41,293 nucleotides of DNA from Promethearchaeota archaeon (GTDB lineage: Archaea > Asgardarchaeota > Lokiarchaeia > Sigyniarchaeales > SOKP01), in assembly GCA_030667705.1 (NCBI GenBank), contig DAOUVJ010000007.1, forward strand, positions 1 to 41,293. Reading direction: 5' to 3'. The notes beneath the pieces were generated by a model. That model saw only the letters and a list, made by a program, of their open reading frames with translations. It had not been told where the DNA came from and made no database searches. Made by a program: the position numbers and the translations under genes. Positions 1 through 41,293 of the stretch are shown here, piece after piece. Within the stretch, counting starts at the first letter, position 1; every line of letters starts with the position of its first letter.

Positions 1-540
1 TATACCTTTCGCATAATTACCTTTAAGAGTAAAATATTTTTTCTTGACTTTTCTTGCTGCTCCTTTTGCACCCTTTTTCAAACCTGTAAATTTACTTAAC
101 TCCATTCCCTTATAAAATTTATCCTTCATAAGCGGTAAAATGTAAAGCGTTAGAAGTAAAGAGAGGATTCCATAAACGTACACTAAAATATCAATTACTA
201 ACCAAAAACCGCTTGGAGAGAATAATGCATTTCGTAAATAACCTGAAATAACTGAGTAAATGCCGTATCCAATAAAAACAAAGGGAACACAAATCTGAAT
301 TATGATGACAATATTTGTTGCTTTTTTATCCAATTTTTCACTAGCTTTATCTAAAAGAATTAAAAATCCATTCGCAATGCTAAGAATTAATCCGAATCCA
401 GATAGAAATTTGAAGGCATAGAAGAATATAATTGATGTCAAATTAAGGGTAAAACCACCAAAAATCATTAAAATTAACATTAAGACAGCCGATACCGATA
501 ATCCTATAAGATAAAAAATTCTTACATTATTTTCTTTCAT
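1..540 (-). CDS. Partial multi-pass membrane protein, unknown function
   Basis: An open frame runs from an ATG at 540-538 to the window edge with no stop (180 codons), so the C-terminus is missing. I read four hydrophobic segments: about residues 7-32, 36-63, 76-95 and 112-133. A Lys/Ala/Gly-rich basic stretch follows (about 138-175), beginning with KDKFYKGMEL and rich in KK pairs. That basic region would face the cytoplasm or bind an anionic partner. I do not recognise the family and suggest no function. It is divergent from the downstream oxidoreductase genes, with a 199-base shared AT-rich spacer (541-739). Confidence 0.65.
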   Translation of the reverse strand, partial: MKENNVRIFYLIGLSVSAVLMLILMIFGGFTLNLTSIIFFYAFKFLSGFGLILSIANGFLILLDKASEKLDKKATNIVIIIQICVPFVFIGYGIYSVISGYLRNALFSPSGFWLVIDILVYVYGILSLLLTLYILPLMKDKFYKGMELSKFTGLKKGAKGAARKVKKKYFTLKGNYAKGI

Positions 541-739
541 TGTAAGCGATAATAAGAATTTTGGATTAATAATCTTTAGTATGAATCTATTGTTAATTGA
601 GGATTGTAAAGAGTAAAGAGCTTTTAAAAGGATTAACAAGAGATTATAAGCCATATATTTAAATAATATTCGAGAATCGTTAATTTTATAGGTATTTCTT
701 AAATTAATTATCAAACATAAATTAAAGGTAAATCTCACA

Positions 740-2398
740 ATGGATAATGATGTTTTTACATTTCTGGTTGGAGGAAAGGCGGGAGAAGGAGTAAAAAAAG
801 CTGGATCAGTAGCAGCTCATATATTTTCTAGTATGGGGCAGCATGTATTTCAAATGGATGATTACATGAGCCTTATCCGAGGCGGTCATAATTTTTCTGT
901 AGTGAGCGCTTCTTCTCGTTGGATTACGAGTCAATACATGAAAGCGAACCTTGTTGTCAATTTTGATAAGAGAAGTTGTGATACTCACATTAATGATGTT
1001 GCTGATGGGGGTGTTGTCATTTTTAATTCAGACGAACAAGAAAATGCTGATGGTATTGGCATTCCGTTAAGTTCAGAAGCCGAAAAATATCCCATGAAGA
1101 AATTGATGTATGGTGTAGGAGCCGTGGCAATTTTAGCATCAGCGATAGGGTTCAAAAAGGAACAAATGAATCAGAGTATAAAGAATCAATATCCAAGAGG
1201 CATTGAAGATAACATTAAATTTGCCAATATTATCTACGATATGGTAAATGATGAATGTCAAGGTAAATTTTTATTGAGTAAAGGAGAAATTAAAAGACCA
1301 ATTATTACAGGTAACGAAGCAATAAGTCTGGGAGCTATAGCTGGAGGTTTAGATACATATTTTGGATATCCCATGACACCAGCATCTTCAATATTGCACT
1401 TTTTAGCAAAACAAGCAGAAAACTTTGGGTTAGCAGTCGTTCATGCTGAAAGCGAACTCGCTGTAATTAATATGGCAATTGGGTCTGCATTTACTGGGGC
1501 AAGATCAATGGTAGGAACTAGTGGTGGAGGCTTCGCGTTGATGACCGAAGGCATTTCTTTAGCTGGTATAACAGAAACACCCCTATTATGTGTGTTATCA
1601 ATGCGTCCTGGACCTGCTACAGGTGTACCTACTTATACTGAACAAGCAGATCTAAGATTTGCTCTTTCTGCTGGCCATGGTGACTTTTTGCGTATAATAG
1701 CATCTCCTGGAACGATAGAAGAAGCTTATTATTTAACTGCAGAAATGTTAGATCTTGTTTGGAAGTTTCAAACCCCTGGTATATTACTCACTGAGAAACA
1801 CCTGTCTGAAAGTAGCATGACAATTGACTTAGAAGTTGGAAGAGCTAAATGGGCAGAGCCAAAAATGCATCAAGGTGGAGATTATAAAAGATATATTGAT
1901 AAAGATGATGGTATTTCTCCAATGCTCTTTCCACCCTCTAAAGAAATTATCAAATGGAATAGTTATGAACATGATGAACTTGGTATTACGACTGAAAATG
2001 CTGGAATGATTGCTAAAATGCACGAAAAACGAAACAAGAAAGTCATAGCATTTGTGAATTATCTTAAGAATAAAGAAACAGTCAATATTATCCGTGGGGA
2101 ACATCCAACAAATATTTTTGCTTACGGCTCTACTTACATGAGTGTATTAGAAGCACTTAGGTATGGAAAATTAAATCCAACCGTCATTCAACCTACATAT
2201 TTAAGCCCATTGCCTACCTGGGAATTAGAGGAATTTAAAGATCAAGATAATATAGTTGTTGAGCAAAGCATTTCGGGACAATTTACCACACTTTTAACGG
2301 AAAAAGCTGGAATAAAAGTAAGAACAACAATTAAGAGATACGACGGACGACCATTTGATCCAATTGAATTATCAAAAAAGATTAAGGAGGTGCTTTAA
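740..2398 (+). CDS. korA: 2-oxoacid:ferredoxin oxidoreductase, fused gamma-alpha subunit
   Basis: This is the large subunit of a KorAB-type enzyme. It oxidatively decarboxylates a 2-oxoacid with CoA and reduces ferredoxin in the cytoplasm. Residues 1 to about 180 form the gamma domain, with GGKAGEGVKKAG and SLIRGGHNFSVV. Residues about 190-400 are the pyrimidine-binding alpha domain, with GYPMTPAS, HAESELAV, GTSGGGFALMTEG and GPATGVPTYTEQADL. A C-terminal domain II follows. The 552-residue length fits fused gamma-alpha subunits, slightly on the short side. No ferredoxin (delta) domain is fused or adjacent. The beta gene starts 4 bases after the stop. The substrate (2-oxoglutarate, branched-chain or aryl 2-oxoacid) cannot be set from sequence, so the symbol is by family. 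Confidence 0.88.
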   Translation: MDNDVFTFLVGGKAGEGVKKAGSVAAHIFSSMGQHVFQMDDYMSLIRGGHNFSVVSASSRWITSQYMKANLVVNFDKRSCDTHINDVADGGVVIFNSDEQENADGIGIPLSSEAEKYPMKKLMYGVGAVAILASAIGFKKEQMNQSIKNQYPRGIEDNIKFANIIYDMVNDECQGKFLLSKGEIKRPIITGNEAISLGAIAGGLDTYFGYPMTPASSILHFLAKQAENFGLAVVHAESELAVINMAIGSAFTGARSMVGTSGGGFALMTEGISLAGITETPLLCVLSMRPGPATGVPTYTEQADLRFALSAGHGDFLRIIASPGTIEEAYYLTAEMLDLVWKFQTPGILLTEKHLSESSMTIDLEVGRAKWAEPKMHQGGDYKRYIDKDDGISPMLFPPSKEIIKWNSYEHDELGITTENAGMIAKMHEKRNKKVIAFVNYLKNKETVNIIRGEHPTNIFAYGSTYMSVLEALRYGKLNPTVIQPTYLSPLPTWELEEFKDQDNIVVEQSISGQFTTLLTEKAGIKVRTTIKRYDGRPFDPIELSKKIKEVL

Positions 2399-2402
2399 TA
2401 AG

Positions 2403-3239
2403 ATGGTAGATCTTAAAACTGATGCTGAAATTACATGGTGCCCTGGATGTGGGAATTTTGGTATCTTTACAGCCATAAGAAATGCAGTTCCCCTGCTAGA
2501 ACAAAAGGGTATCAAAAGTGAGGATATTATTATGACAGCTGGAATAGGATGTCATGCGAAAATTTTCGATTATCTTAATCTGAGCGGGATATATGGATTA
2601 CATGGACGGAACAGCTCTAATGCTGAGGGAATAAAGATTGCAAATCCAAATTTAAAAGTAATTAACTTTTCTGGCGATGCAAATGGATTAGCTGAAGGGT
2701 TAGCACATACAATGTTCGCAGCAAAAAGAAATCAAGATATAACATTTATTTTACATAACAATAGCGTGTATGCTCTCACAACGGGTCAATTTTCTCCATT
2801 AGCAGAAAAAGGTTGGAAAGGACCATCAACTCCTCGTGGAAGCATTGAAACCCCCTTTAATGTTATTTCATTATTAATAGAAGTGGGAGCGACATTTGTT
2901 GCGAGAAGTTATGCTGGTGACATTAACCATTTAACTGAGACTATCGTTAAAGCTATAGAACATGAGGGCTTTTCATTTATCGAAGTTCTCCAACCAGCAA
3001 TGCCTTATCATAAATGGGAAGAATACAAGGATAAAATCGAATACTTGGGTAGAAAATCTAACTCAAAAGAAGAAGCTCTGAAGATTGCATGGAATACACA
3101 TCGATTCACAATTGGAGTTTTTTATCAAGAAACAAGAGAAGTCTATCATAAGAGCCTATATGGTAGTCTAAACCCTGTAAAAGAGAGTTTATCAAGAGAA
3201 AAAAGATTAGAAAAGATCAATGAGATCTTAAAACCATAA
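2403..3239 (+). CDS. korB: 2-oxoacid:ferredoxin oxidoreductase, beta (TPP-binding) subunit
   Basis: The TPP-binding partner of the upstream gamma-alpha subunit. The start is ATG 2403: the Shine-Dalgarno AAGGAGGTG at 2384-2392 lies 10 bases before it, inside the last codons of the alpha gene. The longer frame from 2355 would swallow that site. The 278 residues begin MVDLKTDAEITWCPGCGNFG, and the CPGCG motif is diagnostic of these beta subunits. The TPP/Mg motif appears as SGDANGLAEGL followed by NNSVYALTTGQFSP. One of the usual GDGD positions reads GDAN, which is family-tolerated. The alpha and beta genes are clearly one transcription unit. Reduced ferredoxin from this pair could feed the Hdr complex encoded at 22807-26395 (inference). 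Confidence 0.9.
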   Translation: MVDLKTDAEITWCPGCGNFGIFTAIRNAVPLLEQKGIKSEDIIMTAGIGCHAKIFDYLNLSGIYGLHGRNSSNAEGIKIANPNLKVINFSGDANGLAEGLAHTMFAAKRNQDITFILHNNSVYALTTGQFSPLAEKGWKGPSTPRGSIETPFNVISLLIEVGATFVARSYAGDINHLTETIVKAIEHEGFSFIEVLQPAMPYHKWEEYKDKIEYLGRKSNSKEEALKIAWNTHRFTIGVFYQETREVYHKSLYGSLNPVKESLSREKRLEKINEILKP

Positions 3240-3265
3240 TTACTATTTTTCCTTGAACAGATGTT

Positions 3266-4771
3266 TTATGTCCTGGGATTGCAATTAATCTGATAATCGT
3301 GAAGTTTTCTTAATACGATTGCAGCAGTTTCGAAATTTCCACCAAAAACCATTATTTTATTTTCTTCATATTTATCATATATGGGATTTCCAAGTGTTGG
3401 ATTTAATGAAATATATATTATCTTATTTTCAGGATGGGTTAGGCATAAATTTATTTCATGATCTACTACCTGATTCAATCTATTTTTATTGCCCATCATC
3501 ATCATTTCTTTCAATCTTTCACCATATTCATTATTTGGTTTCATATATTTTATTATTTCTAGCCATGAGACAGAGGTCATTGTAAAGATTACATCAAAAC
3601 AGTCGGAATTTAACATTAGTTCCATAATTTTTTGAGAAGATTCGGGATTATTTGTAGCAACCATGTCTACAGGATTATTATGACTCCAATAGAATGGAAG
3701 GTGTTTTGAAATATCTTCTATAAGTTTAGGACCATTAGGTTCTGAGTTTAAGTCTACTACTTTGATCCCGTGTTTTTCGCATAGATCAGTAAGGTGTACT
3801 ATAAAACCACCTCCACCACTTACAATACCGGCTCGTAAAAGTTCTTTGTTAGGTAGTGGGAGTAAATTTAGTGCCCCTTTAATTAAATATAAAAATTCCA
3901 TTATCTGTTCGGCATAAATTACTCCTGTTTGTTTAAATACTGATTTATATATATTTAATGAACCAGCAATGGATCCTGTATGGCTATTAGCAGCTCTTGC
4001 GCCGGTCTTAGTTATACCTGCCTTAAGAAAGATAATAGGTTTTTTTTTAGTTGTTTCTTTGCATATCTCTTTAAATCGTCTTCCATCACGTAAACCTTCA
4101 GCAAATAACCCAATCACCTTAGTCTCATTATCTTGAGCATAATATTGTAAATAATCCTCTAAAGTCAAAGATGCCTCATTACCACTGGATACAAAATATC
4201 TGATTCCTGGTATAGCATTACATAGAATAGTACCCATTGTCCCAGATTGAGAGATTAATGAAAGATTACCTGGTTTTGGGAACATCCATCCAAATCCTAA
4301 ATGTAAAGGAGAAATTTTATCTTCTGATGAATAAAAGCCCATAGAATTTGGTCCAATAAAAATTAATCCTCCTTTATCAGCAATTCTTATCAATTCTTTA
4401 TTTTCTCTTTGGCTCTCATCGGTCTTTACCTCGCCAAAACCTGCTGTAATTATTGCTGCTGCCTTAACATCATTTTCTATTGCTTGTTTTACTGAATCCA
4501 AAACAGCATTTGGAGGGACAACGATTCCAACTAGATCTATCGGTTCTGGACACTTTTCAAGAGAAGGGTACACAACCTTTCCCAATATTTTTTTATTTTG
4601 ATATTTTGGATTTGGATTTATTGGATAAATATTCTTTTTAAACCCACAACCTAAAACGCTCATTCCTACAAAAGAACCGATTTTCATCACCTTATCAGTA
4701 GCGCCGATAATTGCCACATTCTTTGGATTAAACATAATTTTCATTAATTCTAACTTCTCTTCGATATTCAT
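3266..4771 (-). CDS. ADP-forming acyl-CoA synthetase, alpha-subunit-like
   Basis: Resembles the alpha subunit of archaeal acetyl/acyl-CoA synthetase (ADP-forming), which converts acyl-CoA, ADP and phosphate to acid, CoA and ATP. The N-terminal CoA-binding Rossmann domain carries NPKNVAIIGATDK and IYPINPNPKY. Succinyl-CoA-ligase-like domains follow, with FIGPNSMGFY, SLISQSGTMG and SSGNEASL. The motif SHTGSIAG contains His264, the expected phosphorylated histidine. It has 501 residues, a little longer than typical stand-alone alpha subunits. The ATP-grasp beta subunit is not in the window, so it must be encoded elsewhere. The gene converges on korB with only 26 bases between. That arrangement fits 2-oxoacid to acyl-CoA to acid plus ATP, as in peptide-fermenting archaea (inference). 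Confidence 0.85.
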   Translation of the reverse strand: MNIEEKLELMKIMFNPKNVAIIGATDKVMKIGSFVGMSVLGCGFKKNIYPINPNPKYQNKKILGKVVYPSLEKCPEPIDLVGIVVPPNAVLDSVKQAIENDVKAAAIITAGFGEVKTDESQRENKELIRIADKGGLIFIGPNSMGFYSSEDKISPLHLGFGWMFPKPGNLSLISQSGTMGTILCNAIPGIRYFVSSGNEASLTLEDYLQYYAQDNETKVIGLFAEGLRDGRRFKEICKETTKKKPIIFLKAGITKTGARAANSHTGSIAGSLNIYKSVFKQTGVIYAEQIMEFLYLIKGALNLLPLPNKELLRAGIVSGGGGFIVHLTDLCEKHGIKVVDLNSEPNGPKLIEDISKHLPFYWSHNNPVDMVATNNPESSQKIMELMLNSDCFDVIFTMTSVSWLEIIKYMKPNNEYGERLKEMMMMGNKNRLNQVVDHEINLCLTHPENKIIYISLNPTLGNPIYDKYEENKIMVFGGNFETAAIVLRKLHDYQINCNPRT

Positions 4772-4989
4772 CTAAAAAATCCCCAAATCAAGAATGATTA
4801 TAAAAAACTTAATTTTTAGTTAAAAGATGGATAAATAAGGAACTAAATGCATAATAATATTCTTAATACAACAAATAAATTTACCTTAAGTGTTTGCCAT
4901 AAAGTATGAAGATCATAGTCCCATCACAAAAATTAGAGAGTATAATTAGAAAAAATCCGCAAAATTCTAGGTTCTTCTAAAATATAGAC

Positions 4990-5208
4990 TTATTTATTTT
5001 TTGGGTTAAATATCCAATCGTTTTTACATTTTTTTGAACAAAAGTAGTGCTTTGCTGGATCTTGAGCGATATTTATAAAGACAAATTTGTAATGGCTATC
5101 GTATCTCTGACTCTGATACAGTTTTAAAGGCTTTCCACACAATTCACATTTTTTTTTCAAGATGAACATACTTCCATTTATTTCTTCTGTATCATTAATC
5201 ATTTTCAT
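4990..5208 (-). CDS. Small TRASH/YHS-like zinc-binding protein
   Basis: A 72-residue protein with a Cys layout like treble-clef TRASH domains: CELCGKPL at about residues 21-28, then HYFCSKKCKNDW near the C-terminus. The four cysteines (C-x2-C and C-x3-C) probably bind one metal. TRASH domains are known from archaeal metal-sensing regulators and metal-trafficking proteins. There is no DNA-binding domain here, so it is at most a stand-alone metal-binding module. No clear Shine-Dalgarno precedes the ATG at 5208. It stands alone between the acyl-CoA synthetase (218 bases away) and a divergent kinase gene. Confidence 0.6.
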   Translation of the reverse strand: MKMINDTEEINGSMFILKKKCELCGKPLKLYQSQRYDSHYKFVFINIAQDPAKHYFCSKKCKNDWIFNPKNK

Positions 5209-5370
5209 TATTTTGATCTATTTTATTCTTAATAAAGAATACTTTACTAGTATTCTAGTTTACCTTTAAAATTATTGTTTCTATCGTTTTATCTTAAAGA
5301 TAATATCTAGTTATATAGAAAATAATGAAATAAAACCTAAAAACTTTATTCTAAATTAATTCGACTTATA

Positions 5371-5395
5371 GTATATATATACGTTTAATTAAACG
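5371..5395 (+). promoter_or_regulatory. TATA-like box abutting a perfect 14-bp palindrome
   Basis: The alternating TA tract GTATATATATA (5371-5381) is followed directly by the perfect inverted repeat CGTTTAATTAAACG (5382-5395). This lies 83-107 bases upstream of the PAS kinase ATG at 5478. A symmetric site touching the TATA box is a classic position for an archaeal repressor. The binding protein is unknown. Confidence 0.4.
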
Positions 5396-5477
5396 GTTAT
5401 CACAAAAAAGTTATAACGTTAGAAAGATTGTTAAATTAAATTTTGTACGAAATTGTTCAATCAAAACAGAAATTAAC

Positions 5478-7385
5478 ATGTCTAATACAAAACCCCGTAA
5501 AAAAATTAAAGATTCAGAGGAAAAACTTCAGATAATTATTAATCATATTAGAGATATTATCACAGAAGCAGAGTTGAATGGAAAGTTCATTTATGTGAGC
5601 CCTCAAGCATACGATATACTTGGTTATAAACCCGAAGAAGTAATTGGAACAAATGGATTTAAATTCATCCACTCCGAAGATTTACCGAATCTAGCTAGCA
5701 AGATGAATAAATTAACAAAAGAGGGGGGTCCAATGTCAGCTGAGTATCGAGCATTACATAAAGATGGACACTATGTTCATCTTTCTGCAAAAGGTACTAT
5801 TGTTAAAGAAAACGGAAACGTTAAATTTATTGCGGTATTACGAGATATTTCCATCCAAAAAGAGACTGAGCTGAAAATAAAAGAATCTGAACAAAGATAT
5901 CTATTACTCGCAAATAATATCAATGATATAATTTGGACAATGGATCTCAACCTTAAAAACACTTATGTGAGCCCATCAGTGAAAGGTATCCTTGGTTATA
6001 CTGTTGAGGAAGATATGACTCGTTCTGCAAAAGAGAAATTCACATCAGAATCGTTCAAGAAAATTATTGAAATTATAAAACAACATGTAACTCCAAAAAA
6101 TATTAAGGATAAAAATTATAACCCATTGATTAGAATTGAACTGGATCAATATCATAAGAATGGTTCGATAATCCCATGCGAAATAACAGTTAACCCCATG
6201 CGAGATAAGAATGGAGTTGCCTTTGGACTCGTTGGGATCACAAGAAATATTACTAAGAGGAAGGAAACTGAGCAAAAATTAAAACAATCTGAAGAAAAAT
6301 ATAGAACTCTTTTTGAGGATTCACCACAAGCTGTAGGGTTAATAAATACTAAAGGTGTTGTCGTTCAAGGCAACTCCAATATAGAAAAGATTTTTGGATA
6401 TAAACAAGAGGAATTTATTGGACAAAGCTTTCGTAAATTTCCCCTCTTCTCAAAAGAAGATAATGCAATTGTTTTTAAGAGCCTTAATAAATTGATTAAA
6501 GGAGAAATACCAGAACCACAAGAAATACAACTACATAGAAAGGATGGAAGTATAATTTGGGTATCAATGCAATCTTCTATTGTAAAACTGAAAAATGAAA
6601 CGCTATTTCAAATCATTACTCAAGACATCTCAAAAATAAAAGAAGCCGAAAAGAAATTAGAAGAACAAAATAAAGAATTACAAGAGTTAAACAACCTAAA
6701 ATCCGAATTTCTTGGAAGAGCTTCTCACGAGCTAAAAACTCCTTTAGCAGCCATAAAAGGTAATGCGGATTTAGTGATAAAAGCACACAAGGAAAGTTTA
6801 AATCCGGGAGTAATTACAATGTTGGAAGCGATTCAAAAAGGCTGCGGTAGACTAGATGATATTATACATAAACTAATTGAAAGTTCTAAATTAGAAACTA
6901 GTAAAATTGAATTGAATACCACAGAAGGAGATTTAATATGCTTTATTAAACTCTGTGTGAATGACGTACAATCTTTAATCAAAATGAGAAACCTAACGAT
7001 TATTTATGACGTAACAGATTTTATCACCACAAAATTTAATAAAGAACAGATTGGTGAAGTTATTTCGAACTTACTAAACAATGCTATAAATTATTCTCCC
7101 CCTGGTGGTATTATAGTCATAAATTCTGAAATTAAAGACAACACTATTATTATTTCTATAAAAGATGGAGGAATTGGTTTTTCCGAAGATGAAAAGATAA
7201 GGTTATTTCAGAAATTTGGAAAATTTCATAGAGAAAGTCAAGAATTTGATGTTATTTCAGGAGGTTCTGGATTAGGTTTGTATATCTCAAAAAAGATTAT
7301 AGAATTACATGGTGGGGAGATATGGGTTGAATCTGAAGGCCGGAACAAGGGTTCTACATTTTATTTTACTCTTCCACTAATTTAA
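5478..7385 (+). CDS. Soluble PAS-domain sensor histidine kinase
   Basis: A 635-residue cytoplasmic sensor kinase with no membrane segment. I read three PAS repeats at about residues 15-135, 137-270 and 272-400. The first two end in ISIQKETELKIKESEQRY and ITKRKETEQKLKQSEEKY linkers. A short coiled coil follows (EKKLEEQNKELQELNNLKSE). The HisKA box is ASHELKTPLAAIKG, with phospho-acceptor His417. The HATPase domain shows N box NLLNNAINYSPPGG, G1 DGGIGFSED and G2 GGSGLGLYISKK. There is no receiver domain and no adjacent regulator. Its catalytic end closely resembles that of the 954-residue kinase at 32120-34984, so the two are probably paralogues. Its stop is one base from the convergent dehydrogenase gene. 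Confidence 0.9.
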   Translation: MSNTKPRKKIKDSEEKLQIIINHIRDIITEAELNGKFIYVSPQAYDILGYKPEEVIGTNGFKFIHSEDLPNLASKMNKLTKEGGPMSAEYRALHKDGHYVHLSAKGTIVKENGNVKFIAVLRDISIQKETELKIKESEQRYLLLANNINDIIWTMDLNLKNTYVSPSVKGILGYTVEEDMTRSAKEKFTSESFKKIIEIIKQHVTPKNIKDKNYNPLIRIELDQYHKNGSIIPCEITVNPMRDKNGVAFGLVGITRNITKRKETEQKLKQSEEKYRTLFEDSPQAVGLINTKGVVVQGNSNIEKIFGYKQEEFIGQSFRKFPLFSKEDNAIVFKSLNKLIKGEIPEPQEIQLHRKDGSIIWVSMQSSIVKLKNETLFQIITQDISKIKEAEKKLEEQNKELQELNNLKSEFLGRASHELKTPLAAIKGNADLVIKAHKESLNPGVITMLEAIQKGCGRLDDIIHKLIESSKLETSKIELNTTEGDLICFIKLCVNDVQSLIKMRNLTIIYDVTDFITTKFNKEQIGEVISNLLNNAINYSPPGGIIVINSEIKDNTIIISIKDGGIGFSEDEKIRLFQKFGKFHRESQEFDVISGGSGLGLYISKKIIELHGGEIWVESEGRNKGSTFYFTLPLI

Positions 7386-7386
7386 A

Positions 7387-8745
7387 TTAATCTAGATTGA
7401 CACGACCTATAGCCTTAAATGGTAAAGCATTATTAAATTTCTCGTAATCATAGATTCTACGTCCATCTACAAGGTTCGGAGTTTTCATTTGTTTCTTGAA
7501 ATCATCAGGTGTAAGTTTTTTAAACTCATCCCATTCCGTAATTAGTAAGGTGCATTCAGAGTCGTTTAAAGCCTCTGTAATAGATTTAGCGTATTTTAGT
7601 TTATCACCCATTTCTACTTCTGCGGTTTCATTTGCTTTAGGGTCATATCCAATTATATCTGTCACACCTCTTTTTAATAATTCGTCGACAACTCTAATGC
7701 TAGCAGCTTCCCGCATATCATCTGTCCCAGGTTTAAAAGCAAGACCTAGTAAGGTTACTTTTTTACCTGCTAATTTTCCAACTAATTCTTCAGCCATATC
7801 CACGATGTGAATTGCTTGATCGTCATTAATGCCTAAAACGGCTTCCAATAATCTTGAAGTATATCCTTTTGATTTAGACCATGCTTTTATTGCGTTCACA
7901 TCTTTATGAAAACAAGAGCCTCCAAAACCAACTCCAGCATTCAAGAATCGAGAATTTAATCTATAATCGAGCCCTACTCCTGCCATGACTTGAGCTATAT
8001 CTACATTTGGTACTAATTCTGCAAAATTTGCGAATTCATTAGCATAGCTGATTTTAGTAGATAAAAGGCAATTATTGCCATATTTAACCAATTCAGCACT
8101 TTCTAAATTCATTCTTAAAATGGGGCAATTTTGCAGATGATCACCGTAGAAATATTCGTAAAATTCTTGGAGCATGTCGCCGCTTCTCTTGTCAACTCCT
8201 CCAATAACAATTCTATCGGGATGAAGTGTATCTTCAATACTTCTCCCTTCCGCTAAAAATTCAGGTTGCATGCACAAACCAAAATCCTTTCCTGGCTCTT
8301 TTCCAGAAATCTCGGTGATAATCTTTCCAACTAAATTCCTTGTTGTACCTGGAACTACAGTTGATCTTACTACAATTAAGTGGTATTTATCTTTGGTTTT
8401 TAATGCCTCTCCTATTTCTCTTGCAGTGCTTTCAATAAAACCCAGATCAATGGATTTATCATCTCTCATTGGAGTGCCTTGAGTAATCATGGAAATATCT
8501 GTCTCTAATACGGCTTTAACGGGATCAGTAAGACATTGCAAAAGATCTGAATTATTTTTTTTAACATCATCCATTATTTCTTGTAAGTTGGCTTCAAAAA
8601 AAGGAGCTTTTCCATCATTTATCAGTTTAGCTTTTTTCTCGTTATGGGTGGAAGCAAGAACCTTAATACCCTTGTTTGAAAAACAAGCTGCTGAACAAAG
8701 ACCAATGAAACCAGTCCCCAAAATTGATACTTTATATTTATACAT
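7387..8745 (-). CDS. UDP-glucose/GDP-mannose dehydrogenase family protein, probably UDP-glucose 6-dehydrogenase
   Basis: An NAD-dependent enzyme that oxidises a nucleotide sugar C6 alcohol twice, to the uronate. The N-terminal Rossmann motif is KVSILGTGFIGLCSAACFS. Family motifs include VVRSTVVPGTTRN, PEFLAEGRSIED, and the NNCLLSTKISYANEFA helix. The catalytic motif is GFGGSCFHKDVNAI with nucleophile Cys278. The C-terminal lobe contains LGLAFKPGTDDMREAAS. The 452-residue length is normal. GFGGSCF favours UDP-glucose over UDP-ManNAc dehydrogenases. One oddity is HKD where the family almost always has PKD after the catalytic SCF. The product would be UDP-glucuronate for surface glycans or protein glycosylation (inference). 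Confidence 0.88.
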   Translation of the reverse strand: MYKYKVSILGTGFIGLCSAACFSNKGIKVLASTHNEKKAKLINDGKAPFFEANLQEIMDDVKKNNSDLLQCLTDPVKAVLETDISMITQGTPMRDDKSIDLGFIESTAREIGEALKTKDKYHLIVVRSTVVPGTTRNLVGKIITEISGKEPGKDFGLCMQPEFLAEGRSIEDTLHPDRIVIGGVDKRSGDMLQEFYEYFYGDHLQNCPILRMNLESAELVKYGNNCLLSTKISYANEFANFAELVPNVDIAQVMAGVGLDYRLNSRFLNAGVGFGGSCFHKDVNAIKAWSKSKGYTSRLLEAVLGINDDQAIHIVDMAEELVGKLAGKKVTLLGLAFKPGTDDMREAASIRVVDELLKRGVTDIIGYDPKANETAEVEMGDKLKYAKSITEALNDSECTLLITEWDEFKKLTPDDFKKQMKTPNLVDGRRIYDYEKFNNALPFKAIGRVNLD

Positions 8746-8855
8746 TTTTAATCTTCAATTTTATTGATAGTGATAAGAATGTCCAAGAAAATTAAAGTTA
8801 ATCTTTCAATTTAATTTCTATGATAATGCATAACGAAAAGCCCAAAAATAAAAAA

Positions 8856-8863
8856 TTTATATA
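8856..8863 (+). promoter_or_regulatory. TATA-like promoter element of the radical SAM gene
   Basis: TTTATATA lies 62 bases before the ATG at 8926, in an A-rich context (AAAAA immediately upstream, BRE-like). An 11-T run follows at 8906-8916, just before the start codon. Typical archaeal promoter spacing would put transcription start near 8885-8890. Confidence 0.4.
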
Positions 8864-8925
8864 TTCAAAAATAAATATAACCTCTTAAGAGATCGGTAAA
8901 AAAGGTTTTTTTTTTTGATGAAATC

Positions 8926-9984
8926 ATGGAACATGAATTAACAGCTAAGGAAATAAAACGATATAAGAAAAGATATATCGGAAAATTAGCAGTAGCAGCT
9001 AAACGTGCGAAAGATTGTGGTGATAGACCTTTCATATTTCATTTTCTTACCACATTAAGATGCAATTGCGATTGTGAATCGTGTCTTTGGAAGGATAATA
9101 CAGCAAAAGGTGAATTATCACTTGAAGAAATTAAACGAATCTATTTAGAAGCAAAAGATGCGGGGTTTATAATGACTGTTCTTTGGGGTGGAGAACCGAC
9201 GCTCCGTAAAGACCTTCCGGATATTATTAAGTTTATAAGAAACAATGCAGAATTTGCCTTTATTGGAATGGTCACAAATGGATATTTAATTCCAAAACAA
9301 ATCCATGAATATGGAAATGACCTTAACTTGATATTAATGTCTCTTGATTCTCCAATTAAGGAAGAACACGATAGAATCCGTTGTTTAAATGGACTTTATG
9401 ATAAAATAATGGAATCTGTAAATATCATCAAGAATGATTTTCCACTCATTTCATTACAGTTCAGTTTTTCTATTAGTAAATATAACATTCATCGCGTTGA
9501 TGAAATGATTGCTTTAGGAGATAAAAATGAAGTTCCGGTTGCCTTCAATGTGATAAACACATTACGTCACTATTCGAGTGGAGATATCGATGAAAAAGGA
9601 ACGTTATCAGCCACAGACGAGGAATTAAGTGCCGTTTTTATTAAAATTTTAGAAGCAAAGAGGAATGGATCAAAAATTTTAAACTCAGAAATGTACTTAA
9701 AGCACTTTATTGGGGGGAAAAAACCATATCGTTGTCACGCAAGAAAAGTTTTCATGTATGTTAATTATAATGGTGATATTGAAAATTGCTTGGAATTAGA
9801 TAAACCAATTGCAAATTTACGAGATATTTCAGTAATAGATGCATTAGAATTGCCAAGTATGAAAAAATTTTTACAAAATGCCGAAAACTGTAGTAGTTGT
9901 AATTCTCCTACGATGATTGATACTAGCTATTTTTGGGAAGATTTGAGTTTATTAACCAAATCTGGTGGTATTTCACTTGGTTAA
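8926..9984 (+). CDS. Radical SAM protein, MoaA/SPASM-like
   Basis: A 352-residue radical SAM enzyme. The cluster motif CNCDCESC supplies Cys46, Cys50 and Cys53 (C-x3-C-x2-C), preceded by the strand FHFLTTLR. The SAM-binding glycine motif is LWGGEPTLRKDLPDII. NLILMSLDSP fits the core barrel strand 4. The C-terminal part has further cysteines (YRCHARKVFMYVNYNGDIENC and CSSC), resembling a partial SPASM or twitch auxiliary-cluster domain. The G-D-I-x-x-C-L spacing is typical of that region. The substrate is unknown. HpnH-type and peptide-modifying enzymes look alike at this level. The next gene is 173 bases downstream on the same strand, so shared transcription is uncertain. Confidence 0.75.
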   Translation: MEHELTAKEIKRYKKRYIGKLAVAAKRAKDCGDRPFIFHFLTTLRCNCDCESCLWKDNTAKGELSLEEIKRIYLEAKDAGFIMTVLWGGEPTLRKDLPDIIKFIRNNAEFAFIGMVTNGYLIPKQIHEYGNDLNLILMSLDSPIKEEHDRIRCLNGLYDKIMESVNIIKNDFPLISLQFSFSISKYNIHRVDEMIALGDKNEVPVAFNVINTLRHYSSGDIDEKGTLSATDEELSAVFIKILEAKRNGSKILNSEMYLKHFIGGKKPYRCHARKVFMYVNYNGDIENCLELDKPIANLRDISVIDALELPSMKKFLQNAENCSSCNSPTMIDTSYFWEDLSLLTKSGGISLG

Positions 9985-10157
9985 ACCCTAAAATTTTCTG
10001 TTATGATAATAATTTTCGTAGTATGAGTTAAGTTTATAACAATATGAAACTTGTATAAAACTTATGGAAGTTCCCTAAGAACTTATTGGAATAATGGGAA
10101 TGATATGGGCGTTTAATTGAGATGCCCTTGTTTAATTAAAATTAAGGTAAAAATAAG

Positions 10158-11444
10158 ATGAAAGATTTAAGAAAAAAATTGGAAATCCCTAAAGATGCCT
10201 TAAAATCTGTTAATGATTTTTTACTTGATGAAAATAATCCTTTGATTAATGACTTATTTAGTGTGATAGATAAATATGGTGGTATCAATGAGATTAATAA
10301 GAAAGCAGAAGAGGCAAGTAAATTAGATAACCTAGTTGATAAAATTAATAAAAAGAATCCCGATTATGTTAAGGATATAGAATGGCTGATAGAGGCTCGT
10401 GATAATCATTCTTTTATAAGTGTTGCTGATTATCGAAGAAAAATATTAGGAGATAAAATATCTGAAATGGAGTTTAACGAGGATTATGCTGTGACTTTAG
10501 AACTTTCAGCATGTCAATATTTTCCTTTCTTGATTGATATAGCTAAAGATGCAGTTGAAAATCAAAAATTAGTCCCTGGTAGAATCATTCGTGTAAGATA
10601 CATGAAAGAACAAGAGGAAGACGGAGATTTACCCGCTATGGCGGCTGCGATGCAAGTTATTGGCGCCACTTGGGTCGAAACTCTTGACACAAAGGGAACT
10701 GCTCCTGGACCAGATGGAATGCCTGTAAATGTACATCTGGGTGGTCCAGACACGATTACTGGTTATTTTGGCGGTGTTGGTCAACCAAATGATTTTGCAA
10801 TTAAATGGATTGATGAGTTCCTATATTATTATACAAACTATGGAATAAAACAAGTTCTCAACGTCAACCCAGGCACGGTCCTTTTGGGTTATTTTATTCA
10901 TAAACTTGGAATTAACAACGAATTTAAAATAAGCGTCTATATGGGTAATGATAACCCCTATTCTTGCCTATGGACTTTACTAACAGCAAAATTATTCGCT
11001 CGAGAAGATGGAACGAGTCCATTAATTGGATTTAACTTATCCAACTCAGTTAATAACGAAACCATTGAAATGGCTGCATATATTCGTAAACCTTTTGGAT
11101 TTGAGGATGTTGTTAGATTGGAACATCACATAACCGAGACATACAAATCAATTGTGCGTCAGCCGTACGATCGTAGAGATGAGTTATTAGAATTAGCAAA
11201 AAACGTCAAGAATATAAGCGCGAAACATGAAGGAGCAAATGTTGCTGTTGATGAAAAGCGGGAACATCCTACTGATATACTAGAATATTTTATGCCTAAA
11301 GAAGAAGTAAAAGAAGCAGGATTATGGGATTATTTTAGAATTAACCATTTAGATCGAAATGATGCCGTTAATTCGACAGCAGAGGCACTAACTAAGAAAG
11401 GATTAACATTTATCGCAGCAAGAAATTTACATCATTATGAATAA
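10158..11444 (+). CDS. Unrecognised 428-residue protein, probably an enzyme
   Basis: I do not recognise this family. The first 80 residues are helical and charged. From about residue 110 the sequence alternates short beta strands and helices in a way compatible with a TIM barrel. Conserved-looking glycine-rich loops include AMAAAMQVIGATWVETLDTKG, HLGGPDTITGYFGGVGQPND, QVLNVNPGTVLLGY, VYMGNDNPYS and IGFNLSNSVNNETI. There is no signal peptide, membrane segment or metal-cluster motif. Its stop lies 20 bases before the DapA-Fae fusion gene, so the two are almost certainly co-transcribed. It probably makes or uses a substrate or product of that fusion (inference). It should be treated as a candidate new enzyme of that pathway. 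Confidence 0.7.
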   Translation: MKDLRKKLEIPKDALKSVNDFLLDENNPLINDLFSVIDKYGGINEINKKAEEASKLDNLVDKINKKNPDYVKDIEWLIEARDNHSFISVADYRRKILGDKISEMEFNEDYAVTLELSACQYFPFLIDIAKDAVENQKLVPGRIIRVRYMKEQEEDGDLPAMAAAMQVIGATWVETLDTKGTAPGPDGMPVNVHLGGPDTITGYFGGVGQPNDFAIKWIDEFLYYYTNYGIKQVLNVNPGTVLLGYFIHKLGINNEFKISVYMGNDNPYSCLWTLLTAKLFAREDGTSPLIGFNLSNSVNNETIEMAAYIRKPFGFEDVVRLEHHITETYKSIVRQPYDRRDELLELAKNVKNISAKHEGANVAVDEKREHPTDILEYFMPKEEVKEAGLWDYFRINHLDRNDAVNSTAEALTKKGLTFIAARNLHHYE

Positions 11445-11464
11445 GCTTAGGAGTGAATAATAAA

Positions 11465-12952
11465 ATGGGAAAATTTGATTTTAGACCAAAAGGAGTAATG
11501 CCTGCAATGGTAACTCCCTTTAATAAAGATGAGTCGATAAACGAAGAACAATTAAGAAATTTAGTTAATCACTTCATTGACCAAGGGGTAACTGGATTAG
11601 TTCCATGTGGAACAACAGGAGAATTCGTCAACATGACTCTTGAAGAGCGATTGAAGGTAATTAAAATAGTGGTTGATGAAACTAACGGTAGAGTACCGGT
11701 AATAGCGGGTACAGGAGAATCCGGAACAAGAATGGTAATTGATTCGAGTAAAGCCGCAACTGATATAGGAGCTGATGCAGTTATCATAGTAACTCCTTAC
11801 TATCTCAAACCAAAAGCTAAGGGGTTGTATGATCATTATTTCACCATAGCCGAAAAAACAGACATTCCAATTGTACTTTATAACATTCCCGTTTGTACTG
11901 GAGTCGAGTTACCTTGGACAGTGGTAGAAGATTTGGTTGATATTGAAAATATTATTGCAATTAAAGATTCTAGTGGAGATTATAAGTATCATTCTGCACT
12001 TTTAGAAAAAGTTAGCGATAAGATTTCAGTCTTGATTGGATGGGATGAGTTAGTGCTGGGTGCATTAGCAGGTGGAGCTGCAGGATGCATCTTGGGATCA
12101 GCGAATGTTATTCCTAAAATATGGCTAGAATTATATGATCACGTTCAAAATAATCGCTTAACAGAAGCTCAAACACTACAAAAAAAGGTACAGAAATTAG
12201 CAAGGATGTTAATCAATTCAGGTGCATTAGGTGCTAAGGAATGCCTTAATTTCATGGGAATACCCGTAGGTATAACGCGTCAACCAATCATTTTAGGAGA
12301 TGCTCTTTCGTACGAGTTAAGAGATGAATTTCGCGTAGAATTAGAAAAATTAGGGTTGATAGAGAAGAAAGAGCTCAAGTTTGAGATTGGAGAAAAAGAA
12401 CTTAGTAGTCGCTTCTACTCTGTTGGTGTTACACCTGAAAAGATAGTCAATTTTGACTTAAAAGTTGGAGAGTCATTAGTAGGAAGTCGGGTAGAGTTAG
12501 CACATGTAGATCTTTTGATTGGAATGAAAGATGGTCCGGTAGGGGAAGGGTATGCAAGAGCATTAACTCATCCTGCTAAAGGAAAGGAAGGATTACAAGT
12601 AATTCTCGAACCAAACATGCAAGTAAAACCCGCAACAGTAATGATTCCGACTGTAAAAGTTACTTCTCTACGCCATGCAAGTTTGACCTATGGACCAGCG
12701 CAAGCTGCAGTTGCTAAAGCAGTCATGAAATGTGTTGAAGATGGAATATTACCAAAAGAAGCTTCTGAAGATATAGTAATAATAGCAAATGTCTTTGTTC
12801 ATCCTAGTGCAAGTAGCCGAAAAAGAGTTTTTATAAACAATTATAAAGCTACGAGAAATGCGATTCGAAAAGCGATGGAAGGTCTTCCTACGGTCGAGGA
12901 TGGAATTCTTTCAGCAGATAATGCTCGTCATCCATTCAGAAACGACCCCTAA
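11465..12952 (+). CDS. DapA-family aldolase fused to formaldehyde-activating enzyme (Fae)
   Basis: A 495-residue two-domain protein. Residues 1 to about 300 are a class I pyruvate aldolase of the DHDPS/KDG-aldolase family: PCGTTGE (47-53), YNIP with Tyr139, and AIKDSS with Schiff-base Lys167. The Arg that DHDPS has after YNxPS is absent (YNIPVCTG), so lysine biosynthesis is unlikely. After a linker (about 303-331), residues 332-495 match Fae throughout. VELAHVDLLIG carries the catalytic-type His347, followed by KPATVMIPTVKV, YGPAQAAVAKAV and EDIVIIANVFVHP. Fae condenses formaldehyde with tetrahydromethanopterin. The start is ATG 11465, because the Shine-Dalgarno TTAGGAG (11447-11453) overlaps the alternative GTG 11453. 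Inference: the aldolase releases or uses formaldehyde, which is channelled to Fae. Confidence 0.88.
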   Translation: MGKFDFRPKGVMPAMVTPFNKDESINEEQLRNLVNHFIDQGVTGLVPCGTTGEFVNMTLEERLKVIKIVVDETNGRVPVIAGTGESGTRMVIDSSKAATDIGADAVIIVTPYYLKPKAKGLYDHYFTIAEKTDIPIVLYNIPVCTGVELPWTVVEDLVDIENIIAIKDSSGDYKYHSALLEKVSDKISVLIGWDELVLGALAGGAAGCILGSANVIPKIWLELYDHVQNNRLTEAQTLQKKVQKLARMLINSGALGAKECLNFMGIPVGITRQPIILGDALSYELRDEFRVELEKLGLIEKKELKFEIGEKELSSRFYSVGVTPEKIVNFDLKVGESLVGSRVELAHVDLLIGMKDGPVGEGYARALTHPAKGKEGLQVILEPNMQVKPATVMIPTVKVTSLRHASLTYGPAQAAVAKAVMKCVEDGILPKEASEDIVIIANVFVHPSASSRKRVFINNYKATRNAIRKAMEGLPTVEDGILSADNARHPFRNDP

Positions 12953-13086
12953 TATTATAAAATTTTAAATTATTTTTATCTATTTTTTCAAAATTTCATT
13001 TTTCTGAGAAACTAATGCTACCTAATCCTTTTATTAAAGTAAAAAAATAGTAACTTAATGAATAATTATATTCTGAGGAAGTAAAG

Positions 13087-14487
13087 ATGAAAGTATTCAT
13101 GGATGATAATTTTCTATTACATACAAAAACCGCTCAATCTCTCTATCACGAACATGCGAAAAAGATGCCAATCTATGATTTTCATGGTCATTTACCTGTT
13201 GAGGATATCGCTAACAATATTAATTTTGATAATATTGGACAAGTATGGCTTGCTGGAGATCATTATAAATGGAGATTAATGCGAACAAATGGAATTGCTG
13301 AACATTTTTGCACAGGAAATGCAACAGACTATGAAAAATTTCAAAAATGGGCAGAAACTGTACCTATATCCATCAGAAATCCCCTTTACCATTGGACTCA
13401 TTTAGAACTCCGTCGATATTTCAGTATTGAAGATTTGTTAAATCCAAACTCTTGTAAAAAAATTTATGATCATTGTTCTAATTTGTTAAAAACGCCCGAG
13501 TATTCGATTAAAAATCTTATAACCATGATGAATGTGAAATTAATATGCACAACAAATGACCCAATCGATACCTTAGAATATCATGAGAAAATTAAGAATG
13601 ATGGCTATGAAGTTAAGATTATTCCAACTTTCAGACCGGATAGAGCAATGAATGTTGAGGATAATGCTAATTTTATAAAATATATTCACAAGTTGAGCGA
13701 AATTTCTGAAATAACGATAGAAGATTTTTCAAGTTTAATGGATGCAATCGAAAATCGTCATAAACACTTCCATGATAATGGTTGTAAAATTTCTGATCAT
13801 GGACTTACTCTATTACACGCAACAAATTATTCAGATAATGATTTAGAAGAGATATTTCGTAAACTACTCTCAAAACAGCCGATATCTGATATAGAAATAT
13901 CCAAATTTAAATCTGCTTTTCTGTATGAAGTTGGGAAATTAAATTATAAGCGTGGATGGGTTCAACAATTCCATATTGGCGCTATTCGTAATGTAAACAC
14001 TCGCTTATTTAATAATTTAGGTCCTGATATTGGCTGTGATACGATTGGAGATTATAATGTTGGTAAAGATTTAGCAAAATTTTTAGATCATCTGGATCAA
14101 TCTGATGAATTAGCTAAAACGGTTATTTATAATCTAAATCCGAGAGATAATGAATTGTTTGCATCCATGATTGGAAACTTTCAAGATGGGACTTTTCCCG
14201 GGAAAATTCAATTTGGTCCAAGTTGGTGGTTTTTGGATCAGATTGATGGTATAACAAAGCAGATTAATGCACTTTCAAATCTGGGCTCATTATATCATTT
14301 TATTGGGATGACTACAGATTCACGAAGCTTTCTTTCTTTTCCAAGACATGAATATTTTAGAAGAATTTTATGTAATATCATTGGTAGTGATGTTGAGAAG
14401 GGATTAATCCCTGCTGATACGAATTTATTAGGAGAAATGGTTGAAAATATTTGTTATAATAACGCTGCTAATTTTTTTGATATGTAA
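13087..14487 (+). CDS. uxaC: Uronate isomerase (glucuronate/galacturonate isomerase)
   Basis: UxaC interconverts D-glucuronate with D-fructuronate, and D-galacturonate with D-tagaturonate. It belongs to the amidohydrolase superfamily. The 466 residues match its usual length. Family signatures are YDFHGHLPVEDIANN (metal-binding HxH near the N-terminus), WLAGDHYKWRLMRTNGI, WTHLELRRYF, TNDPIDTLEYH, WVQQFHIGAIRN, GCDTIGDY, and SRSFLSFPRHEYFRRILCN at the C-terminus. A GAGGAAG Shine-Dalgarno-like stretch precedes the ATG. It follows the DapA-Fae gene by 134 bases on the same strand. No mannonate/altronate oxidoreductase, dehydratase or KDG kinase is nearby. Its link to the fusion is therefore only positional, unless the aldolase domain acts on a uronate-derived 2-keto-3-deoxy acid. 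Confidence 0.88.
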   Translation: MKVFMDDNFLLHTKTAQSLYHEHAKKMPIYDFHGHLPVEDIANNINFDNIGQVWLAGDHYKWRLMRTNGIAEHFCTGNATDYEKFQKWAETVPISIRNPLYHWTHLELRRYFSIEDLLNPNSCKKIYDHCSNLLKTPEYSIKNLITMMNVKLICTTNDPIDTLEYHEKIKNDGYEVKIIPTFRPDRAMNVEDNANFIKYIHKLSEISEITIEDFSSLMDAIENRHKHFHDNGCKISDHGLTLLHATNYSDNDLEEIFRKLLSKQPISDIEISKFKSAFLYEVGKLNYKRGWVQQFHIGAIRNVNTRLFNNLGPDIGCDTIGDYNVGKDLAKFLDHLDQSDELAKTVIYNLNPRDNELFASMIGNFQDGTFPGKIQFGPSWWFLDQIDGITKQINALSNLGSLYHFIGMTTDSRSFLSFPRHEYFRRILCNIIGSDVEKGLIPADTNLLGEMVENICYNNAANFFDM

Positions 14488-14520
14488 AATAAAAAATTTT
14501 ATTATATTTTAAACAAAATT

Positions 14521-15135
14521 TTATCTTTTCTTTCTACTTGATTGAATTTTAGCGCTTTCTACTTTTTTACTTATTAGGATGATACCAAAAATAATTAGAA
14601 TTGCTCCAACAAGAAACCAAGTCGCAAGTAAGGGTTGACTTGCATCAATGTTCATTACAATGATGAAGAATATCGAATTTAGGATGCCAATACCTATAGA
14701 AATGGAGCCTAAAATTTTATTCAATTTTTTACGTAGCTTGATTGTAGCGTATTTATCAACTACTAACCATCCAATTCCATATATCAGAAGAAAAACTCCC
14801 ACTAAGAATAAAGGAATGAGGACCATACCTCTTATATCGCTAAAAGGGTGTAATCGGGGATCAAATAAACCAATAATAGGAGTCAATAGTGGAACTATCG
14901 AATCAAGGACTAAGATTAACCCTTTAATTATGTTATTTAAATGATCTTGGTATATCAAAAAAACGGCGGAAATTAAAGTAGTAGTACTAAAGATTAATAA
15001 TGGAATCGAAAATAGTAAATAAATTCCATTCGATGGCACCCAATTAACTGTTAAGGCCCAAATTGTCATCAATGAAATTATCAGAAATATAATTCCTATA
15101 ACAAATAAAAAATAACCTAAATTTCTTTTTTCCAT
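14521..15135 (-). CDS. Six-segment integral membrane protein, unknown function
   Basis: A 204-residue protein with about six hydrophobic helices. They begin near LGYFLFVIGIIFLIISLM, GIYLLFSIPLLIFSTTTLI, IIKGLILVLDSIVPLLTPII, GMVLIPLFLVGVFLLIYGI, ILGSISIGIGILNSIFFII and LLATWFLVGAILIIFGIIL. It ends in a basic tail (SKKVESAKIQSSRKKR) that should be cytoplasmic. I recognise no family motif. It converges with uxaC (33 bases between stops) and is divergent from the peroxiredoxin gene, so it is its own transcription unit. Confidence 0.65.
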   Translation of the reverse strand: MEKRNLGYFLFVIGIIFLIISLMTIWALTVNWVPSNGIYLLFSIPLLIFSTTTLISAVFLIYQDHLNNIIKGLILVLDSIVPLLTPIIGLFDPRLHPFSDIRGMVLIPLFLVGVFLLIYGIGWLVVDKYATIKLRKKLNKILGSISIGIGILNSIFFIIVMNIDASQPLLATWFLVGAILIIFGIILISKKVESAKIQSSRKKR

Positions 15136-15352
15136 ATTGTATCCCTTTGTATTTGTTTTATGTTTAAATAGAATGTGAATTATTAAATTTATTTTTAGGG
15201 ATTTTATAATTTATTAATTTTAGAGAGGAGGATAAAATCTAGCTTAAATGAACTCTAAAATAAGATGATAATTAATAACATGAAGATTCAAATCATTTCT
15301 TTATCTAAGAATTATGAATAAAAAATAATCCAAATAACGAGAAAAAATAATT

Positions 15353-15841
15353 ATGTCTGATAGAATTGAATTAAAAGTCGGTGATATTGCCCCAGATTTT
15401 TGTCTTCCTGATAAGGACGGAAAAGAGGTATGTTTAAAAGATTTTAATGGAAAAAATGTTATCTTATATTTTTATCCAAAGGATAACACACCAGGATGTA
15501 CGATAGAAGCTATAGGGTTTACAACAATATTAAATGATTTTCAAAAACTCGATGCAGTGATAATAGGTGTTAGTCCTGATAGTCCTGCTTCACATGCTAA
15601 ATTCATTGAGAAGAAAGATTTAAAGGTAATTCTATTAAGCGACGAAGATAAAGAAATCTTAAAGGCTTACGGAGCTTGGGGTTTGAAACAATTTCGAGGT
15701 AAAACGTATAAAGGGGTAACCCGAAGCACGTTTTTGATTGATGCCTCTGGTAAAATAGCTCATGCTTGGCCTAAAGTAAAGGTTAGAGGGCATCCTGAAG
15801 ATGTTAAGAATACGTTATCTGAATTTTTGTTAAAGAATTAG
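15353..15841 (+). CDS. Peroxiredoxin, Bcp/PrxQ type
   Basis: A thiol peroxidase that reduces hydrogen and organic peroxides in the cytoplasm. The 162 residues show [14 protein letters not shown], the active motif [15 protein letters not shown] with peroxidatic Cys49, and [32 protein letters not shown] completes the thioredoxin fold. PrxQ proteins usually have a resolving Cys five residues after the peroxidatic one. Here that position is Ile54, so this copy is either 1-Cys or uses Cys17 or Cys27. It starts a same-strand run with a nitroreductase 36 bases downstream and a DUF255 protein after that, a plausible redox-stress operon. Confidence 0.88.
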
Positions 15842-15877
15842 CTTATTTTTTCCAATTTAAAATTAAGGGAGATAAAG

Positions 15878-16447
15878 ATGAAAGTAAAAAAAGCGATAGA
15901 AAGTCGAAGGGCTTATAGGTCATTGGATCCAGTTAAGATCACCAATGATATTATATCAGATCTCGGAACCTCAGCGCAATTATCACCATCATGTTTTAAT
16001 TATCAACCATGGAAGTACGTTTTTATTTATGACAAGCAGAAATTAAAGGAACTTCAAAAAGCAATAACGGGAAAAAACAAATGGGTAAAACGTGCCTCTT
16101 TAATTATTGCTGTTTTTAGTAAACAAGAAGATGATTGCACTGTTGGTGAAAGAGAATATTACCTTTTTGATACTGGTATGGCAACTGCGTTTTTGATTTT
16201 AAGAGCTACTGAACTTGGGTTAGTAGCTCATCCTATAGCAGGTTTTAAAGAAGGAAGAGCAAAAGAAATTTTGAAAATTCCTGAAAAAATGAGACTGATA
16301 ACTCTTCTAATTATTGGTAAGCATTCAGAGGAATATAATGAATTAATGACAGATTCTCAAAAATCCAAAGAAGGTGTGAGACCTAAAAGAAAAGAACTCG
16401 CTGAATTTATTTCTATAGATAATTTTGACAACCCTTACAAACAATAG
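15878..16447 (+). CDS. Nitroreductase-family FMN protein
   Basis: A 189-residue member of the FMN-dependent nitroreductase fold. The opening KKAIESRRAYRSLDPVKI is the usual N-terminal FMN-binding motif (RRxxR). PSCFNYQPWKYVFIYD corresponds to the family SPSxxNxQPW loop, and FDTGMATAFLILRATELGLVAHPIAGF to the dimer and FMN helix region. The substrate is unknown, since these enzymes use NAD(P)H to reduce nitro groups, quinones or flavins. A GGGAG Shine-Dalgarno precedes the ATG. It sits between the peroxiredoxin (36 bases) and the YyaL-like gene (15 bases), so co-transcription is likely. Confidence 0.85.
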   Translation: MKVKKAIESRRAYRSLDPVKITNDIISDLGTSAQLSPSCFNYQPWKYVFIYDKQKLKELQKAITGKNKWVKRASLIIAVFSKQEDDCTVGEREYYLFDTGMATAFLILRATELGLVAHPIAGFKEGRAKEILKIPEKMRLITLLIIGKHSEEYNELMTDSQKSKEGVRPKRKELAEFISIDNFDNPYKQ

Positions 16448-16462
16448 AGAGTAGATATAATT

Positions 16463-18550
16463 TTGGAAAACAGATTAAAAAAAGAAAAAAGCCCATATTT
16501 ATTGCAGCATGCAAAAAATCCCGTTGAATGGTATCCTTGGGGAGAAGAGGCATTTAAAAAATCAAAAGAAGAGGACAAACCGATATTTTTATCAATAGGA
16601 TATTCAACATGCCATTGGTGTCATGTAATGGCTCATGAATCTTTTGAAAACCAAGAAGTAGCGAAATTAATGAACGATGTGTTTGTTTCAATAAAAGTTG
16701 ATAGAGAAGAGAGACCCGACATCGATAAAATTTACATGACTGCATGCCAGATAATGAACAATTCTGGTGGATGGCCACTTACGATTTTAATGACACATGA
16801 TAAAAAGCCCTTTTTTGCAGGTACATATTTTCCCAAAGAAACTCGTTTTGGAAGGATAGGGTTAATTGATTTAATATTGAAAGTAAAAGATCTCTGGAAT
16901 AATCAAAGAAAAGAATTAATAAATTCTAGTGAGAGAATTACAAATGCTCTTCAAGATATTACAGTTGAATCACCCGGAAACAGCCTAAATGAAAAAACCT
17001 TGGAAAAAGCATATCTACAATTAAAAACACGATTTGATGAGGAATATGGAGGATTTGGATCATCTCCAAAATTTCCAACACCACATAACTTGCTTTTTCT
17101 ACTCCGAGTATACAAACGTGATAATAATTTAGAAGCACTAAAGATGGTTGAGACAACCTTAAACAGGATGAGAAAGGGAGGCATGTATGATCATGTAGGT
17201 TATGGTTTTCATAGATATTCAACAGATAGACAATGGTTAGTACCTCACTTCGAAAAAATGTTGTATGATAATGCTCTTCTGGCTTTTGCTTACATTGAAG
17301 CATTTCAAGCAACTCAAAAATCTCAATATAAAGAAACCGCTGAAGAAATATTTACATATGTCATGAGAGACATGATCTCGCCTGAAGGTGCTTTCTATTC
17401 TGCAGAAGATGCTGATAGTGAGGGAGAAGAAGGTAAGTTTAACACTTGGCGAACCATAGATTTAGATTCAATATTGAATCATGAAGAAATGGAACTATTT
17501 GCTTCGATTTACAATATAAAAGAAGGAGGAAATTACCTAGAAGAATCCACGAGAAAATATACTGGCAAAAATATCCCCCATCTAACTGAAAACTTGGACT
17601 CTTTAGCTGAAAAGAAAAATTTATCTTTGGATGAATTAAAAGAAAAACTAGAGGCTATTCGCATTAAAGTATTCCAATCACGAGAAAAAAGGATTAGACC
17701 ACATATAGATGATAAAATACTAACAGATTGGAACGGATTAATGATCGCAGCATTAGCGAAAGGTGGATATGTTTTTAATGAAAAAAAATATGTCGATGCA
17801 GCTGAGAAAGCAATGAAATTCATTCTTGAAAACCTTAAGGATGATAGAGACCACTTATTGCATAGATTTCGAGAGAATTCTGCCGATATTGGAGCTTTTA
17901 TAGATGACTATTCTTTTTTGATTTGGGCTTTATTAGAATTATATGAGGTCACGTTCGATACACATTTTCTTAAACAAGCCATTAATCTAATAGATATTCA
18001 AAATAATCAATTTTGGGATGATCACATTGGGGGGTTTTATTTTACTGCTAAAGACGGTGAAGATTTAATAACTCGTCAAAAAGAGATATATGATGGGGCT
18101 ATTCCTTCAGGAAATTCAGTCTCAATGCTCAATTTATTACGACTTTCTCAAATAACTGGTGATCAAGAATATGAACGAAAAGCGGATATTATTAGTCGTG
18201 TTTTTGCAGAGAATGTTAGAAATAATCCTTCAGCACATGCATTTTTAATGATAGCAGTTGATTTTGCTGTTGGTCCCACATATTCTTTAGTAATATCAGG
18301 AGATACTGGAAAGAAAGATACTATAAAATTACTTGAATCAATTAGAAAGGTATTTTTACCTAATAAAACTTTAATGCATCGAGCAACTGAACAAAATATA
18401 CCCCCTATAGATGAAATTGCTGATTATGTTGTGTTTTTTGATAAATATTTGGATAAAGCCACGGCTTATGTGTGCATTAATAAGACGTGTAAACCGCCAA
18501 CTAATAAAATTGAAAAAATGATAGAATATCTAAATCCTGGGAGGAATTGA
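16463..18550 (+). CDS. YyaL/SPATA20-like protein (thioredoxin-like DUF255 plus alpha/alpha-barrel)
   Basis: A 695-residue homologue of bacterial YyaL and eukaryotic SPATA20. The N-terminal thioredoxin-like domain opens [19 protein letters not shown] and carries the CxxC motif STCHWCHVM (Cys50, Cys53). It continues with [11 protein letters not shown] and SGGWPLTI, all highly conserved. The remaining 500 residues form a six-hairpin-type alpha/alpha barrel with [37 protein letters not shown] and [15 protein letters not shown]. The biochemical role is unsettled in any organism. Redox or sugar-epimerase-like functions have been suggested from the folds. The start codon is TTG 16463, weakly supported by a purine-rich GAGAG upstream. 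It is last in the peroxiredoxin/nitroreductase run. Confidence 0.9.
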
Positions 18551-18562
18551 CTTTACTCCTTC

Positions 18563-18754
18563 TTAGTGTCTTTCAGTAATCACATCTATTAAATCTATAG
18601 GAAGATGAATAAGATTATTGTATTTATCTTTTAAAACAACAATATTATCACTCGTTATATCCTCAAGAATGCCACTAAACTCTCGATCGATGTTTCTAAT
18701 ATAGATATAGACGTTATTGTTTTTCATTTTCTCAATTATTGATTTTGGAATCAT
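18563..18754 (-). CDS. Sm-like (LSm) archaeal protein
   Basis: A 63-residue protein with the Sm fold pattern. The Sm1 part is NVYIYIRNIDREFSGILEDIT (strands 1-3 with the conserved glycine), and the Sm2 part is IHLPIDLIDVITER. Archaeal Sm-like proteins form heptameric rings that bind U-rich RNA. This one is shorter than most (70-90 residues) and lacks the canonical RG dipeptide in Sm2, so RNA binding is not assured. Two ATGs occur in tandem (18757, 18754), and an AGAAGGT Shine-Dalgarno lies just upstream. It is divergent from endonuclease V (61 bases between) and converges with the YyaL-like gene with 12 bases between stops. Confidence 0.6.
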   Translation of the reverse strand: MIPKSIIEKMKNNNVYIYIRNIDREFSGILEDITSDNIVVLKDKYNNLIHLPIDLIDVITERH

Positions 18755-18817
18755 CATTTATACCTTCTTTTTTAATTCAATTAAGTTTTAATCAATATTC
18801 TTATTTATATTTGCTTG

Positions 18818-19531
18818 ATGTACCATTTAAATTCTGAATTGTTAAAGCATGTTAGTAATACAAAAGAAGCCGAGAATATACAAGAAAAATATAGACAGAT
18901 TATTGAAACTTCAAATTTAAATACTAAGGATTTGCCCATATGGGATTCAATTAACTACATTGCCGCAATCGATATTTCATATTTTAATAAAGAAAAAGTA
19001 GAATATGGGGTAGCTTGTGCGGTACTATGGGATCTCAAATTGAATAAGATTGCTCAACACGAAGTTTTGCATGATATAATAGATTTTCCTTACATCCCTG
19101 GTTTTTTAGGTTTTAGGGAAGTTCCATTGATGGTCAAAACAATGCAAAAGATTAAAATTAAACCAGATATAATTATCTGTGATGGTCATGGGATTATTCA
19201 TCCAAGAAGGTTTGGGGAAGCAACCCATATTGGATATGCTCTAAACATTCCTTCTATTGGTATTGCTAAGAATCCTTTTATTGGAAAATCAGACTGGAAG
19301 TCTTTAAAAAGAGTCAAAGGAGAAAAAATACCAATATTAGATGATGGGGATCTTCTAGGATATGCAACATGTCTTGCTGATAATCTAAAACCTGTTTTTA
19401 TTAGCATCGGGTATAGGATAGATATAGAATTAGCTCTCAAAATTGCGCTATATCTTAGTAAAGAACATAAGCAACCTGAGCCATTATATTTAGTAGATAG
19501 AATATCAAGAGATTATATAAAAAGCATGTAG
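18818..19531 (+). CDS. nfi: Endonuclease V (deoxyinosine 3'-endonuclease)
   Basis: Cleaves DNA (in some lineages RNA) one base 3' of inosine. The 237 residues are normal. Catalytic acids are visible in their family motifs: Asp52 in AAIDISY, Glu101 in PYIPGFLGFRE, and Asp122 in IICDGHGIIHPRRFGEATHIG. The wedge-type motif is PYIP. IPSIGIAKNPFIGK is the usual late signature. ATG 18818 is preferred over the TTG immediately before it. The gene shares a short divergent promoter region with the Sm-like gene. AT-rich archaea commonly carry this single-copy repair gene. Confidence 0.92.
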   Translation: MYHLNSELLKHVSNTKEAENIQEKYRQIIETSNLNTKDLPIWDSINYIAAIDISYFNKEKVEYGVACAVLWDLKLNKIAQHEVLHDIIDFPYIPGFLGFREVPLMVKTMQKIKIKPDIIICDGHGIIHPRRFGEATHIGYALNIPSIGIAKNPFIGKSDWKSLKRVKGEKIPILDDGDLLGYATCLADNLKPVFISIGYRIDIELALKIALYLSKEHKQPEPLYLVDRISRDYIKSM

Positions 19532-19562
19532 AAATCTCTATATAAAAGACTTGAATAATTCA

Positions 19563-19934
19563 TTATTTAATCTTACTTCGCACTAAAGCTTCCATTTCGT
19601 CTAAGGATTTAGCTGAATTCATCTCATCCGATGAAATTATTAGGGTTAGTTTTCCCTCCTCGTTTAAATACGCAGAGGGAAATTTTGCATCAAGAATGCC
19701 ATATTTTTCCTCAAACTCATCCTTATGTAGAAACTCTGAGTCAATTTCTATGGAATTTATGAATTTCTTCCAATCCTTCTTTACAGCAAAAGTTCCAAAG
19801 GTTTGCATGCATAAATTACATTCATATGAACTGGGTTTTACCATTTTTTTCCAGAAATCTTTCACTAAGTTTATAGCACCTGAATCAGCGTTATAAACAA
19901 ATACTAAAATCCTACTATTGGAACTCATAATCAT
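19563..19934 (-). CDS. Small CxxC protein, thioredoxin-like family of unknown function
   Basis: A 123-residue protein that begins with a hydrophobic strand (RILVFVYNADSGAIN) and carries a CNLCMQTFG motif at about residues 39-47. It recalls an uncharacterised bacterial and archaeal family with YNADSG, then SPSxYxCxLC, then W-x-x-F. The CxxC could be redox-active or metal-binding. It ends with a strand-rich segment (KLTLIISSDEM). No signal peptide or membrane segment is present. It converges with endonuclease V (31 bases) and no partner gene is evident. The start could also be the second ATG (19928). Confidence 0.6.
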   Translation of the reverse strand: MIMSSNSRILVFVYNADSGAINLVKDFWKKMVKPSSYECNLCMQTFGTFAVKKDWKKFINSIEIDSEFLHKDEFEEKYGILDAKFPSAYLNEEGKLTLIISSDEMNSAKSLDEMEALVRSKIK

Positions 19935-20047
19935 TCAAAGAGTGTGAAATTTCTCATATTAACATGCGTATTATCAACTATAAGAATTCTTTCTAAATTT
20001 AAATAATCTTAAGTGTATATCTTCTCTTCACTAACTAAAATATTAGT

Positions 20048-21346
20048 TTATACATCTAAAATATCCTTAATATCAGGAATAATAATATCTTTGTCAAATA
20101 GTCTCGTGTTTCCTACTTCAGCAAAGTTTTTTATTTCTTGTCCATAGCGATCTTCAAAATCTTTAAGAAAATAGACTAATCTTTCTCTTAAACTTTTATT
20201 TGCAGGTTTTGTCAGAATTAAAGCGACTTTTACTAAATTCCCGCTTTCTCCAATAATATAAAATCCTTTGTAATTAATTTCAGACATTCCACCAGCTCCA
20301 CTAAGTTCTGATATAAAAGAATCCATGGCGCTAAGAAATCCAGAAATCAAATCTTTATCTAATCCTAAATCTTCTCTGGAATGGGTGATTAATGGTAATC
20401 CCGAGTTTTTATCTATAACCAAGAGAGTCCTAAAAATGCTTTTATATTTAGGTTTTCTAACAATTGATTTCTCTCTTTCAATAGCTACATCCTTAGGTAA
20501 TAATTCATAAAATGAAAATTTTTTTGGATTATATGAATCAGATTCACTAAACTCATAATCTGAAATCTTTGCTAATCGAGATGGTGCTCTAATGGGTTCT
20601 TTCGGAACCTTTTTAATGTATTTATCTCGCAATTCAGTATCATGGTCTTTCGATTTCTTCCCCTTTGTAATTCCTAATACTCTTTGATGAATCGGATCAA
20701 CAACGTACAACCATACGTTTAATTTTTCCATGTCGGATATTAGCGTTTCAAGACCGATATTATAAACTCCTTTTGGGGTAGTAACAAACACGGTCCATGC
20801 TGCAATCTTTGAAGCTTCATTTAATAAATAGAAAGTATTTTTATACTGTTCTTTTGTCATTTGAGCACCAGTACGTATAAAAACAGCTTCAGTTTTTAAA
20901 AGAGGTTTTTTTTTAATAAGATATAAGTCTGTATTAAACTTATCATCTTCAATGTATGATGTATCATAAACAGAGATTCCCATATCTGCGCAATAATCGG
21001 CGAAAACTTCGATTAATTCATGGAATGCAATAAAATCAAAACGCGATAGATATTTCTTAATATTCTCATCGTTTAACAATTCATCAGCAATCAAGGATAA
21101 ACAATTAGAATATTTTTCTTTAATCTCAGGTTCATTTTTCATCTTTTCAAAATAATGAATTGTAATAGAATCAAGGTAATCTAATTTTGATAATTCTTTA
21201 TCAGAAGGAACATTTATGTTATTTTTAGACACGAATTCTTCTAATTCTTTAAATCGAGTTCTAACAATAAGACAATTGACACATATAATGCCTATTTTTC
21301 CTTCATTTTCTTGTAAAACTTTATTTAAGATTTCTTGATTACTCAT
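20048..21346 (-). CDS. Uncharacterised protein with a putative longin/roadblock-like C-terminal domain
   Basis: A 432-residue cytoplasmic protein with no recognisable N-terminal family. Residues about 1-235 are alpha/beta, with KTEAVFIRTGAQMTKEQY and WTVFVTTPKGVYNIGLETL. Residues about 236-300 are a charged, probably disordered linker. The C-terminal part (about 305-415) has the strand-strand-helix-strand pattern of longin/roadblock-like modules: FRTLLVIDKNSGLPLITHSR, then a helix DKDLISGFLSAMDSFISEL, then YKGFYIIGESGNLVKVALIL, then a helix LRERLVYFLKDFEDRY. Such modules are abundant in Asgard genomes and regulate small GTPases in eukaryotes. The domain call is from pattern only. It is monocistronic, with short AT-rich flanks. 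Confidence 0.6.
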   Translation of the reverse strand: MSNQEILNKVLQENEGKIGIICVNCLIVRTRFKELEEFVSKNNINVPSDKELSKLDYLDSITIHYFEKMKNEPEIKEKYSNCLSLIADELLNDENIKKYLSRFDFIAFHELIEVFADYCADMGISVYDTSYIEDDKFNTDLYLIKKKPLLKTEAVFIRTGAQMTKEQYKNTFYLLNEASKIAAWTVFVTTPKGVYNIGLETLISDMEKLNVWLYVVDPIHQRVLGITKGKKSKDHDTELRDKYIKKVPKEPIRAPSRLAKISDYEFSESDSYNPKKFSFYELLPKDVAIEREKSIVRKPKYKSIFRTLLVIDKNSGLPLITHSREDLGLDKDLISGFLSAMDSFISELSGAGGMSEINYKGFYIIGESGNLVKVALILTKPANKSLRERLVYFLKDFEDRYGQEIKNFAEVGNTRLFDKDIIIPDIKDILDV

Positions 21347-21458
21347 AGAAATAATATTTCTTTTTTAGTTTTAAAATATTATTATTTAAAAATATTACAA
21401 GTATCTTTCTTTACAAATCCAAATAAATGCTCTTTTTACAATAATAGGAATGAAACGA

Positions 21459-22088
21459 TCACGCATTAAAAATTCGATATGTATCAATTAAGCGTAAAAA
21501 AGCAGTAACTAATACGAATATAGCAAACGTCCATAATAGAATCATCCGCAAAGTAAAAAAAATATCGATTAAAAGAAAAAACACGAAAGTTTCAGACCTT
21601 TCCATGAACCCTTTTCTAAAAGGAATAACTTTCGGAGATTTCTCTCTTTCACTAACATTCATTAAAATACCGGTAAGAAGGAACATTGAGATACATAAAA
21701 CCATTGCTCCAAGTGAGATTAAGCCGGGGTAAATTAATTTGATTGGATCTGTACTCACGAATGCTATAATTATTGATATTTCGACAAAACGATCGCAAAA
21801 AATGTCTAAAACTCCACCAAACTCGGTTGCACCTTCTGACCGAGCAATGGGACCATCAAATGTATCGAAAATAAAAGATATAATCATTAACATGATTGAG
21901 CTTAGATAAAGTAGAAGAAAATAATCTTGAATTATTCTACTCAAGAATATAAAAAATGCGCTAACTAATCCGATAATTAAACCAATAATAGTTAATTGGT
22001 TTGCTGAAATTTTGTTTTTAAATAATTTCTGTACAAATTTTTCATAGGATTCCTTAAACTTGGAGCTTGATAACCAGTGATCCAACAT
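21459..22088 (-). CDS. CDP-alcohol phosphatidyltransferase family membrane enzyme
   Basis: A 209-residue polytopic membrane enzyme with the complete family signature D-x2-DG-x2-AR-x7-G-x3-D-x3-D: DTFDGPIAR with Asp75 and Asp78, then GGVLDIFCDR. About six membrane helices surround it (for example LTIIGLIIGLVSAFFIFLSR and LLYLSSIMLMIISFIF). These enzymes move a CDP-linked lipid onto an alcohol such as inositol phosphate, glycerol phosphate or serine. In archaea they make archaetidyl lipids. The headgroup cannot be set here. A HAD phosphatase gene lies 14 bases upstream on the same strand. That would fit a synthase/phosphatase pair such as the two-step route to archaetidylinositol (inference). 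Confidence 0.85.
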   Translation of the reverse strand: MLDHWLSSSKFKESYEKFVQKLFKNKISANQLTIIGLIIGLVSAFFIFLSRIIQDYFLLLYLSSIMLMIISFIFDTFDGPIARSEGATEFGGVLDIFCDRFVEISIIIAFVSTDPIKLIYPGLISLGAMVLCISMFLLTGILMNVSEREKSPKVIPFRKGFMERSETFVFFLLIDIFFTLRMILLWTFAIFVLVTAFLRLIDTYRIFNA

Positions 22089-22102
22089 TATTATATCTCT
22101 GT

Positions 22103-22720
22103 TTAGATTACTATTCCTAAATTATTTAATTCTTGTCTTAAATCGGATTTTGGGTTGTAATGAATTGTTGTGAAGCCTAATTTCCGCGCAGGGAGTAAGA
22201 AGCCAATGACATCATCAATAAAAAGGCACTCTTCGGGCTTTAACTCATATTTTCTCAATAAACATGAATAAATTTTAATTTCTGGTTTAATCACCTTCAC
22301 TAACGAAGATATAATCCCTCCATTGAAAAATGAAAAGAAATCAAATTTCTTAATTACGATCGTATATGCTTCTTCAATGAAATTTGATAAGAAATAACAA
22401 TCATACCCATTGTCCTTGAGATCTTTGACAAGCTGGACATTTTCTTGAATTGGAATTAACATATCCGTCCAATCATCAAAAAACAAATTAATTATGCGCT
22501 TTTTTTCCGGAAATTGCTCCAAAAAAATATGTCGAGCAGATTCAATGGAAATGCTACCTCGATCTAAATTTAACCAGATTTTAGATCTAATAATATTTTG
22601 GATTAAAAATCGAATCAAATCTTGATCTTCTGTAAACTTTAATAAAAACTCATCAGGTTTAAATGACAGAAGTACATTTCCTAAATCAAAAATAATATTT
22701 CTTATCAAAAGGCTATTCAA
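22103..22720 (-). CDS. HAD-superfamily hydrolase, YihX-like
   Basis: A 205-residue HAD phosphatase. Motif I is IIFDLGNVLLSF with nucleophile Asp12. The D-x-G-N-V form, lacking the second Asp of DxD, is typical of the YihX/epoxide-hydrolase-N subgroup. Motif II is YFLSNF, the motif III lysine is in KPEIKIYSCLLRKY, and motif IV is CLFIDDV. A helical cap lies between about residues 18 and 95. No ATG is available; TTG 22720 (or TTG 22708) is the likely start. YihX hydrolyses glucose 1-phosphate, but the tight coupling to the phosphatidyltransferase gene suggests a phospholipid or polyol-phosphate substrate here (inference). Confidence 0.78.
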   Translation of the reverse strand: MNSLLIRNIIFDLGNVLLSFKPDEFLLKFTEDQDLIRFLIQNIIRSKIWLNLDRGSISIESARHIFLEQFPEKKRIINLFFDDWTDMLIPIQENVQLVKDLKDNGYDCYFLSNFIEEAYTIVIKKFDFFSFFNGGIISSLVKVIKPEIKIYSCLLRKYELKPEECLFIDDVIGFLLPARKLGFTTIHYNPKSDLRQELNNLGIVI

Positions 22721-22806
22721 TTATGATAACTTTGGATTGAATTGAATTAGAAAAAGACTTGGATTAGATAAATTTTGTTATAGAAATTAAAAAAGAAATA
22801 AAATTT

Positions 22807-24825
22807 TTATTTGCTTCCATTTTCAACGGAGGACTGTTTTACGGCAACATTAATGATTGAGTTTAATTGAAAATCTGTAAAATGGTTTTGAACCATCGCA
22901 CCCGAAGGACATGCTGATACGCAAGTACCGCATCCTTTGCAAAGTGCTGGATTTACAATAGCAATTTTCCTAAATTCATCAAAATCAATTGCACTAAAAG
23001 GACATAAAGATTGACAACTGCGACATCCGGAACAGAGATGATCCAGTACTACTGAATAATAAGGTTCAATCTCAACTTCTCCTTGAGACATTAAAACTGC
23101 TGCACTAGAAGCGGCACCTTTCGCTTGTGCGACCGTATCTGGAATGTCTTTTGGACCTTGGGCTACACCTGCGATAAAAATTCCTTCAGTCAATGTATCT
23201 ACAGGACGTAATTTTGGATGTGCTTCCATAAAAAATCCATCTGCTGATCTTTGAACGCTCAATAAGGAGGAAATTTCTGCAGCATTAGCAACTGCTTCAA
23301 GACCCACCGATAAAACGAACAAATCGACTTTTAATTCGATTGGTGTCTGCATCAAAGTGTCTTCAGCTCTAATCACAATGTTATGATCTTTATCTTCCCA
23401 AACTTCAGCAATTCTTCCTCTAATATAATTTATACCGTAATTTTCTGCAGCGGATTCATAAAATTCTTCATACCCTCTACCAAATGCCCGGATATCCATG
23501 TAGAATATATAAACATCGCTTTCTGGATGCTTTTCCTTGTATTGCCTGGCCTGCTTTGTCGCATACATGCAACAAACTCTCGAACAATAATTATTTCCAC
23601 CTTCTCTAAAGTTTCTGCTTCCAACACATTGGAGAAAGGCAATACTGTGCGGAGCCTTGAGATCTGAAGGTCTAACTGGCTTTCCTAATACAGGTCCATA
23701 TGAACTTAATAACCGTTCCATCTGAAACGCCGTGATAACATTAGGATATCTACCATATCCGTATTGCTTAAGTGGAGTTGGGTCGTAAGGATCCCATCCT
23801 GTGGCAATAATTATAGTGCCTACTTTTACATTAAGATACTCTGGTTTATCATCGTATCTAATTGCGTCTGGTTCACACACATCAGGACGCGCGCAAATCC
23901 CGCATTGAATACAATTTTCCATATCAATAGTGTATTCTCCTGGTACCGCTTGCGGAAATGGAATATAAATAGCTTTCCTAGGAGCCAATCCAAGTTCAAA
24001 TTCATTACCTACTGATACTGGACAAGGTTCGACGCAAGCTCCGCACCCCGTACAAGCTTCTTGATCAACGTAATGTGGTTTTTTCATTATTGTAATTTCA
24101 AAATTACCAACATAGCCGGCGACATCTACAACCTCCGAATAGGTAAGAAGTTCGATATTTTTTTCTCGGGCAACATCAACCATTCGTGGGGTGATAATAC
24201 AAGCCGAACAGTCCATTGTTGGGAAAGTTTTATCAAGTTGGGCCATATGGCCACCGATAGTTGGAGTCTTTTCAACAAGATAAACTTTATATCCTTCTTT
24301 AGCTAAATCTATCGCAGAATTCATTCCAGCGATCCCTGCTCCAATAATTAAACATGAAGGTTCTACACTTACTCTTTGAACTTCTAAAGGTACTAACATC
24401 CTTGCTTTCGCTACGGCCATTCGGATATGATCTTCAGAAATTTTATAAGCACCTTCAGGGTCATTCATATTTACCCAAGTTGCGTGTTCCCTAATATTCG
24501 CTTGTTCGAATAAAAACTGATTCAACCCAGCTTCCTTACAAACCAATCTAAATGTCGGTTCGTGCATTCTAGGGGAACATGCAGCAACAACTACACGATT
24601 GATTAAACCCGCTTCAATATCTTCTTTAATAAGATTTTGACCGTTATCTGAACACATGAATTTATATTCACGCGCGAGAACGACATCTGGAAGACTTAAT
24701 GCATAATCTTTCAATTTGAAAACATCTACAACGCCCGCTATATTAATCCCACAGTGACATACATAAACTCCAATTTTGGGTCTCGTTTTTCTTGTAACTT
24801 TTATTTTATTTTCACTTTCCGTCAT
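22807..24825 (-). CDS. hdrA: CoB-CoM heterodisulfide reductase subunit A-like (HdrA)
   Basis: The 672-residue FAD and multi-[4Fe-4S] subunit, the site of electron bifurcation in Hdr complexes. The N-terminal part has VYVCHCGINIAGVVDV and VVAACSPRMHEPTF. The FAD domain shows IIGAGIAGMNSAIDLAKEG and GGHMAQLDKTFPTMDCSAC. Two inserted ferredoxin motifs follow (CTGCGACVEPCP; CIQCGICARPDVCEP), then NYCSRVCCMYATKQ. The C-terminal diferredoxin is CSGCRSCQSLCP plus CKGCGTCVSACP, ending near HFTDFQLNSI. The Shine-Dalgarno AGGAGG (24839-24834) overlaps the hdrB stop. It is third in hdrC-hdrB-hdrA. No hydrogenase or MvhD gene is present. In a likely non-methanogen it may use another disulfide or act in ferredoxin/NADH-type confurcation (inference). 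Confidence 0.93.
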   Translation of the reverse strand: MTESENKIKVTRKTRPKIGVYVCHCGINIAGVVDVFKLKDYALSLPDVVLAREYKFMCSDNGQNLIKEDIEAGLINRVVVAACSPRMHEPTFRLVCKEAGLNQFLFEQANIREHATWVNMNDPEGAYKISEDHIRMAVAKARMLVPLEVQRVSVEPSCLIIGAGIAGMNSAIDLAKEGYKVYLVEKTPTIGGHMAQLDKTFPTMDCSACIITPRMVDVAREKNIELLTYSEVVDVAGYVGNFEITIMKKPHYVDQEACTGCGACVEPCPVSVGNEFELGLAPRKAIYIPFPQAVPGEYTIDMENCIQCGICARPDVCEPDAIRYDDKPEYLNVKVGTIIIATGWDPYDPTPLKQYGYGRYPNVITAFQMERLLSSYGPVLGKPVRPSDLKAPHSIAFLQCVGSRNFREGGNNYCSRVCCMYATKQARQYKEKHPESDVYIFYMDIRAFGRGYEEFYESAAENYGINYIRGRIAEVWEDKDHNIVIRAEDTLMQTPIELKVDLFVLSVGLEAVANAAEISSLLSVQRSADGFFMEAHPKLRPVDTLTEGIFIAGVAQGPKDIPDTVAQAKGAASSAAVLMSQGEVEIEPYYSVVLDHLCSGCRSCQSLCPFSAIDFDEFRKIAIVNPALCKGCGTCVSACPSGAMVQNHFTDFQLNSIINVAVKQSSVENGSK

Positions 24826-24837
24826 TTTCCTTTCCTC

Positions 24838-25779
24838 CTAAATTAATTGCTCCTTTACCATATCTAAAAAGGGTTGTATGGAAATAAATGGGCTCACGCC
24901 TTTTAAATCGTGGTGCTTTACAAGTCCAAGTCTACTAGGATCCATTCCCATGGCGACACCTAGCAACTGCGTAATATAAATTACAGGAATATGGAACTGT
25001 TCTCCAATTATATCTTTATAAAAGTTATTTACTTCGACCTGTCCGAGGTCCAATTGAAGGTGGCAGAAGGGACAGCAGTTTACTATGATATCTGCGCCTG
25101 CCTCTCTCATGTTAACTAATTTTTCACGTGTAAAATCGGCTGCGACTTCTTTTACGGCTGTTCTTACGGCTCCACCAGCTCCGCAACACATGAATTTTTC
25201 CTTATATTCAATACTAGTTGCCCCAGTAAGCTCAACTATCTCATCAAGGAAGGTAGGGTTCTCGTATTCTCCATCCCAAGGACGTTTATCGCTAGGTTTA
25301 ACGATATGGCATCCATAATGCACTGCAACCTTTAAATCCTTAAATTTGTGCTTAATAAAACCTCTAATGTATTCTTTTCCCATATCTAGGTATAAAGCTT
25401 GAATGACGTGTTTTGGCTCAAAATTACCTTTATATTCTTTCCCTATTTTAGCAAGGAGTGTGTTAACGTGTTTTTTTTCTTCACTGTTATGTTCTAAGTC
25501 CCACCAAGCGTCTCGTAGCGTACCATAACAACCATTACACCCTGTTACTAGACTTACGCCCAACTCTTCTGCTATTGCTATATTCCTAGCTGCAATAACG
25601 AGCCAAGTAGGAATATGAAAACCCCTAAATACGCCAGGGGCTGGACAACATGACGCTCCCGGCATATCCAGTAATTCTGCTCCTAGATCTTCGAAAACGT
25701 CGCGTATGCTACGTTCTATCATTGGATATCTATTTGGAATAACGCAACCTAAAAATAAACCGTATCTCCAATCGCTCAC
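24838..25779 (-). CDS. hdrB: Heterodisulfide reductase subunit B-like (HdrB)
   Basis: The catalytic-type subunit with two CCG domains, each expected to hold a noncubane [4Fe-4S] cluster. Domain 1 is FLGCVIPNRYPMIERS, then ASCCPAPGVF, then CNGCYG. Domain 2 is HYGCHIVKPS, then FMCCGAGGAVRT, then NCCPFCHLQLD. The start is GTG 25779: the Shine-Dalgarno AGGAGG at 25794-25789 lies 9 bases before it, and the protein then opens MSDWRYGLFLGC like other HdrB proteins. The ATG at 25800 would sit upstream of that site and add seven unusual residues. The GTG begins one base after the hdrC stop (TAAAGTG). This gives 313 residues, of normal length. Confidence 0.92.
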   Translation of the reverse strand: MSDWRYGLFLGCVIPNRYPMIERSIRDVFEDLGAELLDMPGASCCPAPGVFRGFHIPTWLVIAARNIAIAEELGVSLVTGCNGCYGTLRDAWWDLEHNSEEKKHVNTLLAKIGKEYKGNFEPKHVIQALYLDMGKEYIRGFIKHKFKDLKVAVHYGCHIVKPSDKRPWDGEYENPTFLDEIVELTGATSIEYKEKFMCCGAGGAVRTAVKEVAADFTREKLVNMREAGADIIVNCCPFCHLQLDLGQVEVNNFYKDIIGEQFHIPVIYITQLLGVAMGMDPSRLGLVKHHDLKGVSPFISIQPFLDMVKEQLI

Positions 25780-25780
25780 T

Positions 25781-26395
25781 TTATTTACCCTCCTTTTCAT
25801 TTTCTTTTTTTTCTTCTGCTAGCTTTCTTTTATCCTTTATTTCTTTCGCGTTATCCATTAAAGCCCTGAAACCAACTTCTTTCATTAAAGTTTGACATTC
25901 TTTCACAGCTTCTGGATATGAATGAACTGTTGGAGGTAATGGAGGTAATCCATAAGATTCACGTAGGTCTCTCCATTTTTTGTTGTTTTCACCATTAGCT
26001 GGTACACCATGACCAGTTTCATAGAAAATACTATTAGCCAAACTAAAGTGAGAGTCTAGAATATAGCCATCTTCAACAGCAATGTTTCTAAGTTTTATAA
26101 TCATATCGGTTACAGGTATGTCTCGAGGGCATCGCTCATAGCAGTAATAACAAGTACTACAAAGCCAGATGTCAATATCACTTAATACCGACTCATCTCC
26201 TGTTAACGCGCGCCTGAGAACAGAACGCGTTCTATATGCTGTGCGTCTTCCTGATGGGCATGAACCTGTGCAAGTTCCACAGTTAATACAAGCTCTTAAC
26301 TTTTCTAATCCTGCGTCAACAAATTTTTGAGCAATTTTAGAGGTCGTGCCTTTATAAACCTTGCGCTTGATATATTTTTCTATATTATCGCTCAT
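25781..26395 (-). CDS. hdrC: Heterodisulfide reductase subunit C-like (HdrC)
   Basis: The electron-transfer subunit linking HdrA to HdrB, 204 residues. Two classical [4Fe-4S] motifs are present: CINCGTCTGSCPSGR (about residues 36-50) and CSTCYYCYERCPRDIP (about 80-95). A helical tail follows and ends very rich in Lys/Glu (EEKKENEKEGK), which is unusual but harmless. It is the first gene of hdrCBA; the hdrB Shine-Dalgarno is embedded in its last codons. An 18-bp perfect palindrome lies about 75 bases upstream of its ATG. The gene order C-B-A on one strand is common outside methanogens. Confidence 0.92.
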   Translation of the reverse strand: MSDNIEKYIKRKVYKGTTSKIAQKFVDAGLEKLRACINCGTCTGSCPSGRRTAYRTRSVLRRALTGDESVLSDIDIWLCSTCYYCYERCPRDIPVTDMIIKLRNIAVEDGYILDSHFSLANSIFYETGHGVPANGENNKKWRDLRESYGLPPLPPTVHSYPEAVKECQTLMKEVGFRALMDNAKEIKDKRKLAEEKKENEKEGK

Positions 26396-26469
26396 TATAA
26401 ATACAAGTCTCTTTTATAGTTTTAAAATTGATAAGTAATTGCATAAAAAAGTACAGATTCTACTTTTTG

Positions 26470-26487
26470 ATTGTTTGATCAAACAAT
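26470..26487. promoter_or_regulatory. Perfect 18-bp palindrome upstream of hdrCBA
   Basis: ATTGTTTGATCAAACAAT is an exact inverted repeat with no spacer. Its proximal edge is 74 bases upstream of the hdrC ATG. It is the strongest dyad in the 261-base spacer between hdrC and the next gene. It could be an operator for a TetR- or MarR-like dimer. No adjacent regulator gene is present. Confidence 0.4.
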
Positions 26488-26656
26488 TTAATTTGTAATC
26501 TTAAGAAGTGAAAAGAAATTATTAATAAAAAAGTTGTTATTGTTCCATGATAATCAGAAGAGGGAATTTAACTTATTCCTATATCTTATAGATTTTTAAG
26601 TACTGAAAGAGCTAATCAAAAATATTTGATTTTTCTTAATCAATAGGAAAAAGATT

Positions 26657-26884
26657 TCAAGATTTTTGTTGTTTTTCTGATTTCAATTCTTTTAGATAGT
26701 CTTTTTGTTTTTTTTCAGGTAAAAATGCCAATTCTTTTTTAATTTCTTTAAATTCTTCCTTTGTCAACTCTAATTCAAAAAGTTCTTCTCTTACTTCTTT
26801 AGATAACGTATTAAAAATACGTGAAAAGTATCTTTTTACTAAATCTAATTTATCAAAAGCCGCTCCATCTTCATTAATAGTCAT
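26657..26884 (-). CDS. Small Lys/Glu-rich hypothetical protein
   Basis: A 75-residue frame from ATG 26884 (TTG 26890 would add two residues). It is mostly predicted helix: DLVKRYFSRIFNTLSKEVREEL, then ELTKEEFKEIKKELAFLPEKKQ, then a charged tail. No cysteine, membrane segment or known motif is present. Codon use resembles neighbouring genes, which supports a real gene, but no strong Shine-Dalgarno is seen. It could be a small regulatory or chaperone-like helical-hairpin protein. No function is assigned. Confidence 0.4.
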   Translation of the reverse strand: MTINEDGAAFDKLDLVKRYFSRIFNTLSKEVREELFELELTKEEFKEIKKELAFLPEKKQKDYLKELKSEKQQKS

Positions 26885-27253
26885 CACCAATATATGATAT
26901 TAAAAAGTATTCTTAATTAAATGAGGTCTTTAAAATTATTAAAGAAAGTGTAGACCAATTCTTCTTTTTTTTTTTCAATGAAATTTAGAATTTTTTAATC
27001 AGTTATGAATTATCAAGAAGAAACGTTGTCATTTTAAGACGACATAAAAAAATCATCACCCTATCCTTTTTTATAAATGATTAAACCCCCCAAATATTTA
27101 ATTCAATACTAATATAAAAGTCCTTTTTTTCCCGGTAATAAGTAGAAAAAGTGGGATTTTAAATAGGTTTAAATAAAGGCAGTTAAACTATAATGTTAGT
27201 TCAAGAGTTTTTTAGTCGTTCTTGACAGTGGTTGAGGTATTGGAGGAGACATC
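26885..27253. other. AT-rich intergenic region between divergent small genes
   Basis: About 370 bases with no convincing coding frame. It holds an 11-T run (26965-26975), a C6 run near 27085, and a short tandem similarity (TTTAAATAGG then TTTAAATAAA, 27160-27177). A weak hairpin lies near the 3' end: TCAAGA and TCTTGA separated by about 15 bases, around 27200-27225. It must contain promoters for both flanking genes. I see no tRNA-like fold or CRISPR-like repeats. Confidence 0.4.
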
Positions 27254-27505
27254 TTGAATCTTAAATTTGATGATCAAAATCTCAATAAGAGAGAATTCAA
27301 ACAAAAATTAGATTGGTTTGAAGAGGAATTTGACATGATCTTCAGGAATAAAACACACAATTATACAAAGAACGATTTAAGGCTTGCAAATGAAATTTTA
27401 GATAAACTTTCTGAAACTATTAACGAATATCGGAATGAAAAACTCCTATTTGATCTAGTGTCGACATTGAATAATATAGAAAAGAAACATCCCGAGTTTT
27501 TTTAA
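27254..27505 (+). CDS. Small hypothetical helical protein
   Basis: An 83-residue protein starting at TTG 27254, supported by the strong Shine-Dalgarno GGAGGA (27242-27247) six bases before it. The sequence is charged and helical (LNKREFKQKLDWFEEEFDMIF, then LRLANEILDKLSETINEYRNEKL) and ends KKHPEFF. No motif is recognised. It converges with a TPR gene, with 16 bases between stops. The good ribosome-binding site makes a translated gene likely despite the small size. Confidence 0.55.
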   Translation: MNLKFDDQNLNKREFKQKLDWFEEEFDMIFRNKTHNYTKNDLRLANEILDKLSETINEYRNEKLLFDLVSTLNNIEKKHPEFF

Positions 27506-27521
27506 CCGGAACTAAGTTTCT

Positions 27522-27914
27522 TTAAAAGAAGGGACCGAATTTCTTATATATGCGTATTAAATTCTCTTTATAAAACCTAATCTTTTCGTTAGTAGGATTT
27601 AATTCACATGCCTTTTCTATAACTGCTTCTGCAGCGGAATTATTTCCTATATCGAGAATTGTTACAGTATATAAACCCCAAGCCTCTTCTAATGAGGGAT
27701 TTAACTCAGTAACAGATTTAAAACATTCAACGGCATCTCTAAATTCTCCTATTCGTCGTTTTGCAATGCCTAAGAGCAACCACGCATTATCTATAGTTGG
27801 ATCATCGTCTAATATATTATTTAAAAACTTGATCGCCTTGTCATTCTCTTGACTGATTAAGAACTCATTTGCTGGGCTTAGTTGTCCGTCAAGATTTATA
27901 CTTTCTAATTCCAT
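27522..27914 (-). CDS. TPR-repeat protein
   Basis: A 130-residue protein from ATG 27914; the frame is open to 27953 but the extra residues look non-native. Three tetratricopeptide-type repeats are visible. The first is around NEFLISQENDKAIKFLNNIL. The second is DNAWLLLGIAKRRIGEFRDAVECFKSVTELNPS, with canonical W/LG/Y/A/P positions. The third is EEAWGLYTVTILDIGNNSAAEAVIEKACELNPT. TPRs mediate protein-protein contacts. The partner is unknown. It is divergent from the GNAT gene, with a 145-base spacer holding a TATATATATA tract at about 27958-27968. Confidence 0.75.
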   Translation of the reverse strand: MELESINLDGQLSPANEFLISQENDKAIKFLNNILDDDPTIDNAWLLLGIAKRRIGEFRDAVECFKSVTELNPSLEEAWGLYTVTILDIGNNSAAEAVIEKACELNPTNEKIRFYKENLIRIYKKFGPFF

Positions 27915-28059
27915 AATACTTGTATTATATTTTATCTTAAATATAATTATCAAAATTTATATATATATCTTTGACATTTTTTAAAATAGTAATTGGATAT
28001 ATTATATTATTTCATAAAAAAATTAGGTTTAACTTTAATTAGGTTAATAGGTAGGAATC

Positions 28060-29322
28060 TTGGTAATTCAAAGCATAATTTTGAATAATAAATCGATTTT
28101 GTCAATTAATGATTTTTTAGATCTCTCTTCTGAAATCATTAGTTCAGAGATATTAAATCTTGATTTTAATTTAGATTACAGCCTCCTTAAAAATTATTTT
28201 AGTTCAGAAAGAATTTGTCCGGTAGTTCATTTGGCAAAATCCGAGGATGCAGAAGAGATTTCAAAAATCTTTAAAGATATTTACCAAAACACTTATCCCT
28301 ATAAAAAAATGGAGCACGCGGAAGGGGTAAGAGAGATGATAAATAGCAATGATTATTTATGGTTTCTATTTAAATTGGAGAACAATGAAACGGTTGGTTG
28401 TTTTGGAACTCAATTGGAATTTGAGAAAAAAAGAGGTTTTCTTTATGGATTTGTTTTAAAAAAGAAATATCACAAAATAATTGATGCACCTAAAGCGTTC
28501 ATTGGATGTGTTACTCACATCTGGAAAACTTATCAGGATAGAATACTGCAATGGTACGGAGAGATGAGAACAAACGAATCAACTTCGCAATTTTTTACTT
28601 CAATGGTGGGCTTAAAACCAATCGCATTCCTACCTAACAAGGACATTTTCAATTCTAAAATTGAATCTGATGTATTGCATGTTATATACGATGAGAGTGT
28701 TTTTAATAAATATCGAAAAAAAGAAGCACCACGTATCATTCGACAAGTTTTAAATTGGTATGCTTATTCAAGCAAAAGATATTCTCTGCAGAACCCCCAA
28801 ATCGAGAACCCTAGTATTACTCTGAATGAAAGTAAAATCAATAAATTAAGCGAAATTATAACTCTCAACATTCAAGAAGTTCAATATGGGAACCAAATTA
28901 TTAAAATATCTTTCAAAGGTATTGATTCTTTTATGGAATTTATTCATAATCCACATAGCAGAAACTTTGAGAAAACATATTTTAAAGTTTCATGTTTAGA
29001 AGAATTATACTCCTTTATAGAAAAAGTGAAAGATTTAGTTAACACTATGAATATAAATTATTTTGAATGTTTTATTAGTGGTTATGAACCTACATACCAA
29101 AAAATCTTTTATAATGCCGGTTTTAGACCCCGGGGATATGTACCATATTGGTATTATAATAAAATTACTGGAAAATTCGAAGATCAAGTTGTTTTCAATT
29201 ATTATCGTGGTGAAATCGCAGAAAATCCTCGCATTATTGCTGAGACAAAACAACTCCTCGAATTATCAATCAATCCTCAAGAAAAAATGTTAAAGGATGT
29301 TTTAGATCTGATAGAGAATTAA
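28060..29322 (+). CDS. GNAT-fold acetyltransferase-like protein (probable tandem GNAT)
   Basis: A 420-residue cytoplasmic protein. Residues about 55-215 look like one GNAT domain: ICPVVHLAKSEDAEEISKIF (strand 1, helix 1), YLWFLFKLENNETVGCFGTQ (strands 2-4), GFLYGFVLKKKYHK, then a helix and FFTSMVGLKPIAFLP. The last 170 residues repeat a degenerate pattern ending in YQKIFYNAGFRPRGYVPYW, which resembles the late GNAT G-F-x-x-x-G-Y turn. The R/Q-x-x-G-x-G/A acetyl-CoA loop is not clear, so catalysis is unproven. The start is TTG 28060 with GGTAGGA four bases before it. It is the first of three same-strand genes with an E1-like protein and a second GNAT-like protein. Confidence 0.65.
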   Translation: MVIQSIILNNKSILSINDFLDLSSEIISSEILNLDFNLDYSLLKNYFSSERICPVVHLAKSEDAEEISKIFKDIYQNTYPYKKMEHAEGVREMINSNDYLWFLFKLENNETVGCFGTQLEFEKKRGFLYGFVLKKKYHKIIDAPKAFIGCVTHIWKTYQDRILQWYGEMRTNESTSQFFTSMVGLKPIAFLPNKDIFNSKIESDVLHVIYDESVFNKYRKKEAPRIIRQVLNWYAYSSKRYSLQNPQIENPSITLNESKINKLSEIITLNIQEVQYGNQIIKISFKGIDSFMEFIHNPHSRNFEKTYFKVSCLEELYSFIEKVKDLVNTMNINYFECFISGYEPTYQKIFYNAGFRPRGYVPYWYYNKITGKFEDQVVFNYYRGEIAENPRIIAETKQLLELSINPQEKMLKDVLDLIEN

Positions 29323-29328
29323 GCAACC

Positions 29329-29336
29329 TTTTTTTT
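29329..29336 (+). terminator. T8 tract after the first GNAT-like gene
   Basis: An oligo-T run begins 7 bases after the stop of the 420-residue gene. Such T tracts are the usual intrinsic terminators in archaea. It could separate this gene from, or only attenuate transcription into, the E1-like gene 53 bases further on. Confidence 0.3.
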
Positions 29337-29389
29337 ATATAACTCATTCAAAGTAGTATTTTATAAATACCTAAAACCAAGCTGAGAAT

Positions 29390-30244
29390 TTGTTTAGAAA
29401 TAAAATTCCTAAAGATTGGTCGAATTTATATTGGGATTCATTTAATCGAAATATAGGATTAGTATCCTTTGAAGATCAAGAAAAAATAAGAACGACTCCA
29501 TTAACCATTTTTGGAATCGGAGGTCTCGGTAGTCCCTTAGTGGAACAATTAGCTCGTTCAGGATGTGAAAAATTATTAATATGTGATAATGATAAATTTG
29601 AGTTATCCAATTTAAATCGCCAGACCTGTTTTTTAAGCGATATCGGAAAATTTAAAGTAGATGTGCTTGAAACGCAATTAAAAAATATTAATCCTAATAT
29701 AGAGGTCCGTAAATTTTATGAAGTCAATTCGAGTAATATACATGAATTATTAGACAAGATATCACTGGTAGTTTTAGCATTAGATGACCCTATATCATCA
29801 ATTCTTATAGCTAGAGAATGTAAAAAAAGAAAAATACCCCTTCTCGAGTCCTGGGCCATTCCTTTTATATATAACTGCTGGTTTACTAATGAAAGCATGA
29901 ATTATGAAACATTTTATGGGCTAAATACAAATCACATGACATTAGAAGAAATGGAAAGCTCTCAAGAAATCATTACTAATTTAAAATCGAATTTTTATCA
30001 GAAACTAACAAAATTTCCAAACATAGAGGAAAAATATGATAGAGAACCCGGAGCATTAGAAGCACTAATGTCAGGACAAATTCCCCCAATCTCATTTGCC
30101 CCTATTGTGAGATTAAATGCATCTTTCTTAGCTTTTGAAGTAATATTTTCAGGTATTTTAAATTATAAACCAAAAATTCTTGCACCCAAATTGGTTGCTT
30201 TTGATATTTTTGAAATGAAAAAAATAAATTTGAGCTTTACCTAA
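29390..30244 (+). CDS. ThiF/E1-like adenylyltransferase
   Basis: A 284-residue member of the MoeB/ThiF/E1 superfamily, which adenylates the C-terminus of a ubiquitin-fold protein or peptide. The Rossmann nucleotide loop is FGIGGLGSPLVEQLA (41-55). LLICDNDKFELSNLNRQ (61-77) supplies the ATP-contacting Asp/Arg set, followed by DIGKFKVDVL. LALDDPISSILIARECKKRKIPLL matches the crossover region. The tetracysteine zinc site of MoeB and ThiF is absent, and I see no catalytic Cys loop of canonical E1s. It may therefore only adenylate, or act on a non-ubiquitin substrate. The start codon is TTG 29390. It is flanked on both sides by GNAT-like genes, with the downstream one 21 bases away. Confidence 0.8.
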   Translation: MFRNKIPKDWSNLYWDSFNRNIGLVSFEDQEKIRTTPLTIFGIGGLGSPLVEQLARSGCEKLLICDNDKFELSNLNRQTCFLSDIGKFKVDVLETQLKNINPNIEVRKFYEVNSSNIHELLDKISLVVLALDDPISSILIARECKKRKIPLLESWAIPFIYNCWFTNESMNYETFYGLNTNHMTLEEMESSQEIITNLKSNFYQKLTKFPNIEEKYDREPGALEALMSGQIPPISFAPIVRLNASFLAFEVIFSGILNYKPKILAPKLVAFDIFEMKKINLSFT

Positions 30245-30265
30245 TACTAAAAGGAGGTAAATAAT

Positions 30266-31294
30266 ATTTCAGTAAATTTAGATAAAATAAGTTTCAGAAT
30301 AATTAATGATTATAATGAAATTCTCTCATACATGCAAATTGGAACAAGAATACCACTCTGGTCTGAATTTCATAAATATATCATTTTTGATTTGAAATAC
30401 TTCAAAGCAAAATCAATACTGCTATTAGAAAGTGGAAATATACTAGGGCACGTTTTAGTTTTTCCTGGAATTGACAATTACCTAAATTTTGGATACTTTG
30501 GAGTGATTTCTCATTCAAATGATAAAATTTCTATTCTAATTGATCAACTTATTGAATATGCTAGGGAGAATAATTTTAACGGTGTTCGAGGCCCCATCAA
30601 TATACCCATGATTATTTTTGGCTATGGTTTTATGGTTGAGGGAAGCAAAACTAATTTATATATAGGTCGATCTGTTGATTCTCCTAATTACTTAAATCTA
30701 TTTTGTAAAAGTGGTTTTGAGATTGTAAATGAAATTGTAAGTTGGGAGAGAGATCAAATGCTTCGTTATAACCCTCGAAAATCTAAAAAATATAATTTTG
30801 ATAATTACCAGTTTGAATTCCCTGAAAATCTTGATGATTTTAATCAAAATTATAAAGTCCCCTTTTTAAAGTTACATGCTGAAAATTTACCCCTTTCTGC
30901 ATCCGTGACCCCAAATGTGGTTGGAGTTATAGATAATTACATTGATTTTGTGTTTAAATATGGATTTAACTTTATGATTTTTTTTATTAGAGATGTTTCA
31001 AAAGATAAATTAATTGCTTGTGGTGCTTATATTCCAAATCCTCTTAGAAGGAATGAAAAAGGTAATTTCGACTCCGTTTATTCATATACTTGGGTTGTTG
31101 ATAAACTATATAGAAGGAAGGGTATTGCTTATTTAATGTATGGGGAAATAACAGAATTACTATGGGAGAATAATATCGTTTATGGTTCTGGGATGGTTAG
31201 TAACCAAAATAAGGCTAACACGGATTTTGGTATAAAAAGATTAGGGGCTATTAAAACTCGAACTCACGTACTTTTAGATTACGTCATTCAATAA
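30266..31294 (+). CDS. GNAT-like acetyltransferase with a probable ATT start
   Basis: About 342 residues if begun at ATT 30266; the first ATG is 30332. The strong Shine-Dalgarno AAGGAGGT (30251-30258) is seven bases before the ATT. The extra N-terminal residues (KISFRIINDYNEILSYM) supply strand 1 and helix 1 of a GNAT fold, which the ATG start would remove. Further GNAT-like features are AKSILLLESGNILGHVLVFP, NFNGVRGPIN, and a second half with LIACGAYIPNP, SYTWVVDKLYRRKGIAYLMYGEI (acetyl-CoA loop R-R-K-G-I-A) and FGIKRLGAIKTRTH. It is probably an N-acyltransferase. The spacing to the E1-like gene (21 bases) indicates co-transcription. Confidence 0.68.
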   Translation: MSVNLDKISFRIINDYNEILSYMQIGTRIPLWSEFHKYIIFDLKYFKAKSILLLESGNILGHVLVFPGIDNYLNFGYFGVISHSNDKISILIDQLIEYARENNFNGVRGPINIPMIIFGYGFMVEGSKTNLYIGRSVDSPNYLNLFCKSGFEIVNEIVSWERDQMLRYNPRKSKKYNFDNYQFEFPENLDDFNQNYKVPFLKLHAENLPLSASVTPNVVGVIDNYIDFVFKYGFNFMIFFIRDVSKDKLIACGAYIPNPLRRNEKGNFDSVYSYTWVVDKLYRRKGIAYLMYGEITELLWENNIVYGSGMVSNQNKANTDFGIKRLGAIKTRTHVLLDYVIQ

Positions 31295-31412
31295 CTCCAT
31301 AAACTTTATAATTTTGATTGATCTTATATAATTTAAATTACATTCTATTGGTAATATAAATTTACATATGTAAGATTAAATATTAACAGAGAAAAATAAA
31401 TTAGAAAATAAG

Positions 31413-32123
31413 ATGCTACATCAAATTGAAACTAGAATCTTCGGAATATTCATCATTCAACCGATTGTCATACTAATCTTCACTTATATTGTTATAAGAA
31501 TTCTAAAAAGAAATAGAAATTTATTAACAATAACTCTAAGTGCTTTTTATATCCTTATCGTAGCCGGATTTATTTTTAATATATTCTTTATTATGGGTAC
31601 ATTGTTACCAGTTGAGCTAGCATTAATTCCATCTATCCTATATTTTATATCTAGTTTTCTCGTAATTTTTTCGCCAATTTTTCTCGTAATATTTCTTTTT
31701 TTAATTAAACGACAAGATTTCTCATCTAAATCGTATATTTTACTCACTTCATTTTATGGATTAGGATGTCTATTAATAATATTATTAATACCGGGAGGAA
31801 TTGATGTTGGCATTCATACAAATTGGATTCCAAAATATAGTTGGATGTTTTTAATAATATTCTATATTTTCTTCTCTCTAATTATTGTTATTCCAACGAT
31901 TTATTTACTAACCAAATTATTAATGTCTTTTCAAGACAGGGATTTGAGAAAGAAATTCTTTATCTTCTTGATTGGGATATTCAGCATGCTAGTCATTTTT
32001 TATGGATTAGTACTATATAATACATGGCATGATCCAACTTTTCGTGTAATATGGAGTATTGTATCTTTAATTGTAATTCCTGCTGGATTGCTAATATATA
32101 ATGGAATAGGACAAAATCTCTAA
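31413..32123 (+). CDS. Seven-transmembrane-helix protein, unknown function
   Basis: A 236-residue protein with seven hydrophobic helices: about residues 10-30, 38-64, 68-98, 106-126, 143-168, 182-203 and 210-230. Charged loops are short (KRNRN, KRQDFSSK, QDRDLRKK). The layout resembles the 7-TM sensory N-terminal modules of histidine kinases, but here nothing is fused C-terminally. The gene overlaps the convergent 954-residue kinase gene by four bases at their stops. An interaction of this membrane protein with that soluble kinase is possible but unproven. No conserved retinal lysine pattern is obvious in the last helix. Confidence 0.65.
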   Translation: MLHQIETRIFGIFIIQPIVILIFTYIVIRILKRNRNLLTITLSAFYILIVAGFIFNIFFIMGTLLPVELALIPSILYFISSFLVIFSPIFLVIFLFLIKRQDFSSKSYILLTSFYGLGCLLIILLIPGGIDVGIHTNWIPKYSWMFLIIFYIFFSLIIVIPTIYLLTKLLMSFQDRDLRKKFFIFLIGIFSMLVIFYGLVLYNTWHDPTFRVIWSIVSLIVIPAGLLIYNGIGQNL

Positions 32124-34984
32124 ATTTCCTTAATTGGAAGTGAAAAAGCAAAGGTACTTCCTTTATTTCTACCTTTTGATTCTGCCCAAATCTCTCCACC
32201 ATGGAGTTCTACAATTTCTTTTGATATATAGAGACCAAGACCAGTTCCTTCAATTCCTACGTCAAATCCTTGACCATATCTTTCTATTTTTCCAAATTGG
32301 GTGAATAATAGTTTTTGTTCCTCTTCAGTTATACCAATACCCGTATCATCCACGGAAATAATGTAAAAATCATCTTCCTTTCTGGAACTTACTACTATCG
32401 TGCCACCTTCAGGAGTGTACTTAACAGCATTTAGAACGAGATTGGAAACTACTTCATAAATTCTTTCTTTATCAAAGAACATGATAATATCTCCATCAAC
32501 GTTGAATTCAAATTTTTGATTACGTAGTTCTGCCATTCCTTCAAGTTGACGAACACAATATTTAATGAGAAATGATAAGTTTTCTTTAGTTTTATTTAAT
32601 TTAATCAATCCTTGTTCTAATCGAGAGCTTTCAACGATAGCATTAACATAATTTTCAAGTCTTTTACTTCCCTTCTTAATTTCTTCTAAGATTGAAATGA
32701 CTTCATCGTCCAGTTTATTCGCATGGAATTTTAATAGGAGTTCTGTAAAACCTTTAATGGAGATTAATGGGGTTTTTAATTCATGTGAAGTTCTTGAAAA
32801 AAGATCGGATTTCAACTTATTTATTTCACTGAGCATTATATTTTGCGCTTCTAAGTGCTCTTGTGCTTGCCAACGCTTTTGTTCAATTTCTAAGGCATCA
32901 CATATTAAAAATAAAACTAATTTATTTTGATTACTGATGATGGGTGTACTTTTGTATAAGACGCAAATTGCGTTATTTAATTCATTTCCGGTTATGATTA
33001 ATTTACCATAGCATGTTTTAATATCGTTTTCTTTTATATATAAATCAGTTTGGGCAAATTCCATTTGGTCGACATCAAAATATTCTTGAGGGAAATCATG
33101 GTTTTGTTTAAATATTTCGGAACAAAAAAGAGTGGTATTGAATTCTGAAGCGTTATAAGCGTGAATATCTCCTGTATTTGTGGTAATCCTGTATTCTTCT
33201 TTGTCCTCCCCTACAAACTTATTAATATACAATACTAAATTCCCATCTAAAAGTTTTAAGCAAGTATTCAAGAGGAGTTGAATGTTTTTATGGGTATTCG
33301 TCGTAAAATTCAAGAAGTTTATGTTTAACTCATATATTAATTCTTCATACATTTTCTTTTCAGTAATATCTTCGACCCATAATCTGAAAAGAATTAAATT
33401 TCCCTCGTCATCGAACTGATCTGAACGCTTTCCATGAAGCCATTTTAGTTTACCTTTTTTAGTTATTATCCGGATTTCTAAATCCATGCCTTCGGAGGAT
33501 CTTAAAATTTTCAAGAAATCATCAGGATGAATGATTTTATTTGCTAAGTTGTCATATATAAATTCTGTTTCTTGATAGCCCATGATGTCAATTAACGTTG
33601 GATTAACATACGATATTTTTTCGTTAAGAACATCCACTTCTAAGATCCCTACGGAAGAGGTTTCGAGTAAATCACGATATTTTCTTTCAGATTCTTTTAT
33701 TTTTTGTTCAGCTTGAACTTTTTCTGTTATATCGGCAACTGTAAAAATGATATTCTCAATTTCTCCATCTTGAGAGGTTAGTGGAGTTGCATTTAAGGAT
33801 ATAAGTATAATTTCCTTACTAGGTAATTTACAATTTATGATCATATCTTTTATTGGCTTTCTGTTTTTCAATATACGTTGGTAAGGACGAGTTTTATCAG
33901 ACATTATATTACCCTTATTGTCTAATAGTTTAAAGTGACTATTTTTAAGTAAAGTACCGACCATTTGATCTCTAGGGACTTTTAAAACATTCTCGGCTTG
34001 AGAATTCATATATATGACAGTTCCTGTTTTATCAATAGAAACTATTCCCACTGGATTTGTTTCCATTATTCTTTCTAGCTTCTGATGTTCTCTTTGCAAT
34101 TTCTCTTCTGTTTTTTTTCTTTCAGTGATATCTTCGAATGTAACTAATATTCCGACAATATTGTTATCTGAATCATGGAGAGGAAGGCGATTAGTATCGA
34201 CCCAAATTGTACTTCCATCTTTCAAGATCCAAGATTCAATGATATGAAATTTAGTATTCTTGCTTTCGATTATTCTTTTTTCTTGTTCCTCGTTATATTT
34301 AATTTGATCCGAATTCCATAAAATTTCCGCATCTGTTTTATTGATGATATTTTCAGGGTGTTCTATGTTCACGAGTTTAGCATAATTATCGTTACAACCA
34401 AGATAATTAAGATTATTATCCTTCCAGAATATATATTGAGGAATATTCTCCGTGACTGTTTCTAACATCTCATAGGAGCTCTTTAGTGCCTCTTCAAACT
34501 TTTTAGGATTAAATAGTTTCCAAAAGCGGATTTCTGGGATTGTATTGGTAATTTTTTTGAACCTTTCTTCATTAAATTTAATTTCTTCTTCCAATTTTTT
34601 TATTTTTGATAAATCCTTTAAACTTATTAGTATACGTTGCTCATTTAGATCGTTCCTAAAGCTTTTTGCTCTTAATTCAGCCCAGATATAATCTTTTTTA
34701 ACATCTTTAAGTTGAACTTCATGAACACCGTTTTCTAGTCCGTGATCTCTTTTTAAAATCTTATTGATTTCTTTTGAATAATCAGAATGTAGTAATTCTA
34801 AGAATGATTTCTCAATTAGTTTATTTTGTGAATATCCCAAATAATTAAGCAATTCACATTGATTAACAAATTCTATTAAATAGTTTGGCTCGTTCTTCAC
34901 AACTATGATTAAGTCACTTATCGAATTTAGCAAAATATCGCTTTGAGCTTCGAGATTTTCTAAATCTTTTTTGTTAGAAATCAT
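32120..34984 (-). CDS. Soluble multi-PAS/GAF sensor histidine kinase
   Basis: A 954-residue kinase without membrane helices. I read four PAS domains: about 14-135, 170-300 (with FHIIESWILKDGSTIWVDTNR), 305-435 and 440-560 (each ending in an ITE+K linker). A GAF-like domain with LLNTCLKLLDGNLVLYINK spans about 565-715. HisKA follows, with SRTSHELKTPLISIKG and His734. The HATPase carries NLVLNAVKYTPEGG, DDTGIGITEEE and EGTGLGLYISKEIVELHGG. No receiver domain or DNA-binding output is fused or adjacent. Its promoter region holds an 18-bp palindrome and 14-bp direct repeats (35003-35041). It is clearly paralogous at its C-terminus to the kinase at 5478-7385. Confidence 0.9.
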   Translation of the reverse strand: MISNKKDLENLEAQSDILLNSISDLIIVVKNEPNYLIEFVNQCELLNYLGYSQNKLIEKSFLELLHSDYSKEINKILKRDHGLENGVHEVQLKDVKKDYIWAELRAKSFRNDLNEQRILISLKDLSKIKKLEEEIKFNEERFKKITNTIPEIRFWKLFNPKKFEEALKSSYEMLETVTENIPQYIFWKDNNLNYLGCNDNYAKLVNIEHPENIINKTDAEILWNSDQIKYNEEQEKRIIESKNTKFHIIESWILKDGSTIWVDTNRLPLHDSDNNIVGILVTFEDITERKKTEEKLQREHQKLERIMETNPVGIVSIDKTGTVIYMNSQAENVLKVPRDQMVGTLLKNSHFKLLDNKGNIMSDKTRPYQRILKNRKPIKDMIINCKLPSKEIILISLNATPLTSQDGEIENIIFTVADITEKVQAEQKIKESERKYRDLLETSSVGILEVDVLNEKISYVNPTLIDIMGYQETEFIYDNLANKIIHPDDFLKILRSSEGMDLEIRIITKKGKLKWLHGKRSDQFDDEGNLILFRLWVEDITEKKMYEELIYELNINFLNFTTNTHKNIQLLLNTCLKLLDGNLVLYINKFVGEDKEEYRITTNTGDIHAYNASEFNTTLFCSEIFKQNHDFPQEYFDVDQMEFAQTDLYIKENDIKTCYGKLIITGNELNNAICVLYKSTPIISNQNKLVLFLICDALEIEQKRWQAQEHLEAQNIMLSEINKLKSDLFSRTSHELKTPLISIKGFTELLLKFHANKLDDEVISILEEIKKGSKRLENYVNAIVESSRLEQGLIKLNKTKENLSFLIKYCVRQLEGMAELRNQKFEFNVDGDIIMFFDKERIYEVVSNLVLNAVKYTPEGGTIVVSSRKEDDFYIISVDDTGIGITEEEQKLLFTQFGKIERYGQGFDVGIEGTGLGLYISKEIVELHGGEIWAESKGRNKGSTFAFSLPIKEI

Positions 34985-35002
34985 TGCTGTTCATAAGCCT
35001 AC

Positions 35003-35041
35003 AAGAATATGCATATTCTTCTTATAAATGCATATTCTTCT
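35003..35041. repeat. 18-bp palindrome overlapping a 14-bp direct repeat in the kinase promoter region
   Basis: AAGAATATGCATATTCTT (35003-35020) is a perfect inverted repeat. ATGCATATTCTTCT occurs at 35009-35022 and again at 35028-35041, with start points 19 bases apart (about two helical turns). The array lies 19-57 bases upstream of the ATG of the 954-residue kinase (34984, minus strand). It is therefore well placed to control or autoregulate that gene. Confidence 0.45.
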
Positions 35042-35102
35042 GGTATTTATATATTGGTATATTTTACACGTATTCGTCTAAGTAAATCACTTCACTAAAT
35101 GG

Positions 35103-35122
35103 ATTTTATGATTTATAATCAA
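35103..35122 (+). repeat. 20-bp promoter element, copy 1
   Basis: ATTTTATGATTTATAATCAA, identical to the copy at 35495-35514. Its core GATTtatAATC is an inverted repeat. It ends 57 bases before the ATG of the 76-residue gene (35180), a position compatible with a TATA element or operator. Confidence 0.45.
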
Positions 35123-35179
35123 TAATATTTTGGATAAAAATGTAAAAATTAAATTAAAAAAAAAAACATTGGTGGCCAG

Positions 35180-35410
35180 ATGGAGAATCAGAAAATTCTA
35201 TCTTTACGATCTGCAATATGGGCTGTTAAAGATGGCACGTTTAGTACAATGATTAGTGCTATTCAGCCCGGAAAAGTTAAAGAATCCATGGATCTTGCAA
35301 TGAAACGATTATTAATGATGGCGACATCCATAGATGGATTTAGATATGAAATTCATATTGCTAACGATCTCGTGGAAGGCATGCCAATAATAGGATTAGA
35401 AGCCCCATAA
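35180..35410 (+). CDS. Small conserved-looking protein of unknown function
   Basis: A 76-residue cytoplasmic protein without cysteines. It begins with LSLRSAIWAVKDGTFSTMISAI, followed by a helix (KVKESMDLAMKRLLMMATSID) and a strand (FRYEIHIANDLVEGMPIIGL). No known domain is recognised. A GGTGG purine stretch five bases before the ATG supports translation. A 20-bp element 58 bases upstream is repeated exactly in front of cysE, suggesting common control. It is followed by a T8 tract (35435-35442) that may end the transcript. Confidence 0.5.
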   Translation: MENQKILSLRSAIWAVKDGTFSTMISAIQPGKVKESMDLAMKRLLMMATSIDGFRYEIHIANDLVEGMPIIGLEAP

Positions 35411-35434
35411 TAATATTAACTACAGATTAAATTC

Positions 35435-35442
35435 TTTTTTTT
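35435..35442 (+). terminator. T8 tract after the 76-residue gene
   Basis: An oligo-T run 25 bases after the stop codon, typical of archaeal intrinsic termination. It would separate the small gene from cysE-cysK, which has its own copy of the upstream element. Confidence 0.3.
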
Positions 35443-35494
35443 ATTATTAATTCTTGATTCTTGAGTGAAGATTTAGTAGAATTTATAGTCAGAA

Positions 35495-35514
35495 ATTTTA
35501 TGATTTATAATCAA
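35495..35514 (+). repeat. 20-bp promoter element, copy 2
   Basis: An exact second copy of ATTTTATGATTTATAATCAA, ending 72 bases before the cysE ATG (35587). Flanking similarity extends weakly (AATATTTTGG against CAATTTTATG downstream). Confidence 0.45.
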
Positions 35515-35586
35515 CAATTTTATGAGAATATAAACATTCCATATTAGCACTATTAATGAAATAATATATGGTGAATTTCTCTGGAT

Positions 35587-36426
35587 ATGAACGATTTTTT
35601 AAATTGTCTTAATTGTGGAAAAAAATTAGGAACGAAAGCTCAAGAAGGACATAATATTTGCGCTGAATGTGTAATGAAGCTTGATTTTAAAACTCAAGAA
35701 ATTAACCAAGAACAAGTGGATATACCTCTCCAACAAATACTTGATTTCTTCATATCTGATGTAAATTGCGTGTTTCATAAAGATCCTGCAGCTCACACGC
35801 TCGTTGAAGTGTTAACAAGTTATCCCGGAATTAAAGCAGTTTTATTACACCGGATTTCACATTTCTTTCATAAATTAGGCATGCCTTTTGTCCCACGATA
35901 TATAGCAAATATAGCAAGGGAGCTAACAGCTATTGAAATTCATCCAGGTGCAGAAATTGGAAGCGAGTTCTTTATTGATCATGGTGCGGGAGTCGTAATC
36001 GGAGAAACAGCCATTATCGGCAATAATGTGACAATATATGCTGGAGTTGTATTAGGTGGTACAAGTTTAAATCAAGTAAAGAGACATCCAACTATTGGTA
36101 ATGATGTGGTGATTGGATCAGGAGCGAAAGTTCTTGGACCTATAACTGTAGGCGATAATGTAAGAATTGGGGCTAATTCTGTTGTAATTAACGACGTTCC
36201 TGCGGGTTCAGTTGTAGTAGGTGTTCCCGGGAGAATAGTCTCTCGAGAAGGAGAAAAAATTAAAAAAATAGACTTAAGGCATGGTGATCTTCCTGATCCT
36301 CTATCTATTACAATTTCTAAGTTAGAAGAACGGATAAGGGAAATGGAAAGCAAGTTAAATATTAAACCTTCTAAGGGAGATGAATATATTGAAATCTATT
36401 ATGGAGAACAAGGAGGAGGAATATAG
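35587..36426 (+). CDS. cysE: Serine O-acetyltransferase with N-terminal zinc ribbon
   Basis: Makes O-acetylserine from serine and acetyl-CoA, the first step of cysteine synthesis. The core is a left-handed beta-helix with hexapeptide repeats. Key motifs are DPAAHTLVEVLTSYPGIKAVLLHR, IHPGAEIGSEFFIDHGAGVVIGE, VTIYAGVVLGGTS and RHPTIGNDVVIGSGAKVLGP, ending in GVPGRIV. Two features are unusual. An N-terminal CxxC...CxxC zinc-ribbon-like segment (Cys7, Cys10, Cys25, Cys28) precedes the enzyme. A helical tail (ISKLEERIREMESKL) follows it. The usual C-terminal CysK-binding Ile is present as the final residue (GGGI), as in CysE proteins that form the cysteine synthase complex. cysK starts two bases after the stop. 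Confidence 0.9.
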   Translation: MNDFLNCLNCGKKLGTKAQEGHNICAECVMKLDFKTQEINQEQVDIPLQQILDFFISDVNCVFHKDPAAHTLVEVLTSYPGIKAVLLHRISHFFHKLGMPFVPRYIANIARELTAIEIHPGAEIGSEFFIDHGAGVVIGETAIIGNNVTIYAGVVLGGTSLNQVKRHPTIGNDVVIGSGAKVLGPITVGDNVRIGANSVVINDVPAGSVVVGVPGRIVSREGEKIKKIDLRHGDLPDPLSITISKLEERIREMESKLNIKPSKGDEYIEIYYGEQGGGI

Positions 36427-36428
36427 TA

Positions 36429-37355
36429 ATGGGTGCGTTAAACAATATCATTGAAACCATTGGAAATACTCCACTGGTTAGATTAAATAAAATTGCAGAA
36501 AATGTTAAACCAACGATTTATGCTAAATTGGAATATTTCAATCCTGGTGGAAGTGTAAAGGATAGAATTGGCATGAATATGGTGCTCAAGGCTGAAGAAG
36601 AAGGACTAATTTCTAAAGAAACAACTATTGTGGAACCTACTTCAGGGAATACAGGAATTGGATTGGCACTAGTAAGTGCTGCAAAAGGATATAAATTAAT
36701 TTTAGTAATGCCTGAAAGTGTTACAATTGAAAGAATTCAGATCCTTAAAGCATATGGTGCAGAAGTGATTTTAACACCTAAAGAAAAAGGAATGAAGGGA
36801 TCGATTGCTAAAGCTGAAGAATTAGCAAAAGAGAAAGGAAATGTCTTTATTCCTCAACAATTCAAAAATCAAGCCAATCCTGATATTCATAGAAAAACTA
36901 CAGCAAAGGAAATCTTTAATGATTTAGCAGGTCATGTTGACGCATTCGTTAGTGGAGTTGGTACTGGTGGTACAATAACGGGTGTAGGAGAAATTCTAAA
37001 AAAAAATGTTGGTGAACGAATGAAGATTTATGCCGTTGAACCTAAAGATTCTCCAATTTTATCAGGGGGATCTCCTGGTCCTCATAAAATTCAAGGGATT
37101 GGAGCGGGTTTTATTCCGGAAGTATTGAATACTAATATCTATGAAAAAGTGATTACAGTTGATTATGAAGATGCTATAGCAACCGCTAGAAAATTAGCAA
37201 GAATGGAAGGCATATTTGTAGGCATCTCATCTGGTGCAAGCGCATGGGCGGCTATTTATGAAGCTTCAAAAGACTTTAATGAAAATGAAAATATTGTTGT
37301 TCTCTTACCCGATGGAGGAGAGAAATATTTGTCGACTGAATTATATCGCATTTAA
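36429..37355 (+). CDS. cysK: Cysteine synthase (O-acetylserine sulfhydrylase)
   Basis: A PLP enzyme that converts O-acetylserine and sulfide to cysteine. The 308 residues are of normal length. GNTPLVRLNK opens the protein. NPGGSVKDRIG contains PLP-lysine Lys44. PTSGNTGIGLALV is the substrate loop, GVGTGGTITGVGE the phosphate loop, and ISSGASAWAA and LLPDGGEKYLST are late signatures. The Shine-Dalgarno is the AAGGAGGAGG run in the last codons of cysE, and the genes are separated by only two bases. Reduced sulfide is available in the anaerobic lifestyle implied by the rest of the window (inference). Confidence 0.95.
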   Translation: MGALNNIIETIGNTPLVRLNKIAENVKPTIYAKLEYFNPGGSVKDRIGMNMVLKAEEEGLISKETTIVEPTSGNTGIGLALVSAAKGYKLILVMPESVTIERIQILKAYGAEVILTPKEKGMKGSIAKAEELAKEKGNVFIPQQFKNQANPDIHRKTTAKEIFNDLAGHVDAFVSGVGTGGTITGVGEILKKNVGERMKIYAVEPKDSPILSGGSPGPHKIQGIGAGFIPEVLNTNIYEKVITVDYEDAIATARKLARMEGIFVGISSGASAWAAIYEASKDFNENENIVVLLPDGGEKYLSTELYRI

Positions 37356-37388
37356 GTAAATTAACAAATACAAGAATCTAAAAGTAGT

Positions 37389-38294
37389 TTAAGTATTTCT
37401 TTTAATTTGTATTGTTTCTGTCAACAAGATATCAAGAATTCTTTTCCAATATTCCTCGATGTTCCAATTCAATTTGTTTTTAATCTTATTAGATATATCA
37501 GCAAATATATTTTTAATCTTCAAAGTGTGAAAATAGTTTATTAATGGAGCGATAATTGCAATCATGTATTGTTTTTCTCCAAATCTTTCTTCTTTATCAG
37601 GATACGAATCAAAAAAAAGATATCCTCGACTATTTAAATTGTCAATATTTAATAAAACGCCTTCAGCCTTAGTAATTTTGTCGTGACCGTAAATGGAAGT
37701 TGCTACCGTAAACAATTGATTTGCAATGTCGTTTAAGGATATGGAAAAATTCTTTTCTATAGGATAATGACGATTTAATTGGTGACCAAACTTGTCGTCC
37801 CAAATTGTTAGTAATAGGCACATAAATTCTCCTTGTTCACTAGTAGGTGGTATCTCCACTTCGATATTTATGGTTGAAAAGACTTCGTCCACTTTGTTAT
37901 TTAAAGTGTTTATTCGGTTAATACGTGAAATTTTACCAGATATTATAGCTAACAAGTCTTTCTCGTCAAATGGCTTTGTTAAATAATCGTCTACTCCTAA
38001 CATTTTTCCAAACCTAATATCTTTGGGAGTAGTACGCGCAGAAAGAAAAACGAAAGGAATTCGATTCCATCGTGATTCGTTAGATATCGCTCTAAAAAAT
38101 TCATAACCATCCATTTCTGGCATCATTATGTCGCTAACGATAAGATCAGGAACTTGTTCAAGTTCCGAAAGAATTTTTAGAGCTTCTTTTCCGTTTTTTG
38201 CTGTAATTGGGTTATAATTGTTCGATTTTAACACTAAATTTAAGTTATACAACAAATCTACATTATCTTCAACTACAAGTATAAGAGGTTTCAA
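37389..38294 (-). CDS. Response regulator with a putative longin-like output domain
   Basis: A 301-residue protein. Residues 1-125 are a receiver domain: acidic pair in VVEDNVDLL, phospho-acceptor Asp55 in IVSDIMMPEMDGYEF, LSARTT, and Lys107 in DDYLTKPF. After a short linker, residues about 150-290 are not a DNA-binding domain. They show strand, helix, strand patterns: FMCLLLTIWDDKFGHQLNRHYP, then ISLNDIANQLFTVATSIYG, then AEGVLLNIDNLNSRGYLFFD, then YMIAIIAPLINYFHTLKIK, then a long helix. That pattern recalls the longin/roadblock-like domains common in Asgard proteins (pattern only). It lies 51 bases downstream of the MASE3 kinase gene on the same strand and is its likely partner. Confidence 0.75.
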   Translation of the reverse strand: MKPLILVVEDNVDLLYNLNLVLKSNNYNPITAKNGKEALKILSELEQVPDLIVSDIMMPEMDGYEFFRAISNESRWNRIPFVFLSARTTPKDIRFGKMLGVDDYLTKPFDEKDLLAIISGKISRINRINTLNNKVDEVFSTINIEVEIPPTSEQGEFMCLLLTIWDDKFGHQLNRHYPIEKNFSISLNDIANQLFTVATSIYGHDKITKAEGVLLNIDNLNSRGYLFFDSYPDKEERFGEKQYMIAIIAPLINYFHTLKIKNIFADISNKIKNKLNWNIEEYWKRILDILLTETIQIKRNT

Positions 38295-38345
38295 GGCGAA
38301 TCTAATGGAATTTCATTTTAAATTTCTATTACAATAGAACTAGGG

Positions 38346-40565
38346 TTAGTTAGTATATATTTCTTTTTCAATTCTCGGAAAAAAAACATAAAAAATTGCC
38401 CCTTTTCCAAATTCGCTTTCAACATACACTTCTCCATTATGAAGTTCAATCAATTCTTTCGCAATAGATAATCCCAGGCCAGTTCCGGGGATATCACTTA
38501 CCTGATCTGACCTAAAGAATCTCTGAAATATAGATGTAATATCTTTTTCTAAAATTCCAACTCCGTTATCTTCAATTTGGAATAAAACTCCATCCTTGGC
38601 ATTAGGATTATATTTACCTTTGTAGTGATTAATAGTTTTAATTTCGATAATACTCTTTTCTTTTGAATACTTTATAGCGTTGTCAATAAATATACGAAAT
38701 ATTTGATCAACTTTCTTACTATCCCCATATAATTTGATGTCTTCACTAATGCCTACTTTAAAAGTTATATCTTTCTCGTTTCCAATTGGTTCCATCAGTG
38801 TTAAGATATCCTTAACAACTAGAGATGGCTGATATTCTTTCCATTCCATTTTAGCTTTCCTTTCATCTATTCTTGAAAGCGTTAGAATATCTTCGATCAA
38901 GTCTTTTAGAAGGTAAATATTTCTTGAGATTCCTTCTCTCAATTTTTTTTCGATTTCTGGAGTAATTTTATCAGAGTGGTTTTCTAAAAATTCAATCGAT
39001 AGCGTTAATACGCTAATTGGTGTTCTTAATTCGTGAGAAACAGTAGAAACAAAACGGCCTAAGTCATCTTCCGCTTTTTTCCGAGCTGTTATATTCCTAC
39101 CATATATATTTGCATATCCCCTATCTTTTATTGGAACAATGAAAAGATTATAAATTTGATCATTGATCATCAACTCAATTTCTAAATTTAGGTTCTCAGA
39201 AAGGGAATTTTTGACGTGTTCCTGTAAATCCTTAGGGATTATACTCCCTTCTCCGATTAAGAATAAATCTTGACTCATTTTATTTGCCAAAAGAATATAT
39301 TTGTTACTTACTCTTAATATGGGGTTAGGATTTTCCAATGGAAACCTTGCCATATCCTCAACTTTTTCTTGCGCGATCTTACGTTCTGTTATATCGGTAT
39401 AATTTTGTATAATTCCAACGAATTCGCCATTGGTGTTTTTATGAGGAACTGTTCTTACAAGACTTACAATCTTAGTACCGTCATCGAATTTAGTAACTAA
39501 TTCGTATTCAAACTGGTCTTTTCCTTGTTGTATTTGATTCCTTGAGCAAAATTCGGTATTACATCGATGTTCGTACCCTAATTGAAGGTCGTAACATTTT
39601 TTACCTATAAGGTCTTCCTTGGATAAGCGGAAAAGAGAAGCGTATGTTTCATTAACCCGCAAGATTTCGCAATCATTACTAATCACCCTTAATGGTAGAG
39701 ATGCGTTAAACATTTGGTTAAACTCAGAATATGCTTGTTCTAATTGGTTCGCTTTTTCAATCGAAGCTTCCTCACTCAGCTTCAATTTCCTAAATAATAA
39801 ATCAAAGGGGGTTTCTATACCCAATTCGATTATTGCCTTATAGACAAAGAAAAAGGCAATTATTTTAAAAATATGACCAATATAATTTGAGAAATCAAAT
39901 ACATCAATATAGAATGTAAACGCTAATTCTGAAATCATTGTGGCAATTATGGATATTACAATTAAAAGAAATGTCTTTGGATCAAACTCGTCTTTATGCT
40001 TATATAAAACTATTAGTGTAACGAAAAGAATTATATCAATTACATATTCACTAATTATTTTAAACGGAGTTAGCCCCGGACCTTCGATATAGCAGACAGG
40101 GAAGAAACCCTGAAAAATTGAGGTTAATAAAATAAAAATGATAATGATATAGCTCACGAATAAATAACTGACTTTTATCTTTTTATTAATCATTAAGGAA
40201 GCAAATAAATATGAGAGTGCTTGCCAATATCGGGCTACAACCCATAGTTGTGTTGGAAGATTCTTATCAAATTCAGGGAATACACCCATTCCTGAGTAAG
40301 CTAAGGTGTGAATTAAATCGATTGCACTTATGAAAAGAACAGAAATCCCTAAAATCAAAAAGAAGGAGCTATTCATGTATTTTCTTGAGTGCCAACCAAT
40401 AAGAAAAATACCTCCTGAAATAATAATACTAATTAATTCTGTAATAGAATGAAAGAGGAGATAATTGTTAAGACTTATTAGATAAGTGAGAAACAAACCT
40501 CCTATTAATATTACATACTCAATTAAATCTCGACGAAATTTCGATGCTTCTGAATCATTTTCCAT
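38346..40565 (-). CDS. Membrane MASE3-PAS sensor histidine kinase
   Basis: A 739-residue membrane kinase from ATG 40565 (GTG 40592 would add nine residues; GGAG lies 11 bases before the ATG). The N-terminal part has seven or eight membrane helices of MASE3 type, with FHSITELISIIISGGIFLIGWHSR, DLIHTLAYSGMGVFPEF and LPTQLWVVARYWQALSYLFA. A PAS domain (about 275-390) has an unusual Cys-containing insert (CYDLQLGYEHRCNTEFC). A second short PAS-like region follows. HisKA carries STVSHELRTPISVL with His511. The HATPase shows IDNAIKYSKEKS, EDNGVGILEKD and PGTGLGLSIAKELIELHNG. It is second in the run GTPase, kinase, regulator, 53 bases after the GTPase gene. Confidence 0.9.
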   Translation of the reverse strand: MENDSEASKFRRDLIEYVILIGGLFLTYLISLNNYLLFHSITELISIIISGGIFLIGWHSRKYMNSSFFLILGISVLFISAIDLIHTLAYSGMGVFPEFDKNLPTQLWVVARYWQALSYLFASLMINKKIKVSYLFVSYIIIIFILLTSIFQGFFPVCYIEGPGLTPFKIISEYVIDIILFVTLIVLYKHKDEFDPKTFLLIVISIIATMISELAFTFYIDVFDFSNYIGHIFKIIAFFFVYKAIIELGIETPFDLLFRKLKLSEEASIEKANQLEQAYSEFNQMFNASLPLRVISNDCEILRVNETYASLFRLSKEDLIGKKCYDLQLGYEHRCNTEFCSRNQIQQGKDQFEYELVTKFDDGTKIVSLVRTVPHKNTNGEFVGIIQNYTDITERKIAQEKVEDMARFPLENPNPILRVSNKYILLANKMSQDLFLIGEGSIIPKDLQEHVKNSLSENLNLEIELMINDQIYNLFIVPIKDRGYANIYGRNITARKKAEDDLGRFVSTVSHELRTPISVLTLSIEFLENHSDKITPEIEKKLREGISRNIYLLKDLIEDILTLSRIDERKAKMEWKEYQPSLVVKDILTLMEPIGNEKDITFKVGISEDIKLYGDSKKVDQIFRIFIDNAIKYSKEKSIIEIKTINHYKGKYNPNAKDGVLFQIEDNGVGILEKDITSIFQRFFRSDQVSDIPGTGLGLSIAKELIELHNGEVYVESEFGKGAIFYVFFPRIEKEIYTN

Positions 40566-40618
40566 GTTAAGAATATCTCCATTGTTAAGCACTATTTATC
40601 ATTTCCTTTTTCCATTTT

Positions 40619-41170
40619 TTATATAGCCAATTTTTGAAAAACCGTATAAATCGATGTTTTGTAAATTTGGTAAGTGAAATTGTATGGAATTAATCTTTTC
40701 ATAGTTCTGATCAAATCAGAAATCACGTTTTCATTAAATTTGGAATTTTTGAATTCCAAATCGGGATCATATTTATGTAAAAATATAGAAAAATCTATAG
40801 GAATCTTATGTTTGCTTAATAGAGTTACGATTTTACCCAAGTATTCTAATGAAATGTCATACCTCTCCCGATCCTGGATGTCTAAGACATAAATAAATTT
40901 CTTAGTTCCTTCTATATGGGTTTGAAAGTTGTTTAAATAGCTATCTCGGAACTGTTCTTGACCACCGAAATCCCAAATGGTATATTCTGAGCCTAAAGCT
41001 TGGAATTTATTGATCTTAACCCCTCTCGTGGGATTTAAGGATGAAAACGACGAAAGATTCTTCACACCCTTCAAGCATAATACGATAGATGTTTTACCGG
41101 AATTATCTAACCCCATGATTAATATTTTTTTTATGCTACTCGTTGGGTTTTCTCTCATCGCTGTTTTCAT
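40619..41170 (-). CDS. Small GTPase with Arf-like P-loop and Rag/Gtr-like G4
   Basis: A 183-residue Ras-superfamily protein. G1 is ILIMGLDNSGKTS (16-28), with the Arf-type GLDxxGKT loop. G2 is NPTRGV with Thr48. G3 is IWDFGGQEQFRDSYL with Asp67 and Gln71 (WDxGGQ as in Arf and Rag). G4 is LHKYD (131-135), the H-K-x-D form typical of Rag/Gtr instead of N-K-x-D. G5 is KTSIYT near the C-terminus. There is no C-terminal prenylation Cys and no N-terminal myristoylation Gly. Such mixed GTPases are a hallmark of Asgard genomes. It is first in a same-strand run with a MASE3 kinase and a response regulator. An A16 tract lies in its leader. Confidence 0.88.
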   Translation of the reverse strand: MKTAMRENPTSSIKKILIMGLDNSGKTSIVLCLKGVKNLSSFSSLNPTRGVKINKFQALGSEYTIWDFGGQEQFRDSYLNNFQTHIEGTKKFIYVLDIQDRERYDISLEYLGKIVTLLSKHKIPIDFSIFLHKYDPDLEFKNSKFNENVISDLIRTMKRLIPYNFTYQIYKTSIYTVFQKLAI

Positions 41171-41180
41171 TTAAATAAGG

Positions 41181-41196
41181 TTTTTTTTTTTTTTTT
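41181..41196 (-). other. A16 homopolymer in the GTPase 5' leader
   Basis: Sixteen consecutive T on the plus strand (A on the coding strand), 11-26 bases upstream of the GTPase ATG. The length may be imprecise from sequencing or assembly. If real, it is prone to slippage and could affect transcription or translation initiation. Confidence 0.35.
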
Positions 41197-41293
41197 AAAT
41201 AAAGCGTATAGATTAACTGTAAAAATAAATATCTCAATTCTTTGAGTTTTTGTTTATTATTAATATAAACAAAAGGATCAGATTGAAAAAAGA

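Follow-up and report, generated by a model that had tools for sequence, protein, structure and literature searches.

A pathway through 4-hydroxy-2-oxobutanoate (HOB) has been assembled synthetically by combining cleavage of HOB by PanB with transamination between homoserine and HOB; homoserine dehydrogenase and an aminotransferase belong to it as well (Bouzon et al. 2017, as described in PMC6966089). The homoserine cycle of He et al. (as described in PMC8879981) shares this metabolite and draws on similar enzymes, among them a pyruvate aldolase that works with formaldehyde. These synthetic-biology reviews label HOB non-natural or non-native (PMC6966089, PMC8879981). A second described system is the archaeal Fae-Hps bifunctional enzyme (NCBIfam NF009833), in which Fae is joined to an aldolase-type domain and formaldehyde passes to tetrahydromethanopterin. 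Here we describe a gene, X428, and the gene sets that accompany it, starting from a stretch of 41,293 nucleotides from a Promethearchaeota archaeon (the window). Like the two engineered routes, these sets combine a probable HOB node with homoserine dehydrogenase, an aminotransferase and PanB or a pyruvate aldolase, but the engineered routes were built from promiscuous E. coli enzymes, whereas the X428 system consists of native parts, in alternative modules, with a new protein family among them. The fusion next to X428, DapA-Fae, resembles Fae-Hps but has a DapA-type aldolase at its N-terminus and a linked X428 gene, whereas the partner domain of Fae-Hps is a C-terminal hexulose-phosphate synthase.

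Table 1. Features of X428 and of the DapA-Fae fusion gene downstream of it (nucleotide positions are those of the window)
Feature	Position	Strand	Basis or detail
X428 (working name), unnamed TIM-barrel protein, 428 aa	10158..11444	+	ORF, homologue alignment, predicted structure
X428, N-terminal helical part	residues 1-105		
X428, barrel	about residues 108-420		
X428, invariant motifs			TLExS, RxIRVR, TLDTKGT, HLGGPxTITGYFGGVGQPN, LNxNPGT, FKISVYMGNDNPY, GFNxxN, EHHIxET, SAKHEGG
AGGAG just after the X428 stop (ribosome-binding site for the fusion gene)	11449..11453	+	sequence
DapA-Fae fusion gene	11465..12952	+	ATG at 11465; frame open from GTG at 11453
DapA/DHDPS-family class I aldolase domain	11486..12292	+	PF00701, E 9.5e-77
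Fae domain	12464..12937	+	PF08714, E 8e-55; TIGR03126 above cut-off

A sequence-only reading of the window had placed a 428-residue gene 20 bases ahead of the fusion gene, with the ribosome-binding site of the latter just beyond its stop codon, and the coordinates bear this out (Table 1): the X428 frame comprises 428 codons, open from its ATG to the stop, and the alternative GTG start of the fusion gene overlaps the ribosome-binding site. Compared with three orthologues (79-88% amino acid identity), X428 differs at codon positions 1/2/3 by 53/20/185, 55/21/215 and 92/28/225 nucleotides, a concentration at third positions that indicates a protein under selection, and the approximately 100 positions that are invariant across 43 X428 sequences are as expected of an enzyme. 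In-frame stops in the genome searches look like terminal stops; one such match, in genome G066, ends at the stop codon of its own ORF. X428 had been described as impossible to place in any family, and at the level of direct sequence matches this stands, with nothing in Pfam at E<=1, a chance match alone in NCBIfam (E 0.1) and no relative among PDB sequences; it does not stand for remote homology, as described below.

The TIM barrel suspected from the sequence alone is also what AlphaFold (AF2) predicts. The model, built with 43 homologues (pLDDT 88.8, pTM 0.88), consists of N-terminal helices followed by an eight-stranded beta/alpha barrel, in which a glycine-rich loop (residues 180-205) is modelled with low confidence yet is strongly conserved. 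Structure searches, which had been proposed as a check, returned generic barrels: the best Foldseek match was a class II fructose-bisphosphate aldolase (E 8e-4, TM 0.33), the best matches in a VIA search of the full model were TIM barrels (Z up to 12.3), and the barrel alone (pLDDT 77) found generic barrels only, the best of them (Z 13.3) a designed one. In profile searches, the sole remote homologue was a U32-like TIM-barrel family of ~315 residues (represented by Thermomicrobium roseum WP_012642555.1), reached at E 0.03-0.4 and matched by HHalign at 90% (E 1.6e-6); shuffled controls reached no more than 2.2%, and other barrel families 0.1-1.1%. PanB, at 0.1%, showed no profile homology. The similarity to the U32-like family extends over 259 columns and is anchored on FKISVxMGxxNPx, but that family is about 110 residues shorter, lacks the N-terminal helical domain and is only about 22% identical to X428. 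Its members are annotated as 'U32 family peptidase' and the family itself matches PF01136 (Peptidase U32) partially (E 2.7e-8); PF01136 gave no match in X428 at E<=1 and does not appear among the matches of the 43 homologues. The best explanation is that X428 represents a new family, one that these profiles suggest is remotely related to U32-like barrels.

DapA-type aldolases split 4-hydroxy-2-keto acids, releasing pyruvate together with an aldehyde. The DapA domain in the window retains the Schiff-base lysine (IAIKDSSGD), and the arginine of the DHDPS motif YNVPxRTG, which binds aspartate semialdehyde, is replaced (YNIPVCTG). Among the fusions, the lysine is conserved and the arginine replaced, mostly by cysteine, in every motif class listed, and the histidine of AHxDL is kept in the Fae domains of the classes listed. 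Because the aldolase is fused to Fae, the aldehyde would be formaldehyde, and the keto acid would therefore be HOB. No description of a DapA-Fae fusion turned up in literature searches. Tandem pairs of the fusion occur at five loci (in Thorarchaea, the Asgard genome G083 and Thermoflexia), and in some pairs the Fae domain of one of the two fusions is degenerate (L212_t8, for example, is without the FVHP and NYKATR motifs). Seven genomes of the window's own family that lack X428 contain a Fae-containing frame of 430-460 residues, which is probably Fae-Hps. In the window, the fusion gene is followed by a glucuronate isomerase gene (UxaC, 13087-14487), and X428 is preceded by a gene for a radical SAM/SPASM protein (8926-9984). 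Both are also present in the closest relative, locus L051, and UxaC was not seen at other loci. A different radical SAM gene adjoins X428 in one Chloroflexota genome (G116, locus L151); these radical SAM genes are probably coincidental.

X428 is widespread but patchily distributed. We found homologues with 55-92% identity in 46 of 97 Asgard, 50 of 250 Bathyarchaeia and 30 of 243 Thermoplasmatota genomes, and in 6-8% of Chloroflexota genomes (12/151 in a first sample, about 25/400 in a larger one), and a scan of species genomes yielded at least 485 loci. The closest named relative of the window (92%) is Candidatus Lokiarchaeota bin22 (locus L051). A scan of viral contigs found no relatives, and plasmid records contained one homologue, from Polaromonas (51% identity). 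The Polaromonas gene lies in a cluster with a TRAP transporter, a DapA-type aldolase that has the DHDPS arginine, an FAD oxidase, Ldh-type and Fe alcohol dehydrogenases, an aldehyde dehydrogenase and an SDR; it looks catabolic, resembling non-phosphorylating sugar-acid catabolism, and no known sugar-acid dehydratase was present among the genes scanned.

Across these genomes, X428 is almost always accompanied by one of three modules (neighbours were counted from a non-redundant locus table). The first is DapA-Fae, which adjoins X428 at 15 of 16 loci in Lokiarchaeia, 12 of 20 other Asgard loci, 5 of 25 in Heimdall/Hodarchaeia and, in divergent orientation, 22 of 25 in Bathyarchaeia. The second, at 13 of 15 Chloroflexota loci, is a PanB. 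The third, composed of an aminotransferase, homoserine dehydrogenase and aldehyde:ferredoxin oxidoreductase (AOR), is characteristic of Thermoplasmatota (homoserine dehydrogenase and AOR at 21 of 23 loci, the aminotransferase at 19) and of most Heimdallarchaeia (15 of 25 Heimdall/Hodarchaeia loci, with the aminotransferase at 19). The sequence-only reading had raised the question whether the pairing of X428 with the fusion is conserved. It recurs as counted above in Lokiarchaeia, further Asgard lineages and Bathyarchaeia, but it is not universal; in some lineages other modules replace the fusion. Thorarchaeal X428 genes mostly have an ECF S component (PF07155) just upstream, and tandem DapA-Fae genes were present elsewhere in the three genomes checked. 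In some Asgard genomes of one family (f2), X428 is present but Fae is not, and the third module is only partly represented nearby. Surrounding genes and gene orientation differ between lineages, so plain synteny is not the explanation, and recurrence of the partners in several lineages amid different surroundings rules out chance neighbourhood.

The PanB next to X428 is a divergent paralogue, which we call PanB2. It scores 292.8 bits with TIGR00222 (cut-off 207.55), and nearly all of these Chloroflexota encode a canonical PanB with a far better score elsewhere. PanB, ketopantoate hydroxymethyltransferase, exchanges hydroxymethyl groups between 2-keto acids and folate; its catalytic motifs are present in PanB2 (GDS, GDMP, KLEGG, GHLGL and the catalytic Glu). 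Unlike canonical PanB, PanB2 is a second copy in nearly all genomes and has an altered segment, MSLGSG..HGQ in place of IGIGAG..DGQ.

The modules alternate. DapA-Fae and homoserine dehydrogenase never both occur within 6 kb of X428, and the Bathyarchaeia and Asgard genomes with DapA-Fae that we tested contain no homoserine dehydrogenase, the single exception being the genome from which the window comes, where one lies on a different contig. Each of the 17 X428-positive Thermoplasmatota tested carries a single homoserine dehydrogenase gene, which lies beside X428 wherever the neighbouring genes were read, and the enzyme is absent from six of seven sampled genomes that lack X428, a distribution that suggests a catabolic function in Thermoplasmatota rather than threonine or methionine synthesis. 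Among X428-positive Chloroflexota, the 13 with PanB2 beside X428 contain no Fae domain, and the two without any PanB (G099 and G116) have Fae-containing fusions in tandem. Two Asgard genomes (G082 and G083) that encode DapA-Fae lack X428, and in both of them one of its U32-like relatives adjoins the fusion. U32-like genes are otherwise found in sugar and sugar-acid uptake clusters. At loci L272-L278 and L281-L287 (Chloroflexota and Thermomicrobium), they are linked to ribose-type ABC transporters, enolase-superfamily or Zn-alcohol dehydrogenase genes.

These data provide good support for the idea that X428 and its partner modules act at the same metabolite node, which we consider very likely. 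The sequence-only reading had proposed that X428 makes or consumes the keto acid of the fusion enzyme, and this is now the best-supported reading because, at loci that lack the fusion, its position is occupied by genes that could handle this keto acid. HOB is the single metabolite common to the three modules, with X428 the constant part, and the shared node is probably HOB. Since X428 is almost always beside one of three modules that could handle HOB, it probably carries out the step still missing from a natural version of a one-carbon pathway that has so far been known from synthetic biology alone. In the window, the DapA domain would split HOB into pyruvate and formaldehyde and the fused Fae domain would pass the formaldehyde to tetrahydromethanopterin; in Chloroflexota, PanB2 would fill this role with tetrahydrofolate. 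The aspartate-type aminotransferase, homoserine dehydrogenase and AOR of Thermoplasmatota and most Heimdallarchaeia could convert HOB to oxaloacetate (HOB and aspartate giving homoserine and oxaloacetate, and homoserine returning to aspartate via aspartate semialdehyde).

The substrate of X428 and the direction of its reaction are less certain than the node. The usual roles of AOR, oxidation of aldehydes, and of Fae, capture of formaldehyde, make breakdown of HOB the likelier direction, with X428 as its source, and we tentatively suggest that X428 forms HOB. It would be a soluble TIM-barrel enzyme at the HOB (2-keto-3-deoxytetronate) node, with a HOB-producing lyase as the leading candidate, a reading that we hold short of even confidence. 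Our best single guess at its chemistry is that it possibly dehydrates a C4 sugar acid (for example erythronate or threonate) to HOB, based on the uptake clusters of the U32-like relatives and on the Polaromonas cluster. This dehydratase step is a weak proposal, because the U32-like cluster of T. roseum already contains an enolase-superfamily gene, so that its U32-like enzyme might catalyse something other than dehydration. In archaea, no sugar-acid transporter was found linked to X428, and the ECF S component of Thorarchaea gives no hint of a sugar acid.

HOB formation has to be weighed against the opposite direction, which the same gene sets fit. X428 could consume HOB as the first committed step toward a further product, with DapA-Fae or PanB2 supplying HOB from pyruvate and a C1 unit, or a reversed AOR, homoserine dehydrogenase and aminotransferase supplying it from aspartate. 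The alternation of modules around a constant X428 is compatible with this, and PanB usually works in the condensing direction, but AOR usually oxidises aldehydes, the patchy distribution suits catabolism better, and the Fae-aldolase fusion resembles Fae-Hps, which is understood to trap formaldehyde that has been set free; consumption of HOB is rather unlikely. Less probable again is that X428 makes homoserine, which homoserine dehydrogenase and AOR would oxidise or which would be transaminated to HOB for DapA-Fae or PanB2. The linear order X428-homoserine dehydrogenase-AOR-aminotransferase in most Thermoplasmatota, and the near confinement of homoserine dehydrogenase to X428-positive genomes there, would agree with such a reaction, but the order in Heimdallarchaeia is X428-aminotransferase-homoserine dehydrogenase-AOR, and the first two modules would require an unlinked aminotransferase. 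A role in pantothenate/CoA metabolism at the ketopantoate node, to which the PanB neighbour in Chloroflexota and the vitamin-type ECF S component in Thorarchaea could point, is improbable: it is weakened by the separate canonical PanB that nearly all of these genomes carry, a DapA-type aldolase would not be expected to form ketopantoate, and the third module does not fit. Least probable of all is a role for X428 as the catalytic part of a B12-dependent mutase of the glutamate mutase E type, a relationship suggested by eye and by a structural match that covers almost the entire protein (Z 11.3-11.5, 252 residues) but contradicted by HHalign (1.1% against the GlmE family, no homology to the glutamate mutase epsilon profile), by Z-scores tied with those of unrelated barrels, and by the lack of any riboswitch, cobalamin or other, at the 17 loci searched. 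In the neighbourhoods read, we recognised no B12-binding (sigma) subunit. A PF06368 search among relatives gave short partial matches only, in frames of ~585 residues that are probably another mutase.

We return, therefore, to X428 as a candidate source of HOB. The fact that three unrelated gene sets alternate beside one conserved enzyme suggests that HOB is in natural use in uncultured archaea, including Asgard lineages. We propose, as a possibility rather than a firm conclusion, a native HOB pathway of archaea and Chloroflexota that joins C4 compounds to tetrahydromethanopterin or tetrahydrofolate, in which the committed enzyme belongs to a previously unclassified TIM-barrel family and the neighbouring steps have been solved three times by unrelated gene sets. 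If this is true, X428 would catalyse a reaction that has no assigned enzyme, a function would be provided for a protein family that is present in hundreds of genomes and has no Pfam or NCBIfam name, the DapA-Fae fusion would be explained, and native enzymes would become available for formaldehyde-based synthetic pathways.

Follow-up and report, generated by a model that had tools for sequence, protein, structure and literature searches.

A conserved and apparently undescribed DapA-Fae fusion protein of Asgard archaea and its upstream partner gene

Analysis of the window, the whole 41,293-nucleotide stretch of DNA examined here, led to a gene in which a DapA-family class I aldolase is fused in frame to a formaldehyde-activating enzyme (Fae). 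The fusion is conserved in Lokiarchaeia and in other Asgard archaea and is apparently undescribed; our full-text searches of open-licence PMC papers found no description of it, in agreement with the novelty claimed in the original prediction. The functional unit extends upstream to a second gene, here called P428, which that prediction had not reported. Our main reading, to which we assign a probability of about 0.5, is that the fusion acts as a bifunctional formaldehyde-transfer enzyme, in which 4-hydroxy-2-oxobutanoate would be cleaved and the released formaldehyde loaded by Fae, with P428 supplying or interconverting the oxo acid.

Domain organization of the fusion gene

The window is contig C141 of a 3.10 Mb assembly (G000, 92.5% complete); its nearest named relatives are Lokiarchaeota MAGs. 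The fusion frame runs without interruption from an ATG at 11,465 to the stop at 12,952. The open reading frame list places the start earlier, at a GTG (11,453), but the ATG is the better start because of the purine-rich AGGAG motif in front of it (Table 1). Pfam detected a DHDPS domain at residues 8-276 (9.3e-77, 258 bits) and a Fae domain at residues 334-491 (7.8e-55, 185.7 bits against a cut-off of 27). NCBIfam agrees, with one_C_fae (TIGR03126) at 184.9 bits against a cut-off of 118 and the dapA model also above its cut-off. The earlier claim that one frame carries a complete aldolase and a complete Fae was thus borne out, coordinates included. The linker, put at about 29 residues, is indeed some 27-29 residues long and corresponds to a low-confidence, presumably disordered stretch (304-330) of the AlphaFold model, whose mean pLDDT is 84.3. 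Foldseek returned DHDPS structures as the best PDB matches of this model (TMt 0.85-0.96 among the fifty matches listed). The C-terminal half is 34% identical to the Fae of Methylobacterium extorquens (1Y5Y/1Y60), with which it shares the full-length domain and the catalytic His, but it differs in being covalently attached to an aldolase and in the loss of that His from one tandem copy of family f28 (see below).

Table 1. Coordinates of the fusion gene, its parts, P428 and related features (window positions unless a locus is named).
Feature	Position	Strand	Basis or remark
P428, upstream partner gene, 428 aa	10158..11444	+	Family searches, predicted structure, neighborhood; 20-base gap to the fusion
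AGGAG, ribosome-binding-site-like, 5' of the fusion ATG	~11449..11453	+	Sequence
DapA-Fae fusion protein, 495 aa	11465..12952	+	Open frame, Pfam, NCBIfam, AlphaFold model, conserved loci
N-terminal DapA-family class I aldolase half, residues ~1-303	11465..12373	+	Pfam, Foldseek DHDPS matches, residue table
Linker, residues 304-330	12374..12454	+	pLDDT < 50
C-terminal Fae half with His347	12455..12949	+	Pfam 334-491; 55/161 residues identical to 1Y5Y
Further P428 copy	L210:1498-2760		
Further P428 copy	L212:11986-13257		
Divergent DapA-family protein, 348 aa	L160:3778-4824		Directly 5' of P428 in a Fae-less genome; PF00701 4e-15

Distribution and ancestry of the fusion

The same architecture, which the original prediction had proposed to look for in Asgard proteomes, was found in related genomes. 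A scan of GTDB contigs gave 36 other full-length fusion loci in Lokiarchaeota/Lokiarchaeia records (75-92% identity), and searching 228 genomes of the phylum for Fae added further frames of 490-520 aa elsewhere. Reading of these frames showed the DapA-Fae order again in families f3, f8, f17, f18, f23, f26, and f28. An assembly artefact or a chance read-through, which has nothing in its favor beyond the single window, is therefore rejected as practically negligible in the face of 36 independent full-length loci and the identical architecture in other families.

In the DapA tree, a branch with support 70 separates the aldolase halves of 29 fusion rows from standalone DapA, and the standalone Asgard DapAs form one group (support 100). 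The Fae domains of the Fae-HPS proteins also group together (support 100), and the Fae halves of the fusions lie outside that group. A short row placed among the fusions in the trees (L070) is a fusion truncated at the end of its contig. Since the aldolase halves branch apart from standalone DapA and the Fae halves apart from Fae-HPS, a single old fusion event is likely and is the simplest reading of these trees.

Fae-HPS is the nearest known arrangement. The source genome itself encodes one (L001:724-1992, PF08714 with PF00215), and its presence in Asgard archaea has already been described (PMC11291895). Both proteins tether Fae to a formaldehyde-handling aldolase, and Fae-HPS (NF009833, bifunctional formaldehyde-activating enzyme/3-hexulose-6-phosphate synthase) in the same genome provides a precedent for such a connection. 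Fae-HPS, however, has Fae at the N-terminus and, as its aldolase, a barrel of the OMP-decarboxylase/HUMPS family, whereas our fusion has Fae at the C-terminus and an aldolase of the class I DapA type; the HPS domain PF00215 was not detected by Pfam in the fusion, which carries PF00701 instead.

Some lineages depart from the common pattern. Six f28 genomes (L243-L248) each have two adjacent fusion genes, and the Fae His is kept in one copy (6/6) and lost in the other (6/6), so that the tandem genes resemble a catalytic/non-catalytic pair. In f8, f18, and f23 (L141:2588-3526, L142, L143, and L144) the fusion lies near a conserved protein of 310-320 aa instead of P428; this protein gave no NCBIfam match, nor any Pfam match for the one member tested. 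One Lokiarchaeota chromosome retains no more of the fusion than a C-terminal fragment of 111 aa (L071:6013-6348), with P428 not adjacent, which looks like decay of the fusion/P428 pair.

Active-site residues

The aldolase half has the class I set of Thr50/Thr51, Tyr113, Tyr139, and Lys167. The GTTGE motif (residues 49-53), Tyr139, Lys167, and His347 stand where they had been predicted and are invariant or nearly so. Throughout the fusion rows the Schiff-base Lys, the proton-relay Tyr, and GTTGE/GSTGE are retained, Thr50 being Ser in f17 and f26 and position 113 being either Tyr or Phe. The TIM barrel with these residues, together with the Pfam and Foldseek results, places this half among the DapA/NAL class I pyruvate aldolases. 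His347, which we take to be the catalytic His of Fae, lies in an AHxDL motif and is kept in all 67 lokiarchaeal and 12 other fusion rows outside f28.

The fusions share the fold, the Schiff-base Lys, the Tyr, and GTTGE with DapA/DHDPS (4-hydroxy-tetrahydrodipicolinate synthase), but differ from it at the position of E. coli DHDPS Arg138, which presumably binds the carboxylate of aspartate semialdehyde. This position is occupied by Cys144 in the window, and by Cys in 40/40 lokiarchaeal fusion rows; the remaining 25 fusion rows have Cys, Val, or Leu. An equivalent Arg is thus found in none of the 65 fusion rows, against 18/18 standalone Asgard DapAs and 37/40 other standalone proteins. This distribution makes it very improbable that the aldolase half is a DHDPS, despite its score with the dapA model. 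A separate true DHDPS is encoded in most of the fusion-bearing lokiarchaeal genomes tested, and a role of the fusion as the DapA of lysine synthesis was rejected on both grounds.

The partner gene P428

At all 37 Lokiarchaeia loci with a readable upstream side, the window included, P428 lies immediately 5' of the fusion, while the other neighbors vary between these loci. In family f1, sets assigned by hand from the Fae and P428 searches comprise 38 genomes with both genes, two with P428 alone, two with the fusion alone, and 23 with neither (65 in total); in both P428-only genomes (G145 and G150) P428 is located at a contig end. Copies in other families of the phylum are mostly 62-79% identical to that of the window, and further copies come from a Bacillota MAG (65%) and a Polaromonas plasmid (51%); none was found in viral contigs. 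In f17 it is directly 5' of the fusion, as in Lokiarchaeia, and in f28 it is present together with the tandem fusions but unlinked to them. Two further genes are found close to P428 in f28 (L183, L184, and other loci), one for the S component of an ECF-type riboflavin transporter and one for a PALP enzyme that carries a PadR-like domain.

Across 25 P428 sequences 106 positions are invariant, yet a Pfam run over 23 members and the NCBIfam models gave no family, and a profile search of the PDB gave no identification. In the predicted structure (pLDDT 82.5) we discern a helical N-terminal domain followed by a TIM-barrel-like core. Foldseek against the PDB found nothing at E < 0.001, the best weak matches being MTHFR, ornithine 4,5-aminomutase, and enolases, and a local comparison of the P428 profile with glutamate-mutase E and MTHFR sequences was negative.

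In the fusion-free families f11, f12, and f15 a class I aminotransferase is located 3' of P428, and in f12 and f15 a homoserine dehydrogenase and an AFOR-family protein (aldehyde:ferredoxin oxidoreductase) mostly belong to the cluster as well. This arrangement was seen in Fae-less Asgard families at L155-L157, L162, L170-L179, and L196-L207, though fewer than four of these genes are seen at some of the loci. DapA is absent altogether from the six f12/f15 genomes tested. In G088, which gave no Fae match, P428 is preceded, at a distance of 17 bases, by a divergent DapA-family gene (Table 1). The contexts can be linked by homoserine, its transamination product 4-hydroxy-2-oxobutanoate, and the retro-aldol reaction of that oxo acid, and they appear to point to homoserine/4-hydroxy-2-oxobutanoate chemistry.

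Proposed function and alternatives

In the mechanism that we propose, the substrate would be a 2-oxo acid of the hydroxymethyl type, with 4-hydroxy-2-oxobutanoate the most likely one; P428 would provide or interconvert it, and Lys167 would form a Schiff base with it. Retro-aldol cleavage would free formaldehyde and leave pyruvate, and the tethered Fae half would join the formaldehyde to tetrahydromethanopterin (H4MPT), giving methylene-H4MPT; this capture would keep free formaldehyde low and pull the cleavage forward. Substrate, direction, channelling, and the role of P428 are all inferred here. Loss of the DHDPS Arg and the P428 contexts in fusion-free Asgard lineages lend independent circumstantial support to the chemistry of the original prediction, namely cleavage of 4-hydroxy-2-oxobutanoate to pyruvate and formaldehyde with transfer to Fae. 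Fae accelerates the condensation of formaldehyde with H4MPT, whose equilibrium favors the condensed product, and for this reason, along with the Fae-HPS precedent, cleavage is the favored direction. The oligomeric states do not match, Fae of M. extorquens being pentameric and DapA usually tetrameric, which complicates a simple channel in the fusion. Other points count against our reading: homoserine dehydrogenase is often absent from fusion-bearing lokiarchaeal genomes, the homoserine link rests on the gene neighborhood of P428 and not on that of the fusion, and other small 2-oxo acids would fit the active-site residues.

The reaction itself has precedents. A class I 4-hydroxy-2-oxoglutarate aldolase and other pyruvate aldolases accept formaldehyde, and class I pyruvate aldolases can join it to pyruvate (PMC7918591, PMC10127515), and 4-hydroxy-2-oxobutanoate is an intermediate of an engineered homoserine cycle (PMC8879981). 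Among known systems, the YfaU/RhmA "HOB aldolase", HBPA, class I 4-hydroxy-2-oxoglutarate aldolase, and the engineered cycle share the proposed reaction in one direction or the other (PMC8879981, PMC7918591, PMC10127515). Those are side activities without Fae, whereas a dedicated natural fusion is proposed here.

The same enzyme could run in the opposite direction, with Fae taking formaldehyde from methylene-H4MPT and the aldolase adding it to pyruvate, so that transamination of the resulting 4-hydroxy-2-oxobutanoate would yield homoserine and replace the aspartate/homoserine dehydrogenase route. Aldolases are known to catalyze such an addition. Of the f1 genomes with a completeness of at least 90%, 12/13 without the fusion and 9/29 with it have a homoserine dehydrogenase (Fisher p = 5e-4, kinship ignored), which speaks for this direction to the extent that counts blind to kinship can; the f12/f15 operon, moreover, could supply the same oxo acid from aspartate. 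However, many lokiarchaeal genomes without homoserine dehydrogenase also have no strong threonine synthase match, which speaks against a need for homoserine, and the favored condensation with H4MPT pulls towards cleavage. We regard synthesis in this direction as less likely, yet as a serious rival.

Only a little more doubtful is cleavage of another hydroxymethyl 2-oxo acid, again with transfer to Fae; ketopantoate and branched 4-hydroxy-2-oxo acids are examples. The side chain is not fixed by the active-site residues, and in the Bacillota MAG PanB (ketopantoate hydroxymethyltransferase) follows P428 by 183 bases. This is a single case, though, and that PanB is the sole copy of its genome and may be an ordinary pantothenate gene. 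PanB is encoded separately in 33/45 genomes, most fusion-bearing Lokiarchaeia among them, so that a replacement is not needed and was rejected as a general role of the fusion. Since most fusion-bearing lokiarchaeal genomes carry both a true DHDPS and PanB, neither lysine nor pantothenate explains the fusion.

An ordinary sugar-acid aldolase of the KDG/KDPG type, or a relict DapA, whose attached Fae merely detoxifies background formaldehyde, seems improbable. The DapA superfamily holds many such activities, and a glucuronate isomerase (UxaC) is located 3' of the fusion both in the window and in L033, its closest relative. That adjacency is confined to these two loci, and a functional link was rejected; it is P428, and not UxaC, that is conserved beside the fusion. 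Moreover, the KDG/KDPG aldolase model (NF040954) gave 122.5 bits against a cut-off of 390, the NAL model of NCBIfam also remained far below its cut-off, and the fusion is maintained across distant families.

Biological significance

No other known archaea are as closely related to eukaryotes as the Asgard archaea, whose carbon metabolism is inferred almost solely from genomes. Through a conserved fusion that connects a pyruvate aldolase with the H4MPT pathway, C1 units would gain a new entry or exit, and the fusion is accompanied by a deeply conserved partner without a known family; both proteins look soluble, expressible, and assayable. More tentatively, and with less confidence than the cleavage reading itself, Asgard archaea may possess a natural 4-hydroxy-2-oxobutanoate node, at which P428 would make or use the oxo acid and different lineages would link it either to tetrahydromethanopterin-bound C1 units through the fusion, or to aspartate semialdehyde through the aminotransferase, homoserine dehydrogenase, and AFOR. 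If this is true, the chemistry of the engineers' homoserine cycle would occur naturally.
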